In this document: one piece after another, positions 1-64,000 of the stretch
Position numbering within the stretch: the stretch's first letter is position 1
Layout of the letters: the number at the start of each line of letters is the position of its first letter
DNA from: Blastococcus sp. URHD0036
GTDB taxonomy: Bacteria > Actinomycetota > Actinomycetes > Mycobacteriales > Geodermatophilaceae
Length of the DNA: 64,000 nt
NCBI RefSeq assembly: GCF_000701365.1
Contig: NZ_JNIK01000005.1
Span: 1 to 64,000 of the forward strand
Direction: 5' to 3'
Position numbers and translations under genes: made by a program
Notes under the pieces: generated by a model
Database searches by the model: none
Seen by the model: the letters and a program-made list of their open reading frames with translations, nothing else
What the model was told of the DNA's origin: nothing

Positions 1-609
1 CTGCCGATCCTGCCGCAGATCCCGATCTTCATCGCGCTGTTCCACGTGCTGCGCCGGCTGCAGCCGGGCGCCGAGGGGCTGTACAGCTGGTCCTATGAGC
101 TGACGCAGCAGGCGGCGACGGCGAAGCTGTTCGGGGCACCGATCTCCGCGTCGTTCACGATGAAGGGGGACAAGCGCGAGGCGATCCTCGCGATCCCCGG
201 CGTGACGTTGACCAGCATCCACGTGGTCGCGCTGACGTTGATGATCATCATGTGCATCACGACGTTCACGACGCAGCGTCAGATCATGAAGCGGTCGGGG
301 CCGGTCGAGGGCCAGGCCGCGATGATCCAGAAGCTGATGCTTTACGGCATGCCGGTCAGCCTCTTCGTGACCGGGTTCTTCTTCCCGATCGGCGTGCTCC
401 TGTACTGGTTCACGAACAACCTGTGGACCCTGGGCCAGCAGTTCTACATCCTGCGGAAGATGCCTCCGCCCGGCGCCGCTGCCAGGGGCGCTGAGCCTGC
501 CGGCCCCACCGGCCCGCGGTCGACGCCGCCGTCGCGAGCGCCGAGGCCGGGGCAGAAGCCGATCCGCACCAGGCCCCCTCGGACGCGGCCGGCGGAGGGG
601 CAGGCGTGA
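1..609 (+). CDS. YidC/Oxa1-family membrane protein insertase, C-terminal part (5' end outside window)
   Basis: Inserts and folds proteins in the cytoplasmic membrane. The reading frame is open from base 1, so the N-terminus lies outside the window; 202 residues are visible. It begins in the conserved family helix (LPILPQIPIFIALFHVL), continues with a hydrophobic helix near residues 64-85 and ends in the paired helices around GVLLYWFTNNLWTLGQQF, which is the classic YidC C-terminal core. The last 45 residues are a Pro/Arg-rich basic tail, as in insertases that contact ribosomes. The main actinobacterial yidC usually sits beside rpmH and rnpA near the origin. This copy is beside the his genes, so it may be a second paralogue, but that cannot be settled from one end of the gene. 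Confidence 0.85.
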   Translation: MPILPQIPIFIALFHVLRRLQPGAEGLYSWSYELTQQAATAKLFGAPISASFTMKGDKREAILAIPGVTLTSIHVVALTLMIIMCITTFTTQRQIMKRSGPVEGQAAMIQKLMLYGMPVSLFVTGFFFPIGVLLYWFTNNLWTLGQQFYILRKMPPPGAAARGAEPAGPTGPRSTPPSRAPRPGQKPIRTRPPRTRPAEGQA

Positions 610-658
610 GCCACCTCGGCGTCGGCCGGCCCGACGTCCACCGCGGGCCATCACGCTG

Positions 659-696
659 CAGCGCTGCTGTCACGCTGCACCGCGACAGCGGCGCTG
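659..696. terminator. Hairpin between convergent yidC-like and Lon-domain genes
   Basis: A 16-base arm (659-674) pairs with 681-696 with one mismatch and one G-U pair, around a 6-base loop. There is no T tract, as is usual for terminators in GC-rich actinobacteria. A related sequence recurs at 23800-23837. Confidence 0.6.
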
Positions 697-714
697 CCGG
701 GTGACACCGACGGT

Positions 715-733
715 CCAGGCGCCGGGCGCCTGG
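715..733. terminator. Second short hairpin before the Lon-domain gene stop
   Basis: Perfect 8-base arms (715-722 and 726-733) around a 3-base loop, placed 10 bases beyond the stop codon of the minus-strand gene. Confidence 0.45.
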
Positions 734-743
734 CGTGCCGCGG

Positions 744-4102
<3,359 letters not shown>

Positions 4103-4107
4103 TCGTC

Positions 4108-4701
4108 ATGAACCGCACCGCACGAGTGGAGCGCGCCACCAGCGAGACCAAGCTGGTGGTCGAGGTCGACCTCGACGGCACCGGCGCCAGCTCGATCAGC
4201 ACCGGCGTCGGGTTCTACGACCACATGCTCACCGCGCTGAGCAAGCACAGCGGCGTCGACATCCGGGTGCAGGCCGACGGCGACCTGCACATCGACGCCC
4301 ACCACACGGTGGAGGACGTCGCCATCGCCCTGGGCCAGGCCTTCGCCGAGGCGCTGGGCGACAAGAAGGGCATCACCCGCTACGGCGACGCCCTGATCCC
4401 TATGGACGAGGTGCTCGTCCAGGCCGCCGTCGACCTCTCCGGCCGGCCGTACTTCGTGCACGCCGAGCCCGAGAACATGACGCCGATGATCGGGCCGGAC
4501 TACCCGACGTCGCTGACGAAGCACGTGCTGGAGACCTTCGCGTTCAACGCGCGGATCACCCTGCACGTGCGGGTGCTCTACGCCGGCCGGGACGCCCACC
4601 ACATCGTCGAGGGCCAGTTCAAGGCCCTGGCCCGGGCGCTGCGCACCGCGCTCGCCCTCGACGGGCGCAGCGGCATCCCCTCGACCAAGGGCGCTCTGTA
4701 G
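4108..4701 (+). CDS. hisB: Imidazoleglycerol-phosphate dehydratase
   Basis: Mn-dependent dehydratase that converts imidazole-glycerol phosphate to imidazole-acetol phosphate. At 197 residues it is the monofunctional type, without the histidinol-phosphatase domain of enterobacterial HisB. The metal-binding repeats are both present: FYDHMLTAL with [14 protein letters not shown] in the first half and [18 protein letters not shown] in the second. It sits 5 bases after hisC with a GGGAG about 10 bases before the ATG. A coupled pair of small genes follows at once. Confidence 0.97.
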
Positions 4702-4705
4702 CCGC

Positions 4706-4882
4706 GTGAACTCCGGCATCCTGCTGCTCGTCCTCGGGGGTTTCCTGATCGGCGGTGCCTGGAGCATCTGGAAGGCGGACTCGGACACCGCCGGACGGAC
4801 GGGTCCGCAGATCGTCTTCGCGGTCGTCCTGCTCCTCGCCGCCCTCCTGGCCACCGCGGCGGGCATCCTCCGCCTGGTGTGA
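4706..4882 (+). CDS. Small membrane protein between hisB and the nucleotidyltransferase-like gene
   Basis: 58 residues starting with GTG 4 bases after the hisB stop codon. Two hydrophobic stretches, LLLVLGGFLIGGAW near residues 5-20 and a long VFAVVLLLAALLATAAGIL near 36-54, flank a short polar loop (KADSDTAGRTGPQ), so it is probably a two-helix membrane protein. Its stop TGA overlaps the GTG of the next gene, the same coupling used throughout this operon, which supports it as a real gene despite its size. I do not recognise a family. Its role in or beside histidine synthesis is unknown. Confidence 0.65.
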   Translation: MNSGILLLVLGGFLIGGAWSIWKADSDTAGRTGPQIVFAVVLLLAALLATAAGILRLV

Positions 4883-5445
4883 CCGAGGAACGGTTCCTCG
4901 AGGTCGTCCTCGCCGATCCGTCCGTGCGGGCGGTGCTCGAGCGGGCGCCGGCACTCGGCGTCGGCGACTGGTGGCTGACCGCCGGCGTGCTGTTCCAGAC
5001 CGTGTGGAACGACCTCACCGGCCGGCCGCCGGGCACCGGGATCAAGGACGCCGACCTCTTCTACTTCGACCCCGACACCTCCTGGGACGCCGAGGACGCG
5101 GTCATCCGCCGCGGCGCCGAGCTGTTCGCCGGACTGCCCGTGCCCGTCGAGATCCGCAACGAGGCGCGGGTGCACCTCTGGTACGCCGAACGCTTCGGCG
5201 TCCCGGCCCCGGCGTTCCGCGACTGCGCCGACGCCATCGACCACTTCGCCGCGGTCTGCTGCTGCGTCGGGGTGACCGTGCAGGACGGCCGCCTCCGCGT
5301 GTACGCGCCGCACGGGTTCGACGACCTGTTCGGCCTTGTCGTCCGGCCCAACCGGCGGCTGGCCACCCGCGAGGCCTACGAGACCAAGGCGGCGCGCTGG
5401 AGCTCGGTGTGGCCGGAGCTCACCGTCCTGCCCTACGACGCCTGA
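4879..5445 (+). CDS. Nucleotidyltransferase family 6 (DUF925-like) protein
   Basis: 188 residues. [27 protein letters not shown] with a following [18 protein letters not shown] matches the nucleotidyltransferase-fold family PF06042, in which paired acidic residues (here the D and E of the DxD-like and WDAED segments) would hold a metal. [11 protein letters not shown] and the C-terminal [15 protein letters not shown] are also typical. The substrate is unknown. The GTG start overlaps the stop of the small membrane protein. It ends 49 bases before hisH, which has its own leaderless promoter. Proximity to his genes may be fortuitous. Confidence 0.75.
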
Positions 5446-5481
5446 CCCGGGAATCCCCGCGGCCCTCCGGTCGCTGGTCAG

Positions 5482-5487
5482 TACCGT
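5482..5487 (+). promoter_or_regulatory. -10 box of leaderless promoter for hisH
   Basis: TACCGT with 7 bases to the GTG at 5495. This decides the hisH start against an in-frame GTG at 5486. Confidence 0.55.
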
Positions 5488-5494
5488 GGCAGGC

Positions 5495-6130
5495 GTGAAG
5501 AAGAAGGTCGTCGTCCTCGACTACGGGTCGGGCAACCTGCGCTCGGCCGAGCGCGCGCTGGCCCGGGTGGGCGCCGACGTGACCGTCACCGCCGACCGGC
5601 AGGCCGCCCTCGACGCCGACGGCCTGATGGTCCCGGGCGTCGGCGCCTTCGCCGCCTGCATGGACGGGCTCCGCGCCGTCGACGGTCCCACGCTCATCGG
5701 CCGTCGCCTGGCCGGGAGCCGGCCGGTGCTCGGCGTCTGCGTCGGCATGCAGATCCTCTTCGAGAAGGGCGTCGAGCACGGCCACGACGCCGAGGGCTGC
5801 GGCGAGTGGCCCGGCGTCGTGGAGCCGCTGCAGGCGCCGGTGCTGCCGCACATGGGCTGGAACACCGTCGAGGCGCCGGAGGACTCGGTGATCTTCGACG
5901 GCCTGGCCGACCAGCGCTTCTACTTCGTGCACTCCTACGGCGTCCGCGACTTCACCCTCGGTCAGGACCCGACCTCGCGGTTGGCGCCGCCGACGGTGAC
6001 CTGGGCCGAGCACGGCGACCGGTTCGTGGCCGGGGTGGAGAACGCCGCGCTGTCGGCGACCCAGTTCCACCCGGAGAAGAGCGGCGACGCCGGTGCCCAA
6101 CTGCTCACCAACTGGCTCGCCACGCTCTGA
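5495..6130 (+). CDS. hisH: Imidazole glycerol phosphate synthase, glutamine amidotransferase subunit
   Basis: Glutaminase subunit that feeds ammonia to HisF for imidazole ring closure. 211 residues, class I amidotransferase. The nucleophile Cys is in [11 protein letters not shown] (Cys82) and the His-Glu pair is in FHPEKSG near the C-terminus. N-terminal [13 protein letters not shown] is typical of HisH. The GTG at 5495 is chosen because TACCGT lies 7 bases before it and no ribosome-binding site is visible. Its partner hisF is 5.5 kb away, separated by an accessory block and by priA-ridA. The stop codon abuts the stop of the convergent oxidoreductase gene. Confidence 0.96.
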
Positions 6131-7195
6131 TCACTGGAGCGGGAACGGCGACTGCAGCCACCACGGCGCGTCGACCACCTCCACCCGCACCACCCACTTG
6201 ACCCACCAGAAACCGCGGCGCCCCGGCGCGACCAGGCGCACCGGGGCGCCGTGGCCCGGCGACAACGGCCGCCCGGCCGCGTGCGTTGCCAGCAGCAGGT
6301 GCGCGGTGTCGGAGAGCGGCAGCCGGCGCCGGTAGCCGGTGGCCGAGACGACGTCGACGCTGCCGCCGTCGGGGAGACCTCTGGGCAGGGCGCCGGCCAG
6401 GAGGCGGTCCAGCCGGACCCCGCGCCAGTCCTGCGCGGCGTACCAGCCACCGGTGCAGTCGAGCGTGGCACGCACCTCGTCGCCGCGGTCCAGCTCGTCG
6501 GCGTCGAGCCGGACCCGCGAGTCGCCCCACACCACCTCGAGCGCGGAGGCGCGGTCGTCCGGCACCGCGTCGCCGATCCACTGGGTGACGGGCATGGCCG
6601 TGGGGTCGTCGGTGCCACGCTCGTGCGAGCCGGTCGACCGCCGCCGCCCGCCGGGCGCGCCGGTCAGCCGCAGCAGCCCCTCGAGGCCGCCCCACAGGGC
6701 CACGGCGCCGAGCCCCAGGGCGCCGGTCCGCAGCAGCTCCCGGCGTCCGAGGTCGGTCCGGCGGGGACGTTGGCGCGCGCCCACCACGTGGACGGCGAGC
6801 AGCGCCGCCCCCACGATCGCCGCGGCGACGTGCACCTGGAGCGCGGCGACGCCACCCAGCACCGGCCACGGCCCGGGCAGCCCGACGGCGTGCAGCACGC
6901 CGGTCAGCACGGTCAGCGCGACCGTGAACCCCAGGGCGATCGCGACGCCCGGGTCGCGGCGGGTGTGCATGGCGCGCCGTCGTCCCCGCCGGACGACGAC
7001 GGTCTTCCACGGCACGAGCAGCAGCAGCCCCAGCCCGGCGGCCCCGTGGGCGGCGGCGACGAGCGTGGTCGCCGGCGCGGTGCCGACCGTGTAGCCGAGG
7101 ACCCCCGTGCCGCCGGCCACGAGGAGGAGCAGGAGCAGCCCGAGGTTGGTCCGCCGGCCTGCCCGGCGGGGGAGCCGGAGCTCCGGGAGGGCCAT
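6131..7195 (-). CDS. Membrane oxidoreductase with molybdopterin-binding (sulfite oxidase-like) C-terminal domain
   Basis: 354 residues. The N-terminal half has five hydrophobic helices (about residues 18-38, 44-62, 85-105, 117-138, 155-172). His50, His102, His122 and His136 lie in or beside helices, reminiscent of b-type haem ligands. The C-terminal half resembles the oxidoreductase molybdopterin-binding fold (PF00174): LDCTGGWYAAQDWRGV puts Cys247 where the Mo-ligand Cys of the family sits, followed by GYRRRLPL and VRLVAPGRRGFWWVKWV. A membrane electron-transfer enzyme is likely; substrate unknown. The ATG at 7195 has GGAGGAC about 11 bases upstream. It follows the propeller lipoprotein gene on the same strand. 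Confidence 0.75.
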   Translation of the reverse strand: MALPELRLPRRAGRRTNLGLLLLLLVAGGTGVLGYTVGTAPATTLVAAAHGAAGLGLLLLVPWKTVVVRRGRRRAMHTRRDPGVAIALGFTVALTVLTGVLHAVGLPGPWPVLGGVAALQVHVAAAIVGAALLAVHVVGARQRPRRTDLGRRELLRTGALGLGAVALWGGLEGLLRLTGAPGGRRRSTGSHERGTDDPTAMPVTQWIGDAVPDDRASALEVVWGDSRVRLDADELDRGDEVRATLDCTGGWYAAQDWRGVRLDRLLAGALPRGLPDGGSVDVVSATGYRRRLPLSDTAHLLLATHAAGRPLSPGHGAPVRLVAPGRRGFWWVKWVVRVEVVDAPWWLQSPFPLQ

Positions 7196-7233
7196 GTCCG
7201 GAGTGTCCTCCGGCTGTGGGGGCGGCGGTGCCG

Positions 7234-8259
7234 TCAGCCGGCCGGTGACGGATCCAGCCGGAACAGGGCACGGTCGTCGTAGGCCGTCGCCCACAGCGTT
7301 CCCGCCGCCAGGACGACGTCCCCGCCGGACGTGGCGTCCGGCCACGTGTAGCCGGCCACGGGCTGGCCGTCCTCGGCGTCGAGGGCCACCAGGAAGTGCT
7401 GGGCGCTGCGGACCCACACCACGCCGTCGCCCGCGGCCAGGCCTCCGTCGGCGCCGCTGCCGAACGGGGCGGTGACCTCCACCTGCCCGCTCACCGGGTC
7501 GATGCGCGACGTCGTCGAGCCACCGCTCACCCACACCTGGTCGGTGACGGCGGCCACCGCCGGCCCGTCGAGCCCGCCGACGCGGAGGTCGACCGCCGCG
7601 GTGGCCGGGTCGATCCGCAGCGCGGCACCGTCCGGCGCGCTGACCGCCCAGAGCCCGGCCGGGCCGGCGGCGAGGTCGCTGCCGCGCGCGCCGAGCGCGA
7701 CGGTCGACGTGACCGCACCGGTCGCCGGGTCGAGGCCGAGCAGCGTGCTCCCGTTCCCGGTCAGCACCCAGAGCAGGCCGGCGGCGGTCACCAGGTGGCC
7801 CTGGCTGTACGTCTTGCCGACCGGGAACGTGGCGTCGACGGCGCCCGTGTCCGGGTCGATCCGGACGACGTCGGTCCCCGAGCAGGACCACGCGTAGCCG
7901 AGGCCGGCGCCGATGCCCTGGCAGAGGTCCACGTCCCGGCCGCGCTCGAGCTTGGCCGTCGCCCGGGTCTGCCCCGTTCTCGGGTCCAGCCGGAGCGCCT
8001 GCCCGCCGTCGAGCCTGACCCACACGGCCTCGCCGTCGGCGGCCAGCCAGTCGGGGCTCGGCAGCGCGACGACGGCGTCGTCCGGCACCGGGAACACCGG
8101 GTAGTGCTCCGGTGCGGTGGACGCGGCCACGGCAGCGCCCACGTCCGGCGTGCGGGCAGCGGCCGTCGCAGGTGCTGCCTCGGACGACGTCGCGTCGTCC
8201 GTGCAGGCAGCGACGGTCAGGAGAGCGCAGAACAGCGGGACCACCGGACGGATGCGCAT
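7234..8259 (-). CDS. Beta-propeller lipoprotein (YncE/PQQ-repeat-like)
   Basis: 341 residues. A lipoprotein signal ends at LLTVAAC (Cys19). About six repeats of the kind VWVRLDGGQALRLDP-RTGQ, VVRIDPDTGAV, LLGLDPATGAV and ALRIDPATAAV follow, a pattern of YncE or PQQ-type beta-propeller blades (W-x-x-D/N...DP-x-T/S-G). No enzymatic residues can be assigned. It is probably anchored outside the membrane. The ATG at 8259 is preceded by GGGAGG with 5-base spacing. It is upstream of, and on the same strand as, the Mo-type oxidoreductase, so a joint extracytoplasmic function is possible. Confidence 0.75.
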   Translation of the reverse strand: MRIRPVVPLFCALLTVAACTDDATSSEAAPATAAARTPDVGAAVAASTAPEHYPVFPVPDDAVVALPSPDWLAADGEAVWVRLDGGQALRLDPRTGQTRATAKLERGRDVDLCQGIGAGLGYAWSCSGTDVVRIDPDTGAVDATFPVGKTYSQGHLVTAAGLLWVLTGNGSTLLGLDPATGAVTSTVALGARGSDLAAGPAGLWAVSAPDGAALRIDPATAAVDLRVGGLDGPAVAAVTDQVWVSGGSTTSRIDPVSGQVEVTAPFGSGADGGLAAGDGVVWVRSAQHFLVALDAEDGQPVAGYTWPDATSGGDVVLAAGTLWATAYDDRALFRLDPSPAG

Positions 8260-8373
8260 GACGCCTCCCGAGGCGGGTGATCGCGCGGCCGCGCCAGTGT
8301 CGCGACAGGCCGTCCCCCTGGACAGGGCCGAAGGGCGGCGCTCCCCGCTGGGCCCGACCGCTCGACGGGTTCG

Positions 8374-8399
8374 GGAACCGCCCCGGCTCGCCGGACGTC
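8374..8399 (+). promoter_or_regulatory. Possible ECF-sigma type promoter for the lipoprotein at 8408
   Basis: GGAAC at 8374-8378 and CGTC at 8396-8399 with a 17-base spacer resemble an ECF-class promoter. Transcription would begin near the ATG at 8408. Based on pattern only. Confidence 0.35.
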
Positions 8400-8407
8400 C
8401 TAGGCCC

Positions 8408-8884
8408 ATGGGTCGTCGCCTCGCTCTGACCGCAGCGCTGTGCCTGACCCTGGCGGCCTGCACCGACGACCTCGTCCCCCCGGCGAGCGCGGATCGCGAC
8501 GACTCGCCCTCCTGGTACGGGGGACGGTCGGAGCTGCCGAGCTGCGGGATCGACGAGCCGCACGTCGACGGCTATCGCCGGGTGGAGGCGCGGAACTGCT
8601 TCCGGGCCGCCGTCGAGGCCGACCGCCCCGCCGAGCTGAGCACCCTGCAGTACGGCGACGAGGGCGAGTCCGTCCGGGCGCACTTCCGCGTGCTCGGCGA
8701 CGGCCGCTACGAGATCGTCGCCGAGCAGTTGCCCGGCTCCCTCGACCCGTCCGGTCCCCAGGGATGGGTCCGGTACGAGTGCACGCACTTCCTCTTCATC
8801 GACGACCCCGGCGCCGAGCTCCTGGGCCAACCGGAGATGAACCACGGCGGCGAGTGCACGCAGGTCGAGTACGTCGAGGGCTGA
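8408..8884 (+). CDS. Small lipoprotein of unknown function
   Basis: 158 residues. Signal peptide with lipobox TLAAC (Cys18), then a polar mature part with four further cysteines (SCGIDEP, RNCFRAA, YECTHFLFIDD, GECTQVEY) that could form disulphides outside the membrane. I do not recognise the family. It is divergent from the propeller lipoprotein, and its N-terminus (LAACTDD) is like that of the propeller protein (VAACTDD), so the two may share ancestry at the signal. No ribosome-binding site is visible before the ATG, which fits a leaderless start under the possible ECF promoter. Confidence 0.7.
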   Translation: MGRRLALTAALCLTLAACTDDLVPPASADRDDSPSWYGGRSELPSCGIDEPHVDGYRRVEARNCFRAAVEADRPAELSTLQYGDEGESVRAHFRVLGDGRYEIVAEQLPGSLDPSGPQGWVRYECTHFLFIDDPGAELLGQPEMNHGGECTQVEYVEG

Positions 8885-8888
8885 CCGG

Positions 8889-9488
8889 TCACCACCGGCC
8901 GCGGTGCACGACCTCCTCGACGCCGCGGCGGCCGCGCTTCAGCGACGGTGAGCGGCGGTCCTGCTCGCCGGGGTAGCCGACGGCCACGACGCCCACGGGC
9001 CGGTGCGTGGCGGGCACCCCGAACGCCTCGCGCAGCGCGGCGACCCGCTCGGCCGGGACGCCGAAGAAGCAGGCCGCCAGGCCCTCGTCGACCGCGGTCA
9101 GCAGCATGAGCAGCGAGGCCATCCCGGTGTCGACGTCCCAGTACGGCACCGGCCAACGGGCCTCGTCGCGGTCGGTCCAGCCCTTGTCGGGCTCGGCGTA
9201 CCGGTCCAGGTAGGCGCTCTTGTCGCTGAACGGGACGACGAGCAGCGGCGCGCGGCGCATGCGGGTCAGCCAGCCATCCGGCGTGCCCTCGCCGGTCGTG
9301 GCCGCCCAGAACGCAGCGCGCTCCTCCTCGGTCTCCAGCACCAGGAACGCCCAGCCCTGGCTGAAACCCGCGGACGGCGCCCGGATCGCGTGCGCCAGCA
9401 GCCGCTCGCGGACCTCCGGCGGCACCGGCCGGTCCGGGTCGTAGTCGCGGACCATGCGACGGCGGCGGACGACGTCGGCGAACTCCAC
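8889..9488 (-). CDS. Nitroreductase family FMN oxidoreductase
   Basis: 199 residues. The N-terminal MEFADVVRRRRMVRDYDPDR with the basic Arg cluster that binds FMN phosphate, followed by APSAGFSQGWAFLVLE, is typical of the nitroreductase fold. DTGMASLLMLLTAVDEGLAACFFGVP is the dimer and FMN region, and VGVVAVGYPGE closes the fold. Such enzymes act as NAD(P)H:FMN or F420-like dimeric oxidoreductases; the substrate is not predictable. The start is GTG at 9488. It is divergent from the SDR gene across 98 bases, and convergent with the lipoprotein gene, whose stop is 4 bases away. Confidence 0.85.
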   Translation of the reverse strand: MEFADVVRRRRMVRDYDPDRPVPPEVRERLLAHAIRAPSAGFSQGWAFLVLETEEERAAFWAATTGEGTPDGWLTRMRRAPLLVVPFSDKSAYLDRYAEPDKGWTDRDEARWPVPYWDVDTGMASLLMLLTAVDEGLAACFFGVPAERVAALREAFGVPATHRPVGVVAVGYPGEQDRRSPSLKRGRRGVEEVVHRGRW

Positions 9489-9586
9489 GCCCGCACCCTG
9501 TCACGCCCCGCGCGCGACGCCGCCCGGGCGCCGGGGCGAGACTCGGTGCCAGGACACCCCACCAGCGCAGACGAGGAGCCATCCCC

Positions 9587-10402
9587 ATGGCAGGACGAGT
9601 CCAGGGCAAGGTCGCCTTCATCACCGGAGCCGGCCGCGGGCAGGGGCGGGCGCACGCCGTCCGCCTGGCGGGCGAGGGGGCCGACGTCGTCGCCCTGGAC
9701 ATCGGTGCCCCGCTGCCCGACATCCGGTACCAGCAGCCGACGCGGGAGGACCTGGAGGAGACCGTCCGCCAGGTCGAGGCGCTGGACCGGCGGATCGTGC
9801 CGGTCTACGCCGACGTGCGTGACCTCGACGGCATGCGCAGCCAGGTCGACGCCGCCGTGGCCGAGCTCGGCGGGCTGGACGTCGTCGTGGCCAACGCCGG
9901 CATCTGCACCCCCACCGCGTGGGACTCGGTCACCCCGGAGCAGTTCCAGAACACCCTCGACATCAACGTCACCGGGGTCTGGAACACCGTCATGGTCGGC
10001 GCCCCCCACCTGGTGGCGCGCGGCGGCGGCTCGGTGATCATCACCAGCTCGGCGGCCGGGCTGAAGGTGCAGCCGTTCATGGTCCACTACACGACCAGCA
10101 AGTTCGCCGTCCGCGGGATGGCCAAGGCGTTCGCGACCGAGCTCGCGCGGCACAACGTGCGGGTCAACAGCGTGCACCCGACCGGGGTGGCCACCCCGAT
10201 GGGCACCGGCGACATGCAGGAGGTGCTCGGCGAGGCGATGGCGACCGACCAGCGGCTGGGCGCGATGTTCATGAACATGCTGCCGGTGGACACCACCCAG
10301 CCGGAGGACGTCGCCGACGCCGTCCTGTTCCTCGCCTCGGACGAGAGCCGGTTCGTCACCGCGCACGAACTGGCGGTCGACGCAGGCGTCACCCAGATGT
10401 AG
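9587..10402 (+). CDS. SDR-family oxidoreductase of the mycofactocin-coupled type
   Basis: 271 residues. N-terminal [20 protein letters not shown] is the modified glycine-rich motif typical of the mycofactocin-linked subgroup (TIGR03971), which carry a tightly bound NAD. Rossmann strand ends are at VVALDIG; the NAG motif is in VANAGICTP. The catalytic Ser is in IITSSAAG, and Tyr/Lys are in [24 protein letters not shown] and [16 protein letters not shown] complete the fold. The substrate is probably an alcohol or ketone, unknown. A GAGGAG lies 9 bases before the ATG. No mycofactocin biosynthesis gene is in the window. Confidence 0.88.
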
Positions 10403-10438
10403 CCCGGGGACGCCGGCGGCGGGGAGAGGGGGCCGACC

Positions 10439-10444
10439 TAGGCT
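10439..10444 (+). promoter_or_regulatory. -10 box of leaderless promoter for priA-ridA-hisF
   Basis: TAGGCT with 7 bases to the GTG at 10452. No ribosome-binding site is present. Confidence 0.55.
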
Positions 10445-10451
10445 GTCGGCC

Positions 10452-11198
10452 GTGCCGAAGCTGCAGCTGCTCCCCGCCGTCGACGTCGCCGATGGCCAGG
10501 CCGTGCGCCTGGTCCAGGGCGAGGCCGGCAGCGAGACCTCGTACGGCGACCCGCTCGAGGCGGCCATGACGTGGCAGCGCGACGGCGCCGAGTGGGTCCA
10601 CCTCGTCGACCTCGACGCCGCGTTCGGCCGGGGTAGCAACCGCGAGCTGCTGGCCCGCGTGGTCGGCGAGCTCGACGTCGACGTGGAGCTCTCCGGCGGC
10701 ATCCGCGACGACGAGTCGCTGACCGCGGCACTCGCCACCGGCTGCCGCCGTGTCAACCTCGGCACCGCGGCGCTGGAGTCGCCCGAGTGGTGCGCCCGGG
10801 CCATCGCCGAGCACGGCGACCGCATCGCCGTCGGCCTCGACGTGCGGGGCACCCGGCTGGCCGCCCGCGGCTGGACCCGCGAGGGCGGCGAGCTCTACGA
10901 GACCCTCGCCCGCCTCGACGCCGAGGGCTGCGCCCGGTACGTGGTCACCGACATCACCAAGGACGGCACCCTGCGCGGGCCGAACCTGGACCTCCTGCGC
11001 GAGGTCTGCGCCGCCACCCCGAAGCCGGTGATCGCGTCGGGCGGGGTCAGCTCGCTCGACGACATCCGCGCGCTGGCCGGCCTGGCCGCGATCGGCGTCG
11101 AGGGCGCGATCGTCGGAAAGGCGCTGTACGCGGGGGCGTTCACCCTGCCCGAGGCGCTGCGGGTCACCTCCGGGGAGAACGACGGAGCGCAGGCGTGA
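10452..11198 (+). CDS. priA: Phosphoribosyl isomerase A (HisA, probably dual HisA/TrpF PriA)
   Basis: TIM-barrel isomerase acting on ProFAR in histidine synthesis and, in most actinobacteria, also on PRA in tryptophan synthesis. 248 residues. Catalytic aspartates are visible at Asp11 (LPAVDVADG) and Asp130 (AVGLDVRGT); [15 protein letters not shown] is the phosphate-side loop and VIASGGVSS a phosphate-binding loop. No trpF lies in the his-trp region, which supports the dual role known for PriA (inference). GTG start 7 bases after a TAGGCT box. The stop overlaps the ridA start (GTGA). Confidence 0.94.
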
Positions 11199-11587
11199 CG
11201 GTCCTGAACCTCGGCTCCACGAACCCCTGGGAGCCGGTGGTCGGGTACAGCCGGATCGTCGTCCGCGGCGACACCGCCTGGGTCAGTGGGACGACGGCGA
11301 CCGTGGACGGCGCCGTGGTCCACCCCGGGGACGCCGCCGCGCAGACCCGCCAGGTCCTGGCCACCATCTCGACGTCCCTGGAGCGGGCCGGGTTCACCCT
11401 CGCCGACGTCGTCCGCACCCGGATCTACGTGACCGACATCGGCCGCTGGGAGGACGTCGGGCGGGTGCACGGGGAGTTCTTCGGCGACATCCGCCCGGCC
11501 GCCACCATGGTCGAGGTCTCCCGCCTGATCGACCCGGAGATGCTGGTCGAGATCGAGGCCGACGCGGTCCGGGAGGGCGCCGCGTGA
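11195..11587 (+). CDS. RidA (YjgF/YER057c) family protein
   Basis: 130 residues. RidA-fold proteins are trimeric enamine/imine deaminases that clear reactive intermediates released by PLP enzymes. Seen: an N-terminal beta strand region ([16 protein letters not shown]), [32 protein letters not shown], and [25 protein letters not shown], which holds the conserved Arg and Glu region of the active site between subunits. It overlaps priA and hisF by 4 bases at each end, so it is translated as part of the histidine operon. M. tuberculosis carries impA (an inositol monophosphatase) at this position instead, so the insertion is lineage-specific. Confidence 0.88.
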
Positions 11588-12378
11588 GCCTGGCCGTGCG
11601 GGTGATCCCGTGCCTGGACGTCGACGCCGGCCGGGTGGTCAAGGGCGTGAACTTCGTCGACCTGCGCGACGCCGGCGACCCCGTGGAGATGGCCCGCGTC
11701 TACGACGCCGAGGGCGCCGACGAGCTGACCTTCCTCGACATCACCGCCAGCTCGGGGGACCGCGAGACCACCTACGACGTCGTCCGCCGGACCGCGGAGA
11801 GCGTCTTCATCCCGCTCACCGTCGGCGGGGGTGTCCGCAGCGCCGACGACGTCGACCGGCTGCTGCGCAACGGCGCGGACAAGGTCGCCGTCAACACCGC
11901 GGCCGTGGCCCGGCCGGAGCTGATCAGCGAGATCGCCGACCGGTTCGGCAACCAGGTCCTCGTGCTCTCCCTCGACGCCCGGCGCTGCCAGGACGGCGCC
12001 GTGACCGACTCCGGGTTCGAGATCACCACCCACGGCGGGCGCCGCGGCACCGGTCGCGATGCCGTCGAGTGGGTCGTGGAGGCGGCGCGGCTGGGCGTCG
12101 GCGAGGTGCTGCTGAACTCCATGGACGCCGACGGCACCCTGGCCGGCTTCGACCTCGACCTGATCCGGGCCGTGCGCCGCGAGGTGACCGTGCCGGTGAT
12201 CGCCAGCGGGGGAGCGGGCGAGGTGTCGCACTTCGCGCCCGCGGTCGAGGCCGGTGCCGACGCGGTGCTCGCCGCCAGCGTCTTCCACTTCGGGAAGATG
12301 CGGATCGGCGAGGTCAAGTCCGCCCTCGCCGGCGCCGGCGTCCCGGTCCGCGCCGAGTCCGACCACCCGCTGCCGTAG
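11584..12378 (+). CDS. hisF: Imidazole glycerol phosphate synthase, cyclase subunit
   Basis: TIM-barrel cyclase that closes the imidazole ring using ammonia from HisH and releases AICAR and IGP. 264 residues. Asp12 ([17 protein letters not shown]) and Asp131 (LVLSLDARR) are the catalytic pair. GGGVRSADD and [12 protein letters not shown] are the two phosphate-binding loops. The GTG start overlaps ridA by 4 bases. It is followed within 1 base by a perfect inverted repeat that would end the operon. hisI lies far downstream at 20241. Confidence 0.97.
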
Positions 12379-12419
12379 CGGAGTGCAGGAGCGCAGGAAT
12401 CCTGCGCTCCTGCACTCCG
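12379..12419. terminator. Perfect 20-bp inverted repeat ending hisF and the convergent gene
   Basis: Arms 12379-12398 and 12400-12419 are exact complements around a single base. It lies between two convergent stop codons (12378 and 12421), so it can serve both strands. No T tract. Confidence 0.75.
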
Positions 12420-12420
12420 T

Positions 12421-13029
12421 CTAGCTGACCTCGACCCGGGCGGCGTCGCGGCGGCCGGACGTCCAGAGCAGCAGCTCCATCGGGTCGCCGGCGAGCGTCG
12501 GACCGCCCTTGCCGATCTTCTTCTCCACGCCCGGCACGTCGGTGCGGCGCAGCGTCACCCCACCGCGGACGCGACGGGCGAAGAGGGTCGCGGTCCGCCA
12601 CAGCAGGTCGCGGTCGGCGCGGGACAGCTCGCGCGGCTCCCAGGCGGGCTGGGCGCGGCGCACGTCCTCGTGGTGGATGGCGTACTCGCCCCCGTTGACC
12701 AGGTTGCCGAAGCCGGGCAGCCCCATCGGCGTCCAGACCGGCGCGCCCTCACGCACCTGCGCGAGCACGTCGGCGTAGGGCGTCGAGATGCGCTTCTGCT
12801 CCTCCAGCCGGGCGGAGTGGGCGTGCAGCCGCCGGCCGATGGGGAGCGCCTCCAGGGCGTAGCCGGGGCCCGCGTCGGGACGGCGGTCGCGGACGACGAG
12901 GTGCGCGGCCAGGTGCGCCGTCGTCCACCCCTCGCAGCAGGTGGGGGCGTCGGGGCCGACCTCGGCGAGCAGGTCGGCCAGGGCGGCGCGTTCGCGCACG
13001 GCGAGCGGGGCGGCAGGGGAGGACGTCAC
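12421..13029 (-). CDS. TIGR03085-family putative metal-binding protein (maleylpyruvate isomerase/DinB-like fold)
   Basis: 202 residues. CCEGWTTAHLAAHLVVRDRRPDA at residues 31-53 and GEYAIHHEDVRRAQP near 114-128 carry His and Glu residues at the metal-site positions of the mycothiol-dependent maleylpyruvate isomerase N-domain fold; FARRVRGGVTLRRTD and LAGDPMELLLWTSGRR are typical of the TIGR03085 subgroup. Relatives use or are thought to use mycothiol; this member's reaction is unknown. The start is a GTG with a weak TAGACC box 7 bases upstream and no ribosome-binding site. It is convergent with hisF. Confidence 0.82.
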   Translation of the reverse strand: MTSSPAAPLAVRERAALADLLAEVGPDAPTCCEGWTTAHLAAHLVVRDRRPDAGPGYALEALPIGRRLHAHSARLEEQKRISTPYADVLAQVREGAPVWTPMGLPGFGNLVNGGEYAIHHEDVRRAQPAWEPRELSRADRDLLWRTATLFARRVRGGVTLRRTDVPGVEKKIGKGGPTLAGDPMELLLWTSGRRDAARVEVS

Positions 13030-13112
13030 CGCGCGAGGTCTACCAGGCCCCGGCCCGGAATGCAGCGGCCCTACTGGCGTTGAGCGGTTAGCGTGCCTAA
13101 GGAGACGCGCGA

Positions 13113-14918
13113 GTGTCGCCGTTGAACGACCCGAGGAGAGCCGTGTCCCGCCGCCGAGACGCCGTGGTGCGGCGCGGTTTCCGCCACATCGGGCGCGCCA
13201 TCCGCGAGCAACCGCACATGTTCGCCCTGGCCGTCGCCGCGAGCAGCCTCTACGGCGGCATGACCGTGGCCAGCGCGTACGTGATCGGCGAGATCACCGA
13301 CCGTGTCGTGCTGCCCGCCTTCGACGAGGGCGCGACCACCGGTGCCGCCCTCGCCCTGTCCGCCGCCGCCATCCTCGGGGTCGCGCTGCTGAAGATCGTC
13401 GGCATCCTCGGCCGCCGGCTCTTCGCCGGGATCATGGGCTACCGGCTGCAGGCCGACTACCGTCGCCGGGTGACCGGCCAGTACCTGCGGCTGCCGCTGG
13501 CCTGGCACCAGCAGCACCCGACCGGGCAGCTGCTGTCCAACGCCAACTCCGACGTCGAGGCGGCCTGGTTCTTCGTCTCGCCGCTGCCGTTCGCCGTCGG
13601 CGCGGTCGTGATGATCGGGATCACCGTCGTCGCGCTGCTCCTGACCGACCCCCTGCTGGCCGTCATCGGGCTGGTCGTGTTCCCGGCCGTCTTCCTCGTC
13701 AACGTCGTCTACTCGCAGGTCATGAGCCCGCGGATGCAGCGCGCCCAGCAGTTGCGCGCCGAGGTCAGCGAGGTCGCGCACGAGAGCTTCGACGCCGCGC
13801 TCGTCGTCAAGACGCTCGGCCGCGAGGACGTCGAGACCGAGCGCTTCGCTGCCAAGACCACCGAGCTCCGCGACGGGCTGGTCGCCGTCGGCCGGGTCCG
13901 CGGCCTGTTCGACCCGATCATGGAGGCGCTGCCCAACCTGGGCACGCTCGCGGTGCTCCTGGTCGGCGCGGGCCGGGTGGCCGACGGCGCGACCGACGCC
14001 GGTGAGCTCGTCTCCATCGCCTACCTGTTCACCCTCCTGGCGCTGCCCATCCGCGCCATCGGCTGGGTGCTCGCCGACCTGCCGCGGGCACTGGCCGGCT
14101 TCGACCGGGTCACGCCGGTGCTCTCGGCGACGGGCGAGACGCCCTACGGCACCGAGGCCGCCGTGGCGACCGGTGGCGGAGCGGTGCTCGGCCTGGAGGG
14201 CGTCGGCTACGCGTTCGACGGCGCCGGCCGGCCGACGCTCTCCGACGTCACGTTCGACGTCCCTGCCGGCAGCACCGTGGCCGTCGTCGGGCCCACCGGC
14301 TCGGGCAAGTCGACGCTGGCCGGGCTGCTGGTCCGGCTGGTCGACCCGGTCGACGGCGCCGTCCTGCTCGACGGGGTGGACGTGCGCCGGCTGCGCGAGG
14401 GCGCGGTCAGCGGCCAGGCCGCCTTCGTCGCGCAGGGCACGTTCCTCTTCGACGACACCGTGCGCGGCAACGTCACCCTCGGCGGGGACTTCTCCGACGA
14501 CGAGGTGCGCGCCGCCCTGCGCACCGCCGCGGCCGACGACTTCGTCGACCGGCTGCCCGAGGGCCTGGACACCCGCGTCGGCGAGCGCGGCGCCACCCTG
14601 TCCGGCGGCCAGCGGCAGCGGATCGCCCTCGCCCGCGCCGTCGTCCGCCGGCCGCGGCTGCTCGTGATGGACGACGCCACGAGCGCCGTCGACCCGTCCG
14701 TGGAGGCGCGGATCCTCGACGCCCTCCGGGACACCGACCCGCCCGCGACCGTGGTGGTCGTCGCCTACCGGCAGGCCACCATCGCCCTGGCCGACGAGGT
14801 CGTCTGGCTCGAGGGCGGCCGCGTGCTGGCCCGCGGCAGCCACGAGGAGCTGCTCGCCGCGGTGCCCGGCTACGCGGCCCTGGTGCGCGCCTACGCCCAG
14901 GACGAGGTCGCGGCATGA
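13113..14918 (+). CDS. ABC exporter half-transporter with degenerate ATPase site
   Basis: 601 residues: six-helix exporter domain (about 30-320) plus ABC ATPase (about 345-595). Walker A is GPTGSGKST, the Q-loop is in AAFVAQGTFLF and the signature is LSGGQRQRIALARA. Walker B reads LLVMDDATSAVD, with Asp where the catalytic Glu should be, and the switch segment reads VVAYRQAT, with Tyr instead of the H-loop His. This half is therefore probably ATPase-impaired and pairs with the next gene as a heterodimer, like TM287/288. GTG 13113 has AAGGAG 8 bases upstream; GTG 13143 with GAGGAG is an alternative start. Substrate unknown. Confidence 0.9.
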   Translation: MSPLNDPRRAVSRRRDAVVRRGFRHIGRAIREQPHMFALAVAASSLYGGMTVASAYVIGEITDRVVLPAFDEGATTGAALALSAAAILGVALLKIVGILGRRLFAGIMGYRLQADYRRRVTGQYLRLPLAWHQQHPTGQLLSNANSDVEAAWFFVSPLPFAVGAVVMIGITVVALLLTDPLLAVIGLVVFPAVFLVNVVYSQVMSPRMQRAQQLRAEVSEVAHESFDAALVVKTLGREDVETERFAAKTTELRDGLVAVGRVRGLFDPIMEALPNLGTLAVLLVGAGRVADGATDAGELVSIAYLFTLLALPIRAIGWVLADLPRALAGFDRVTPVLSATGETPYGTEAAVATGGGAVLGLEGVGYAFDGAGRPTLSDVTFDVPAGSTVAVVGPTGSGKSTLAGLLVRLVDPVDGAVLLDGVDVRRLREGAVSGQAAFVAQGTFLFDDTVRGNVTLGGDFSDDEVRAALRTAAADDFVDRLPEGLDTRVGERGATLSGGQRQRIALARAVVRRPRLLVMDDATSAVDPSVEARILDALRDTDPPATVVVVAYRQATIALADEVVWLEGGRVLARGSHEELLAAVPGYAALVRAYAQDEVAA

Positions 14919-16738
14919 CCACCGCCGAGATCGAGGACCGCTCCGAGGGCGCGCTCGCCACCTTGCGCCGCGGCCTGCGGATGATGCCGGAGTTCCGCCG
15001 CGGCCTGCCCGCGACGTTCGCGCTCGCGCTGATGGCCACCGCCGGCCGGGTCGTCGTGCCGATCGCCGTCCAGCAGGTCATCGACCGCGGTCTGACCGGC
15101 TCCGACGGGCCGGACCTCGACCTGGTCCGGAACCTGGTCGCCGTCTGCGCCGTCGTGGTCGTGCTGACCGGCTTCGCGGTCTACCGGATGAACGTCCGGC
15201 TCTTCCGCACCACCGAGACGGCGCTGGCCGGCCTGCGCACCCGCGCCTTCCGGCACGTGCACGACCTGTCGGTGCTGCACCAGCAGGGCCAGCGCCGCGG
15301 ATCGCTGGTCTCCCGGGTGACCAGCGACGTCGACCAGCTGTCGACGTTCATGCAGTGGGGCGGCGTGCTCGGCGTGATCAGCGTCGGGCAGCTGCTCGTC
15401 GCGACGGTCGTGATGTTCGTGTACTCGTGGCAGCTCACCCTGCTCGTGCTGGCCTGCTTCGTGCCGCTGGCCTACGCCGTGCGCTTCTTCGCCCGCCGGC
15501 TCGCCGTGGTCTACGGCGTGGTCCGGGAGCGGGTCGGCGACGTGCTCGCCGCGGTGTCCGAATCGGTCGTCGGCGCCTCCACGGTGCGCGCCTACGGCGT
15601 CCGGGAGCGCACCGCGGCCCGCATCGACGCGGCCATCGACCGGCACTACCGGGCCCAGGTCGAGGCCCAGAAGACGACGGCGGCGGTCTTCGTCAGCGGT
15701 GAGTTCGTCGCCTCGCTGGCCAACGCCGCGGTCATCGTCGTCGGGGTGTGGCTGGGCCTCGCCGGCGACATCACGGCCGGCACCCTGATCGCCTTCCTCT
15801 TCCTCGTGACGCTGTTCGTCGCGCCGGTGCAGACCGCCAGCGAGGTGCTCAACGAGGCGCAGAACGCCGTCGCCGGCTTCCGCCGCGTGCTCGACGTCCT
15901 CGACACCGAGCCCGACGTCCGCGACCCGGCGCTGGAGGGGGCGGCGCGCGAGCTGCCCGAGGGGCCGCTCGGCGTGCGGTTCGAGGACGTCGGTTTCCGC
16001 TACGCCCCGGGCGCCCGCCCGGCGCTCACCGGCGTCGACCTGGAGCTCGCGCCGCGCCGGCGGGTGGCGATCGTGGGCGAGACCGGCTCGGGGAAGACGA
16101 CCTTCGCCAAGCTGGTCACCCGGCTGATGGACCCCACCGAGGGGCGCCTGCTGCTCGGCTCCCGGCAGGGCGGCTGGGTCCCGCTCGACGAGGTGGCGTT
16201 CGCCTCGCTCCGCCGCCGGGTCGTCATGGTCCCGCAGGACGGCTACCTGTTCGACGCGAGCATCGCGGCCAACGTCCGCTACGGCCGGCCCGGGATCTCC
16301 GACGCGGAGGTGGTCGCCGCCCTCACCGACCTCGGCCTCGGCGACTGGCTGGCCGGGCTCGCCGACGGCGTGGACACGCCGGTCGGCCAGCGGGGGGAGT
16401 CGCTGTCGGCGGGGGAGCGGCAGCTCGTGGCCATCGCCCGCGCCTACGTGGCCGACCCCGACCTCCTGGTGCTCGACGAGGCGACCAGTGCGGTCGACCC
16501 GGCCACCGAGCGGCGGCTGACCGAGGCGCTGGACCGGCTGACCAGCGGCCGGACGACCCTGACCATCGCCCACCGGCTCTCCACCGCCGAGCGGGCCGAC
16601 GAGGTGCTCGTCGTCGACGCCGGCTCCGTGGTGCAGCGCGGCAGCCACGACGAGCTGGTCGACGTCGACGGTCCCTACGCCCGGCTGCACGCCTCCTGGC
16701 GCCGTTCCTCGAGCGGGCAGGCCGAGCCGGTCGGCTGA
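14915..16738 (+). CDS. ABC exporter half-transporter, catalytic partner
   Basis: 607 residues with the same architecture as the preceding gene, which it overlaps by 4 bases (ATGA). Exporter helices occupy about residues 25-315, and the ATPase about 350-590. Walker A is GETGSGKTT, Q-loop VVMVPQDGYLF, signature LSAGERQLVAIARA (Ala for Gly at the second position), Walker B LLVLDEATSAVD with the catalytic Glu, and H-loop IAHRLST. This half keeps a complete catalytic set, so the pair should have one strong and one weak ATP site. A drug, lipid or peptide exporter is likely. A short GC hairpin (16741-16756) follows. Confidence 0.92.
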   Translation: MTTAEIEDRSEGALATLRRGLRMMPEFRRGLPATFALALMATAGRVVVPIAVQQVIDRGLTGSDGPDLDLVRNLVAVCAVVVVLTGFAVYRMNVRLFRTTETALAGLRTRAFRHVHDLSVLHQQGQRRGSLVSRVTSDVDQLSTFMQWGGVLGVISVGQLLVATVVMFVYSWQLTLLVLACFVPLAYAVRFFARRLAVVYGVVRERVGDVLAAVSESVVGASTVRAYGVRERTAARIDAAIDRHYRAQVEAQKTTAAVFVSGEFVASLANAAVIVVGVWLGLAGDITAGTLIAFLFLVTLFVAPVQTASEVLNEAQNAVAGFRRVLDVLDTEPDVRDPALEGAARELPEGPLGVRFEDVGFRYAPGARPALTGVDLELAPRRRVAIVGETGSGKTTFAKLVTRLMDPTEGRLLLGSRQGGWVPLDEVAFASLRRRVVMVPQDGYLFDASIAANVRYGRPGISDAEVVAALTDLGLGDWLAGLADGVDTPVGQRGESLSAGERQLVAIARAYVADPDLLVLDEATSAVDPATERRLTEALDRLTSGRTTLTIAHRLSTAERADEVLVVDAGSVVQRGSHDELVDVDGPYARLHASWRRSSSGQAEPVG

Positions 16739-16764
16739 GCGGGGCCGACGGGCCCCGGCGCGGC

Positions 16765-16770
16765 TAGCCT
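16765..16770 (+). promoter_or_regulatory. -10 box of leaderless promoter (gene at 16777)
   Basis: TAGCCT with 6 bases to the GTG at 16777. Confidence 0.5.
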
Positions 16771-16776
16771 GCGGCT

Positions 16777-17238
16777 GTGCCGTTCCGCAGCGCCTCCGCC
16801 GACCGCCCGAGCGGCTTCCTGCCCGGGCTGGGCGGGGGGCGCGTGCCGTGGACGGCGGTGACCGCGATGGTCTGCGCCGCGGTCGCCGTCATCCCCCTGC
16901 TGCTGATGGCCGTGCTGCTGTTCGCCGTCGGCGGGCTGAGCCCCGACGCCGCGCGCGAGGCCTGGGTGTGGGTGGTCTTCCTGGCACCGGTCGTCCAGTT
17001 CGTCGCCGCGATGCTGCTGGTCACCCGGCGCGGTTGGCTGCCCCTGGTGCTGGCCGTGCTCCCGTCGGCGCTCCTCACCTGGGCCGTCTACGCGGCCGCC
17101 CGGGACGAGGGCGACGCGGTCGGCGTCGGGCCGCTGCTCATCGTGTTCTTCCCGCTGCTGGCTGCCGGGTTCGCCGCCGCTCCGCCCACGCGCCGGTGGC
17201 TCGCCGCCCGGCCCGGACGGGCCCGCGCCACCGCCTGA
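16777..17238 (+). CDS. Membrane protein of unknown function, four helices
   Basis: 153 residues with about four hydrophobic helices: VTAMVCAAVAVIPLLLMAVLLFAV (near 28-51), VWVVFLAPVVQFVAAMLLV (65-83), WLPLVLAVLPSALLTWAVYA (88-107) and PLLIVFFPLLAAGFAA (119-134). Both ends are Arg-rich and probably cytoplasmic. I do not recognise a family. GTG start with a TAGCCT box 6 bases before it and no ribosome-binding site, so it is transcribed separately from the ABC pair 39 bases upstream. The next gene encodes a similar-sized membrane protein. Confidence 0.7.
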   Translation: MPFRSASADRPSGFLPGLGGGRVPWTAVTAMVCAAVAVIPLLLMAVLLFAVGGLSPDAAREAWVWVVFLAPVVQFVAAMLLVTRRGWLPLVLAVLPSALLTWAVYAAARDEGDAVGVGPLLIVFFPLLAAGFAAAPPTRRWLAARPGRARATA

Positions 17239-17270
17239 CCGGTTCCCAGTTGCCGTCCAGCCGGCCGTCC

Positions 17271-17276
17271 TACGCT
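17271..17276 (+). promoter_or_regulatory. -10 box of leaderless promoter (gene at 17284)
   Basis: TACGCT with 7 bases to the ATG at 17284. Confidence 0.5.
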
Positions 17277-17283
17277 CCCCGCC

Positions 17284-17811
17284 ATGCCGTCCGCGCCACG
17301 ACGCTCGCCCCGTGCCGCACCGGTCCGGTCCGGCGTACGGCCGGCCGCGCCGCACCCGCTGGCCCGCGGGGTCGCCGGTCGCCCGGTGCCGCGGGAGCGC
17401 CCGCTCACCCTGCCGTTCGCCGTCGTCTTCGCCGGGTTGGTGGCCGCCGAGGAGCTGTACCTCGGCTGGCTGCTGTGGGAGCCGGACCCGGGCTGGCACT
17501 GGTACGTGTTCGTCGCGGCCGCGCTGGCGGCGTGGACCGTCGGAGGGGCGGTCCTGGTCTGGCAGGGCCGGCCGCGCGCCTGGCTGGTGCTGACCGGCGC
17601 CGGCACGCTGCCGCTCCTGCTCCTCGTCGGGCTCGCGGTCCTCTTCGGAGCGCTGGGCGGCGGCGAGGCGCTGTGGTGGGCGCTGCTCATGCTGGCCGGC
17701 CCCCTGGGGTGCCTCGTCCTGACCGCCGGACGGCCGATCCGGGAGTGGACCGCCCCGCGGCGCGGAGCGTCGACCCCGTCGCGCACCCGGCGCAGCAGCG
17801 GCGCCGGTTAG
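17284..17811 (+). CDS. Membrane protein of unknown function, about four helices
   Basis: 175 residues. After an Arg/Pro-rich basic N-terminus (about 40 residues) come helices LPFAVVFAGLVAAEELYLGWLL, WYVFVAAALAAWTVGGAVLV, AWLVLTGAGTLPLLLLVGLAVLF and a last one at LWWALLMLAGPLGCLVL. The C-terminal tail is again basic. No family recognised. The start is set by a TACGCT box 7 bases upstream of ATG 17284. Its stop TAG lies inside the -10 box of the next gene. Confidence 0.7.
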   Translation: MPSAPRRSPRAAPVRSGVRPAAPHPLARGVAGRPVPRERPLTLPFAVVFAGLVAAEELYLGWLLWEPDPGWHWYVFVAAALAAWTVGGAVLVWQGRPRAWLVLTGAGTLPLLLLVGLAVLFGALGGGEALWWALLMLAGPLGCLVLTAGRPIREWTAPRRGASTPSRTRRSSGAG

Positions 17812-17814
17812 CGT
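17809..17814 (+). promoter_or_regulatory. -10 box of leaderless promoter for the FAD dehydrogenase
   Basis: TAGCGT with 6 bases to the GTG at 17821. It overlaps the stop codon of the previous gene. Confidence 0.55.
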
Positions 17815-17820
17815 GCCCCC

Positions 17821-19473
17821 GTGACCGACACAGACGTCGTGGTGGTGGGGGCGGGCCTCGCCGGCCTGGTGGCGACCGCGGAGCTCGCCGACGCGGGCAG
17901 GCGCGTCGTGCTGGTGGACCAGGAGCCGGAGGCCTCCTTCGGCGGTCAGGCGTGGTGGTCCTTCGGCGGGCTGTTCCTCGTCGACTCCCCGGAGCAGCGC
18001 CGCCTGCGGGTGCACGACTCCCTGGAGCTCGCCCGCCAGGACTGGTTCGGCACCGCGGCCTTCGACCGTCCCGAGGACCACTGGCCGCGCCAGTGGGCGG
18101 AGGCGTACCTGCAGTTCGCGGCGGGGGAGAAGCGCTCCTGGCTGCGCTCGCAGGGGATCGGCTTCTTCCCGGTGGTCGGCTGGGCCGAGCGCGGCGGCTA
18201 CACCGCGACGGGGCACGGCAACTCGGTGCCGCGCTTCCACATCGTCTGGGGCACCGGTCCCGGCATCGTCGAGCCCTTCGCCCGGCGGGTCCGGGAGGCG
18301 GTCGACCGGGGCCTGGTGGAGCTGCGCTTCCGGCACCGGGTCGGCGAGCTGGTCGTCAGCGACGGCGCGGTGACCGGCGTGCGCGGCGCGGTGCTCGAGC
18401 CCAGTGACGTCGCCCGCGGCGAGGCGAGCTCCCGCGTCGAGCTGGAGCCGTTCGAGATCGGTGCGCAGGCCGTCGTCGTCACCTCGGGCGGCATCGGCGG
18501 CAACCACGAGCTGGTCCGCCGCAACTGGCCCGAGCGGCTGGGCCCGGTGCCGCAGCGGTTGCTCTCCGGCGTCCCCGCGCACGTGGACGGGCACATGCTC
18601 GAGGCGACCGAGGCCGCCGGTGCCCACCTGATCAACCGCGACCGGATGTGGCACTACACCGAGGGGATCGCCAACCACTCCCCGGTCTGGGCGCGGCACG
18701 GCATCCGGATCCTGCCCGGACCGTCCTCGCTCTGGCTCGACGCCACCGGCAAGCGGCTCCCGGTACCGCTGTTCCCCGGCTTCGACACCCTCGGCACGCT
18801 CGCCCACATCGGGCAGACCGGTCACGAGCACACCTGGTTCGTCGCGACGGAGAAGATCGTCGAGAAGGAGTTCGCGCTCTCGGGCTCGGAGCAGAACCCC
18901 GACCTCACCGGCAAGGACGTCAAGCTCCTCCTCAACCGCGTGAAGTCCGGTGTCTCCGGGCCGGTGCAGGCGTTCCTGGACCGCGGCGAGGACTTCGTGG
19001 TCGCCCGCACGCTGCCGGAACTGGTCGCCGGGATGAACCGGATCACCGGCGGTCAGCCGGAGGTCCCGCTGGCCCGGGTCGAGGAGGAGGTCGTCGCCCG
19101 CGACCGCGAGATCGCCCACCCCTTCACCAAGGACCTGCAGATCACCGCCATCCGGGGCGCCCGCAACTACCTGGGCGACAAGCTGATCCGGGTGGCCCCG
19201 CCGCACCGGCTGCTCGACCCCGAGGCCGGGCCGCTGATCGCCGTCCGCCTCAACCTGCTCACGCGGAAGACCCTCGGCGGACTGGAGACCGACCTCTCCG
19301 GGCGGGTGCTGCGCCCCGGCGGGGACGCGTTCCCCGGCCTGTACGCCGCGGGCGAGGTCGCCGGCTTCGGTGGCGGCGGCATGCACGGCTACCGCTCGCT
19401 GGAGGGCACCTTCCTCGGCGGCTGCCTGTTCTCCGGTCGCACGGCGGGCCGCGCGCTGGCGGCCGAGCTGTGA
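17821..19473 (+). CDS. FAD-binding dehydrogenase (fumarate reductase/3-ketosteroid dehydrogenase-like)
   Basis: 550 residues. N-terminal VVVVGAGLAGLVATAELADAG is the FAD Rossmann motif with the acidic end at VLVDQE. SFGGQAWWSFGGLF is the typical second FAD contact of this subgroup, AVVVTSGGIGGN a further one, and the C-terminal FPGLYAAGEVAGFGGGGMHG closes the FAD site. It belongs to the broad flavoprotein family annotated as FAD-binding dehydrogenase, related to fumarate reductase and KstD; the substrate cannot be named. No signal peptide, so it is cytoplasmic. GTG start 6 bases after a TAGCGT box. Confidence 0.85.
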   Translation: MTDTDVVVVGAGLAGLVATAELADAGRRVVLVDQEPEASFGGQAWWSFGGLFLVDSPEQRRLRVHDSLELARQDWFGTAAFDRPEDHWPRQWAEAYLQFAAGEKRSWLRSQGIGFFPVVGWAERGGYTATGHGNSVPRFHIVWGTGPGIVEPFARRVREAVDRGLVELRFRHRVGELVVSDGAVTGVRGAVLEPSDVARGEASSRVELEPFEIGAQAVVVTSGGIGGNHELVRRNWPERLGPVPQRLLSGVPAHVDGHMLEATEAAGAHLINRDRMWHYTEGIANHSPVWARHGIRILPGPSSLWLDATGKRLPVPLFPGFDTLGTLAHIGQTGHEHTWFVATEKIVEKEFALSGSEQNPDLTGKDVKLLLNRVKSGVSGPVQAFLDRGEDFVVARTLPELVAGMNRITGGQPEVPLARVEEEVVARDREIAHPFTKDLQITAIRGARNYLGDKLIRVAPPHRLLDPEAGPLIAVRLNLLTRKTLGGLETDLSGRVLRPGGDAFPGLYAAGEVAGFGGGGMHGYRSLEGTFLGGCLFSGRTAGRALAAEL

Positions 19474-19489
19474 GCCGGCGGACGACGAC

Positions 19490-20197
19490 GTGACCGCTCC
19501 CCGCGACCCCTGGTCGGACCCGGAGACCCCCACCGAGGAGGGCGTCCCGTACAGCGGCCCGCCGGCATACGGCACCGCGCCCTACCCGGGGTACGGCGCA
19601 CCCGGCTACGCCCAGCCCGGGTACGTCCAGCCCGGGTACGCCCAGCCCGGACACCCGCAGCCCGGCTACGGCTGGCCGCAGCCGGCGTACGGGGCCCCTG
19701 GCGGCTGGCCCGTGCCGCTCCGGGGTCCCCGGCGGCCCGGCCAGGTCGTCACCGCGGCCGTGCTGGCCCTCGTGCAGGCCGCGCTGGTCGCCTTCACCTC
19801 GGCCTACCTGCTGCTGTTCGCCTCCGTGCTCGGGATCGACATCGACACCGACGGCGTCATCGACCCGCGCGCCGCCGCCATCTCCGACGAGGCGCAGGTG
19901 CTCGCCTGGGTGCAGTTCGCCTCGGTGGTCGCCCTGCTCGCCGCCGGCGTGCTCGCGCTGAACCGCCGCGACCGGGGCACCGGCCTGGCGCTGATGGCCG
20001 CGCTCGGCCTGCAGCTGCTGCTCGCCCTCTACTGGGTGGTGCGCATCGTCGGCGTGCTCGAGGACATCCCGGGGCCCGACGACGCCGTCCCGGTGCTGGT
20101 GTTCGGCGCGCTCGTCTTCGCGGCCGGACCCGCCGTCGGGATGGGACTGCTGGTCGCGCGCTCGTCGCGGGAGTGGTTCGGCACCGGCTCGGGGTGA
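19490..20197 (+). CDS. Membrane protein with Pro-Gly-Tyr repeat N-terminus
   Basis: 235 residues. The first 85 are low complexity, with tandem units of the form GYxQPGY (four clear copies around residues 38-61). Then four helices follow: [17 protein letters not shown] (near 85), the [21 protein letters not shown] region, [19 protein letters not shown] and [20 protein letters not shown]. The layout, a disordered PGY-rich cytoplasmic arm on a four-helix body, is common in actinobacterial membrane proteins of unknown role. GTG 19490 is 16 bases after the dehydrogenase stop with little ribosome-binding signal. Confidence 0.7.
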
Positions 20198-20240
20198 CGC
20201 CGGTGTCCTCGCCCGTGCGCCGACGGGGGAGGATCGGGGC

Positions 20241-20615
20241 ATGACCGCCGTCCCGCCCGCCCCCGCTCTCGACCCGGCCGTCGCCGCGCTGCTGCGCCGC
20301 GACCCGGCCGGTCTCGTGGCCGCCGTCGTGCAGCAGCACGACAGCGGCGAGGTGCTGATGGTCGCGTGGATGGACGACGAGGCCCTGCAGCGCACCCTCA
20401 CCAGCGGCCGGGCGACGTACTGGTCGCGGAGCCGCCAGGAGTACTGGGTCAAGGGCGAGACCTCGGGCAACCGGCAGTGGGTGCGCGAGGTCCGGGTCGA
20501 CTGCGACGGCGACGCGCTGCTGGTGCTGGTCGACCAGGAGGGCGCGGCCTGCCACACCGGCGAGCGCAGCTGCTTCTTCCGCACCCTGCCGGCGGCCGTG
20601 GGGAGTCCCTCGTGA
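20241..20615 (+). CDS. hisI: Phosphoribosyl-AMP cyclohydrolase
   Basis: Zn/Mg-dependent hydrolase that opens the adenine ring of PR-AMP, the third histidine step. 124 residues, the short monofunctional form; the pyrophosphohydrolase hisE is separate and not in the window. Seen: [51 protein letters not shown] with the metal-site Cys and Asp residues, and the C-terminal [11 protein letters not shown] with the remaining cysteines. The stop overlaps the trpE start by 4 bases, which links histidine and tryptophan genes in one transcript. Confidence 0.96.
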
Positions 20616-22117
20616 GGCTGGGGGAGACCTACCCGTCCCGGGAGGAGTTCGCCGCCCTGGACCAGCCGGTCGTGCCGGTGGTGCGGCGGCTGCTGGCCGA
20701 CGGGCTGACCGCCGTCGGCGTCTACCGCACGCTCGCCGGCAACCGGCCGGGCACGGTGCTGCTGGAGTCCGCGGAGCAGGGCCGGCAGTGGGCGCGGTAC
20801 AGCTTCGTCGGCGTGCGGAGCGCCGGGGTCCTCACCGAGCGGGACGGCGCCAGCGAGTGGCTCGGCGACCCGGTGCCCGGGCTCACCGACGATCTGCCGG
20901 CCGATCCGCTCGCCGCCGTCCGCACCCTGGCCCGCCGGCTGCGCACGCCCCGGACGCCCGGCCTGCCCCCGCTCACCGGCGGGCTGGTCGGCTACCTGGG
21001 CTACGACGTCGTCCGGCGGCTGGAGCGGCTGCCCGAGCAGGCCGCCGACGACCTCGGCATGCCGGAGCTCGCGATGCTGCTGGTCACCGACCTCGCCGTG
21101 GTCGACCACACCGAGGGCAGCGTGCTGCTGATCGCGAACGCGTTCCGCTCGGCCGATCCCGCCGCGGCGTGGGACGACGCCGTGGCACGGATCGACGACA
21201 TGGCCGCCGCGCTGTCGAAGGCGGCCCCCGCCGGGCTGGCGGCGTTCACCCCGGCGGACGCGCCCCCGGTCACCAGCAACATGGCGCCGGGCGTGTACCA
21301 GGACGGCGTGGAGCGGATCCGCGAGCACATCCGCGCCGGCGACGCCTTCCAGGTGGTCCTGGCCCAGCGGTTCGAGGTGGCCACCGAGGTCGACGCGCTC
21401 GACCTCTACCGGGTGCTGCGCGCGACCAACCCGTCGCCGTACATGTACCTGCTCCGCTTCGCCGGCCGGGAGACGCCGTTCGACGTCGTGGGCTCCTCGC
21501 CGGAGGCGCTGGTCACGGTGACCGGTCGCTCCGCGGTCGTCCACCCACCGGCCGGCACCCGCCCGCGCGGCGCGACGCCGGAGGAGGACGCCCGCCTCGC
21601 CGAGGGGCTGCTGGCCGATCCCAAGGAGCGCGCCGAACACGTGATGCTGGTCGACCTGGCCCGCAACGACCTCGGCCGGGTGTGCGTGCCCGGCACCGTC
21701 GAGGTGCCCGACTTCATGCGGATCGAGCACTACAGCCACGTGATGCACCTGGTGTCCACGGTCGCCGGCGAGGTCGCGACCGAGTGGGACGCGCTCGACG
21801 TCTTCGACGCGACGTTCCCGGCCGGCACGGTCTCCGGCGCCCCCAAGCCCCGCGCGATGGAGATCATCGAGTCGCTGGAGCCGACCCGGCGGGCGCTCTA
21901 CGCGGGGACCGTGGGCTACGTCGACGCCAGCGGCGACCTGGACATGGCCATCGCCATCCGGACGGCGGTGCTGCACCAGGGCCGGGCGTACGTGCAGGCC
22001 GGCGCCGGGATCGTGGCCGACAGCGACCCGGCCACCGAGGAGGCCGAGACGCGGCACAAGGCGCGGGCGGTGCTCTCGGCGATCGCCGCGGCCGAGGGCA
22101 TGCGGGAGCTGGCATGA
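20612..22117 (+). CDS. trpE: Anthranilate synthase component I
   Basis: Converts chorismate with glutamine-derived ammonia to anthranilate, first step of tryptophan synthesis. 501 residues. The N-domain has the LLES tryptophan-binding motif (TVLLESAE), so feedback inhibition by Trp is expected. The chorismate-binding domain shows [10 protein letters not shown]-type sequence ([14 protein letters not shown]), [40 protein letters not shown] and the C-terminal [14 protein letters not shown] start overlapping hisI. The glutaminase subunit trpG and trpD are not in the window. Confidence 0.95.
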
Positions 22118-22824
22118 CGGGCTCCCGGCGTGAGCTCTTCGCCGCGGTCGCCGGGCTGGCGCTCGCCGGAGGGCTCGCGCTGTCGGCCGCCGGGCAGACG
22201 TGGGCGACGGCCACCGTCACCCGGCGGGCGCCGCTCCCACCGGTTGCCGAGGAGCTGACCGGGAGCGAACTCGCCCCGCTGGTGCCGGCCTGCGGGCTGC
22301 TGCTGCTGGCCGCCGCGGTGGCGGTCGTGGCGGTGCGCGGCCGGGGCCGGCAGGTCGTGGGCCTGCTCGCGTGCGTCGGCGGCGGGACGCTCCTGTGGTC
22401 CGGGCTGCGCGCGCTGTTCGACGACCCCGGCCTGGCCGACCTCTCCGACGGCACCGCCGCGGCCGCGACCGCCGTGTCGATCAGCCGGTCCGCGGCCTGG
22501 CCGGTGCTCACCGTGGTCGCCGGGGTGCTGGGCTGCGCCGCCGGGGGCCTGACGGCGCTGCGGGGCGCCGGGTGGCAGGGGATGGGACGCCGCTACGAGC
22601 GCGGAGCCGCCGCGGCCGCCTCCGCTCCACCCGCGGCCGGCACCCGCGAGGACCGGGCGCTCGACGCGTGGCGCGCCCTCGACCGCGGGGAGGACCCGAC
22701 GGCCGACGCCGAGGAGCCCGACGCCCCGTCGGGGGGCTCACCCGGCGGCTCCTCCGGCGCTCCTCCCCCCGGGGACGGCGCCCCGGCGGCACCCCCGGCC
22801 GGAGGCGGCAGAGACCGCCTCTAG
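22114..22824 (+). CDS. Trp-operon associated membrane protein (TIGR02234/PF09534)
   Basis: 236 residues, overlapping trpE by 4 bases (ATGA). Helices at about residues 7-28, 54-72, 78-92 and 127-147, then a 90-residue polar, Gly/Pro/Ala-rich tail. The QTWATATV segment after the first helix and the position between trpE and trpC match the actinobacterial Trp_oprn_chp family (Rv1610 in M. tuberculosis). The role is unknown; a link to tryptophan synthesis or transport is inferred from constant position only. Confidence 0.85.
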   Translation: MTGSRRELFAAVAGLALAGGLALSAAGQTWATATVTRRAPLPPVAEELTGSELAPLVPACGLLLLAAAVAVVAVRGRGRQVVGLLACVGGGTLLWSGLRALFDDPGLADLSDGTAAAATAVSISRSAAWPVLTVVAGVLGCAAGGLTALRGAGWQGMGRRYERGAAAAASAPPAAGTREDRALDAWRALDRGEDPTADAEEPDAPSGGSPGGSSGAPPPGDGAPAAPPAGGGRDRL

Positions 22825-22827
22825 AGT
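22822..22827 (+). promoter_or_regulatory. Probable -10 box for trpC
   Basis: TAGAGT overlapping the stop of the preceding gene, about 120 bases before trpC. It would give a leader of roughly 115 bases. No run of Trp codons or attenuator is seen in it. Confidence 0.4.
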
Positions 22828-22949
22828 GGGTTCCTGACAGGAGAAGGGGCGGGAGTACCCCGGACCAGGGCGTACACACGTGATCTCCGTCGCCCCCCGG
22901 CGTCCGTCGCCTCGTGATCTGCACGGTCGATCAGCACGGAGGAGTGGTC

Positions 22950-23759
22950 GTGAGCGTCCTCGACGAGATCGTCGCCGGCGTGCGGGAGGAACTGGCCGCA
23001 CGCGAGGCAGCGACCCCGCTCGCGGAGGTCATGGCCGTCGCCCGTGACGCCCGCCCCGCGCTCGACGCCCAGGCCGCCCTGCGCGCCCCCGGTGTCGGGG
23101 TCATCGCCGAGGTGAAGCGGCAGAGCCCCTCCAAGGGCGCGCTGGCCGAGATCCCCGACCCCGCCGTCCTCGCCGGGCAGTACGCGGCCGGCGGCGCGCG
23201 GGTGATCAGCGTGCTGACCGAGCGCCGCCGCTTCGGCGGCAGCCACGCCGACCTCGCGGCGGTGCGGGCGGCGGTCGACGTCCCGGTGCTGTGCAAGGAC
23301 TTCGTGGTCAGCAGCTACCAGGTGCACGAGGCCCGGGCGTACGGCGCGGACGTCGTCCTGCTGATCGTCGCCGCCCTGGAGCAGAACGTGCTCCTCGGGC
23401 TGCTCGAGCGGGTCGAGTCGCTCGGCATGACCGCGCTGGTGGAGGTGCACACCGAGGCCGAGGCCGACCGCGCGCTGGACGCCGGCGCGTCGGTCATCGG
23501 GGTCAACGCCCGCGACCTGACCACCCTGGCGGTGGACCGCTCCACCTTCGAGCGGATCGCCCCGGGCCTGCCGTCGACCGTGGTCAAGGTCGCCGAGTCC
23601 GGCGTCCGCGGCCCGCACGACCTCATCTCCTACGCCGGCGCCGGCGCGGACGCCGTCCTCGTCGGCGAGGGACTCGTGACCGCCGGCGACGCCCGCCAGG
23701 CGGTCGCGGACCTGGTCACCGCCGGCTCCCACCCGGCCACCCCGCGCCCCAGCCGCTAG
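22950..23759 (+). CDS. trpC: Indole-3-glycerol phosphate synthase
   Basis: TIM-barrel enzyme that closes the indole ring from CdRP, releasing CO2 and water. 269 residues. The catalytic Lys and Glu set is visible in [15 protein letters not shown] (Glu, Lys), [15 protein letters not shown] (Lys), [14 protein letters not shown] (Glu), [10 protein letters not shown] and [13 protein letters not shown]. It is monofunctional: no TrpF domain is fused. The GTG at 22950 is chosen because GGAGGAG lies 5-6 bases upstream. A hairpin at 23800-23837 follows, so trpB is probably transcribed separately. Confidence 0.96.
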
Positions 23760-23799
23760 ACGCGCCGCGGGCTCGCGCTCGGCGTTCGCCGTCACCTCC

Positions 23800-23837
23800 C
23801 AGCGCTGCTGTCGCGTCGTGAGGCGACAGGAGCGCCG
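23800..23837 (+). terminator. Hairpin between trpC and trpB
   Basis: Arms 23800-23814 and 23823-23837 pair at 13 of 15 positions around an 8-base loop. The left arm is nearly the same as that of the hairpin at 659-674. Confidence 0.55.
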
Positions 23838-23913
23838 CAGGGTGAGGGGGAGCGAGCGGGGTCGCCGGCAGCGCGTCCACGACCCCCTCCCCGGCGCGTC
23901 CAGGAACACGCGG

Positions 23914-23919
23914 GACACT
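23914..23919 (+). promoter_or_regulatory. Possible -10 box for trpB (leaderless)
   Basis: GACACT, one mismatch from TANNNT, with 6 bases to the ATG at 23926. No ribosome-binding site is visible before the ATG. Confidence 0.35.
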
Positions 23920-23925
23920 GGGCGC

Positions 23926-25275
23926 ATGACCACCAGTCCCGTCCGCCCGCCCGAGCCGCGATCCGCTCCGGCGGCGCCGGCCTGGCCGGACGCCACGGGC
24001 CACTTCGGGATCTTCGGCGGCCGGTTCGTCCCCGAGGCGCTGATCGCCGCGCTCGACGAGCTGACCGAGGCCTACGAGGCGATGAAGGTCGACCCCGCGT
24101 TCCTCGACGAGTTCGCCGCGCTGCAGCGCGACTACACCGGGCGGCCCAGCCCGGTCACGGAGGTGGCGCGGTTCGCCGAGCACTGCGGCGGCGCCCGCGT
24201 GCTGCTCAAGCGCGAGGACCTCAACCACACCGGCTCGCACAAGATCAACAACGTGCTGGGGCAGGCGCTGCTGACCAAGCGGATCGGCAAGAGCCGCGTC
24301 ATCGCCGAGACCGGCGCCGGTCAGCACGGCGTCGCGACGGCGACCGCGGCGGCGCTCATGGGGCTGTCCTGCACCGTCTACATGGGCGAGGAGGACACCC
24401 GCCGCCAGGCGCTCAACGTCGCCCGCATGCGGTTGCTGGGCGCGGAGGTCATCCCGGTCACGACCGGCTCGCGCACGCTCAAGGACGCGATCAACGAGGC
24501 CTTCCGCGACTGGGTGACCAACGTGGAGACGACGAACTACGTGTTCGGCACCGTCGCGGGGCCGCACCCCTTCCCGGCCATGGTCCGCGACTTCCAGCGG
24601 GTCATCGGCGACGAGGCGCGCGCCCAGCTGCTGGACCGGGAGGGCCGGCTGCCCGACGCCGTCCTCGCCTGCGTGGGCGGCGGGTCCAACGCGATCGGCA
24701 TCTTCACCGCGTTCGTGCCCGACGACGGCGTCCGGCTGATCGGCCTGGAGGCCGCCGGCGACGGCGTGGAGACCGGCCGGCACGCGGCCACGATCACCGG
24801 CGGGTCGCCCGGCGTGCTGCACGGGGCCCGCTCGTACCTGCTGCAGGACGAGAACGGCCAGACCATCGAGTCCCACTCGATCAGCGCCGGGCTGGACTAC
24901 CCGGGCGTCGGCCCGGAGCACTCGTACCTGCACGACATCGGGCGCGCGGAGTACCGGCCGATCACCGACGCCGAGGCCATGGAGGCGTTCGCGCTGCTGT
25001 GCCGGACCGAGGGGATCATCCCGGCGATCGAGTCCGCGCACGCCCTGGCCGGCGCCATGAAGGTCGGTCGGGAGCTCGGGCCGGACACCCTGCTGCTGGT
25101 GAACCTGTCGGGCCGCGGCGACAAGGACGTCGAGACGGCATCGGCCTGGTTCGGGCTCGGCGACCGCGAGGAGGTCGACCCCGGCCCCGGTCTGGACACC
25201 GACCAGCAGCCCACCGAGGGCGCGGTCAGCAACGACGAGGCCGTGGCCGGCCAGGACGCGGGGGAGTCGGCATGA
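23926..25275 (+). CDS. trpB: Tryptophan synthase beta chain
   Basis: PLP enzyme joining indole and L-serine. 449 residues, somewhat longer than the usual 400 because of a 25-residue N-terminal and a 40-residue acidic C-terminal extension. The PLP Lys is in [26 protein letters not shown] is the catalytic Glu region, GGGSNAIG is the phosphate-binding loop, and [14 protein letters not shown] and SGRGDKD are further signature segments. This is the TrpB1 class that partners TrpA. It overlaps trpA by 4 bases (ATGA). Confidence 0.96.
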
Positions 25276-26087
25276 GCGCGTCGCAGCAGCGGATCCACGC
25301 CGCCCGGGCCGAGGGGCGGGCGGCGCTGATCGCCTACCTGCCGGTCGGCTATCCCGACGTCGACGCCTCGATCGAGGCGCTGGTGGCCGCGGTCGAGGGT
25401 GGCGCCGACATCGTCGAGATCGGCGTCCCCTACAGCGACCCGGGCATGGACGGTCCGGTCATCCAGCAGGCCGTCGACGTCGCCGTCCGCGCGGGCGTCG
25501 GCCTGCGCGACGTCCTGCGGGCCGCGGAGGCGGTCGCCGCGGCCGGCGCCGTCCCGGTCGTCATGAGCTACTGGAACCCGATCGAGCGCTACGGCGTCGA
25601 CCGGTTCGCCGCCGATCTCGCCGCCGCCGGGGGAGCAGGGGTCATCACGCCCGACCTCATCCCCGACGAGGCGGGGGAGTGGCTCGCCGCCTCCGACGCC
25701 GCCGGGCTCGACCGGGTCTTCCTGGTCGCCCCGTCGTCCACCGAGGCGCGGCTGCGCTCGACCGTCGCGGCCTGCCGCGGCTTCGTCTACGCCGCCTCGA
25801 CCATGGGCGTGACCGGCACCCGCGCGACCGTCGGCGACGCCGCCGAGGCGCTGGTCGCCCGCACCCGCCAGGCCGTCGCGCAGGTCGGCACCGACCTGCC
25901 GGTCTGCGTGGGCCTGGGCGTCTCCAACGGGGACCAGGCCGCCGAGGTGGCCGGCTTCGCGGACGGCGTCATCGTCGGCTCGGCCTACGTGCGCACGCTG
26001 CTGGACGGGCACGGACCCGACGGGGTGCGCCGCCTGTCGGCGGACCTGGCGCGCGGCGTGCGGCAGCGGGCAGGAGCACCGGCGTGA
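25272..26087 (+). CDS. trpA: Tryptophan synthase alpha chain
   Basis: Aldolase subunit that cleaves indole-3-glycerol phosphate and passes indole to TrpB through the tunnel. 271 residues. [20 protein letters not shown] carries the catalytic Glu and Asp. [31 protein letters not shown] and the phosphate-binding segments [12 protein letters not shown] and [10 protein letters not shown] are as in the family. ATG overlaps trpB; its own stop overlaps the lgt start (GTGA). Confidence 0.96.
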
Positions 26088-27016
26088 CGGTCCTGGCGAG
26101 CATCCCCAGCCCGTCGCAGGGGGTGTGGGACCTCGGGCCGTTCCCCGTCCGGGCCTACGCGCTGTGCATCATCGCCGGCATCCTGCTGGCCTGCTGGATC
26201 ACCGAGAAGCGCTGGGTGGCCCGGGGCGGCAGGCCCGGCGAGGTGCTCGACATCGCCGTCTGGGCCGTGCCGTTCGGGATCATCGGCGGCCGGATCTACC
26301 ACGTGATCACCACGCCGCAGCCGTACTTCGGCGAGGGTGGGGAGCCGCTGAAGGCCTTCGCCATCTGGGAGGGCGGCCTGGGCATCTGGGGCGCCATCGC
26401 CTTCGGCGGGGTCGGTGCCTGGATCGCCTGCCGCAAGATGGGCATCCCGCTCCCCGTGTTCGCCGACGCGATCGCCCCCGGCCTGCTGGTCGCCCAGGCG
26501 GTCGGCCGGCTGGGCAACTGGTTCAACCAGGAGCTCTTCGGCGGGCCGACCGACCTGCCCTGGGGGCTGGAGATCGCGCCCCGCTTCCGGCCCGAGGCCT
26601 ACCTCGACGTGGCGACGTTCCACCCGACGTTCCTCTACGAGCTGCTGTGGGACCTGGCCGCCGCGGCCGTCGTGATCTGGGCCGATCGCCGCTTCCGGCT
26701 GGGCCACGGCCGGGCCTTCGCGCTCTACGTCGCCCTCTACTGCGCCGGCCGGTTGTGGATCGAGCTGTTGCGCACCGACCCGGCGAACGAGTTCTTCGGC
26801 ATCCGGCTCAACGTCTTCACCTGCGTGGTGGTGGGACTGTCGGCGGTGGCCTACATGGTCGCGATGCGCGGCCGCCCGCGGGAGGTCCTGGACCGGCGGG
26901 GTGACGATGCCGACACCGAGCCCGCCGACGCCACCACCGTGCCGGTGACCAGCGCGGACACCGACCCAGGTGACTCTGCCGGTGACGACGATCACCGGCC
27001 GGCGACGGGTTCCTGA
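26084..27016 (+). CDS. lgt: Prolipoprotein diacylglyceryl transferase
   Basis: Integral membrane enzyme that attaches diacylglycerol to the lipobox Cys of prolipoproteins. 310 residues with about seven helices. The Lgt signature is seen as AVGRLGNWFNQELFGGPTD; the HPTFLYELLWDL segment, GGRIYHVIT near residue 66 and the RLWIELLRTDP segment hold the other conserved residues. The last 50 residues are a polar, Asp/Thr-rich tail. GTG start coupled to trpA, the same gene order as in M. tuberculosis. Substrates in this window include the lipoproteins at 7234, 8408, 38871 and 58504. Confidence 0.95.
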   Translation: MTVLASIPSPSQGVWDLGPFPVRAYALCIIAGILLACWITEKRWVARGGRPGEVLDIAVWAVPFGIIGGRIYHVITTPQPYFGEGGEPLKAFAIWEGGLGIWGAIAFGGVGAWIACRKMGIPLPVFADAIAPGLLVAQAVGRLGNWFNQELFGGPTDLPWGLEIAPRFRPEAYLDVATFHPTFLYELLWDLAAAAVVIWADRRFRLGHGRAFALYVALYCAGRLWIELLRTDPANEFFGIRLNVFTCVVVGLSAVAYMVAMRGRPREVLDRRGDDADTEPADATTVPVTSADTDPGDSAGDDDHRPATGS

Positions 27017-27322
27017 ACGCCCGGCGTCGGGCACCCCTCGACCCGGGAAACCAGTGTGTTACGGCTGTGTACCCTTCCCTCGGAACCGCCGGTGATCCCG
27101 GTGGATCGCACGTGTCGGACCGGGCCAGCGTCGCCCCGCGGACGACGGCCCCACGGCACCATCCGTGGGACTCTCGACCTGACCGGTCCGGGCACGTCCC
27201 CGCGCCGGACCCCCGCCCGCAGCGCTTACGCACACCGCCCCCTCTGACCATCACCGGCCGGGCCTCCGCCCCGCTGCGTGCCTCTCCACGAGCGCGCGCG
27301 AACCGCCGACGACGGGAGTGAC
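27017..27322 (+). promoter_or_regulatory. Long leader region of gltB
   Basis: 306 bases without a gene. A TACCCT box at 27070-27075 would give a leader of about 240 bases. It contains a 7-base-pair hairpin (27150-27156 with 27163-27169) and several GC-rich weak stems. A GGGAG at 27314-27318 serves gltB. I see no known riboswitch consensus, and no convincing leader peptide. Confidence 0.4.
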
Positions 27323-31953
<4,631 letters not shown>

Positions 31954-31972
<19 letters not shown>

Positions 31973-32024
31973 GACCTGTTGCCCCCCGCTCACCGTCTCC
32001 CGGAAGGAGGCCGCTCGTGGCTGA
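31954..32024 (+). repeat. 19-bp direct repeat spanning the gltB stop and the gltD start
   Basis: The same 19 bases occur at 31954-31972, ending in the gltB stop, and at 32006-32024, containing the gltD GTG start. The copies are 52 bases apart. This is consistent with a small tandem duplication that separated two genes that once overlapped. Confidence 0.7.
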
Positions 32025-33507
32025 CTCCACGGGGTTCCTCAAGTACGACCGTGCCCTGCCGCCGCGCCGGCCGGTCGACGTCCGCATCATGGACTGGAAG
32101 GACGTCTACCTCACCCGCGAGACCGGTGAGGACGAGGTCTTCCCGGTCGGCGCCGTCCGCCAGCAGGCGGCCCGCTGCATGGACTGCGGCATCCCGTTCT
32201 GCCACCACGGGTGCCCGCTGGGCAACCTGATCCCGGAGTGGAACGACCTCGCCCGCCGCGACGACTGGGGCGATGCGATCGAGCGGCTGCACGCCACCAA
32301 CAACTTCCCGGAGTTCACCGGGAAGCTGTGTCCCGCGCCGTGCGAGGGCTCCTGCGTGCTGAACCTGCAGGAGTCGCCCGTCACGATCAAGCAGATCGAG
32401 TGGGAGATCATCGACCAGGCCTTCCAGCGCGACCTGGTGACCCCGCAGCCGGCGCAGGAGCGGACCGGCAAGAAGGTCGCCGTCGTCGGGTCCGGGCCGG
32501 CCGGGCTGGCCGCCGCCCAGCAGCTCACGCGGGCCGGGCACGAGGTCACCGTCTTCGAGCGCGCCGACCGGATCGGCGGGCTGCTCCGCTACGGCATCCC
32601 CGAGTTCAAGATGGAGAAGGCCGTGCTCGACCGGCGGCTGGACCAGATGCGCGCCGAGGGCACCCGGTTCGTGACCGGCGTCGAGGTCGGCGGCAGCGGG
32701 GCCGACGACCTGAGCGTCGACCAGCTGCGCGGCGACTTCGACGCCGTCGTCCTGGCCGGCGGCGCGACCGTCGGCCGCGACCTGCCCGCTCCCGGCCGGG
32801 AGCTGGCCGGCATCCACCTCGCCATGGACTACCTGCCCTACGGCAACCTCCAGGCGCTCGGCGAGCTCGACAGCCCGCCGATCGACGCCCACGGCAAGCA
32901 CGTCGTGATCATCGGTGGCGGCGACACCGGCGCCGACTGCCTGGGCACCGCCCACCGTCAGGGCGCGGCCTCGGTGGCGCAGCTGGAGATCATGCCGGCG
33001 CCCCCCGGCAGCCGGGCGCAGGACAACCCGTGGCCGACCTACCCGATGGTCATGCGTGTCTCGAGCGCGCACGAAGAGGGCGGCGAGCGGCTGTACAGCG
33101 TGAACACCGAGCGCTTCCTGGACGACGGCCAGGGGAACGTCCGCGCGCTGCTGCTGCACGAGGTGGAGCGCGTCGACGGCCGGTTCACCAAGATCGAGGG
33201 CAGCGAGCGCGAGCTCCCGGCCGACCTGGTGTTCCTGGCCATGGGCTTCACCGGCGCCCAGCGCGAGGGCCTGGTCGAGGGGCTGGGCGTCGAGGTCACC
33301 GACCGCGGCAACATCGCCCGCGACGGGGACTTCATGTCCACCGTCCCCGGCGTCTTCGTGGCCGGCGACATCGGCCGCGGCCAGTCGCTGATCGTGTGGG
33401 CCATCGCCGAGGGCCGGTCGGCCGCCGGCGCGGTCGACGCGTGGCTGACCGGAGCCGCCTCCGAGCTGCCGCGCCCGGTCACGCCCACGGCGGTCGCCCT
33501 CCGGTGA
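32017..33507 (+). CDS. gltD: Glutamate synthase, small (beta) subunit
   Basis: NADPH-dependent electron-input subunit of glutamate synthase. 496 residues. N-terminal cysteines for 4Fe-4S centres are in CMDCGIPFCHHGCPLGN and CPAPCEGSCVLN. The FAD motif is VAVVGSGPAGLAAAQQL and the NADPH motif VVIIGGGDTGADC. The C-terminal VPGVFVAGDIGRGQSLIVWA closes the FAD site. The GTG at 32017 has AAGGAGG 6 bases upstream. A GTG in the first copy of the direct repeat (31963) would read a different, short frame and is not the start. Confidence 0.96.
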   Translation: MADSTGFLKYDRALPPRRPVDVRIMDWKDVYLTRETGEDEVFPVGAVRQQAARCMDCGIPFCHHGCPLGNLIPEWNDLARRDDWGDAIERLHATNNFPEFTGKLCPAPCEGSCVLNLQESPVTIKQIEWEIIDQAFQRDLVTPQPAQERTGKKVAVVGSGPAGLAAAQQLTRAGHEVTVFERADRIGGLLRYGIPEFKMEKAVLDRRLDQMRAEGTRFVTGVEVGGSGADDLSVDQLRGDFDAVVLAGGATVGRDLPAPGRELAGIHLAMDYLPYGNLQALGELDSPPIDAHGKHVVIIGGGDTGADCLGTAHRQGAASVAQLEIMPAPPGSRAQDNPWPTYPMVMRVSSAHEEGGERLYSVNTERFLDDGQGNVRALLLHEVERVDGRFTKIEGSERELPADLVFLAMGFTGAQREGLVEGLGVEVTDRGNIARDGDFMSTVPGVFVAGDIGRGQSLIVWAIAEGRSAAGAVDAWLTGAASELPRPVTPTAVALR

Positions 33508-33544
33508 GGTGACGACCACCCTCGCGCGGGCGTCGTGTGGACCG

Positions 33545-33643
33545 GTCGCGGGGCCCGGAGGGTCCCCGACCGGTTCACGGGTATGGGCTCAGCGGGGGTG
33601 GGGGACGGCACGTGGCCGCGGTGCGGTCCGGCGGATCGCCATG
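33545..33643 (+). repeat. Dispersed intergenic repeat, copy A (upstream of pyk)
   Basis: The core at 33601-33639 matches the cores of copies B (37857-37895) and C (48865-48903, inverted) at 35 of 39 bases. It includes a hairpin (7-base arms around GGC) kept by a G-U pair. Similarity to copy C continues upstream to about 33545. The copy ends just before the pyk -10 box. Confidence 0.7.
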
Positions 33644-33646
33644 CAA

Positions 33647-33652
33647 TAGCGT
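33647..33652 (+). promoter_or_regulatory. -10 box of leaderless promoter for pyk
   Basis: TAGCGT with 7 bases to the ATG at 33660. The dispersed repeat copy A forms the upstream half of this promoter. Confidence 0.6.
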
Positions 33653-33659
33653 TCTGGGT

Positions 33660-35075
33660 ATGCCCCGCCGCGCCAAGATCGTCTGCACACTGGGTCCCGC
33701 CACCAGCACCATCGAGCAGGTCACCGCCCTCGTCGAGGCCGGTATGGACGTCGCCCGGCTGAACTTCAGTCACGGCGAGCACGCCCACCACGAGGCCGCC
33801 TACCACGTGGTGCGCGAGGCCTCGGACCGGACCGGGCACGCCGTCGCCATCCTCGCCGACCTGCAGGGCCCGAAGATCCGCCTGGGCACGTTCGTCGAGG
33901 GCAGGGCCGTGTGGCCGACCGGCGCCCGCGTCTGCATCACCGTGGACGACGTCGAGGGCACCGCAGAGCGCGTCTCGACCACCTACAAGGGCCTCGCCGC
34001 CGACGCGCGGGTCGGCGACCGCCTCCTCGTCGACGACGGCAAGCTCGCGCTGTCGGTCGTCGAGGTCGACGGCCCCGACGTCTGGTGCCTGGTCGTCGAG
34101 GGCGGCCCGGTCTCCAACAACAAGGGCCTGTCGCTGCCCGGCGTCGCGGTGAGCGTCCCCGCGCTGTCGGAGAAGGACGCCGAGGACCTGCGCTTCGCGT
34201 TGCACCTCGGGACCGACTTCATCGCCCTGTCCTTCGTGCGGTCGCCGGCCGACGTCGACCTCGTCCGCGACATCATGCGGCAGGAGGACATATACGTCCC
34301 GGTCATCGCCAAGCTGGAGAAGCCGGAGGCGGTCGCGAACCTCGAGGCGATCGTCGAGGCCTTCGACGGGATCATGGTCGCCCGCGGCGACCTGGGTGTG
34401 GAGCTCCCGCTGGAGCAGGTCCCGCTGGTGCAGAAGCGCGCCGTCCAGGCCGCGCGGGAGCGCAACAAGCCGGTCATCGTCGCCACCCAGATGCTCGAGT
34501 CGATGATCGAGAACTCGCGACCCACCCGCGCCGAGGCCTCCGACGTCGCCAACGCCGTCCTCGACGGTGCCGACGCGGTGATGCTCTCCGGCGAGACCTC
34601 GGTCGGGAAGCACCCGATCGCCGCGGTCCGCACGATGGAGCGGATCATCGACGCCGTCGAGAGCGACACGATCCGCGCGCCCGAGCTGGTGCGGGTCTCC
34701 CGGTCCCGGTCCGGCGCGATCGTCCGGGCGGCCCGCGACATCAGCGAGACCCTCGGCGTCGAGGCGCTGGCCACCTTCACCCAGACCGGCGACACAGCCC
34801 GCCGGCTGGCCGCGCTGCACCCGCGTCAGCCGCTGCTGGCGTTCACGGTCGATGCCCGGGTGCGCAGCCAGCTGGCCCTCTCCTGGGGCGTGGAGACCTT
34901 CCTGGTGCCGACCGTGCAGCACACCGACGACATGGTCCGCCAGGTCGACTTCTCCCTGCTGTCCATCGGGCGGCTCCGGGAGGGCGACCGGGTGGTCGTC
35001 GTCGCGGGCAGCCCGCCCAACACGGTGGGGTCGACCAACCTGATCCGCGTGCACGAGGTGGGCACCGACTCGTGA
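33660..35075 (+). CDS. pyk: Pyruvate kinase
   Basis: Transfers phosphate from PEP to ADP in glycolysis. 471 residues. N-terminal RRAKIVCTLGPATS, the active-site segment VIAKLEKPEAV with the catalytic Lys, MVARGDLGVELPLEQVPLVQK (Mg/PEP site), ATQMLESMI and PTRAEASDVANAVLDGADAVMLSGET are all standard. The C-terminal domain for allosteric effectors is complete and ends in DRVVVVAGSPPNTVGSTNLIRVH. The ATG at 33660 is selected from the TAGCGT box 7 bases upstream. The stop overlaps the tesB start (GTGA). Confidence 0.97.
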   Translation: MPRRAKIVCTLGPATSTIEQVTALVEAGMDVARLNFSHGEHAHHEAAYHVVREASDRTGHAVAILADLQGPKIRLGTFVEGRAVWPTGARVCITVDDVEGTAERVSTTYKGLAADARVGDRLLVDDGKLALSVVEVDGPDVWCLVVEGGPVSNNKGLSLPGVAVSVPALSEKDAEDLRFALHLGTDFIALSFVRSPADVDLVRDIMRQEDIYVPVIAKLEKPEAVANLEAIVEAFDGIMVARGDLGVELPLEQVPLVQKRAVQAARERNKPVIVATQMLESMIENSRPTRAEASDVANAVLDGADAVMLSGETSVGKHPIAAVRTMERIIDAVESDTIRAPELVRVSRSRSGAIVRAARDISETLGVEALATFTQTGDTARRLAALHPRQPLLAFTVDARVRSQLALSWGVETFLVPTVQHTDDMVRQVDFSLLSIGRLREGDRVVVVAGSPPNTVGSTNLIRVHEVGTDS

Positions 35076-35953
35076 CCGGGGGAGCGGGCAGCGACGACGT
35101 CGCCGCGTTGCTGCAGGTCCTCGACCTGGAGGAGCGGGAGCCGGGCGTGTACGTCGGGCAGACGCCGAAGACGACCCGCCAGCGGGTGTTCGGCGGCCAG
35201 GTGGCCGGCCAGGCCCTCATGGCCGCGGAACTGACGACGTCGGGCGAGCGGCCGGTCCACTCCCTGCACTCGTACTTCCTGCGTCCCGGCGACCCGAACG
35301 AGGAGATCCGCTACGTCGTGGAGCGCATCCGCGACGGCCGGTCGTTCTCCACCCGCCGGGTGCTGGCCCACCAGCGACGCCGCGGCGAGGACGTCGCGAT
35401 CTTCGCCCTCACCGCGGACTTCCACCAGCCGGAGCCGGCCGCGGTGACCCACTCGCTGCCGATGCCGGACGTGCCGCCCCCGGACTCCGTCCCGTCGGCC
35501 GCGGAGTACGCCGAGCGGCACGGCCGGGTGCAGGGCGACCACCTCGAACTGCTCGGTCAGGCCGTCGAGCAGCGGCCGCTAGACGACCCGTTCGGCTCGG
35601 TGCCCAAGAGCCCGCCGGACACCCGCTCGCACGCCTGGTTCCGGGTGGCCGGCCGGCTGCCGGACGACCCGACGATCCACGCGGCGGCGCTGACCTTCGT
35701 CACCGACCTGACGCTGCTGAGCGCCGGCCTGGCTCGCAAGGGCGGCTGGGACGAGCGGTACCAGGGCGCCAGCCTGGACCACGCCGTGTGGTTCCACGCG
35801 CCCGCACGGGCCGACGAGTGGTTCCTCTACGAGACCGACAGCCCGGCCGCAGCCGGGGCCCGCGCCCTGAACTTCGGTCACATCTGGTCGGTCGACGGCA
35901 CCCACGTCGCCTCCGTCGCGCAGGAGGGGCTCATCCGCGACACGGGGGAGTAG
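35072..35953 (+). CDS. tesB: Acyl-CoA thioesterase II (TesB family)
   Basis: Double-hotdog enzyme that hydrolyses medium and long acyl-CoA. 293 residues. The N-terminal hotdog has VFGGQVAGQALMAAELT and HSLHSYFLRPGDPNEEIRY. The C-terminal hotdog carries the catalytic Asp in ASLDHAVWFHAP, the Thr/Ser region and the Gln in ASVAQEGLIR, the arrangement known for TesB. It overlaps pyk by 4 bases, as in M. tuberculosis (pykA-tesB1). A perfect 19-bp inverted repeat follows 1 base after the stop. Confidence 0.95.
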   Translation: MTGGAGSDDVAALLQVLDLEEREPGVYVGQTPKTTRQRVFGGQVAGQALMAAELTTSGERPVHSLHSYFLRPGDPNEEIRYVVERIRDGRSFSTRRVLAHQRRRGEDVAIFALTADFHQPEPAAVTHSLPMPDVPPPDSVPSAAEYAERHGRVQGDHLELLGQAVEQRPLDDPFGSVPKSPPDTRSHAWFRVAGRLPDDPTIHAAALTFVTDLTLLSAGLARKGGWDERYQGASLDHAVWFHAPARADEWFLYETDSPAAAGARALNFGHIWSVDGTHVASVAQEGLIRDTGE

Positions 35954-35994
35954 CGGAGGAGATCCGCCGGGGTGACCCCGGCGGATCTCCTCCG
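35954..35994. terminator. Perfect 19-bp inverted repeat between tesB and the decarboxylase gene
   Basis: Arms 35954-35972 and 35976-35994 with a 3-base loop, located between two convergent stop codons (35953 and 35996). Serves both strands; no T tract. Confidence 0.75.
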
Positions 35995-35995
35995 G

Positions 35996-37732
35996 CTACT
36001 CGGCGGGCGCCTGGGCGGCGGCCTGGGTCGCCGTCTCGTCCTGCGCGGCCGGGAGCTCGACGGTTGGTGCCGCCGGCTCCTCCGCCGCGGCCGCCTGCTC
36101 GGCCTCGGCGCGCTCGGCTTCGATCCGCTCGTTCTCGATCCGCTCGGCCTCGATCCGCTCGGCCTCGTTCCGCTCGGCCTCGGCTCGCTCGTTCTCGGCT
36201 CGCTCGGCGGCCAGCCGCTCCGCCTCGGCCTTGCGCTCGGCGGCGAGCCGCGCCCGCTCGGCGGCGGCCTCGGCGAAGTCGCGCGACAGCCAGTCGTGGT
36301 TCTCCCGCAGGAGCTGCCACACCCGCTCGACGGTCTCCCGGGTCGTCGTGGGCGCCCCGACGGCGACCCGGAGGACGACGCGGCCGCGGACCGTGGTGTG
36401 GGTGAGGAACACCTCGCCGCCGTCGTTGAGCCGCTCCAGCAGCGTCATGGTGGCGACGTCGGCGTCCACCTCGTCGGCCCAGCGGGGCTGCAGGCACACC
36501 AGCGAGAGCGGATGGGCGGCGGCCACGTCGAACCGGTCGTCGGCGTCGGCCCAGCCGGCCAGCTCCTGGGCCAGCGCCACCCCGGACCGGATGTGGGCGC
36601 GCAGCCCCTCGGCGCCGTAGTGGCGGAGCACGAACCACAGCTTCAGCGCCCGGAACCGCCGGCCGAGCGGCACCTGCCAGTCGCGGTAGTCGACGACGGC
36701 GCCGGTGTCCGTGGCGGCGTTGCGCAGGTACTCCGGGAGGATCGCCAGGGCGCCGGTGAGGGCGGCGCGGTCGGCGGTCCAGAAGAGGGTGGCGTCGAAG
36801 CCGGTCAGCAGCCACTTGTGCGCGTCGGTGGTGTAGCTGTCGGCCCACTCGACGCCGTTCTGCAGCGGCCGGAGCTCGGGCACCAGGCCGCTGACACCGG
36901 CGTAGGCGGCGTCCACGTGCAGCCAGACGCCGAAGCGCTGGCAGACCGGGCCGAGCTCGGCGAGCGGGTCGACGGCGGTCGTCGACGTCGTCCCCACGGT
37001 CGCGCAGACCAGCACCGGCTTCAGCCCGCGGGCCACGTCGCGCTCCAGGCGCGCGGCGAGCGCGGCCGGGCGCATCGCGAGGTCGTCGCCGACCTCCACG
37101 ACCCGGACGGCGTCGGTGCCGAGCCCGGCGATGCGCACCGCCTTCTCCATGGAGGAGTGGGTCTCGGCCGAGACGTAGACCGTGTACTCCTCGGGGACCA
37201 CCCCGTGCCGGACCGTCGCGCCGCCACTGGCGCGGTGCAGCGCGGCCAGGAGCGCCACGAGGTTGGCCCCGGAGCTGGAGTCCTGGACGACGCCGCCGCC
37301 GGTCCCGGTCGAGAGGAACGACGCCGGCAGGTCCAGCAGCCCGGCGAACCAGTCGAGCACGTGCTGCTCGAGCTCGGTCGCGGCAGGGCTGGTCACCCAG
37401 CTCATGCCCTGGATGCCGAGTCCGGCCGAGACCAGGTCACCGAGCACCGAGGGCCCGGACGTGTTGGCCGGGAAGTAGCCGAGGAAGCCGGGGTGCTGCC
37501 AGTGCGTCAGCCCGGGGACCACGACGCGGTCGAGGTCGGCGAGGACGGCCGACAGCGGCTCACCGTGCTCGGGCGGGGCCTCGGGCAGCGCGGCGCGGAC
37601 GTCGCCGGGCGCCACGGGGGAGCGGACGGGCAGACCGGGCAGCCGGGTCCAGTAGTCGGCGATCCAGTCGACCACCTCGTGGCCGTGCCGCCGGAACTCC
37701 TCAGGGGTCATGTGCAGTGCGGGCTCGGTCAC
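35996..37732 (-). CDS. PLP-dependent group II amino-acid decarboxylase with coiled-coil tail
   Basis: 578 residues. Residues 1-475 match aromatic-L-amino-acid decarboxylase: DSSSGANLVALLAALH, SAETHSSMEKAVRIAGLG with the PLP-stacking His, LHVDAAYAG with the PLP Asp, and the Schiff-base Lys in TTDAHKWLLTGFDATLFW. The substrate (Trp, Tyr, DOPA or similar) cannot be told. The last 100 residues are unusual: a charged helix with heptad-like EAERIEAERIENER repeats, then a Pro/Ala/Gln tail; the family normally stops before this. The GTG start follows a TACGGT box by 6 bases. Confidence 0.88.
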   Translation of the reverse strand: MTEPALHMTPEEFRRHGHEVVDWIADYWTRLPGLPVRSPVAPGDVRAALPEAPPEHGEPLSAVLADLDRVVVPGLTHWQHPGFLGYFPANTSGPSVLGDLVSAGLGIQGMSWVTSPAATELEQHVLDWFAGLLDLPASFLSTGTGGGVVQDSSSGANLVALLAALHRASGGATVRHGVVPEEYTVYVSAETHSSMEKAVRIAGLGTDAVRVVEVGDDLAMRPAALAARLERDVARGLKPVLVCATVGTTSTTAVDPLAELGPVCQRFGVWLHVDAAYAGVSGLVPELRPLQNGVEWADSYTTDAHKWLLTGFDATLFWTADRAALTGALAILPEYLRNAATDTGAVVDYRDWQVPLGRRFRALKLWFVLRHYGAEGLRAHIRSGVALAQELAGWADADDRFDVAAAHPLSLVCLQPRWADEVDADVATMTLLERLNDGGEVFLTHTTVRGRVVLRVAVGAPTTTRETVERVWQLLRENHDWLSRDFAEAAAERARLAAERKAEAERLAAERAENERAEAERNEAERIEAERIENERIEAERAEAEQAAAAEEPAAPTVELPAAQDETATQAAAQAPAE

Positions 37733-37738
37733 GCCCCC

Positions 37739-37744
37739 ACCGTA
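37739..37744 (-). promoter_or_regulatory. -10 box of leaderless promoter for the decarboxylase gene
   Basis: TACGGT on the minus strand, 6 bases before the GTG at 37732. Confidence 0.5.
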
Positions 37745-37833
37745 TTCGGGCCACGGTCCGCGACGCCGCGCGGCAGGCGGCGGGAGAAGTGACCAGACGC
37801 CGGTGAGGGAGACGTGCGACAGGGGAACGGCAC

Positions 37834-37903
37834 GGGCAGCGGCTGGGCGGCGGCCGGGGACGGCACCTGGCCGCGGTGCGGTCCGGAGGACCGCGGATCA
37901 CAC
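37834..37903 (+). repeat. Dispersed intergenic repeat, copy B (beside the CAA tRNA)
   Basis: The core at 37857-37895 is identical over all 39 bases to copy C in inverted orientation. It includes a 7-base-arm hairpin around GGA. It ends 3 bases short of the 3' end of the minus-strand tRNA gene. Confidence 0.75.
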
Positions 37904-37905
37904 AG

Positions 37906-37979
37906 TGCCCCCGGTGCGACTCGAACGCACACTGCGCGGGTTTTGAATCCGCTCCCTCTGCCGATTGGGGTACGGGGGC
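37906..37979 (-). tRNA. tRNA with anticodon CAA (Leu by codon; atypical short variable loop)
   Basis: 74 bases folding as a tRNA on the minus strand. Acceptor arms 37973-37979 and 37907-37913 pair perfectly; the T-arm is GTGCG/CGCAC with loop TTCGAGT. The anticodon stem has one A-C mismatch, and its loop TTCAAAA gives anticodon CAA, which would read UUG leucine. The variable loop is only 5 bases, whereas bacterial tRNA-Leu normally has a long variable arm. The D-stem has only three good pairs. No CCA is encoded. Whether it is charged with leucine is uncertain. Confidence 0.75.
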
Positions 37980-38048
37980 GTGCCGGACACCACAGGTCCG
38001 ACGGCGTATCGGCAGCCTAACGGGCCTGCCCCGGAGCCCCGGCATGGC

Positions 38049-38054
38049 TAGGCT
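38049..38054 (+). promoter_or_regulatory. -10 box of leaderless promoter for pdtaR
   Basis: TAGGCT with 8 bases to the GTG at 38063. This favours 38063 over the GTG at 38057. Confidence 0.5.
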
Positions 38055-38062
38055 CCGTGCCC

Positions 38063-38662
38063 GTGAGCACCGAGCCGACGCGTGTCCTCATCGCCGAGGA
38101 CGAGGCCCTGATCCGCCTCGACCTCAAGGAGATGCTGGAGGAGGAGGGCTACGTCGTCGTGGCCGAGGTGGGTGACGGCCAGCAGGCCGTCGACCGGGCC
38201 CGGGAGCTGGTCCCCGACCTCGTGATCCTCGACATCCAGATGCCGGTCCTGGACGGGCTGTCGGCGGCCGAGCAGATCGCCGGCGACCGAGTGGCCCCGG
38301 TCATCGTGCTGACGGCGTTCAGCCAGCGGGAGCTCGTCGAGCGGGCCCGCGACGCCGGCGCCATGGCCTACCTGGTCAAGCCGTTCTCGAAGAACGACCT
38401 CGTGCCGGCCATCGAGGTGGCGCGCGCCCGGTTCGCCGAGATGACCGCCCTGGACGGTGAGGTGCGCTCGCTGGAGGACCGGCTGGAGGCCCGCAAGGTG
38501 GTCGAGAAGGCCAAGGGCGTGCTGATGACCCGGGAGGGGCTGAGCGAGGCCGATGCCTTCCGTTTCATCCAGCGGACGGCGATGAACGAGCGGACGTCGA
38601 TGAAGGCGCTCGCCCAGCGGATCCTGGACGACGGCGTGGCCGTGGACAGCCCGTCTGCCTGA
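38063..38662 (+). CDS. pdtaR: ANTAR-domain response regulator (PdtaR type)
   Basis: 199 residues. Receiver domain 1-120: acidic pocket Glu12/Asp13, phospho-acceptor Asp57 (VILDIQMPVLDG) and the Lys in AYLVKPFS. ANTAR RNA-binding domain about 135-190: RKVVEKAKGVLMTREGLSEADAF then RFIQRTAMNERTSMKALAQRI. Known relatives (Rv1626) are phosphorylated by the kinase PdtaS and act by binding RNA hairpins to prevent termination. No histidine kinase is adjacent here. The start at 38063 is set by a TAGGCT box 8 bases upstream. Gene order with polA matches M. tuberculosis. Confidence 0.93.
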   Translation: MSTEPTRVLIAEDEALIRLDLKEMLEEEGYVVVAEVGDGQQAVDRARELVPDLVILDIQMPVLDGLSAAEQIAGDRVAPVIVLTAFSQRELVERARDAGAMAYLVKPFSKNDLVPAIEVARARFAEMTALDGEVRSLEDRLEARKVVEKAKGVLMTREGLSEADAFRFIQRTAMNERTSMKALAQRILDDGVAVDSPSA

Positions 38663-38782
38663 GATCCTCCGGTCGAGGAAGCCCTGTGACGCAGATCCGA
38701 TCGCGTAACTCGGGCGCAACACGATAGATCACGACCTCATCACGGTCCCCTGAGCGCTTTCCGGATGTCCGCTCCCAGCGGT

Positions 38783-38788
38783 TACCTT
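38783..38788 (+). promoter_or_regulatory. Possible -10 box for the binding-protein gene
   Basis: TACCTT about 83 bases before the ATG, giving a leader of about 75 bases with a GGGAG ribosome-binding site near 38858. Confidence 0.3.
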
Positions 38789-38870
38789 CGCTCCACTCAG
38801 CGGCCCTGGGGGTCGGCGCCTGCCGTCCGTCAGGGCTTCGAACGACGTGACAGATCTTGGGAGTTCATTG

Positions 38871-40220
38871 ATGCGCACTGGCAGGAACGCTCGCGGCATC
38901 GCCGTGACGAGCGTCGCGCTCATCGCGCTGGCCGCCTGCGGCGGCGGGGACGACGACGACGACAGCAGCTCGGACAGTGGTGACAGCGGCTCCGGCGGCA
39001 GCGCCGGCGTCAACATCTACGGCTCCGACGGCAACATGGGCAGCGCCCTGGGCGACCAGTTCAGCACCGCGGGCGACCTCGCCGGCATGCAGGGCACCAC
39101 GCCCCTGACCGACCTCAGCGGCGACTTCAAGGCCCGGCTGGACGAGATCGACCCCGACCTCGGCGGCACCTACAACTACGCCGGGGAGACCTACGACGCG
39201 TTCGTCCTGATCTCCCTGGCTGCCCAGGCGGCCGGCAGCAGCGAGGCCACCGCCTTCGCGCCGTACATCAACGGGCTCACCTCCGGTGGCGACAAGTGCA
39301 CGGACTTCGCCGCCTGCCTGGAGATCCTCAACGCGGGCGGGAACGTCGACTACGACGGCGCCTCCGGTCCGCTGGACTTCACCGAGGCGGGCGAGCCGGC
39401 CGTGGCGTCGTTCGGTCTCCTGACCTTCGGTGACGACAACGCCATCGACGACTCGCTGACCGAGTTCCAGGTCACCGGCGACGAGACCCTGGCCGCCGGC
39501 GACGAGGGCAGCCCCGCCCCGGTCGCCCCGGGTGCCACCGGCGACCCGCTGATCATCGGCACGCTGCTGCCGCTGACCGGCTCGCTCGCGTTCCTCGGCC
39601 CGCCCGAGGTCGCCGGTGCCCAGCTCGCCCTGCAGGAGGTCAACGAGGCCGGTGGCGTGCTCGGTGCCCCCGTCCAGCTGATCGAGACCGACTCCGGTGA
39701 CACCTCGACCGACACCGCGAACACCAGCGTCGACCGCCTCCTGGCGGAGAACGCGGACGCGATCATCGGTGCGGCGTCCTCGTCGGTCAGCCTCACGGTC
39801 ATCGACAAGATCGTGAACGCCGGCGTCCTGGAGATCTCGCCGGCCAACACGTCCGACCAGTTCACGAACTACAACGACCAGGGGCTGTACTTCCGCACCG
39901 CGCCCCCGGACCAGCTGCAGGCGGTCCCGCTGGCCGACCTCGTGCTGGCCGACGGCAACAGCCGCGTCGGGATCCTGAACCTCAACGACGCCTACGGCAC
40001 GGGTCTGGCCGAGAATGTGTCGGCGAACCTGGTCGACGGTGGCCTGGCCGAGGACGACATCCTCGCCATCACCTACGACCCGAACGCCTCGTCGTACGAC
40101 TCCGAGGTCCAGCAGATGGTGGAGTTCGACCCGGACGCGATCATCGTGATCGGGTTCGACGAGTCCGCCCGCATCATCCAGGAGCTCAACGCCCAGGGCA
40201 TCGGCCCGGCGGGTCGATGA
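38871..40220 (+). CDS. Branched-chain amino-acid ABC transporter binding lipoprotein, circularly permuted
   Basis: 449 residues in one open frame. A lipoprotein signal ends at IALAAC (Cys23), followed by an Asp/Ser/Gly linker. The order is then unusual. Residues 45-205 (GVNIYGSDGNMG to DYDGASGPLDF and LTEFQVTGDE) are what is the C-terminal part in LivJ-type proteins. Residues 224-449 (LIIGTLLPLTGSLAF to ELNAQGIGPAG) are the N-terminal lobe and the start of the second lobe. The normal join would be GIGPA to GVNIYG. A GGGAG precedes the ATG. It is convergent with livHMGF, which it presumably serves. Assembly error must be excluded. Confidence 0.85.
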   Translation: MRTGRNARGIAVTSVALIALAACGGGDDDDDSSSDSGDSGSGGSAGVNIYGSDGNMGSALGDQFSTAGDLAGMQGTTPLTDLSGDFKARLDEIDPDLGGTYNYAGETYDAFVLISLAAQAAGSSEATAFAPYINGLTSGGDKCTDFAACLEILNAGGNVDYDGASGPLDFTEAGEPAVASFGLLTFGDDNAIDDSLTEFQVTGDETLAAGDEGSPAPVAPGATGDPLIIGTLLPLTGSLAFLGPPEVAGAQLALQEVNEAGGVLGAPVQLIETDSGDTSTDTANTSVDRLLAENADAIIGAASSSVSLTVIDKIVNAGVLEISPANTSDQFTNYNDQGLYFRTAPPDQLQAVPLADLVLADGNSRVGILNLNDAYGTGLAENVSANLVDGGLAEDDILAITYDPNASSYDSEVQQMVEFDPDAIIVIGFDESARIIQELNAQGIGPAGR

Positions 40221-40270
40221 CCTCCCGGACGGGCTGCCCTGACCGGTAGCCCGTCCACCCGCACCACCGG

Positions 40271-40306
40271 CAGCGGCCCGGCACCGATCTCGGTGCCGGG
40301 CCGCTG
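40271..40306 (+). terminator. 17-bp hairpin after the binding-protein gene
   Basis: Arms 40271-40287 and 40290-40306 are exact complements around a 2-base centre, 50 bases after the stop. A weaker 9-bp hairpin (40227-40235 with 40248-40256) precedes it. Confidence 0.7.
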
Positions 40307-40456
40307 TGCGTCCGGGGCCGGCATCAGGCACCAGGGACGTGGTCGCCCCACCTCGCGGGTGCTCCGCGTGCCCTGCGGGTCCGGCAGGCGCCTTAGGGCA
40401 CGAGGACGACCCGCAACGCCGTCCCGACGTCCTGAGGGGACGCCGGACGACGCCGG
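40307..40456. other. Intergenic sequence between the binding-protein gene and livF, no gene seen
   Basis: Part of a 305-base gap between two convergent genes (40221-40525). It holds no recognisable gene or gene remnant. Near its end a 10-base unit (CGCCGGACGA) is repeated in tandem just before the livF-side hairpin. Confidence 0.5.
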
Positions 40457-40502
40457 ACGACGCCGGCCCCCTCCCCGGGAGAGGGGAGGGGGCCGGCGTC
40501 GT
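40457..40502 (-). terminator. Perfect 20-bp hairpin ending the liv operon
   Basis: Arms 40457-40476 and 40483-40502 with a 6-base loop, 23 bases beyond the livF stop on the minus strand. Confidence 0.75.
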
Positions 40503-40525
40503 CGTGGTGGGGCCGTCGGCAGGGG

Positions 40526-41383
40526 CTACTGGGCCTTGGCGAGCGTCCCCAGGTAGAGCTCGATCACCTTGGGGTCGTTCATCAGCGACTGCCCGGTGTC
40601 GGTGTAGGCGTTGCGGCCCTGGTCGAGTACGTAGCCGCGGTCGCAGATCTGCAGGCACCGGCGGGCGTTCTGCTCGACCATGATGATCGAGACGCCGGTG
40701 GCGTTGATCTGGCGGCAGCGGATGAAGACCTCGTCCTGGTAAGCGGGGGAGAGGCCCGCCGAGGGCTCGTCGAGCAGCAGCACCGACGGCGACATCATCA
40801 GGGCCCGGCCCATGGCGACCATCTGCCGCTCGCCGCCCGAGAGCGACCCGGCCTTGCCCTTGCGCCGCTCGCCGAGCAGCGGGAAGAGGTCGATCACGTA
40901 GTCGAAGCGCTCGTGGAACGTCTTCGGCCGCAGGTACACGCCCATCTGCATGTTCTCCTCGATGGTGAGCGAGGGGAACACGTTGTTGTTCTGCGGCACG
41001 TAGCCGACGCCGAGCTGCACCAGGCGGTGGGCCGGCGCGGAGGTGATCTCCTCGCCGCGCAGCGTCACCGTGCCCGAGCGGACCGGGATGAGCCCGAAGA
41101 GGGTCTTGAGCAGCGTCGACTTGCCGGCTCCGTTCGGGCCGATGATGCCGACGAGCTCGCCCTCCTGCAGGTAGAAGTCCGCGCCGCGCAGGATGTTGAC
41201 GCCCGGCACGTAGCCGGCGACGAGGTCGTCCCCACGGACCAGGGCGCCCTCGGCGAGGCGGACGTGCTCCTCGCGTGTGGCGGCCTTCTCCGCAGGGGAC
41301 AGCTCGGCGGTGCCCGCCGCGGCCTCCTGCGCCCGGGTGACGCCCTCGCCCGACTCGTCGACCTCGAACAGTGGATCGCTCAT
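40526..41383 (-). CDS. livF: Branched-chain amino-acid ABC transporter ATP-binding protein LivF
   Basis: 285 residues. Walker A GIIGPNGAGKST, Q-loop VGYVPQNNNVFPSLTIEEN, signature LSGGERQMVAMGRALM, Walker B LLLDEPSAGLSP and the H-loop region IIMVEQNARRCLQICDRGYVLDQG, all typical of LivF. An unusual 45-residue polar N-terminal extension precedes the ATPase domain, which starts at LVRGDDLVAGYVPGVNIL. Cytoplasmic; forms the ATPase pair with LivG. The ATG overlaps the livG stop by 4 bases. Last gene of livH-livM-livG-livF. Confidence 0.94.
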   Translation of the reverse strand: MSDPLFEVDESGEGVTRAQEAAAGTAELSPAEKAATREEHVRLAEGALVRGDDLVAGYVPGVNILRGADFYLQEGELVGIIGPNGAGKSTLLKTLFGLIPVRSGTVTLRGEEITSAPAHRLVQLGVGYVPQNNNVFPSLTIEENMQMGVYLRPKTFHERFDYVIDLFPLLGERRKGKAGSLSGGERQMVAMGRALMMSPSVLLLDEPSAGLSPAYQDEVFIRCRQINATGVSIIMVEQNARRCLQICDRGYVLDQGRNAYTDTGQSLMNDPKVIELYLGTLAKAQ

Positions 41384-42417
41384 CGCTGGGTCCCCTCGCG
41401 GTCGGTGCTCTCGGAGCTCAGGACCTCACCCGAGACGCCCTCCTCGCGGGCGATCGCCGCCGCGGCCTCGGCGAGCACACGCTCCTCCTCGTCGACGGTC
41501 AGCGGCGCGTCGTGGTGGGCGCCCAGGTAGGCGTCGACGACGGCCCGGTTCTGGCTGATCGACTCCGGCGGACCCTCGGCGATCACCTTGCCGGCGGCCA
41601 TGACGACCACCCAGTCGCTGATGTCGCGGACGACGTCCATGTCGTGCTCGACGAAGATCACCGTCATGCCCTGCTCGCGCAGGTCCTTGACGTGCCCGAG
41701 CAGGCTCTGGGTCAGCGCGGGGTTCACGCCGGCCATCGGCTCGTCGAGCATGACGACCTTCGGGTCGCTCATCAGCGCGCGGGCCATCTCCAGCAGCTTG
41801 CGCTGACCGCCGGAGAGCGTGCCGGCGAAGTCGTCCTTCTTCGCGTCCAGCTTGAACCGGGCGAGCAGGTCGAGCGCCTTCTCGGTGTTCGCCTTCTCCT
41901 GGGCGCGCCAGACCCCGGGGACCAGCGAGCGGAAGAAGCCCTCCCCGCGCTGGTCCTTGGCGCCGAGCAGCATGTTCTGCATCACGCTGAGCCGGGAGAG
42001 CGCCTTGGTGAGCTGGAAGGTGCGCACGACGCCGAGCCGCGCCACCTGGTGCGGGGACAGCTTGCCGAGGGAGCGGCCGTCGAAGGACCACGTCCCGGAG
42101 TTCGGCTGGTCGAACCCGGTGAGCAGGTTGAACAGCGTCGTCTTCCCGGCACCGTTGGGTCCGATGAGGCCGGTGATCCCGCTGCGCTGGATCTCGAGGT
42201 GGTCGACCGACACCGCGGTCAGGCCACCGAACGTGCGGGTCACCCCGTCGACCACGATGGCCGGGTCGGGCTTGGCGACACCGATCTCCCACGGCACGTC
42301 CCGCAGGGCGGCCTGCGCGAGCCGGGCGGGCGCCGCCGGGGCGGCGGTCGGAGCCGACTGCTGGGCGGCCGGCTGCTGGGAGGCGGCGGTGGCCCCGTGT
42401 GGCTGGTCAGCGGGCAT
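41380..42417 (-). CDS. livG: Branched-chain amino-acid ABC transporter ATP-binding protein LivG
   Basis: 345 residues. Walker A GLIGPNGAGKTT, signature LSGGQRKLLEMARAL, Walker B VVMLDEPMAGVNPALTQ and the LivG-type VIFVEHDMDVVRDISDWVVVM. An Ala/Gln/Pro-rich N-terminal extension of about 40 residues and a C-terminal extension of about 45 residues make it longer than the usual 255. Overlaps livM by 11 bases and livF by 4, so translation of the operon is coupled. Confidence 0.94.
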   Translation of the reverse strand: MPADQPHGATAASQQPAAQQSAPTAAPAAPARLAQAALRDVPWEIGVAKPDPAIVVDGVTRTFGGLTAVSVDHLEIQRSGITGLIGPNGAGKTTLFNLLTGFDQPNSGTWSFDGRSLGKLSPHQVARLGVVRTFQLTKALSRLSVMQNMLLGAKDQRGEGFFRSLVPGVWRAQEKANTEKALDLLARFKLDAKKDDFAGTLSGGQRKLLEMARALMSDPKVVMLDEPMAGVNPALTQSLLGHVKDLREQGMTVIFVEHDMDVVRDISDWVVVMAAGKVIAEGPPESISQNRAVVDAYLGAHHDAPLTVDEEERVLAEAAAAIAREEGVSGEVLSSESTDREGTQR

Positions 42418-43423
42418 CGAGCATCACCTCTCGTCGGTCACCCAGGATGCCCTGGGGCCGGAAGATCATGAGGAGCATCAGCCCCACACCGATGATGATG
42501 AACCGGATGTAGGCGATGTCGGTCGTCGAGAGCAGGTCGCCCCACTCGAAGAGACCGAAGAAGGAGTTGTCCCCGCTGACCAGGGCGGCGAGCGCGCTGT
42601 CGGAGAACGCGATGATGAACCACAGCAGCATCGCTCCGATGACCGGTCCCATGACCCGGGCGGCACCGCCGAGGATGAGCGCGCCGTAGGCGAGGAACGT
42701 GTTGGCGTTCTGGTACTGGTCCGGGTTCTGGGAGCCCGTGCCGACCGCGTAGACCATCCCGCCGAGCGCCCCGAACACACCGCCCAGGACGAGCGACTGC
42801 ATCTTGAACGCGTAGACGTTCTTGCCGAGGGCGCGGGCGGCGTCCTCGTCCTCGCGGACGGCCCGCAGCACGCGGCCCCAGGGGCTGCGCATGAGCGCCC
42901 ACACGAGGAGGCAGCTCAACGCGACCAGGGTCCACCCGACGGTGATCACCCAGAGCTCACCGCCGCTCCAGCGGGTGCCGAGGATGTCGTAGCGCTTGGC
43001 CACCGACCACGGGGCCAGCGACAGGAAGTCCGCGTTGAAGTCGGAGATGCCCTGCGTGCTGTTCGTCAGCTCCGTCGACCCGCCGGACCGGAAGACCAGG
43101 CGCAACGCCTCGGCCGCGGCGATCGTGACGATCGCGAGGTAGTCGGCGCGCAGCCGCAGGGTGGGCAGGCCGAGGAGCAGGGCAAGGAACACCGCCGCGG
43201 CGATGCCGACGAGGACGCCGACCCAGAACGGCAGGTCCCACTTCGACACCGAGATGGCGACGCCGAAGCCGCCGAGCATCGCGAAGGCGATCTGCCCGAA
43301 GTTGAGCAGGCCGGTGTAGCCGAAGTGGAGGTTCAGGCCGATGGCCAGGAGGGCGAAGAACACCGCCTGGTAGGCGAACATCGCGCGGACGCCGAGCTGG
43401 AAGGCGTCGAGGAGGTCTGCCAT
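42407..43423 (-). CDS. livM: Branched-chain amino-acid ABC transporter permease LivM
   Basis: 338 residues, strongly hydrophobic with about nine helices. The conserved LivM segments are visible: GLNLHFGYTGLLNFGQIAFAMLGGFG near residues 28-53, GLPTLRLRADYLAIVTIAAAEALRLV near 86-111, and the EAA-like cytoplasmic loop SPWGRVLRAVREDEDAARALGKN, which contacts the ATPases. The C-terminal IGVGLMLLMIFRPQGILGDRRE is typical. It lies 5 bases after livH on the same strand and overlaps livG. Confidence 0.94.
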   Translation of the reverse strand: MADLLDAFQLGVRAMFAYQAVFFALLAIGLNLHFGYTGLLNFGQIAFAMLGGFGVAISVSKWDLPFWVGVLVGIAAAVFLALLLGLPTLRLRADYLAIVTIAAAEALRLVFRSGGSTELTNSTQGISDFNADFLSLAPWSVAKRYDILGTRWSGGELWVITVGWTLVALSCLLVWALMRSPWGRVLRAVREDEDAARALGKNVYAFKMQSLVLGGVFGALGGMVYAVGTGSQNPDQYQNANTFLAYGALILGGAARVMGPVIGAMLLWFIIAFSDSALAALVSGDNSFFGLFEWGDLLSTTDIAYIRFIIIGVGLMLLMIFRPQGILGDRREVMLDAR

Positions 43424-43428
43424 GGCCG

Positions 43429-44790
43429 TCAGCCGATCCGGGCTTTGCTGCCCAGGATGCCCTGGGGCCGGACGATCAGGATGAGGATCAAGAGCAGCAG
43501 CCCTCCGACGTACTTCATGTCATCACGGATGACGAGCGTGGACATCTGCACGAAGACGCCGACGATGACGCTGCCGATGAGAGCGCCGTAGGCGGTTCCG
43601 AGGCCACCGAGGGTGACGCCGGCGAACATGAGCAGCAGCAGGCGGAAGCCCATGTCCCACTGGATCTGGTCCGACAGCCCGAGCAGCACCCCGCCGAGCG
43701 CGGCGAGCGCGCCGCCCATGACCCAGACGACCAGGATCACGCGGTCGACGTTGATGCCCGAGGAGGCGGCGAGGTCGCGGTTGTCGGCGACCGCGCGCAT
43801 CGCCTTGCCGATCCGGGTGCGCTGCAGCATCAGGGCCACGGCGAGCAGGACGACGAGCGAGATGATGATCGAGTACAGGTCCCGGTCGGTGAGGGCGAAG
43901 GTGCCGTAGTCCCGAGCGCGCTGCGACTGGTAGTCGGTGTAGGGGTTGGAGCGGCCGCCGTAGACCGTCTGGATGATGTAGCGCACCGCCAGCGACAGAC
44001 CGATCGAGACCACCAGCGCCGCGACGAGGCCGGTGCCCCGCCGGCGCAGCGGCCGCCACAGCGCCAGCTCGTTGAGCGCGCCGATCAACCCGCCGATGAT
44101 CACGGCCAGCACGGCCGAGGCCAGCAGGGGGATGTCGGCGTCCACGTTGAGGTAGAAGGCGACGATCGCGCCGATGGTGACCATCTCGCCGTGCGCGAAG
44201 TTGGTCAGGCCGGTCGTGCCGAAGATCAGCGAGAGGCCGACGGCGCAGATCGCGATGAGCAACCCGAAGCGCAGCCCGTCGACGAACAGCTGGACGGCGA
44301 GGATGCGTTCGCTGCCCCCGCCCCGCTCACCGGAGGAGAGGGCGAAGTTCACCGGCTCCCGGCCGTTGACCTCGACGGTGACCGTGCGGGTGTCGCCGCC
44401 GCCACCGACCGTCACGCCCTCGGGCAGGGAGTCGGCGTCGAGGGTGACGACGTACTCGCCGGCGGCGGGCACCGGCACCGAGAAGCGGCCGCGTTCGTCG
44501 CTCTCGGCCTCGCCGACCTCCTGGCCGTCCGCGGTCTCGACCGTGACCGTCACGCCCTCGATGGGGCCGGTCGTGTTGGTCGTCAGCGTGCCGCGGACCT
44601 GCTCGCCGTCCGCCGAGGCGACGCCCGGCGTGAGGACGGCGATGCCGAGGCCGACGAAGGTGACCAGCAGCAGCCGGATGAGGGTCCGCTTGCCGGTGGA
44701 TCGGTGACCGGGGGTACCGGTCTTCCCCGCGGAGGGGGACGGCGTCCGACGGGGGTCTTCCCGGCGGACGCGATCTGGCGCGTGCGTCAC
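43429..44790 (-). CDS. livH: LivH permease fused to an N-terminal secreted carboxypeptidase-regulatory-like domain
   Basis: 453 residues, against about 300 for ordinary LivH. Residues 36-60 form a signal-like segment ending VASA. Residues 64-150 (RGTLTTNTTGPIEGVTVTV, ESDERGRFSVPVPAAGEYVVTLD, VEVNGREPVNFAL) look like a CarboxypepD_reg/Ig-like beta-sandwich facing outside. The permease begins near 165: FGLLIAICAVGLSLIFGTTGLTNFAHGEMV, the loop RTRIGKAMRAVADNRDLAASSGIN and the C-terminal RPQGILGSKARIG. GTG 44790 has GGGAG upstream. It is the first gene of the operon; TACCGT near 44826 may be its -10 box. Confidence 0.9.
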   Translation of the reverse strand: MTHAPDRVRREDPRRTPSPSAGKTGTPGHRSTGKRTLIRLLLVTFVGLGIAVLTPGVASADGEQVRGTLTTNTTGPIEGVTVTVETADGQEVGEAESDERGRFSVPVPAAGEYVVTLDADSLPEGVTVGGGGDTRTVTVEVNGREPVNFALSSGERGGGSERILAVQLFVDGLRFGLLIAICAVGLSLIFGTTGLTNFAHGEMVTIGAIVAFYLNVDADIPLLASAVLAVIIGGLIGALNELALWRPLRRRGTGLVAALVVSIGLSLAVRYIIQTVYGGRSNPYTDYQSQRARDYGTFALTDRDLYSIIISLVVLLAVALMLQRTRIGKAMRAVADNRDLAASSGINVDRVILVVWVMGGALAALGGVLLGLSDQIQWDMGFRLLLLMFAGVTLGGLGTAYGALIGSVIVGVFVQMSTLVIRDDMKYVGGLLLLILILIVRPQGILGSKARIG

Positions 44791-44980
44791 GCGTGCTCCC
44801 TGCGTGTCAGTGGAGCACGGACGGTAACCCAGGGATGTTGCACAACTGTTCCGCAGCCGGACAGCTGTGACCGTTCCGCGACCCGCCACTCCTGCCACGA
44901 CCGTCACGGAGACGGCGCGCCGGAGTGGTGGGAGCCGACGGCGCTGCCATCCTGCGCCCACCGTCAAGGGGAGGCATCCG

Positions 44981-45613
44981 GTGTCCGCATCCGGTTCTCG
45001 GTCCCACGTCCGGACCCGCGTCGCACAGCTCGGTGACCTGCCCGTCGTCCTGTCGCTGGTCCGCCAGCACCGGTCGGACTCCCACGCGGAGGGCGTGCTC
45101 ACCGGTCAGGCGCCCGGGTCGGCGGCCGCGGCCGGGTTCCGGCGGCTGCTCGCCGACGCCGGGTACCGCGTGGTCCTCGCGGTGCTGCCGGGCGCGACCA
45201 CCCGCTCGGGGGACACCCCGGGTGACGAGGTGGTCGGTCTGGCCGTCCTGGGGCTGGACCCGCTGTCGGTGGTGCTCGGCGTCCCGCAGGTGACGATCGA
45301 CAACCTCGTCGTCCACCGCGACCACCGGCGGCGCGGGGTCGGTGCCGCGCTGCTGGCCGCGGCGGCGGAGCACGCGCAGCGCTGCGGCGCCGGGCACGTC
45401 GTCGCGGCGGTGGGGCACGAGGCGGAACGGCAGCGGTTCTTCGCCCGCATGGGCTTCGCGCCCCTGCACGGCCGGCGGATCGTGCCCCGGGACAACCTCC
45501 TGCGGGCCCTGGCCGGCCGGCAGCGCGGCGGCGCGGCCGTCCCGCTGCCGCGGCGCCGGCGGCCGTTGCCGGCCCGGGCACTGCCGGCGCTCGGCCGGGT
45601 CCTCGAGGCCTGA
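44981..45613 (+). CDS. GNAT-family N-acetyltransferase
   Basis: 210 residues. The acetyl-CoA fold is seen as GDEVVGLAVLGLDPLSVVLGVPQVTIDNLVVHRDHRRRGVGAALLAAAAEHAQRCG, where RDHRRRGVGAAL is the pyrophosphate-binding Q/RxxGxG/A loop, then the C-terminal strand ERQRFFARMGFAPLHGRRIV. The acceptor is unknown. The GTG at 44981 is chosen because AAGGGGAGG lies 6 bases before it; longer in-frame starts lack such a signal. Divergent from the liv operon across 190 bases that hold both promoters and no other gene. Confidence 0.83.
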   Translation: MSASGSRSHVRTRVAQLGDLPVVLSLVRQHRSDSHAEGVLTGQAPGSAAAAGFRRLLADAGYRVVLAVLPGATTRSGDTPGDEVVGLAVLGLDPLSVVLGVPQVTIDNLVVHRDHRRRGVGAALLAAAAEHAQRCGAGHVVAAVGHEAERQRFFARMGFAPLHGRRIVPRDNLLRALAGRQRGGAAVPLPRRRRPLPARALPALGRVLEA

Positions 45614-45628
45614 GCGGCCCCCCGGGAC

Positions 45629-46036
45629 TCAGCCGGCGAGCGTCATGCAGGTCAACCGCGCGGTGGCGGTGACCCGGCCGGTGTCGTCGGTGACCTCGAC
45701 GAGGAAGGTCGACAGCGTCCGGCCGCGGCGCACCGGCGTGGCGACGGCGGTGACGGTGCCCGAGGTGGCGGCCCGCAGGTAGCTGGCGTTGAGCTCGACC
45801 CCCACGACCTGTCGCTCGGGACCGGCGTTGAGCGCCGCGGCCCAAGAGCCGACGGACTCGACGAGGGCGCAGGTGGCCCCGCCGTGCAGGAGGCCGTAGG
45901 GCTGCTGGTTGCCCTCGACCGGCATCGTGGCCACCGTCCGATCGGGGTCGAAGTCGGTGATGCGGATGCCGAGCTTGTCGTCCAGCGGGCTGCTCTGGTC
46001 GGCGGGGATCCACTCGGGCGGCGCGGCGACGGTCAC
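45629..46036 (-). CDS. PaaI-type hotdog thioesterase
   Basis: 135 residues. The hotdog motif QPYGLLHGGATCALVESVGSWAA carries the HGG turn and the catalytic acidic residue of PaaI-like acyl-CoA thioesterases. VGVELNASYLRAATSGTVTAVATPVRRGRTLSTF is the central sheet. Likely acts on a small acyl or aryl-CoA. The GTG at 46036 lies 8 bases after a TACCGT box on the minus strand, so the start is probably leaderless. It is divergent from polA with 83 bases between start codons. Confidence 0.87.
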   Translation of the reverse strand: MTVAAPPEWIPADQSSPLDDKLGIRITDFDPDRTVATMPVEGNQQPYGLLHGGATCALVESVGSWAAALNAGPERQVVGVELNASYLRAATSGTVTAVATPVRRGRTLSTFLVEVTDDTGRVTATARLTCMTLAG

Positions 46037-46044
46037 GGAGGGCG

Positions 46045-46050
46045 ACGGTA
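46045..46050 (-). promoter_or_regulatory. -10 box of leaderless promoter for the PaaI-type gene
   Basis: TACCGT on the minus strand, 8 bases before the GTG at 46036. Confidence 0.5.
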
Positions 46051-46105
46051 GCGAGTGCCCGCCCGACGGCCACCCGGGGGAGCGGTCGTTGTCGGTGGGC
46101 GCACC

Positions 46106-46111
46106 TAGGAT
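46106..46111 (+). promoter_or_regulatory. -10 box of leaderless promoter for polA
   Basis: TAGGAT with 8 bases to the ATG at 46120. Confidence 0.55.
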
Positions 46112-46119
46112 CGCGGGCG

Positions 46120-48858
46120 ATGTCCGCACCGGTCACCACCTCCGCGCCCGCCGCCCCCGCCAGCTCGAGCGGGGCGCGTCCCCGCCTGCTGCTGCTCGAC
46201 GGGCACTCGCTGGCCTATCGCGCGTTCTTCGCGCTGCCGGTGGAGAACTTCTCCACGACGACCGGGCAGCCGACCAACGCCGTGTACGGCTTCACCTCGA
46301 TGCTGATCAACGTCCTGCGCGACGAGGCGCCCAGCCACCTCGCCGTCGCCTTCGACGTCGGGCGCAAGACGTTCCGCAGCGAGATCTACGCGGAGTACAA
46401 GGCCAACCGCTCGGAGAGCCCCACCGACTTCCGCGGCCAGGTCAGCCTCATCCAGGAGGTGCTCGCCGCGCTGCACGTGCCGGTGATCACCGCGGAGAAC
46501 TACGAGGCCGACGACGTCATCGCCACGCTCACCGTGCAGGCCGTCGACGCGGGCATGGACGTGCTGATCTGCACCGGTGACCGCGACGCGCTGCAGCTGG
46601 TCAACGAGCACGTGACCGTCTTGTACCCGCGCAAGGGCGTCTCCGACCTCACCCGGTTCACCCCGGAGGAGGTCGAGACCAAGTACGGCCTCACGCCGAC
46701 GCAGTATCCCGACTTCGCCGCTCTGCGCGGGGACCCGAGCGACAACCTCCCCAGCATCCCGAGCGTGGGGGAGAAGACCGCGGCCAAGTGGGTCCGCGAG
46801 TACGGCTCCCTCGACGCGCTCGTGGACCAGGTCGACACGGTCAAGGGCAAGGTCGGGGAGAAGCTGCGCGAGCACCTGTCCTCGGTCCTGCAGAACCGCC
46901 GGCTGACCGAGCTGGACCGTGCCGTCCCGCTCGAGGTCGGGCCGGTCGACCTCGCCGTCCAGGCGTGGGACCGCAACGAGGTCCACACGCTGTTCGACAA
47001 CCTGCAGTTCCGGGTGCTGCGCGACCGCCTCTTCGCGACGCTGACCAGCGCCGAGCCGGAGGTCGAGGGCGGCTTCGACGTCACCGAGGACGACGTGGAG
47101 CCCGGTGGGCTGGCCGCCTGGCTGGACGCGCATGCCACCGGCCGCACCGGGCTGGTCTTCCGCGGCACGTGGGGCCGGGGCACCGGCGAGCTCACCGGCC
47201 TGGCGCTGGCCGCCGGCGACGACCACGCGACGTTCGTCGACCTCGGGCCGGACCTGGACCCGGCCGACGAGCAGGCGCTGGCCGCCTGGCTGGCCGATCC
47301 CGACCGCCCCAAGGTCGCGCACGACGTCAAGGGCCCGCTGCTGGCGGTCTGGTCGCGGGGCTGGGAGCTGGCGGGCCTGGTCAGCGACACCGCGCTGGCC
47401 GCCTACCTGACGAACCCGGGTCAGCGCTCGTTCGACCTGGGTGACCTCGCGGTCCGCTACCTGCGCCGCGAGCTCAAGGACGCCGCGGCGCCCGAGGGTC
47501 AGCTCACCCTCGACGGCCTGGGCCCGACCGAGGCCGACCTCGCCGCCGAGGCCGCGCACGCCGACGTGCTCAAGGCCGTGGCGGTCAACGACCTGTCCGA
47601 CGCGCTCGAGCAGCTGCTCGGTCAGCGCGGCGGTGACGGGCTGCTCGGCGGGATCGAGCTGCCCCTGACCCGGGTGCTCGCGGCGATGGAGTACCGGGGC
47701 ATCGCCGCGGACCTGGACTTCCTGCACGACCTGCAGAAGGAGTTCGCCGACGGCGTCGCCGCCGCGGCCGCCGAGTGCTACGCCGTGATCGGGCACGAGG
47801 TGAACCTCGGCTCGCCCAAGCAGCTGCAGGCGGTGCTCTTCGACGAGCTCGGGCTACCGAAGACCAAGAAGATCAAGTCCGGCTACACGACCGACGCCGA
47901 CGCGCTCACCTCGCTGCTGGCGACGACCGGGCACCCGTTCCTCGAGCACCTGCTGCGCCACCGCGACGTCACCCGGCTGCGGACCGTCATCGACGGCCTC
48001 ATCCCGATGGTCGACGACGGCGGCCGCATCCACACCACCTTCCAGCAGACGATCGCCGCCACCGGCCGGCTGTCCTCGATCGACCCGAACCTGCAGAACA
48101 TCCCGATCCGCACCGCCGAGGGGCGCCGCATCCGGCAGGCCTTCGTCGTCGGGGCCGGGTTCGAGTCGCTGATGACGGCCGACTACAGCCAGATCGAGAT
48201 GCGGATCATGGCCCACCTCTCCGGCGACGAGGGCCTGATCGAGGCCTTCACGTCGGGGGAGGACCTGCACTCCTTCGTCGCCTCCCGGGCCTTCGACATC
48301 CCCATCGACCAGGTCGACCCGGAGATGCGCCGCCGGATCAAGGCGATGAGCTACGGGCTGGCCTACGGGCTGAGCGCGTACGGGCTGTCCGGTCAGCTGC
48401 GCATCTCCGTGGAGGAGGCGCGCGAGCAGATGCACGCCTACTTCGAGCGCTTCGGCGGCATCCGCGACTACTTGGACACCGTCGTCGACGACGCCCGCAA
48501 GACCGGCTACACCGAGACCACGCTGGGCCGGCGCCGGTACCTGCCCGACCTGACCAGCGACAACGGGCAGCGCCGGCAGATGGCCGAGCGCATGGCCCTC
48601 AACGCGCCCATCCAGGGATCGGCCGCCGACGTCATCAAGGTCGCGATGCTGAACGTCGAGAAGGCGATCGCCGCCGAGGGCCTGACGTCGCGGATGCTCC
48701 TGCAGGTGCACGACGAGCTCGTGCTCGAGGTCGCGCCGGGGGAGCGGGAGGCGCTGGAGGTGCTGGTCCGCCGCGAGATGGCCGGGGCCGCGGAGCTGTC
48801 GGTGCCGCTCGAGGTCTCGGTCGGCTTCGGCCGCACCTGGAACGACGCGGCGCACTGA
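46120..48858 (+). CDS. polA: DNA polymerase I
   Basis: Repair and lagging-strand polymerase. 912 residues. The 5' nuclease domain (1-310) has LLLDGHSLAYRAF, FDVGRKTFRSEIYAEYKANR and ICTGDRDALQLV. The 3'-5' exonuclease-like middle (about 320-500) lacks a clear DxE set, so proofreading is probably absent, as in other actinobacterial PolA. The polymerase domain (about 530-912) has motif A MTADYSQIEMRIMAHLS, the O-helix RRRIKAMSYGLAYGLS and motif C LLQVHDELVLEV. The ATG follows a TAGGAT box by 8 bases. Dispersed repeat copy C starts 3 bases after the stop. Confidence 0.96.
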   Translation: MSAPVTTSAPAAPASSSGARPRLLLLDGHSLAYRAFFALPVENFSTTTGQPTNAVYGFTSMLINVLRDEAPSHLAVAFDVGRKTFRSEIYAEYKANRSESPTDFRGQVSLIQEVLAALHVPVITAENYEADDVIATLTVQAVDAGMDVLICTGDRDALQLVNEHVTVLYPRKGVSDLTRFTPEEVETKYGLTPTQYPDFAALRGDPSDNLPSIPSVGEKTAAKWVREYGSLDALVDQVDTVKGKVGEKLREHLSSVLQNRRLTELDRAVPLEVGPVDLAVQAWDRNEVHTLFDNLQFRVLRDRLFATLTSAEPEVEGGFDVTEDDVEPGGLAAWLDAHATGRTGLVFRGTWGRGTGELTGLALAAGDDHATFVDLGPDLDPADEQALAAWLADPDRPKVAHDVKGPLLAVWSRGWELAGLVSDTALAAYLTNPGQRSFDLGDLAVRYLRRELKDAAAPEGQLTLDGLGPTEADLAAEAAHADVLKAVAVNDLSDALEQLLGQRGGDGLLGGIELPLTRVLAAMEYRGIAADLDFLHDLQKEFADGVAAAAAECYAVIGHEVNLGSPKQLQAVLFDELGLPKTKKIKSGYTTDADALTSLLATTGHPFLEHLLRHRDVTRLRTVIDGLIPMVDDGGRIHTTFQQTIAATGRLSSIDPNLQNIPIRTAEGRRIRQAFVVGAGFESLMTADYSQIEMRIMAHLSGDEGLIEAFTSGEDLHSFVASRAFDIPIDQVDPEMRRRIKAMSYGLAYGLSAYGLSGQLRISVEEAREQMHAYFERFGGIRDYLDTVVDDARKTGYTETTLGRRRYLPDLTSDNGQRRQMAERMALNAPIQGSAADVIKVAMLNVEKAIAAEGLTSRMLLQVHDELVLEVAPGEREALEVLVRREMAGAAELSVPLEVSVGFGRTWNDAAH

Positions 48859-48861
48859 GCA

Positions 48862-48961
48862 CATCGCGGTCCTCCGGACCGCACCGCGGCCAGGTGCCGT
48901 CCCGGCCGCCGTGGAGCCGTTGCCCATGTCTCCGTCGGGGAGCCCTCCGGGCCCCCGCGAC
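48862..48961 (-). repeat. Dispersed intergenic repeat, copy C (after polA, inverted)
   Basis: The core at 48865-48903 is identical on the minus strand to copy B over 39 bases. The similarity to copy A extends to about 48961. It lies between the polA stop and the DUF1990 remnant. Confidence 0.75.
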
Positions 48962-49045
48962 GGATCCACTCCAGCGGAGTGACGTCCCGACCCGGGCACG
49001 ACCGCGCGACTTCCCCGCCGCTCGCCCGCGTGGTCACGGAGAAGC

Positions 49046-49396
49046 GGGTTCACCGTCGAGCCCGGGGGGCGCGTCCAGGCGGGCGCCGACACCTGGCTGG
49101 TCGCCCGGATCGGCCCGCTCCGGATCCGGGAGCCGGCGCGGGTGGTCGCCGTGGTGGACCGGCCGGACCGCTGCGGTTACGCCTACGGCACCCTCGACGG
49201 CCATCCCGTGTCGGGCGAGGAGGCCTTCGTGCTGCACCGCTACCCCGACGGCGCGGTCCACCTCACCCTGCGCTCGGTGACCCGACCGGGTGGGGGCCTG
49301 TGGCGGCTCGCCTTCCCGGCCGTGCTGGTCGCCCAGCGGGTGTACCGCGCCCGGTACGCCCGCGCCCTGCTCGCTCCGAGGTCACCCTCCACTTGA
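49046..49396 (+). pseudogene. C-terminal remnant of a DUF1990 family gene
   Basis: The open frame from 49046 reads GFTVEPGGRVQAGADTWLV, RIGPLRIREPARVVAVVDRPDRC and CGYAYGTLDGHPVSGEEAFVL, which matches the second half of DUF1990 proteins (usually 170-220 residues). The first half is missing. No ATG, GTG or TTG precedes the homologous region in this frame after the stop at 48980-48982; the first GTG is at 49142, inside the domain. Dispersed repeat copy C lies directly upstream, so truncation by rearrangement at that repeat is plausible. A short functional product from 49142 (84 residues) cannot be excluded. Confidence 0.65.
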
Positions 49397-49448
49397 GGTC
49401 GACGGTCGGGTCGCCGTCCGCCATCCGGTCTCGCGGTCTTCCTCGTGC

Positions 49449-49478
49449 TCTTGCGGTGCTGCAGCGCCGCAAGAGCGC
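49449..49478. terminator. Near-perfect 30-base palindrome between the DUF1990 remnant and the methyltransferase gene
   Basis: A self-complementary stretch at 49449-49478 with one mismatched pair, lying between convergent stops. It can end both the remnant and the minus-strand methyltransferase gene. Confidence 0.6.
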
Positions 49479-49508
49479 GGGAGACACCGCACGAGCGACG
49501 ACCAGCAG

Positions 49509-50336
49509 TCAGGCGCGGTGGGTGACGAGGATCAGGGTGCCGGGCACCAGGGCGCCGCGGGCCGGCGACCACTGGCCCCACTCCTGCGTGCGCCCCGGGG
49601 TCCACTCCGGCTCGACCAGGTCGTCGAGCACCAGCCCCGCGCCGACCACCGCGCGCACCCAGTCCCCGACCGTGCGGTGGTGCTCGACGTAGGTGGCCCG
49701 CCCGTCGTCGTCGGTCTCCACGTACGGCGTCCGGTCGAAGTAGGACGACGTCACGGTCAGGTCGGCCGGGTCGGGGGAGTCCGGCAGCGGCCAGCGCATC
49801 GGGTGGTTCACCGAGGCGACGAAGCGGCCGCCGGGGCGGAGTACCCGGGCGACCTCCCGCAGCGCGCCCTCGACGTCGGCCACGAACGGCAGCCCGCCGA
49901 ACGCCGAGCAGACGACGTCGACGGACGCCCCGGCCAGCGGCAGCGCACCGACGTCGGCCTGCAGCAGCGGCACGGGCAGCCCGGTGACGGCGTTCAGCTC
50001 CGCTGCGCGGGCGAGCATCCCCGCGGAGAGGTCGAGCGCCACGACGTCGGCCCCGGCCCGTCGCAGCCACCGGGCGCACGGCGCCGAGCCACAGCCGACC
50101 TCCAGCACCCGGCGGCCGGCGACCTCCCCCAGCAGGTGCGCGTCGTCCTCGCGCAGGCCCTCGGGGCACCAGAGGAAGTCGACGTCCCCGAGGTCGTCGC
50201 CGTGCTCGGCGAGGTAGGCGGGCGCTGCGGCGTCCCACCAGATCCGGTTGGCGTGCACGGACTCGGCGTCGTCGGCGCGGCGGCGGGCGACGCCGCCGGC
50301 GGCGGGGTAGCCGTCGGGACCCAGGGGGAGGCTCAT
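49509..50336 (-). CDS. Class I SAM-dependent methyltransferase
   Basis: 275 residues. Motif [20 protein letters not shown], then [17 protein letters not shown], the acidic [24 protein letters not shown] (motifs II/III) and [21 protein letters not shown], typical of methyltransferase_11. The N-terminal [34 protein letters not shown] is characteristic of a conserved actinobacterial subgroup whose substrate is unknown. The start is uncertain: ATG 50336 is given, with in-frame GTG codons at 50339 and 50354 as alternatives; none has a ribosome-binding site. Divergent from rpsA. Confidence 0.87.
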
Positions 50337-50385
50337 CACGGGCGAGAGTGACACGCCGGGACCGCTGATCCGTGCCGGACCCCGG

Positions 50386-50415
50386 TGGACCCGGGGCCAC
50401 CCGGCTCCGTACCAT
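50386..50415 (+). promoter_or_regulatory. Probable promoter of rpsA
   Basis: TGGACC at 50386-50391 and TACCAT at 50410-50415 with an 18-base spacer. The leader would be about 125 bases, longer than for most genes here, as is common for S1 genes. Confidence 0.45.
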
Positions 50416-50547
50416 GGGAATGCGCCAGAGGTCTGTCAACGCTGTCCCTCCACGGGGATTCGCGCGCCGGCTCTCCCCGTTCCCCGCGGTCACTCGGCCG
50501 CGGGACGTCCTGTCCCTACGCATCCCCCGTCCGGAGCAACCAACCAC

Positions 50548-52014
50548 ATGACCTCCACCCAGGTCCGTCCTTCCAGCACCCCCCAGGTCGCCATCAACGA
50601 CATCGGTAGCGCCGAGGACTTCCTCGCCGCCATCGACCTGACGATCAAGTACTTCAACGATGGCGACATCGTCGAGGGCGTCATCGTCAAGGTCGACCGG
50701 GACGAGGTGCTGCTGGACATCGGCTACAAGACCGAGGGCGTCATCCCCTCGCGCGAGCTCTCCATCAAGCACGACGTCGACCCGAACGAGGTCGTCAAGG
50801 TCGGCGACGAGGTGGAAGCCCTCGTCCTCCAGAAGGAGGACAAGGAAGGCCGCCTGATCCTGTCCAAGAAGCGCGCACAGTACGAGCGCGCGTGGGGCAC
50901 GATCGAGGCGAAGAAGGAAGCCGACGAGGTCGTCACCGGCACCGTCATCGAGGTCGTCAAGGGTGGCCTCATCCTCGACATCGGCCTGCGCGGGTTCCTC
51001 CCCGCCTCGCTGGTCGAGATGCGCCGCGTCCGCGACCTCCAGCCCTACGTGGGCCGCGAGCTCGAGGCGAAGATCATCGAGCTCGACAAGAACCGCAACA
51101 ACGTCGTCCTCTCCCGTCGCCAGTGGCTGGAGCAGACGCAGTCCGAGGTCCGCAGCGAGTTCCTCAACAAGCTCGCCAAGGGTCAGGTCCGGACCGGCGT
51201 CGTCTCCTCGATCGTCAACTTCGGTGCCTTCGTGGACCTCGGTGGCGTCGACGGCCTGGTGCACGTCTCCGAGCTGTCCTGGAAGCACATCGACCACCCG
51301 TCCGAGGTCGTCGAGGTGGGCCAGGAGGTCACCGTCGAGGTCCTCGACGTCGACCTGGACCGCGAGCGCGTCTCCCTGTCGCTGAAGGCGACGCAGGAGG
51401 ACCCGTGGCGTCAGTTCGCCCGGACGCACCAGATCGGCCAGGTCGTGCCCGGCAAGGTCACCAAGCTGGTGCCGTTCGGTGCGTTCGTCCGGGTGGACGA
51501 GGGCATCGAGGGTCTGGTCCACATCTCCGAGCTGGCCGAGCGCCACGTGGAGATCCCGGAGCAGGTCGTGCAGGTCGGCGACGAGATCCTGGTCAAGGTC
51601 ATCGACATCGACCTGGACCGCCGCCGGATCTCGCTGTCGCTCAAGCAGGCCAACGAGGGCGTCGTCGGCGAGGAGGACTCGTTCGACCCGGCCGCGTACG
51701 GCATGGCCGCGTCCTACGACGCCGAGGGCAACTACATCTACCCCGAGGGCTTCGACCCGGAGACGGGCGAGTGGCTCGAGGGCTTCGACGAGGCCCGCGA
51801 GACCTGGGAGAAGCAGTACGCCGAGGCCCAGGCCCGCTTCGAGGCGCACCGCAAGCAGATCGCGGCCGCCAAGGAGGCGGACGCCGAGGCGGCCGCGGGT
51901 GGGAACTATTCCTCCGGCGGCGACGCCGCTCCGGAGGACACCACCTCCGGCGGCACGCTGGCCAGCGACGAGGCACTCGCCGCGCTGCGGGCCAAGCTCG
52001 CCGGCGGCGAGTGA
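50548..52014 (+). CDS. rpsA: 30S ribosomal protein S1
   Basis: Binds mRNA on the 30S subunit. 488 residues with four S1 (OB-fold) repeats, at about residues 36-105, 122-192, 209-277 and 294-363; the last two are close copies ([25 protein letters not shown] and [25 protein letters not shown]). This four-repeat form is normal in actinobacteria, against six in E. coli. The C-terminal 110 residues are acidic and low in complexity. The codon use is strongly biased, as expected for a highly expressed gene. A 17-bp terminator follows. Confidence 0.96.
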
Positions 52015-52049
52015 GCCCAGCACCGCTGAGGTGAGCTGAACAGTCAGAC

Positions 52050-52087
52050 CACGGAGGCCCAGGACCGCGAGGTCCTGGGCCTCCGTG
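52050..52087 (+). terminator. Perfect 17-bp hairpin after rpsA
   Basis: Arms 52050-52066 and 52071-52087 with a GCGA loop, 35 bases beyond the rpsA stop. Confidence 0.8.
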
Positions 52088-52124
52088 CTGTCCGGGGGCC
52101 GGCCGGCGGTGCCGACGGGTCGAA

Positions 52125-52178
52125 CGCTGTGCGCCTGCTGACCGATCGGGGTCGGGAACGGTCAGCAGGCGCACAGCG
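52125..52178 (-). terminator. Perfect 20-bp hairpin after the orphan small gene
   Basis: Arms 52125-52144 and 52159-52178 with a 14-base loop, 17 bases beyond the stop of the minus-strand gene at 52196. Confidence 0.7.
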
Positions 52179-52195
52179 CCGGGGGAGTGGCGGCG

Positions 52196-52462
52196 TTACA
52201 GGCTGAGGATGATCGCGAACGCGGTGCGCGGCCGCCCGCCCGAGCCGGCGAGGAACGACCAGGTGTGCCGGCCGGCGGCCGGGCTGGTGGTCAGCCAGCG
52301 CAGGAACGCGTTGCGCGGCCGCACGTCCCCCTCGCGCTGGGCGAGGCGCTCGCGCACCCCGGGCAGGTCGCAGGCGCGCACGCCGGAGGCACGGTCGAGC
52401 CGGTGCCGGCCGCGCGAGCTCGCGGGGGACGTCGGGACGGGAGCCTGCATGGGACGTGACAT
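52196..52462 (-). CDS. Orphan small basic protein between rpsA and coaE
   Basis: 88 residues, rich in Arg; no signal peptide or membrane helix. I do not recognise a family. Support for a real gene: GAGAGAGG lies at ribosome-binding distance before the ATG at 52462, a TAACGT box sits about 45 bases upstream on the minus strand, and a strong hairpin follows the stop. The middle (GVRERLAQREGDVRPRNAFLRW) could be helical, and the C-terminus ends in hydrophobic TAFAIILSL. A second in-frame ATG at 52450 is an alternative start. Confidence 0.55.
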   Translation of the reverse strand: MSRPMQAPVPTSPASSRGRHRLDRASGVRACDLPGVRERLAQREGDVRPRNAFLRWLTTSPAAGRHTWSFLAGSGGRPRTAFAIILSL

Positions 52463-52595
52463 CGCGGTTCTGCCTCTCTCGGCGGGGGAAGATCGCCGAG
52501 GCGGACGTTATGAGCCGTGACGGGTGTGACTGGTGCGACGCGCCGGGCAGGACGGGCGGGTGTTACCTGTCCGTGATCGCCACCGGGGTGCTGGC

Positions 52596-52601
52596 TACTG
52601 T
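52596..52601 (+). promoter_or_regulatory. -10 box of leaderless promoter for coaE
   Basis: TACTGT with 6 bases to the GTG at 52608. Confidence 0.55.
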
Positions 52602-52607
52602 CCGTGC

Positions 52608-53219
52608 GTGCTGCGCATCGGATTGACGGGCGGGATCGGGTCGGGGAAGAGCACCGTGTCGCGGCTGCTGGCCGAGCGGGGTGCCGTCGTGGTCGACGCC
52701 GACGCCATTGCCCGGGAGGTCGTGGAGCCGGGGACGGTCGGGCTGGCCGCGGTCGTCGCGGCCTTCGGGGACGGGATCCTCGCCGCGGACGGGTCCCTGG
52801 ACCGGCCCGCCCTGGGCGCGATCGTCTTCGCCGATCCCGACGCTCGCGGCCGGCTGAACGCCATCGTGCACCCGCTGGTGCGCGACCGGGCCGCCGAGCT
52901 GGCCGCCGAGGTGCCGGACGACGGCGTGGTGGTGCACGACGTCCCGCTGCTCGTGGAGTCCGGTCAGGCGGCGGACCGGGGAGGCCACGCGCACGACCTG
53001 GTGCTGGTCGTCGAGACCGCCCTGGACACCCGGCTGGAGCGGCTGGTGCGACGCGGCATGACCGAGGACGACGCCCGCGCCCGGATCGCGGTCCAGGCCA
53101 CCGACGAGGAGCGCCGCGCGGTGGCCGACGTCGTCCTGGACAACAGCGGGACGCCGGAGGAGCTGGCCGCACAGGTCGACCGGTTCTGGGCCGAGCACGT
53201 GGCGCCGAGGCTGGGCTGA
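52608..53219 (+). CDS. coaE: Dephospho-CoA kinase
   Basis: Last step of CoA synthesis: phosphorylates the 3'-OH of dephospho-CoA with ATP. 203 residues. P-loop [12 protein letters not shown] at residues 5-16, [15 protein letters not shown] with the substrate Asp, VHDVPLLVE and [15 protein letters not shown] (lid). It lacks the C-terminal UPF0157 extension found in the mycobacterial protein. GTG start 6 bases after a TACTGT box and no ribosome-binding site. A 14-bp terminator follows, before a tRNA cluster on the other strand. Confidence 0.95.
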
Positions 53220-53228
53220 CCGGAACGA

Positions 53229-53260
53229 GAGAGGCCCCGACCGGATGGTCGGGGCCTCTC
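53229..53260. terminator. 14-bp hairpin after coaE
   Basis: Arms 53229-53242 and 53247-53260 with a GGAT loop. It lies between coaE (plus) and the tRNA-Val gene (minus) and could serve both. Confidence 0.75.
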
Positions 53261-53264
53261 CTGC

Positions 53265-53339
53265 TGGTGGGCGATACTGGGTTCGAACCAGTGACCTCTT
53301 CCGTGTCAGGGAAGCGCGCTACCACTGCGCCAATCGCCC
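53265..53339 (-). tRNA. tRNA-Val (GAC)
   Basis: Complete cloverleaf on the minus strand: acceptor GGGCGAT/ATCGCCC, anticodon stem CTTCC/GGAAG with loop CTGACAC giving anticodon GAC, and T-loop TTCGAAC. The body covers 53268-53339 and an encoded CCA is at 53265-53267. Its last 34 bases before the CCA are identical to those of tRNA-Val (CAC) at 56270. Confidence 0.95.
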
Positions 53340-53389
53340 GGGGTCCGGTCTCTCGACCGGCCCGCTCCACCGCTCTCGCGAGCGAGACG

Positions 53390-53460
53390 AGGTGGAGACG
53401 GGATTTGAACCCGTGTAGACGGCTTTGCAGGCCGTTGCCTCGCCTCTCGGCCACTCCACC
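53390..53460 (-). tRNA. tRNA-Cys (GCA)
   Basis: 71-base cloverleaf on the minus strand: acceptor GGTGGAG/CTCCACC, anticodon loop CTGCAAA giving GCA, and T-loop TTCAAAT. CCA is not encoded. Short hairpins lie between it and tRNA-Val (53345-53360 and 53371-53384). Confidence 0.95.
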
Positions 53461-53468
53461 GCACACAC

Positions 53469-53494
53469 GGGCGCTGGTCTCGCGACCAGCGCCC
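53469..53494 (-). terminator. 11-bp hairpin between tRNA-Gly and tRNA-Cys
   Basis: Arms 53469-53479 and 53484-53494 with a TCGC loop. It may be a processing or attenuation site in the tRNA transcript. Confidence 0.45.
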
Positions 53495-53503
53495 GAGGTT
53501 CCG

Positions 53504-53576
53504 AGCGGACGACGGGATTCGAACCCGCGACCCTCACCTTGGCAAGGTGATGCTCTACCAACTGAGCCACGTCCGC
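53504..53576 (-). tRNA. tRNA-Gly (GCC)
   Basis: 73-base cloverleaf on the minus strand: acceptor GCGGACG/CGTCCGC, anticodon loop TTGCCAA giving GCC, and T-loop TTCGAAT. CCA is not encoded. It is first in the Gly-Cys-Val tRNA set. Confidence 0.95.
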
Positions 53577-53637
53577 GTTGCAGGGAGAACATTACACGGC
53601 TCCCGGACCGCTTCGAGGGGGGGTCCCCCCTCGCCGG

Positions 53638-54081
53638 TCAGCGCGCTCCGGGGTCCGCGCCACCGCCCGACAGCAGGGCCGCCAGCTCGTCGTCCACCTG
53701 CAGGACCGCCGCCTCCTGGCCCACCGGCACCAGGTGCTCGGTCTGCCGCAGGAACGCCGCGACCGCGGTGCGGGAGAGCTCGAACAGCGCCTCGCCGGAG
53801 GGCGCCCGCAGGTGCAGGAACAGGACGTCGCCGGTGGTCCGGGCCGGCCACAGCCGCACGTCGCCGTCCCCGGCCGGCCGGTCGAGTCCCGCCCGGAGGA
53901 GGTCACGGGCCAGCAGCCAGGAGATGCCGTCGTCGCCGTCCGGGGAGCCGAAGCCGATGCGGACCGCATACGGGTCGGTCACCTCGTAGCCGAGCGTCGC
54001 CGGCACCTCGGTCCAGGAGTGCGGACCGACGAGGTGCAGCGTCGTGGAGGTGGTGTGTCCGGGGGTGGAGCGGCTCGCCAT
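53638..54081 (-). CDS. SsgA/SsgB-family sporulation and cell-division protein
   Basis: 147 residues. PATLGYEVTDPYAVRIGFGS, ISWLLARDLLRAGLDRPAGDGDVRLWP, SPSGEALFEL-type sequence (APSGEALFELSRTAVAAFL) and the C-terminal acidic end match the SALP family, closest in pattern to SsgB. In Streptomyces SsgB recruits FtsZ to division sites during sporulation; in other actinobacteria the role is less clear. ATG start without a ribosome-binding site. It is divergent from the sigK-like gene across 130 bases and upstream of the tRNA genes on its strand. Confidence 0.88.
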   Translation of the reverse strand: MASRSTPGHTTSTTLHLVGPHSWTEVPATLGYEVTDPYAVRIGFGSPDGDDGISWLLARDLLRAGLDRPAGDGDVRLWPARTTGDVLFLHLRAPSGEALFELSRTAVAAFLRQTEHLVPVGQEAAVLQVDDELAALLSGGGADPGAR

Positions 54082-54211
54082 GACGGGGAAACGAACGAGA
54101 TGCCGTGTGGTTGCGGCGCCAGGACGCCCGGGCGTGTCGCACCGTCCGGCGGTCCCCACGTCGGGGCAGACGAACCGACTTCGCGCCCCGTGACGAACGC
54201 CGCGTGTGACC

Positions 54212-54859
54212 ATGGGAACCGTGACCCGCCCCGCGCGCCGAGTCGGCGACGATCCCGGGGACGCCGACATCGTCGCGCGGCTCTGTCTCGGCGACCGGTC
54301 GGCGGTCGAGGACCTGTACGACCGGTTCCGCCGCCCCGCCTTCGCGCTCGCCCGTCGCGTACTCGCCGACGACGTGCTGGCCGAGGACGTCCTGCAGGAC
54401 GCGTTCCTCTCCGTGTGGCGCGACCCGAACGCCTACGACAGCTCGCGCGGCAGCTTCGCGTCGTGGTTCCTCGCGATGGTCCACCACAAGGCGGTCGACG
54501 CCGTCCGCCGCGAGGAGTCCCAGCGCCGCCGCCAGGCCCGTGCCGAGCAGGAGGTCGTCCTCGCCGCGCCGACCGCGACCGCGGACGTGGAGGACGACGC
54601 CTGGGAACGGGTGGTCGCCGAGCAGGTCCGCACGGCCCTGGGCAGCCTCCCCGACGTCCAGCGCGAGGCGCTGACGCTGGCCTACTACGGCGGCTACACC
54701 CAGCGCGAGGTCGCCGCCCTGACGCGCGCCCCGCTGGGCACCGTCAAGACCCGCATGCTCGCCGGCATGCGACGGCTGAAGAAGGACCTGGGTGGGGTGG
54801 CGGGTGCCGCTCTGGGTGGGGCGCTGGGTCAGGCCGCGGTGGACGGGACGAACCGATGA
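54212..54859 (+). CDS. sigK: ECF RNA polymerase sigma factor (SigK type)
   Basis: 215 residues. Region 2 is at about 28-95 (EDLYDRFRRPAFALARRVL, AEDVLQDAFLSVWRD and FASWFLAMVHHKAVDAVRR) and region 4 at about 148-198 (LPDVQREALTLAYYGGYTQREVA, APLGTVKTRMLAGMRRLKK). SigK assignment rests on the adjacent rskA-like anti-sigma gene, which it overlaps by 4 bases; SigL-like function is an alternative. ATG 54212 is given; GTG 54206 and GTG 54221 are in frame and possible. Confidence 0.87.
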   Translation: MGTVTRPARRVGDDPGDADIVARLCLGDRSAVEDLYDRFRRPAFALARRVLADDVLAEDVLQDAFLSVWRDPNAYDSSRGSFASWFLAMVHHKAVDAVRREESQRRRQARAEQEVVLAAPTATADVEDDAWERVVAEQVRTALGSLPDVQREALTLAYYGGYTQREVAALTRAPLGTVKTRMLAGMRRLKKDLGGVAGAALGGALGQAAVDGTNR

Positions 54860-55707
54860 TCGACGGAGGACGAGGCTCCGATCCCCACGAGCCCTTCGAC
54901 GAGCTCGCGGTGGGCTGGGCGCTGCACGCCCTCGAGCCCGAGGACGAGGCGGTCTTCGCCGCGCACCTCCCGAGGTGTTCCCGGTGCGCCCGGACGGTCG
55001 CGGAGACCACCGACGTCATGGGGGCCATGGCCACCGACCTGCCGGCCGCCGAGCCCTCGGACGGGCTGCGCGACCGGCTGCGGGCCGCCGTCGAGCAGAC
55101 CGAGCAGGTGCCCACGGCGTCGCCGGTCCCGCCGCAGGCGCCGCGCTCCGCCGCTCCGCCGCCGCGCAACTCCGCGGCCGGCATCCGGCCGCCGGCCCCG
55201 CTCCCCGTGGGGCCCACCGCGGACCCGCGCCCGACGTGGCGCCGGATCCTGCCCAACGCGCTGGTCGCCGCCGCCGCGGCGGCGGTCCTCGGTCTGGGCG
55301 CCTGGAACGTCGTCCTCGACGACGCCCGGGACGAGGCCGTGGCGACCGCTGCGGAGCAGGCCCGGATCGTCGACTCGCTGCTCGAGCCCGGGACGGCGAA
55401 CGTGACCCCGTTGACCGCCGACGGGGACCGGGTGGCCACCGTCGTCGCCCGCGACGCGCAGGTGCAGGTGGTGACGCAGGGCCTGGCGCTCAACGACCGC
55501 GACACGCAGACGTACGTCGTGTGGGGGACGGCCGAGGACGCCGACCCGGTCGCGCTGGGGACCTTCGACGTGGTCCGGTCACAAACCGACGTCCGGACCG
55601 TAGGCTCCACCTCGACCGGCCTCGACGACTACAGCGGTTACGCCATCAGCATCGAGCCGGGTCGGGAGGCTCCGGCGGAGCCGTCGGACATCGTGGCGAA
55701 CGGGTAG
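54856..55707 (+). CDS. rskA: Anti-sigma factor (RskA type)
   Basis: 283 residues. The N-terminal cytoplasmic zinc-finger domain has His37, Cys41 and Cys44 (HLPRCSRC), the HxxxCxxC anti-sigma motif. A Pro-rich linker leads to one membrane helix at about residues 134-153. The outer domain has the RskA features (ARIVDSLLEPG, TYVVWGTAED, ALGTFDV and GYAISIEPG). It would hold SigK at the membrane until proteolysis releases it. ATG overlaps the sigK stop, so both are made together. Confidence 0.88.
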   Translation: MIDGGRGSDPHEPFDELAVGWALHALEPEDEAVFAAHLPRCSRCARTVAETTDVMGAMATDLPAAEPSDGLRDRLRAAVEQTEQVPTASPVPPQAPRSAAPPPRNSAAGIRPPAPLPVGPTADPRPTWRRILPNALVAAAAAAVLGLGAWNVVLDDARDEAVATAAEQARIVDSLLEPGTANVTPLTADGDRVATVVARDAQVQVVTQGLALNDRDTQTYVVWGTAEDADPVALGTFDVVRSQTDVRTVGSTSTGLDDYSGYAISIEPGREAPAEPSDIVANG

Positions 55708-55733
55708 GTGACCAGCTGAGCGACCAGAAGACG

Positions 55734-56243
55734 GTGGCGACCTCCGGGGCCCCCCTGCCGACGCCGCGCAGCGGCGAGCCGGGTGGGGAGCGTCCCGCAC
55801 GCCCGTCGATCGAGGAGCGCCGGGCCCAGTACGCCGAGGACGGCATGCACTCCCTGCGCGAGCGCGTCGCGGAGTCGGGGTGGCGTCGTCGGATCGCCGC
55901 CCGCCGCAGCATCGACCGCGCCTACCGCCTGGGCGTCGGGATCGTCGGCGGGCTGATCGTCGCCCTGGGTCTGGCCGCCATCCCGCTGCCCGGTCCCGGC
56001 TGGTTCATCGTCTTCGCCGGGCTGTTCGTGCTGGGCAGCGAGTTCTTCTGGGCCGAGCGGCTGCTGGAGTTCGCCCGGGCGCACGTCACGGCGTGGACGG
56101 AGTGGCTCGGGCGGCAGCCGATCTGGGTGCGCGCGCTCGTCGCGCTGGCCACGGCGGCGTTCGTGTACGGCGTCCTCGTGCTCACGCTGCACCTCACCGG
56201 GGTCCCCAGCTGGGTGCCGGGGTGGGTACCGCTCTGGCACTAG
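55734..56243 (+). CDS. PGPGW/TIGR02611-family membrane protein
   Basis: 169 residues. A 70-residue polar N-terminus is followed by two close helices around GIVGGLIVALGLAAIPLPGPGW and FIVFAGLFVLGSEFFWAERLLEF, containing the PGPGW motif that names the family, and a third at VRALVALATAAFVYGVLVL. The function is unknown. GTG 55734 is the first start in frame after the rskA stop, 26 bases away, with only a weak ribosome-binding site, so coupling to rskA is likely. It is followed by tRNA-Val. Confidence 0.8.
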   Translation: MATSGAPLPTPRSGEPGGERPARPSIEERRAQYAEDGMHSLRERVAESGWRRRIAARRSIDRAYRLGVGIVGGLIVALGLAAIPLPGPGWFIVFAGLFVLGSEFFWAERLLEFARAHVTAWTEWLGRQPIWVRALVALATAAFVYGVLVLTLHLTGVPSWVPGWVPLWH

Positions 56244-56269
56244 GGGTCTGGCACAATCGGACGCGCAAC

Positions 56270-56341
56270 GGGCGATTGGCTCAGTGGTAGAGCGCTTCGT
56301 TCACACCGAAGAGGTCACTGGTTCGAACCCAGTATCGCCCA
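56270..56341 (+). tRNA. tRNA-Val (CAC)
   Basis: 72-base cloverleaf: acceptor GGGCGAT/ATCGCCC, anticodon stem CTTCG/CGAAG with loop TTCACAC giving CAC, and T-loop TTCGAAC. CCA is not encoded. It differs from tRNA-Val (GAC) at 53268 only in the D-stem and anticodon arm. Confidence 0.95.
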
Positions 56342-56347
56342 CCGGCA

Positions 56348-56381
56348 CGAGGGCCCCGGGTCAGCAGACCCGGGGCCCTCG
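56348..56381. terminator. Perfect 15-bp hairpin after tRNA-Val
   Basis: Arms 56348-56362 and 56367-56381 with an AGCA loop, 6 bases past the tRNA and 16 bases before the convergent dihydrofolate reductase-like gene stop. Confidence 0.8.
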
Positions 56382-56397
56382 TCCGTCTCCGCCGGCC

Positions 56398-56949
56398 TCA
56401 GGCGGCCGCGGGACCGTAGGTCAGGTGCACCACGCCGTTGGAGAGGGTGTCGGCACCCAGCAGGGAGAGCGGCGTCTTCGCCGTCCCCTCGGGGAACAGC
56501 CGGATCCCGCTGCCCACCGCCACCGGGTAGACGAAGAGGTGCAGCTCGTCGACCAGGCCGTCGGCGACCAGCGCCCGGACGAGGGTGGCGCTGCCGCTCA
56601 CGTAGAGGTCCTGCTCCGCCTTCAGCGCCCGGATCCGGTCGGCGTCGTAGCCGCCGAGCACGGTGGAGTTCCGCCACACGGACTCCGCGTCGGTCAGCGT
56701 CGAGGAGACGACGTGCTTGGGGGTGTCGTTGAAGAACGGCGCGCCCGGGTCCTCCTCGACGGTCCGGGTCGACCACGCCGGAGCGAACATCTCGAACGTG
56801 GTGCGGCCGAGCAGGATGCCGGTCGCCGGCGCGGTGAGCGCACCGATCGAGGCGGCCAGGTCGTCGGGGAAGCCGTAGTCCATCGTCCACATGGGGGCGT
56901 CCACCACGCCGTCGACGCTGGTGAACTCGTGCACCCTGATCGCGCCCAT
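56398..56949 (-). CDS. Dihydrofolate reductase family (RibD C-terminal-like) protein
   Basis: 183 residues. RVHEFTSVDGVVDAP at the N-terminus, GILLGRTTFEMFAPAW, KHVVSSTLTDAESVW, LYVSGSATLVRALVADGLVDELHLFVYPVAVGSGIRLF and the final HLTYGP are the standard pattern of the stand-alone RibD C-domain (PF01872) family. These bind NADPH and may reduce a pterin or deaminated compound; none is firmly assigned. GGAG precedes the ATG 56949. It is divergent from the thioesterase gene at 57060. Confidence 0.87.
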   Translation of the reverse strand: MGAIRVHEFTSVDGVVDAPMWTMDYGFPDDLAASIGALTAPATGILLGRTTFEMFAPAWSTRTVEEDPGAPFFNDTPKHVVSSTLTDAESVWRNSTVLGGYDADRIRALKAEQDLYVSGSATLVRALVADGLVDELHLFVYPVAVGSGIRLFPEGTAKTPLSLLGADTLSNGVVHLTYGPAAA

Positions 56950-57045
56950 GTCCCTGCTCCTGCTCTGTGTGAGGGGCGCCCTGGCGGCGCCACCGTGGTG
57001 ATGTCGGAGGGGAGACCCGGACCGGGTCCCCGACTCATCGGTGGA

Positions 57046-57051
57046 TAGCGT
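57046..57051 (+). promoter_or_regulatory. -10 box of leaderless promoter (gene at 57060)
   Basis: TAGCGT with 8 bases to the GTG at 57060. Confidence 0.5.
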
Positions 57052-57059
57052 GCCTGGTC

Positions 57060-57479
57060 GTGCCCGTCTACAGCCGCCTCGTCGGCCACCGCCCCGGCTC
57101 CGACGGCGCGGACCGGCCGGGGGCGCACGCGCCGTACTACCTCGTGGTCGAGTCGGTCACCGACGCCTGGGAGCAGCTGCTCCGCGACCTGGGGGACGAC
57201 GTGCTGACCCCGCGCGAGCTCGGTGTCGTGCGGATCGCGTTCGACTACCGGCACGAGGTGTTCGTCGCGCCGGCGGAGTTCGAGGTGGACGTCGTCCGCG
57301 TCGGCCGCAGCTCCCTGGAGTTCGCCGTCCGGCTGCACCAGGGCGGCCGGGTGGCGGCGGAGGCACAGGTCGTGGTCGCACGGGTCATGGGCGACCGCAG
57401 CGCGTCGCGGCCGTTCTCGGACCGGCAGCGGGCCGCGCTCGAGGCCGTCGCCGTCCCGGTGACCGCCACCACCGACTGA
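57060..57479 (+). CDS. Acyl-CoA thioesterase-like hotdog protein
   Basis: 139 residues. VRIAFDYRHEVFVAPAEFEVDVVRVGRSSLEFAVRLHQGGRVAAEAQVVVARV is the 4-hydroxybenzoyl-CoA thioesterase/YbgC-type hotdog sheet. The usual N-terminal catalytic Asp of YbgC is not obvious: the first 50 residues are unusual for the family and lack a clear DxNxHVNN motif. Function as a thioesterase is therefore plausible but not certain. GTG start 8 bases after a TAGCGT box. Confidence 0.72.
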   Translation: MPVYSRLVGHRPGSDGADRPGAHAPYYLVVESVTDAWEQLLRDLGDDVLTPRELGVVRIAFDYRHEVFVAPAEFEVDVVRVGRSSLEFAVRLHQGGRVAAEAQVVVARVMGDRSASRPFSDRQRAALEAVAVPVTATTD

Positions 57480-57518
57480 CCGGCTGCGCGGGGCAGCGGT
57501 CCGGCGGACCATGGGGGA

Positions 57519-57908
57519 GTGCCCCAGCCCGACCGCGCCGCCCGGCTGACCGCCGCGCTGGACCGGGACGGGGCGACCTGCATCTGGTGCGGACGGGCGC
57601 TGGGCGGCCTGGTGCCGGCCAGCACCGAACACGTCGTCCCCCGGGTCAAGGGCGGCCCCTCCTGGGCGGAGAACGAGGTGGCCGCCTGCCGCCGCTGCAA
57701 CGCCGCCCGCGGGCACGTCGCCCCGGTCGAGTGGCTCGAGGAGTGCCGCCGGCGCGGCTGGTCCCCGGACGAGCCGCGGCTCGAGCGGACACTCACCGGT
57801 CTCGCCGCCGCCATCGCCGAGCGGGGCGGCCAGCGCCGGGCGCGTCCCTACCTCGACGCCCAGCTCCGGCGGCTGAACAGGCGCGCACCGCGGGCGGCCG
57901 GTGCGTAG
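57519..57908 (+). CDS. HNH endonuclease family protein
   Basis: 129 residues. A zinc-stabilised HNH motif is complete: CIWC (Cys21, Cys24), then STEHVVPRVKGGPSWAENEVAACRRCNAARG, with the catalytic His in EHVVP, the Asn in ENEV and the second CxxC in CRRCN. It may nick or cut DNA, but such small stand-alone HNH proteins are common in actinobacteria and are not tied to a restriction or phage module here. A near hairpin at 57499-57511 resembles the dispersed repeat hairpin. The start codon is GTG at 57519. Confidence 0.82.
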   Translation: MPQPDRAARLTAALDRDGATCIWCGRALGGLVPASTEHVVPRVKGGPSWAENEVAACRRCNAARGHVAPVEWLEECRRRGWSPDEPRLERTLTGLAAAIAERGGQRRARPYLDAQLRRLNRRAPRAAGA

Positions 57909-57911
57909 CGT
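57906..57911 (+). promoter_or_regulatory. -10 box of leaderless promoter for the MOSC-domain gene
   Basis: TAGCGT overlapping the HNH gene stop, 7 bases before the GTG at 57919. This favours 57919 over 57901 and 57913. Confidence 0.5.
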
Positions 57912-57918
57912 CGTGCCC

Positions 57919-58494
57919 GTGGGCACGGTGGTCGGGGTCGTGGAGCGGGTGGTCGTGTACCCGGTGAAGTCGCTGGGCGGCCGGCCGGTGCCCGCGGCCC
58001 GGGTCGAGGCCGGCGGCCTGGTCGGGGACCGGGCGCACACCGTCGTCGACGCCGCGACGGGCGAGCGGGTGACGGTCAAGCAGACGCCGCGGCTGGGCGA
58101 GGTGCTCGCCACCGGGGACGTCGAGGCCGACACGGCGACGCTCACCGCGGTGCTCGGCCGCCCGGTGCGGCTGGCGGCCTCCGACGAGGGACCGCGGGTC
58201 GACGCGGCGCCCGTCCACCTCGTCAGCCGGCAGTCGCTGGACCGCGCGGCCGCCGGGGAGGTCCCGGTCGGCTGCTCGGCGGAGGACCCGCGGGCCAACT
58301 TGCAGCTGACCCTCGACGAGGGCGACGAGCGGACGTGGGTGGGCCGGGAGCTGCACGTGGGGGAGGCGGTCCTGCGGCTGACCCGCCTGCCGAAGCACTG
58401 CCTGGGCGTCTACGCCGAGGTGGTCCGCCCCGGCGCCGTCGCGGTGGGCGACGCGGTGTCGCTGGGCGATCCCGAGCAGGCGGCGCACCACTAG
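57919..58494 (+). CDS. MOSC-domain protein (short form)
   Basis: 191 residues. The N-terminal beta-barrel begins VERVVVYPVKSLGGRPVPAARVEAGGLVGDRAHTVVDA, a match to MOSC_N. The MOSC core has the conserved Cys in RLPKHCLGVYAEVVRPGAVAVGDAVSL, the residue thought to carry sulphur or bind the molybdenum cofactor. Typical MOSC proteins with this N-domain are about 260 residues, so this is a shortened form. The role is likely sulphur or Moco-dependent chemistry. The start is set by TAGCGT 7 bases upstream. Confidence 0.8.
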   Translation: MGTVVGVVERVVVYPVKSLGGRPVPAARVEAGGLVGDRAHTVVDAATGERVTVKQTPRLGEVLATGDVEADTATLTAVLGRPVRLAASDEGPRVDAAPVHLVSRQSLDRAAAGEVPVGCSAEDPRANLQLTLDEGDERTWVGRELHVGEAVLRLTRLPKHCLGVYAEVVRPGAVAVGDAVSLGDPEQAAHH

Positions 58495-58497
58495 CGT
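58492..58497 (+). promoter_or_regulatory. -10 box of leaderless promoter for the CapA-like gene
   Basis: TAGCGT overlapping the stop of the MOSC gene, 6 bases before the GTG at 58504. Confidence 0.5.
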
Positions 58498-58503
58498 CGG
58501 TGC

Positions 58504-59616
58504 GTGCCCCGGCGCCGTTCCGCTGTGCTCGCCGGGCTGCTGCTGGCCGGCTGCGGCGGAGCGGCCGACCCCGCACCGCCGGCCGCCGAGGAGGCGCCGG
58601 CCGGTCCGTCGTCGGCCGCCCCACCGCCGGAGCAGATCACCCTGGTGGCCACCGGGGACGTCCTGGTGCACCAGGACACGACGCTCACCGAGGGGGCGCA
58701 GCTGCCCGGCGGCGGCTACGACTTCGCGCCGGTGTTCGCCCCGATCGCGCCGATCGTCTCCGCCGCGGACCTCGCCGTCTGCCACCTGGAGACCCCGGTC
58801 GCCCCGCGCGGCGGGCCCTACTCGGGCTACCCGAGCTTCGCCGTCCAGCCGGAGATCGTCGAGGCGCTGGCCGGCGCGGGCTACGACCTCTGCTCCACGG
58901 CGTCCAACCACTCGCTGGACGCCGGGACCGAGGGGCTGGTCCGCACCCTCGACGTCCTGGACGCCGCCGGCATCGCGCACACCGGCACCTACCGCAGCGC
59001 CGCCGAGAGCACCACGCCGACGCTGGTGGAGGTCGGCGGGGTGACCGTCGGGCAGGTCGCGGCCACGTTCTCCCTCAACGGGATCCCGCTGCCCGCAGGG
59101 CGGGAGTGGTCGGTCGACCTGGTCGACGTCCCGGACATGACCCCGGTCCTCGAGGCGGCGGCCCGGGCGCGGGCGGCCGGGGCGGACATCGTGGTGGCCA
59201 GCCTGCACTGCTGCGCCGAGTACGACCACGAGCCGACCGCGGCCCAGGAGCAGGCCGTCGCCGCGCTGCTGGCCTCCCCGGACGTCGACCTGGTCCTCGG
59301 TCACCACGCGCACGTGGTGCAGCCGATGGCCCGCGTCGACGGCGAGTGGGTCGCCTACGGACTCGGGAACTCCCTGGCCGAGCACGACACCCCGGTCCCG
59401 GACACCGAGGACTCGATGATCGCCCGCTTCACCTTCACCCGCGGCGACGACGGCCGGTTCGCCGTGACCCTGGCCGAGGCGGTGCCGGTCGCGATCGACA
59501 TCGGCACGGACGCCGTCCGCCTCGCGCCCGCCGACCCCGGCACCTTCGCGCGGGTGGCCACCGTGCTGGACGCGCGGGGGGCCGTGGCCGACGGACTGCG
59601 GATCGTCCCGGCCTGA
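58504..59616 (+). CDS. CapA-family (poly-gamma-glutamate capsule-like) lipoprotein
   Basis: 370 residues. The lipobox LLLAGC (Cys17) is followed by a Pro/Ala linker, so it is a membrane-anchored extracytoplasmic protein. The PGA_cap metallophosphatase-like domain (about 50-340) shows [39 protein letters not shown], the metal-site ASLHCCAEY and [11 protein letters not shown], and [12 protein letters not shown]. These motifs hold the metal-binding Asp, Asn and His set. The substrate is not clear. GTG start 6 bases after a TAGCGT box. Confidence 0.87.
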
Positions 59617-59653
59617 CCCGCCACGCGTGCCGGAACGGACGTGCGCCGGTGGA

Positions 59654-59659
59654 TACCCT
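59654..59659 (+). promoter_or_regulatory. Probable -10 box for thrS
   Basis: TACCCT giving a leader of about 50 bases with a TAGGAG ribosome-binding site. The leader is too short for a T-box. Confidence 0.4.
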
Positions 59660-59713
59660 GCTGGTGTCCCGGCCACCCGGCCGGGCGCTGCCCGGAACCT
59701 CGTAGGAGTCCCC

Positions 59714-61753
59714 GTGTCCGCCGTGCCCACCCCCGTCGCCGTCGCCCCGATCCGGGTGCCGGCCGGGACGACGGCCCAGCAGGCGCTCAAGGACGCCGGG
59801 GTGCCGCTCAAGGGCCCCGACGGCGCAGTCGTCGTCCGCGAGCTGGCCACCGGGGACCTCAAGGACCTCGCCTGGACCCCGGAGGCCGACGCCGAGGTCG
59901 AGCCCGTCCCGGCGGCCAGCCCCGACGGCCGGGCGGTGATCCGGCACTCGACCGCGCACGTGCTCGCCCAGGCCGTGCAGGACCTCTTCCCCGGCACCCG
60001 GCTGGGCATCGGCCCGCCGGTGGAGAACGGCTTCTACTACGACTTCGACCCGGAGCGGCCCTTCACCCCCGAGGACCTGCAGGCGCTCGAGAAGCGGATG
60101 ACCGAGATCGTCCGCGCCGGGCAGAACTTCGCCCGCCGGGAGATCAGCGACGCCGACGCCCAGGCCGAGCTCGCGCACGAGCCCTACAAGCTGGAGCTGA
60201 TCGGGCTCAAGGGCGGCGCCGGAGAGGCGGCCGAGGGCGCGGACGTCGAGGTGGGCGGCGCGCAGCTGACCATGTACGACAACCTCGACGCCCGCACCGG
60301 CGACCGGGTCTGGACCGACCTCTGCCGCGGCCCGCACCTGCCGCGCACCAGCAACATCCCGGCGTTCTCCCTGACCCGCAGCGCCGCCGCGTACTGGCGG
60401 GGGAGCGAGAAGAACCCGCAGTTGCAGCGCGTCTACGGCACCGCCTGGGAGAGCAGGGACGCGCACAAGGCGTACCTGGAGCAGCTGGCCGAGGCCGAGC
60501 GCCGCGACCACCGGCGGCTCGGCGTGGAGCTGGACCTGTTCAGCTTCCCCGACGAGATCGGCTCCGGCCTCGCCGTCTTCCACCCCAAGGGCGGGGTGGT
60601 CAAGCGCGAGATGGAGGACTACGTCCGCGCCCGCCACATCGAGGAGGGCTTCGACTACGTCGGCAGCCCGCACATCAGCAAGGGCGGACTGTTCGAGACC
60701 TCCGGGCACCTGCCGTACTACGCCGACACCATGTTCCCGCCGATGGAACTGGAGAACAGCGAGTACTACCTCAAGGCCATGAACTGCCCGATGCACAACC
60801 TGATCTTCCGGTCGCGCGGGCGGTCCTACCGCGAGCTGCCGCTGCGCTTCTTCGAGTTCGGGTCCGTGTACCGGTACGAGAAGTCCGGCGTCGTCCACGG
60901 CCTGACCCGGGTGCGCGGGCTGACCCAGGACGACTCGCACAGCTACGTCACCCCCGAGCAGGCGCCGGGGGAGATCCGGCACCTGCTGGCCTTCGTCCTC
61001 GGCCTGCTGCGCGACTTCGGCCTCGACGACTACTACCTCGAGCTGTCGACCCGCGGCGACGACCCGGCCAAGCAGGGCAAGTTCATCGGGTCCGACGAGG
61101 AGTGGGCGCTGGCCACCTCCGTGCTGGAGGACGCCGCCCGCGAGACCGGCCTCGAGCTGGTGCCCGACCCGGGCGGCGCGGCGTTCTACGGCCCGAAGAT
61201 CTCGGTGCAGGCGCGCGACGCCATCGGCCGCACCTGGCAGATGTCGACCATCCAGTACGACTTCAACCAGCCGGCCCGCTTCGGCCTGGAGTACACGACC
61301 CCCGGCGGCGACCGCGCGCAGCCGGTGATGATCCACTCCGCCAAGTTCGGGTCGATCGAGCGGTTCTTCGGCGTGCTCACCGAGCACTACGCCGGCGCCT
61401 TCCCCGCGTGGCTCGCCCCGGTCCAGGTGACCGGCATCCCGGTGACCGACGAGCAGGTGGGCTACCTGACCGACGTTGCGCTCAAGCTGAAGGCGAAGGG
61501 CATCCGGGTCGAGGTCGACGACTCCGACGACCGCATGCAGAAGAAGATCCGGACCGCCAGCAAGCAGAAGGTGCCGTTCGTGCTGATCGCCGGCGGCACC
61601 GACGCCGAGGCCGGCGCGGTCTCCTTCCGCTTCCGCGACGGCAGCCAGCACAACGGCGTGCCCGTCGACCAGGCGGTCGCCGCCATCGCGGCCTGGGTGG
61701 CCTCGCGGGCCAACACCGACCCCACCGCCGAGGCGCTGCAGGTCGCCGGATGA
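59714..61753 (+). CDS. thrS: Threonyl-tRNA synthetase
   Basis: Class II enzyme that charges tRNA-Thr. 679 residues. A TGS domain is at 1-75. The editing domain (about 75-250) has the [15 protein letters not shown] metal motif. The core has [31 protein letters not shown] (motif 2 area), the Zn-ligand Cys in [12 protein letters not shown], and the C-terminal anticodon-binding domain from about 580 ([15 protein letters not shown]). GTG 59714 is chosen because TAGGAGTC stands 5 bases before it; upstream in-frame codons are not coding-like. The stop overlaps the HIT gene (ATGA). First gene of the thrS-HIT-pgsA-patA-pimA set. Confidence 0.96.
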
Positions 61754-62313
61754 GCCCGGAGGACCTCGTCCCGGGAGCCGGCGGGGACGGTGGACCCACC
61801 ACCGTCTTCGAGCACCTGTGGACCCCGTACCGGATGGCCTACATCCGGGGCGCGGGCAAGCCGACCACCGAGCACGACTGCCCGTTCTGCCTCATCCCGG
61901 GGATGGACGACGAGGAGGGCCTGATCGTCGCCCGGGGGCACTCGGTCTACGCCGTCCTCAACCTCTACCCGTACAACGCCGGGCACCTCATGGTCGTCCC
62001 GTACCGGCACGTGCCGGACTACACGGACCTGACGCCTGCGGAGGTCGCCGAGCTGGGGTCGTTCACCCAGACGGCGATGCGCGTCGTGCGGTCGGTGAGC
62101 GGTGCCCACGGGTTCAACATCGGGATGAACCAGGGGTCGGTCGCCGGCGCCGGGATCGCCGACCACCTGCACCAGCACGCCGTGCCGAGGTGGGGCGGGG
62201 ACACCAACTTCATGCCGGTCATCGGGCTGACCCGGGTCCTGCCCCAGGTGCTGCGGGAGACCCGCGACCTGCTGGCCGCCTCCTGGCCGGCCGCCGCGAC
62301 CGGGGAGGCCTGA
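61750..62313 (+). CDS. HIT-domain protein (Ap4A phosphorylase-like)
   Basis: 187 residues. [20 protein letters not shown] (a Zn-like CxxC), [18 protein letters not shown] and the catalytic HIT triad [10 protein letters not shown] (His139, His141 and His143). M. tuberculosis Rv2613c, a diadenosine tetraphosphate phosphorylase, has the same place in the same gene order, so that activity is inferred here. ATG overlaps the thrS stop by 4 bases and the next gene starts 1 base after its stop. Confidence 0.9.
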
Positions 62314-62314
62314 C

Positions 62315-62950
62315 GTGCTCGGGACCGCCGGCGTCCGGGCGGCCGTCGGGCGGTTCTGGGCGCCCGTGGTGGCGACCCTGCTGCGGGCCGGGGTCACCGC
62401 CGACGCGGTGACCGTCGCCGGCACGCTCGGTGCGGTCGCCGGCTCGGTGGGCCTCATCGCGACCGGTCACCTCTTCTGGGGCGCGTTCACCGTCACCGTC
62501 TTCGTGCTGCTGGACATGCTCGACGGTGCCCTGGCGCGGGCCCGCGGCGGCGGATCGCTGTTCGGCGCGGTGCTCGACTCCAGCCTCGACCGGGTGGTCG
62601 ACGCGGCGATCTTCGGCGCGCTCGTCTGGTGGTTCACCGGCGAAGGCGACAACCGCCTCCTGGCCCTGGTGGCGCTGCTCTGCCTCGTGCTCGGCGTGCT
62701 GACCTCCTACGTCAAGGCCCGCGCGGAGGGCGTGGGGCTGCGCTGCGACGTCGGGATCGTGGAGCGCACCGAGCGGCTGATCCTCGTGCTGACCGGCACC
62801 GGCCTGTACGGCCTCGGGGTGCCCTACGCCGTCCACGTCGGACTGTGGGTGCTGCTCGCCGGCAGCCTGGTCACGGTGGTGCAGCGGGGGGTCGAGGTCC
62901 ACCGTCAGGCGAGCGGCCGGCCGCTGCCGAGCGCGCCGGCGGCGCCGTGA
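62315..62950 (+). CDS. pgsA: CDP-alcohol phosphatidyltransferase (phosphatidylinositol phosphate synthase)
   Basis: 211 residues with about six membrane helices. The family motif D-x2-D-G-x2-A-R-x8-G-x3-D-x3-D is complete, with Asp67, Asp70, Gly71, Ala74, Arg75, Gly84, Asp88 and Asp92. In this gene order it makes phosphatidylinositol phosphate from CDP-diacylglycerol and inositol 1-phosphate, the base of PIM lipids. The GTG start is 1 base after the HIT gene stop. The stop overlaps the next gene (GTGA). Confidence 0.94.
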   Translation: MLGTAGVRAAVGRFWAPVVATLLRAGVTADAVTVAGTLGAVAGSVGLIATGHLFWGAFTVTVFVLLDMLDGALARARGGGSLFGAVLDSSLDRVVDAAIFGALVWWFTGEGDNRLLALVALLCLVLGVLTSYVKARAEGVGLRCDVGIVERTERLILVLTGTGLYGLGVPYAVHVGLWVLLAGSLVTVVQRGVEVHRQASGRPLPSAPAAP

Positions 62951-63864
62951 GCGCGACCGCCCGGCTGACCGACCTCGGGTACGCCGCCGGATGGGGCGCG
63001 GTGAAGGCGCTGCCCGAGCCGCTGGCCCGCGGCGGGTTCGACGCCGCGTTCGCCGCGGTGGCGCGGCGGGAGGGGAAGGGCGTCCGGCAGCTGCGCGCCA
63101 ACCTGCGGGTGATCACCGGCGGCGCGCTCGGCGAGCAGGAGCTCGACGCCCTCACGATGCGGGCGATGCGCAGCTACGGCCGCTACTGGCAGGAGACCTT
63201 CCGGCTGCCCCGCATCTCGCCCGAGCGGATCGTCGCCGGCACCGAGGTGTTCGACCGCGAGCACGTCGACCGCGTCCTGGCCGAGGGCCGGCCGGTCGTC
63301 GCGGCGCTGCCGCACAGCGGGAACTGGGACGCCGGTGCCCTCTGGTACGTCGACCTGCTCGGCGGCCCGTTCCTCACCGTCGCCGAGCGGCTGAAGCCGG
63401 AGTCGCTCTACGACCGCTTCCTCGCCTTCCGGGAGTCGCTGGGGATGCGGGTGGTCCCCCTGACCGGCGGGCCGCGGCCCAGCGCGACCGTGCTCCGCGA
63501 GTGGCTGGACGGCGGCGGCTCGGTCGCCCTGCTCTGCGACCGCGACCTCGCCGGCAGCGGCATCCCGGTCACCTTCGCCGGCCGCCCCACCACGATGCCC
63601 GGCGGCCCGGCGCTGCTCGCGGCGCAGACCGGGGCCGCGCTGCTGCCCATGACGTGCTCGTTCACCGAGCGCGGCTGGCGGCTGCGGTGGTGCCCCGAGG
63701 TGCCGGTGGCCGGTCCCGGCCGGTTGCGCGACCGCGTCGTCGCCGCCACCCAGGGCGTCGCCGACGCCTTCGCGGCCACGATCGCCCGGCACCCGGAGGA
63801 CTGGCACGTGCTCGGCCGGATCTGGCCCGACGTGCCGCCGGACCCGGCCGGGGCACGGGCCTGA
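62947..63864 (+). CDS. patA: Phosphatidylinositol mannoside acyltransferase (PatA type)
   Basis: 305 residues, lipid A acyltransferase (HtrB/LpxL)-type fold. The catalytic HxxxxD motif is in ALPHSGNWDAGALWYVD, and SVALLCDRDLAGSGIPVTFAGRPTTMPGGPALLAAQTGAALLPM is the typical core. FRESLGMRVVPLTGGPRPSATVL is another conserved part. It should acylate the mannose of PIM at the cytoplasmic face of the membrane. GTG start overlapping pgsA. pimA follows 14 bases after its stop, as in M. tuberculosis. Confidence 0.93.
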   Translation: MSATARLTDLGYAAGWGAVKALPEPLARGGFDAAFAAVARREGKGVRQLRANLRVITGGALGEQELDALTMRAMRSYGRYWQETFRLPRISPERIVAGTEVFDREHVDRVLAEGRPVVAALPHSGNWDAGALWYVDLLGGPFLTVAERLKPESLYDRFLAFRESLGMRVVPLTGGPRPSATVLREWLDGGGSVALLCDRDLAGSGIPVTFAGRPTTMPGGPALLAAQTGAALLPMTCSFTERGWRLRWCPEVPVAGPGRLRDRVVAATQGVADAFAATIARHPEDWHVLGRIWPDVPPDPAGARA

Positions 63865-63877
63865 TGCGAGCCGGCCC

Positions 63878-64000
63878 ATGCGCATAGGCATCGTCTGCCC
63901 GTACAAGTGGGACCGCCCGGGCGGCGTCCAGTACCACGTGCGCGACCTCGCCGACACGCTGCGCGGCCTGGGCCATCACGTGGAGATCCTGACCCCGGCG
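63878..64000 (+). CDS. pimA: Phosphatidylinositol mannosyltransferase PimA, N-terminal part (3' end outside window)
   Basis: The first 41 residues are in the window and the frame stays open to its end. RIGIVCPYKWDRPGGVQYHVRDLADTLRGLGHHVEIL is the N-terminal Rossmann segment of GT-B family 4 glycosyltransferases of the PimA type, including the GGVQYHV helix that follows the GDP-mannose and PI-binding loop. It adds the first mannose to phosphatidylinositol. ATG 63878 is selected because the nearby ATG at 63864 runs into a stop after seven codons. Confidence 0.9.
   Translation, partial: MRIGIVCPYKWDRPGGVQYHVRDLADTLRGLGHHVEILTPA

Follow-up and report, generated by a model that had tools for sequence, protein, structure and literature searches.

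Natural circular permutation of a LivJ-type binding lipoprotein beside a LivFGMH importer in Blastococcus, with probably at least three origins in its family

In this study, we analyzed a stretch of 64,000 nucleotides (the window) from Blastococcus sp. URHD0036 and describe a gene for a LivJ-type substrate-binding lipoprotein of 449 aa (38871..40220, plus strand), in which the two pieces of the mature chain stand in the reverse of the order found in conventional relatives. We are confident that it encodes a naturally permuted, lipid-anchored type I protein, the proposed receptor of the LivFGMH system with its predicted fold retained, from a family in which such permutation probably arose at least three times.

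The reading frame at 38871-40220 is open throughout, and all of its parts lie on the plus strand. Residues 1-22 (38871..38936) form, as read from the sequence, a lipoprotein signal peptide followed by the lipobox cysteine as residue 23; the lipobox is ALAAC, and A22 and C23 are invariant in an alignment of 16 rows. A flexible tether rich in D, S and G follows (residues 24-45; 38940..39005), with pLDDT below 50 over residues 1-44. The former C-terminal piece (residues 46-205; 39006..39485) starts with the VNIYGSDGN strand and the hinge segment and was delimited by homology to the conventional protein L123 and a match to ANF_receptor positions 269-344 below the cut-off. The new linker that connects the two old termini (residues 206-224; 39486..39542) is marked by low pLDDT and by the best rotation points, and the former N-terminal piece (residues 225-449; 39543..40217), ending in GIGPAGR, by homology to L123 and by Peripla_BP_6 positions 4-217. 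A preliminary description of this DNA had reported an intact frame over 449 residues, a retained lipobox and pieces spanning residues 45-205 and 224-449; frame and lipobox were found as described, and the boundaries were right within 1-2 residues.

The swapped order becomes visible by comparison with L123, a conventional-order homologue from another family within the order to which Blastococcus belongs. By BLASTP, receptor residues 226-447 correspond to L123 residues 7-228 (64% identity) and residues 40-192 to L123 residues 224-374 (49% identity), which places the two segments in swapped order. Also, a rotation scan was carried out against a profile of length 381 built on 24 conventional proteins. 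The native chain scored 327.1 bits over profile positions 6-225, while the best in silico rotations, with restart points at residues 203-205 and 213-221 within or beside the linker, reached 508.8-508.9 bits over positions 5-374. Both results bear out the natural circular permutation with the signal peptide left in place that the preliminary description had proposed. A chance open reading frame is ruled out, because homology spans nearly the entire mature length.

The Pfam domain matches give the same picture. The receptor exceeds the curated cut-off of Peripla_BP_6 (119.1 versus 31.7 bits) over positions 4-217 of 343 only. Searched separately, the stretch 224-449 matched these positions and ANF_receptor 6-201, and the stretch 46-215 matched ANF_receptor 269-344 of 353 with E 3.4e-4 and 20.2 bits, short of the 25.4 bits of the curated cut-off. 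The second part of the Peripla_BP_6/LivJ-HAAT domain is present by homology, as seen from the 49% match to L123 and the extent of the rotated chain on the profile, and the pieces are reversed with respect to the canonical LivJ topology, in which the N-piece precedes the C-piece. In the same genome, 20 Peripla_BP_6 matches, this receptor included, exceed the cut-off; it alone ends at position 217, and the rest reach at least position 315.

The AlphaFold2 model is confident (pTM 0.84), with a block mean pLDDT of 55 at linker residues 211-220. The preliminary description had looked to structure prediction for a complete two-lobe fold; the prediction came out confident, and the match to solved structures covers model residues 222-449 only, the place of residues 46-205 in the bilobed fold resting on sequence homology and the confidence of the model. 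Both pieces are under purifying selection, and the pocket positions are conserved, being invariant like those of the lipobox. The protein is probably a functional Venus-flytrap receptor whose lipid anchor has shifted to a place next to the hinge. Since fold and ligand cleft seem to be kept, the receptor should be capable of closing around its ligand and of handing it over to LivHM. The preliminary description had suggested that ligand affinity or the interaction with LivHM could be altered by the permutation.

We propose that the gene encodes the lipid-anchored receptor from which the adjacent LivFGMH importer would obtain its substrate, probably branched-chain or similar amino acids. The type I two-lobe chain would have been circularly permuted by joining the old termini through the linker of about 19 residues and opening new termini before the last C-lobe strand, next to the second lobe crossover. 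Thereby, the membrane tether would be attached close to the hinge and no longer to the first N-lobe strand. The likely route is duplication, fusion and trimming. The permutation would have taken place in group A (Geodermatophilaceae, family f16 and the protein L110), in clade B1 and in clade B2, probably in at least three events.

Two cut sites about 20 residues apart were found in permuted proteins. In type A, which comprises the proteins of Geodermatophilaceae and f16 as well as L110, the new N-terminus begins before VNIYGSDGN, so the cut is GIGP|VNIYGSDGN, near the second crossover. In type B, the VNIYGSDGN segment is kept at the C-terminus, with an end like GNMGNALGENFDAGK, and the new N-terminus lies about 20 residues later, before ELEGMKGT. 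Type B comprises 16 ORFs (L112-L114, L117-L122, L166-L171 and L176); one of them, the receptor of Desertimonas flava (L112, 3148-5385), has a signal peptide seemingly without a clear lipobox cysteine. The 167 classified ORFs fell into the classes CN (111), NC (40), CNC (12) and single pieces (4), the CNC class being merely the shifted cut of type B, and no tandem-duplication intermediates were found among them.

For the number of origins, several trees were compared. In the first, type A was represented by 20 rows, type B by 16 and the conventional proteins by 40; the majority of the 107 type A ORFs (duplicates included) were left out as redundant, and so were the duplicates L115, L116 and L162 and the partial L031 and L034. 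A more careful tree retained 60 of these 76 rows after removal of three long branches (L176, L140, L141) and 13 near-duplicates, and an order-enriched tree was built from 48 rows picked from both sets, with L243 omitted as a copy of L110. In the 60-row tree, clade B1 (Acidimicrobiia and kin) had a support of 99/99, and clade B2, which is known from two genomes of one genus of family f30, grouped with the conventional L177 (99/95). Group A fell within a branch supported by 100/99 that includes the conventional L123, and itself reached 78/23; in the N-piece tree it was not one side of a branch and occurred in 8% of bootstraps. Because of this weak clade support the unity of group A is unsure, and it could comprise more than one permutation event.

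The grouping of all permuted proteins follows the trait itself, and as a single clade it was rejected by the AU test on the 60 rows (p 0.00033) and again on the order-enriched set of 48 rows (p 1.8e-9). Also rejected on the 60 rows were B1+B2 (p 0.0019), A+B1 (p 0.011) and A+B2 (p 2.3e-5), all of them post hoc p-values because B1 and B2 had been set apart only on inspection of the first tree. The N-piece alone rejected the all-permuted clade (p 0.0004) and, likewise post hoc, B1+B2 (p 0.0067), as did the C-piece alone (p 0.0062 and p 0.0165). With permuted proteins split among conventional ones in the trees and a single origin rejected, the permutation probably happened at least three times in this receptor family. 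A different history, in which a single ancient permutation was later modified by cut-site shifts with repeated reversion, or by permuted copies recombining with conventional ones, appears improbable. It would agree with the permuted forms read sharing one subfamily with cuts close together, and a single origin of the Geodermatophilaceae and f16 forms as group A indeed stands unrejected (p 0.268, 48-row set); however, it is opposed by the rejections from the whole chain and from each piece, and each return to conventional order would require another permutation.

The receptor gene adjoins livHMGF in the window, all four genes lying on the minus strand. The ATP-binding protein gene livF (40526..41383; ABC_tran) is convergent with the receptor gene and is also its neighbor in relatives; it is followed by livG for the second ATP-binding protein (41380..42417; ABC_tran and BCA_ABC_TP_C), livM for a permease (42407..43423; BPD_transp_2) and livH (43429..45102) for a permease with an added N-terminal extracytoplasmic domain. 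In the 557-aa frame of livH, BPD_transp_2 covers residues 274-542 and CarboxypepD_reg residues 168-255, the latter at 44338..44601, minus strand (PF13620, E 3.1e-9). A signal-peptide-like stretch and this CarboxypepD_reg-like domain precede the permease part, and the true livH start is probably internal to the frame.

In a first set of 38 loci, convergence of the receptor gene with livF was seen at 22 of the 26 permuted and at 8 of the 12 conventional loci; for 20 further loci picked from the order, this arrangement was seen at 12 of 13 conventional and one of seven permuted loci. Conventional relatives in other actinobacteria thus often occupy the corresponding position. Since permuted and conventional receptors both occur convergent to livF, permutation outside f16 looks like an in-place change of an orthologous gene. 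The receptors of both B2 genomes (L193, L194) are divergent and adjoin livH rather than lying convergent beside livF, so here the gene also changed place. No liv genes were found within 7-9 kb on each side of the seven permuted f16 loci read (L201, L240-L242, L257-L259); L201 belongs to the first set, and the six others are the permuted loci of the second set that are not convergent to livF. The receptors at these loci form a long branch, and their genes stand alone.

Using the corresponding stretch of the window's LivH as query, the CarboxypepD_reg-like domain was detected at 33 of 34 LivH loci of the 38-locus set and at 7 of 11 of the 20-locus set. A one-to-one tie between the fused LivH domain and the permutation is unsupported, because the domain accompanies receptors of both orders.

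A permuted gene that is real but non-functional or repurposed, either as a relic off LivFGMH duty or as a sensor, is quite unlikely. The f16 copies lacking liv genes nearby would fit it, and the many Peripla_BP_6 proteins of the genome imply that this receptor may be redundant; against it stand the purifying selection on both pieces, the invariant pocket and lipobox positions and the adjoining livF at 22 of the 26 permuted loci of the first set.

The preliminary description had named an assembly rearrangement as the main alternative and suggested a search of related genomes for the same order. A full-length permuted match was present in 92 of 112 genomes of the family of Blastococcus; three more had partial matches on short frames fitting the permuted order, and 17 had no match. 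Within the 92, three genomes (G031, G904, G989) carry an extra match to the N-piece only, a pattern typical of conventional proteins, and the one in G031 was read and has conventional order (L202). It belongs to a second liv cluster of G031, where the receptor gene (7875-9431) lies on the strand of the transporter genes. A second full-length or near-full-length permuted match occurs in six family genomes, four of genus g3 and one each of g5 and g11 (G021:C1:1961803, G786:C10:317118, G004:C11:38989, G911:C4:2087574, G016:C407:2029 and G964:C435:595).

Wider surveys recovered both orders; in those of the order, the phylum and the class of G368, misses are possible, because the first look scored 4-5 candidates per genome. 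Across the order, 124 of 298 genomes matched, 92 with permuted order (46 from the family of Blastococcus, f1, 45 from f16 and one from f13) and 32 with N-piece only or N-then-C matches, of which all 14 that were read are conventional. The phylum sample gave matches in 70 of 396 genomes (8 permuted; 22 of the other 62 read, conventional), and the class of G368, which we take to be Acidimicrobiia because named relatives, for example Desertimonas flava, belong there, in 56 of 296 (11 permuted; 22 of the other 45 read, conventional). In the family of G153, 25 of 35 genomes matched, two of them permuted, and two others were read and are both conventional. A scan of GTDB contigs yielded 488 loci, of which the best 80, that is, the best matches to a permuted query, were kept; all 80 are permuted and include Blastococcus, Modestobacter, Geodermatophilus, Klenkia, Goekera, Trujillonella, Desertimonas and other genera. 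An assembly or recombination artefact of this one genome therefore has a negligible chance of explaining the gene and can be discarded, as the permuted order recurs in independent assemblies of many species, some of them single-contig genomes (for example, G003 and G021).

A type I binding protein with a natural permutation has been published before. TpMglB-2 (Tp0684) of Treponema is described as a naturally circularly permuted glucose receptor, with the first three N-lobe strands transferred to the C-terminal end and the N-lobe containing both termini (PMC4990184). The same text proposes a Type Ic or Cluster Bc of binding proteins, with permuted forms in several lineages. The Blastococcus receptor resembles TpMglB-2 as a naturally permuted, lipid-anchored type I protein of ABC importers occurring in several lineages, and the extra fourth lobe crossover described for TpMglB-2 would be shared. 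It differs in the size of the transferred part, which at about 225 residues makes up over half of the mature chain, in the cut at the second crossover, and in belonging to a family of amino-acid type in which the permutation apparently arose at least three times. Thus, it is a circularly permuted type I binding protein as in Type Ic or Cluster Bc, and it lacks the transfer of three N-lobe strands with a cut inside the N-lobe that the published description gives for that type. The 45 PDB sequences that matched the receptor at E 0.001 or better include no molecule of the name TpMglB-2.

Conventional LivJ/LivK-type proteins (HAAT, Peripla_BP_6; for example 3ipc, 4n0q, 4gnr and 1usg) are homologous in both pieces and alike in predicted fold and LivFGMH partner, whereas the Blastococcus receptor has reversed pieces, new termini and a new linker. 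Another case of permutation is that of glycine betaine-binding proteins, molybdate-binding proteins and CysB, which we take to be of the type II fold class, unlike the type I receptor here. These were described as a circular-permutation family of likewise two-lobe binding proteins, with less than 24% identity between the compared proteins (PMC2395249), whereas here the order differs between relatives with 49-64% identity. The open-access literature yielded no paper on a branched-chain amino-acid-type receptor with a natural permutation, which is weak evidence of absence.

The recurrence is thus the most unusual part of the present case. One speculation, in which we place limited credence, is that the permutation was selected, with at least three lineages independently shifting the lipid-anchored N-terminus from the first N-lobe strand to the second hinge crossover, perhaps because the added extracytoplasmic domain of their LivH serves as a dock for the receptor and allows the position of the tether to vary. 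For annotation, the finding matters since the Peripla_BP_6 match of this protein is confined to the first part of the profile. With close relatives existing in both chain orders, often at the same genomic place, the family amounts to a natural experiment, with replicates, on the importance of chain order and tether position for binding proteins.
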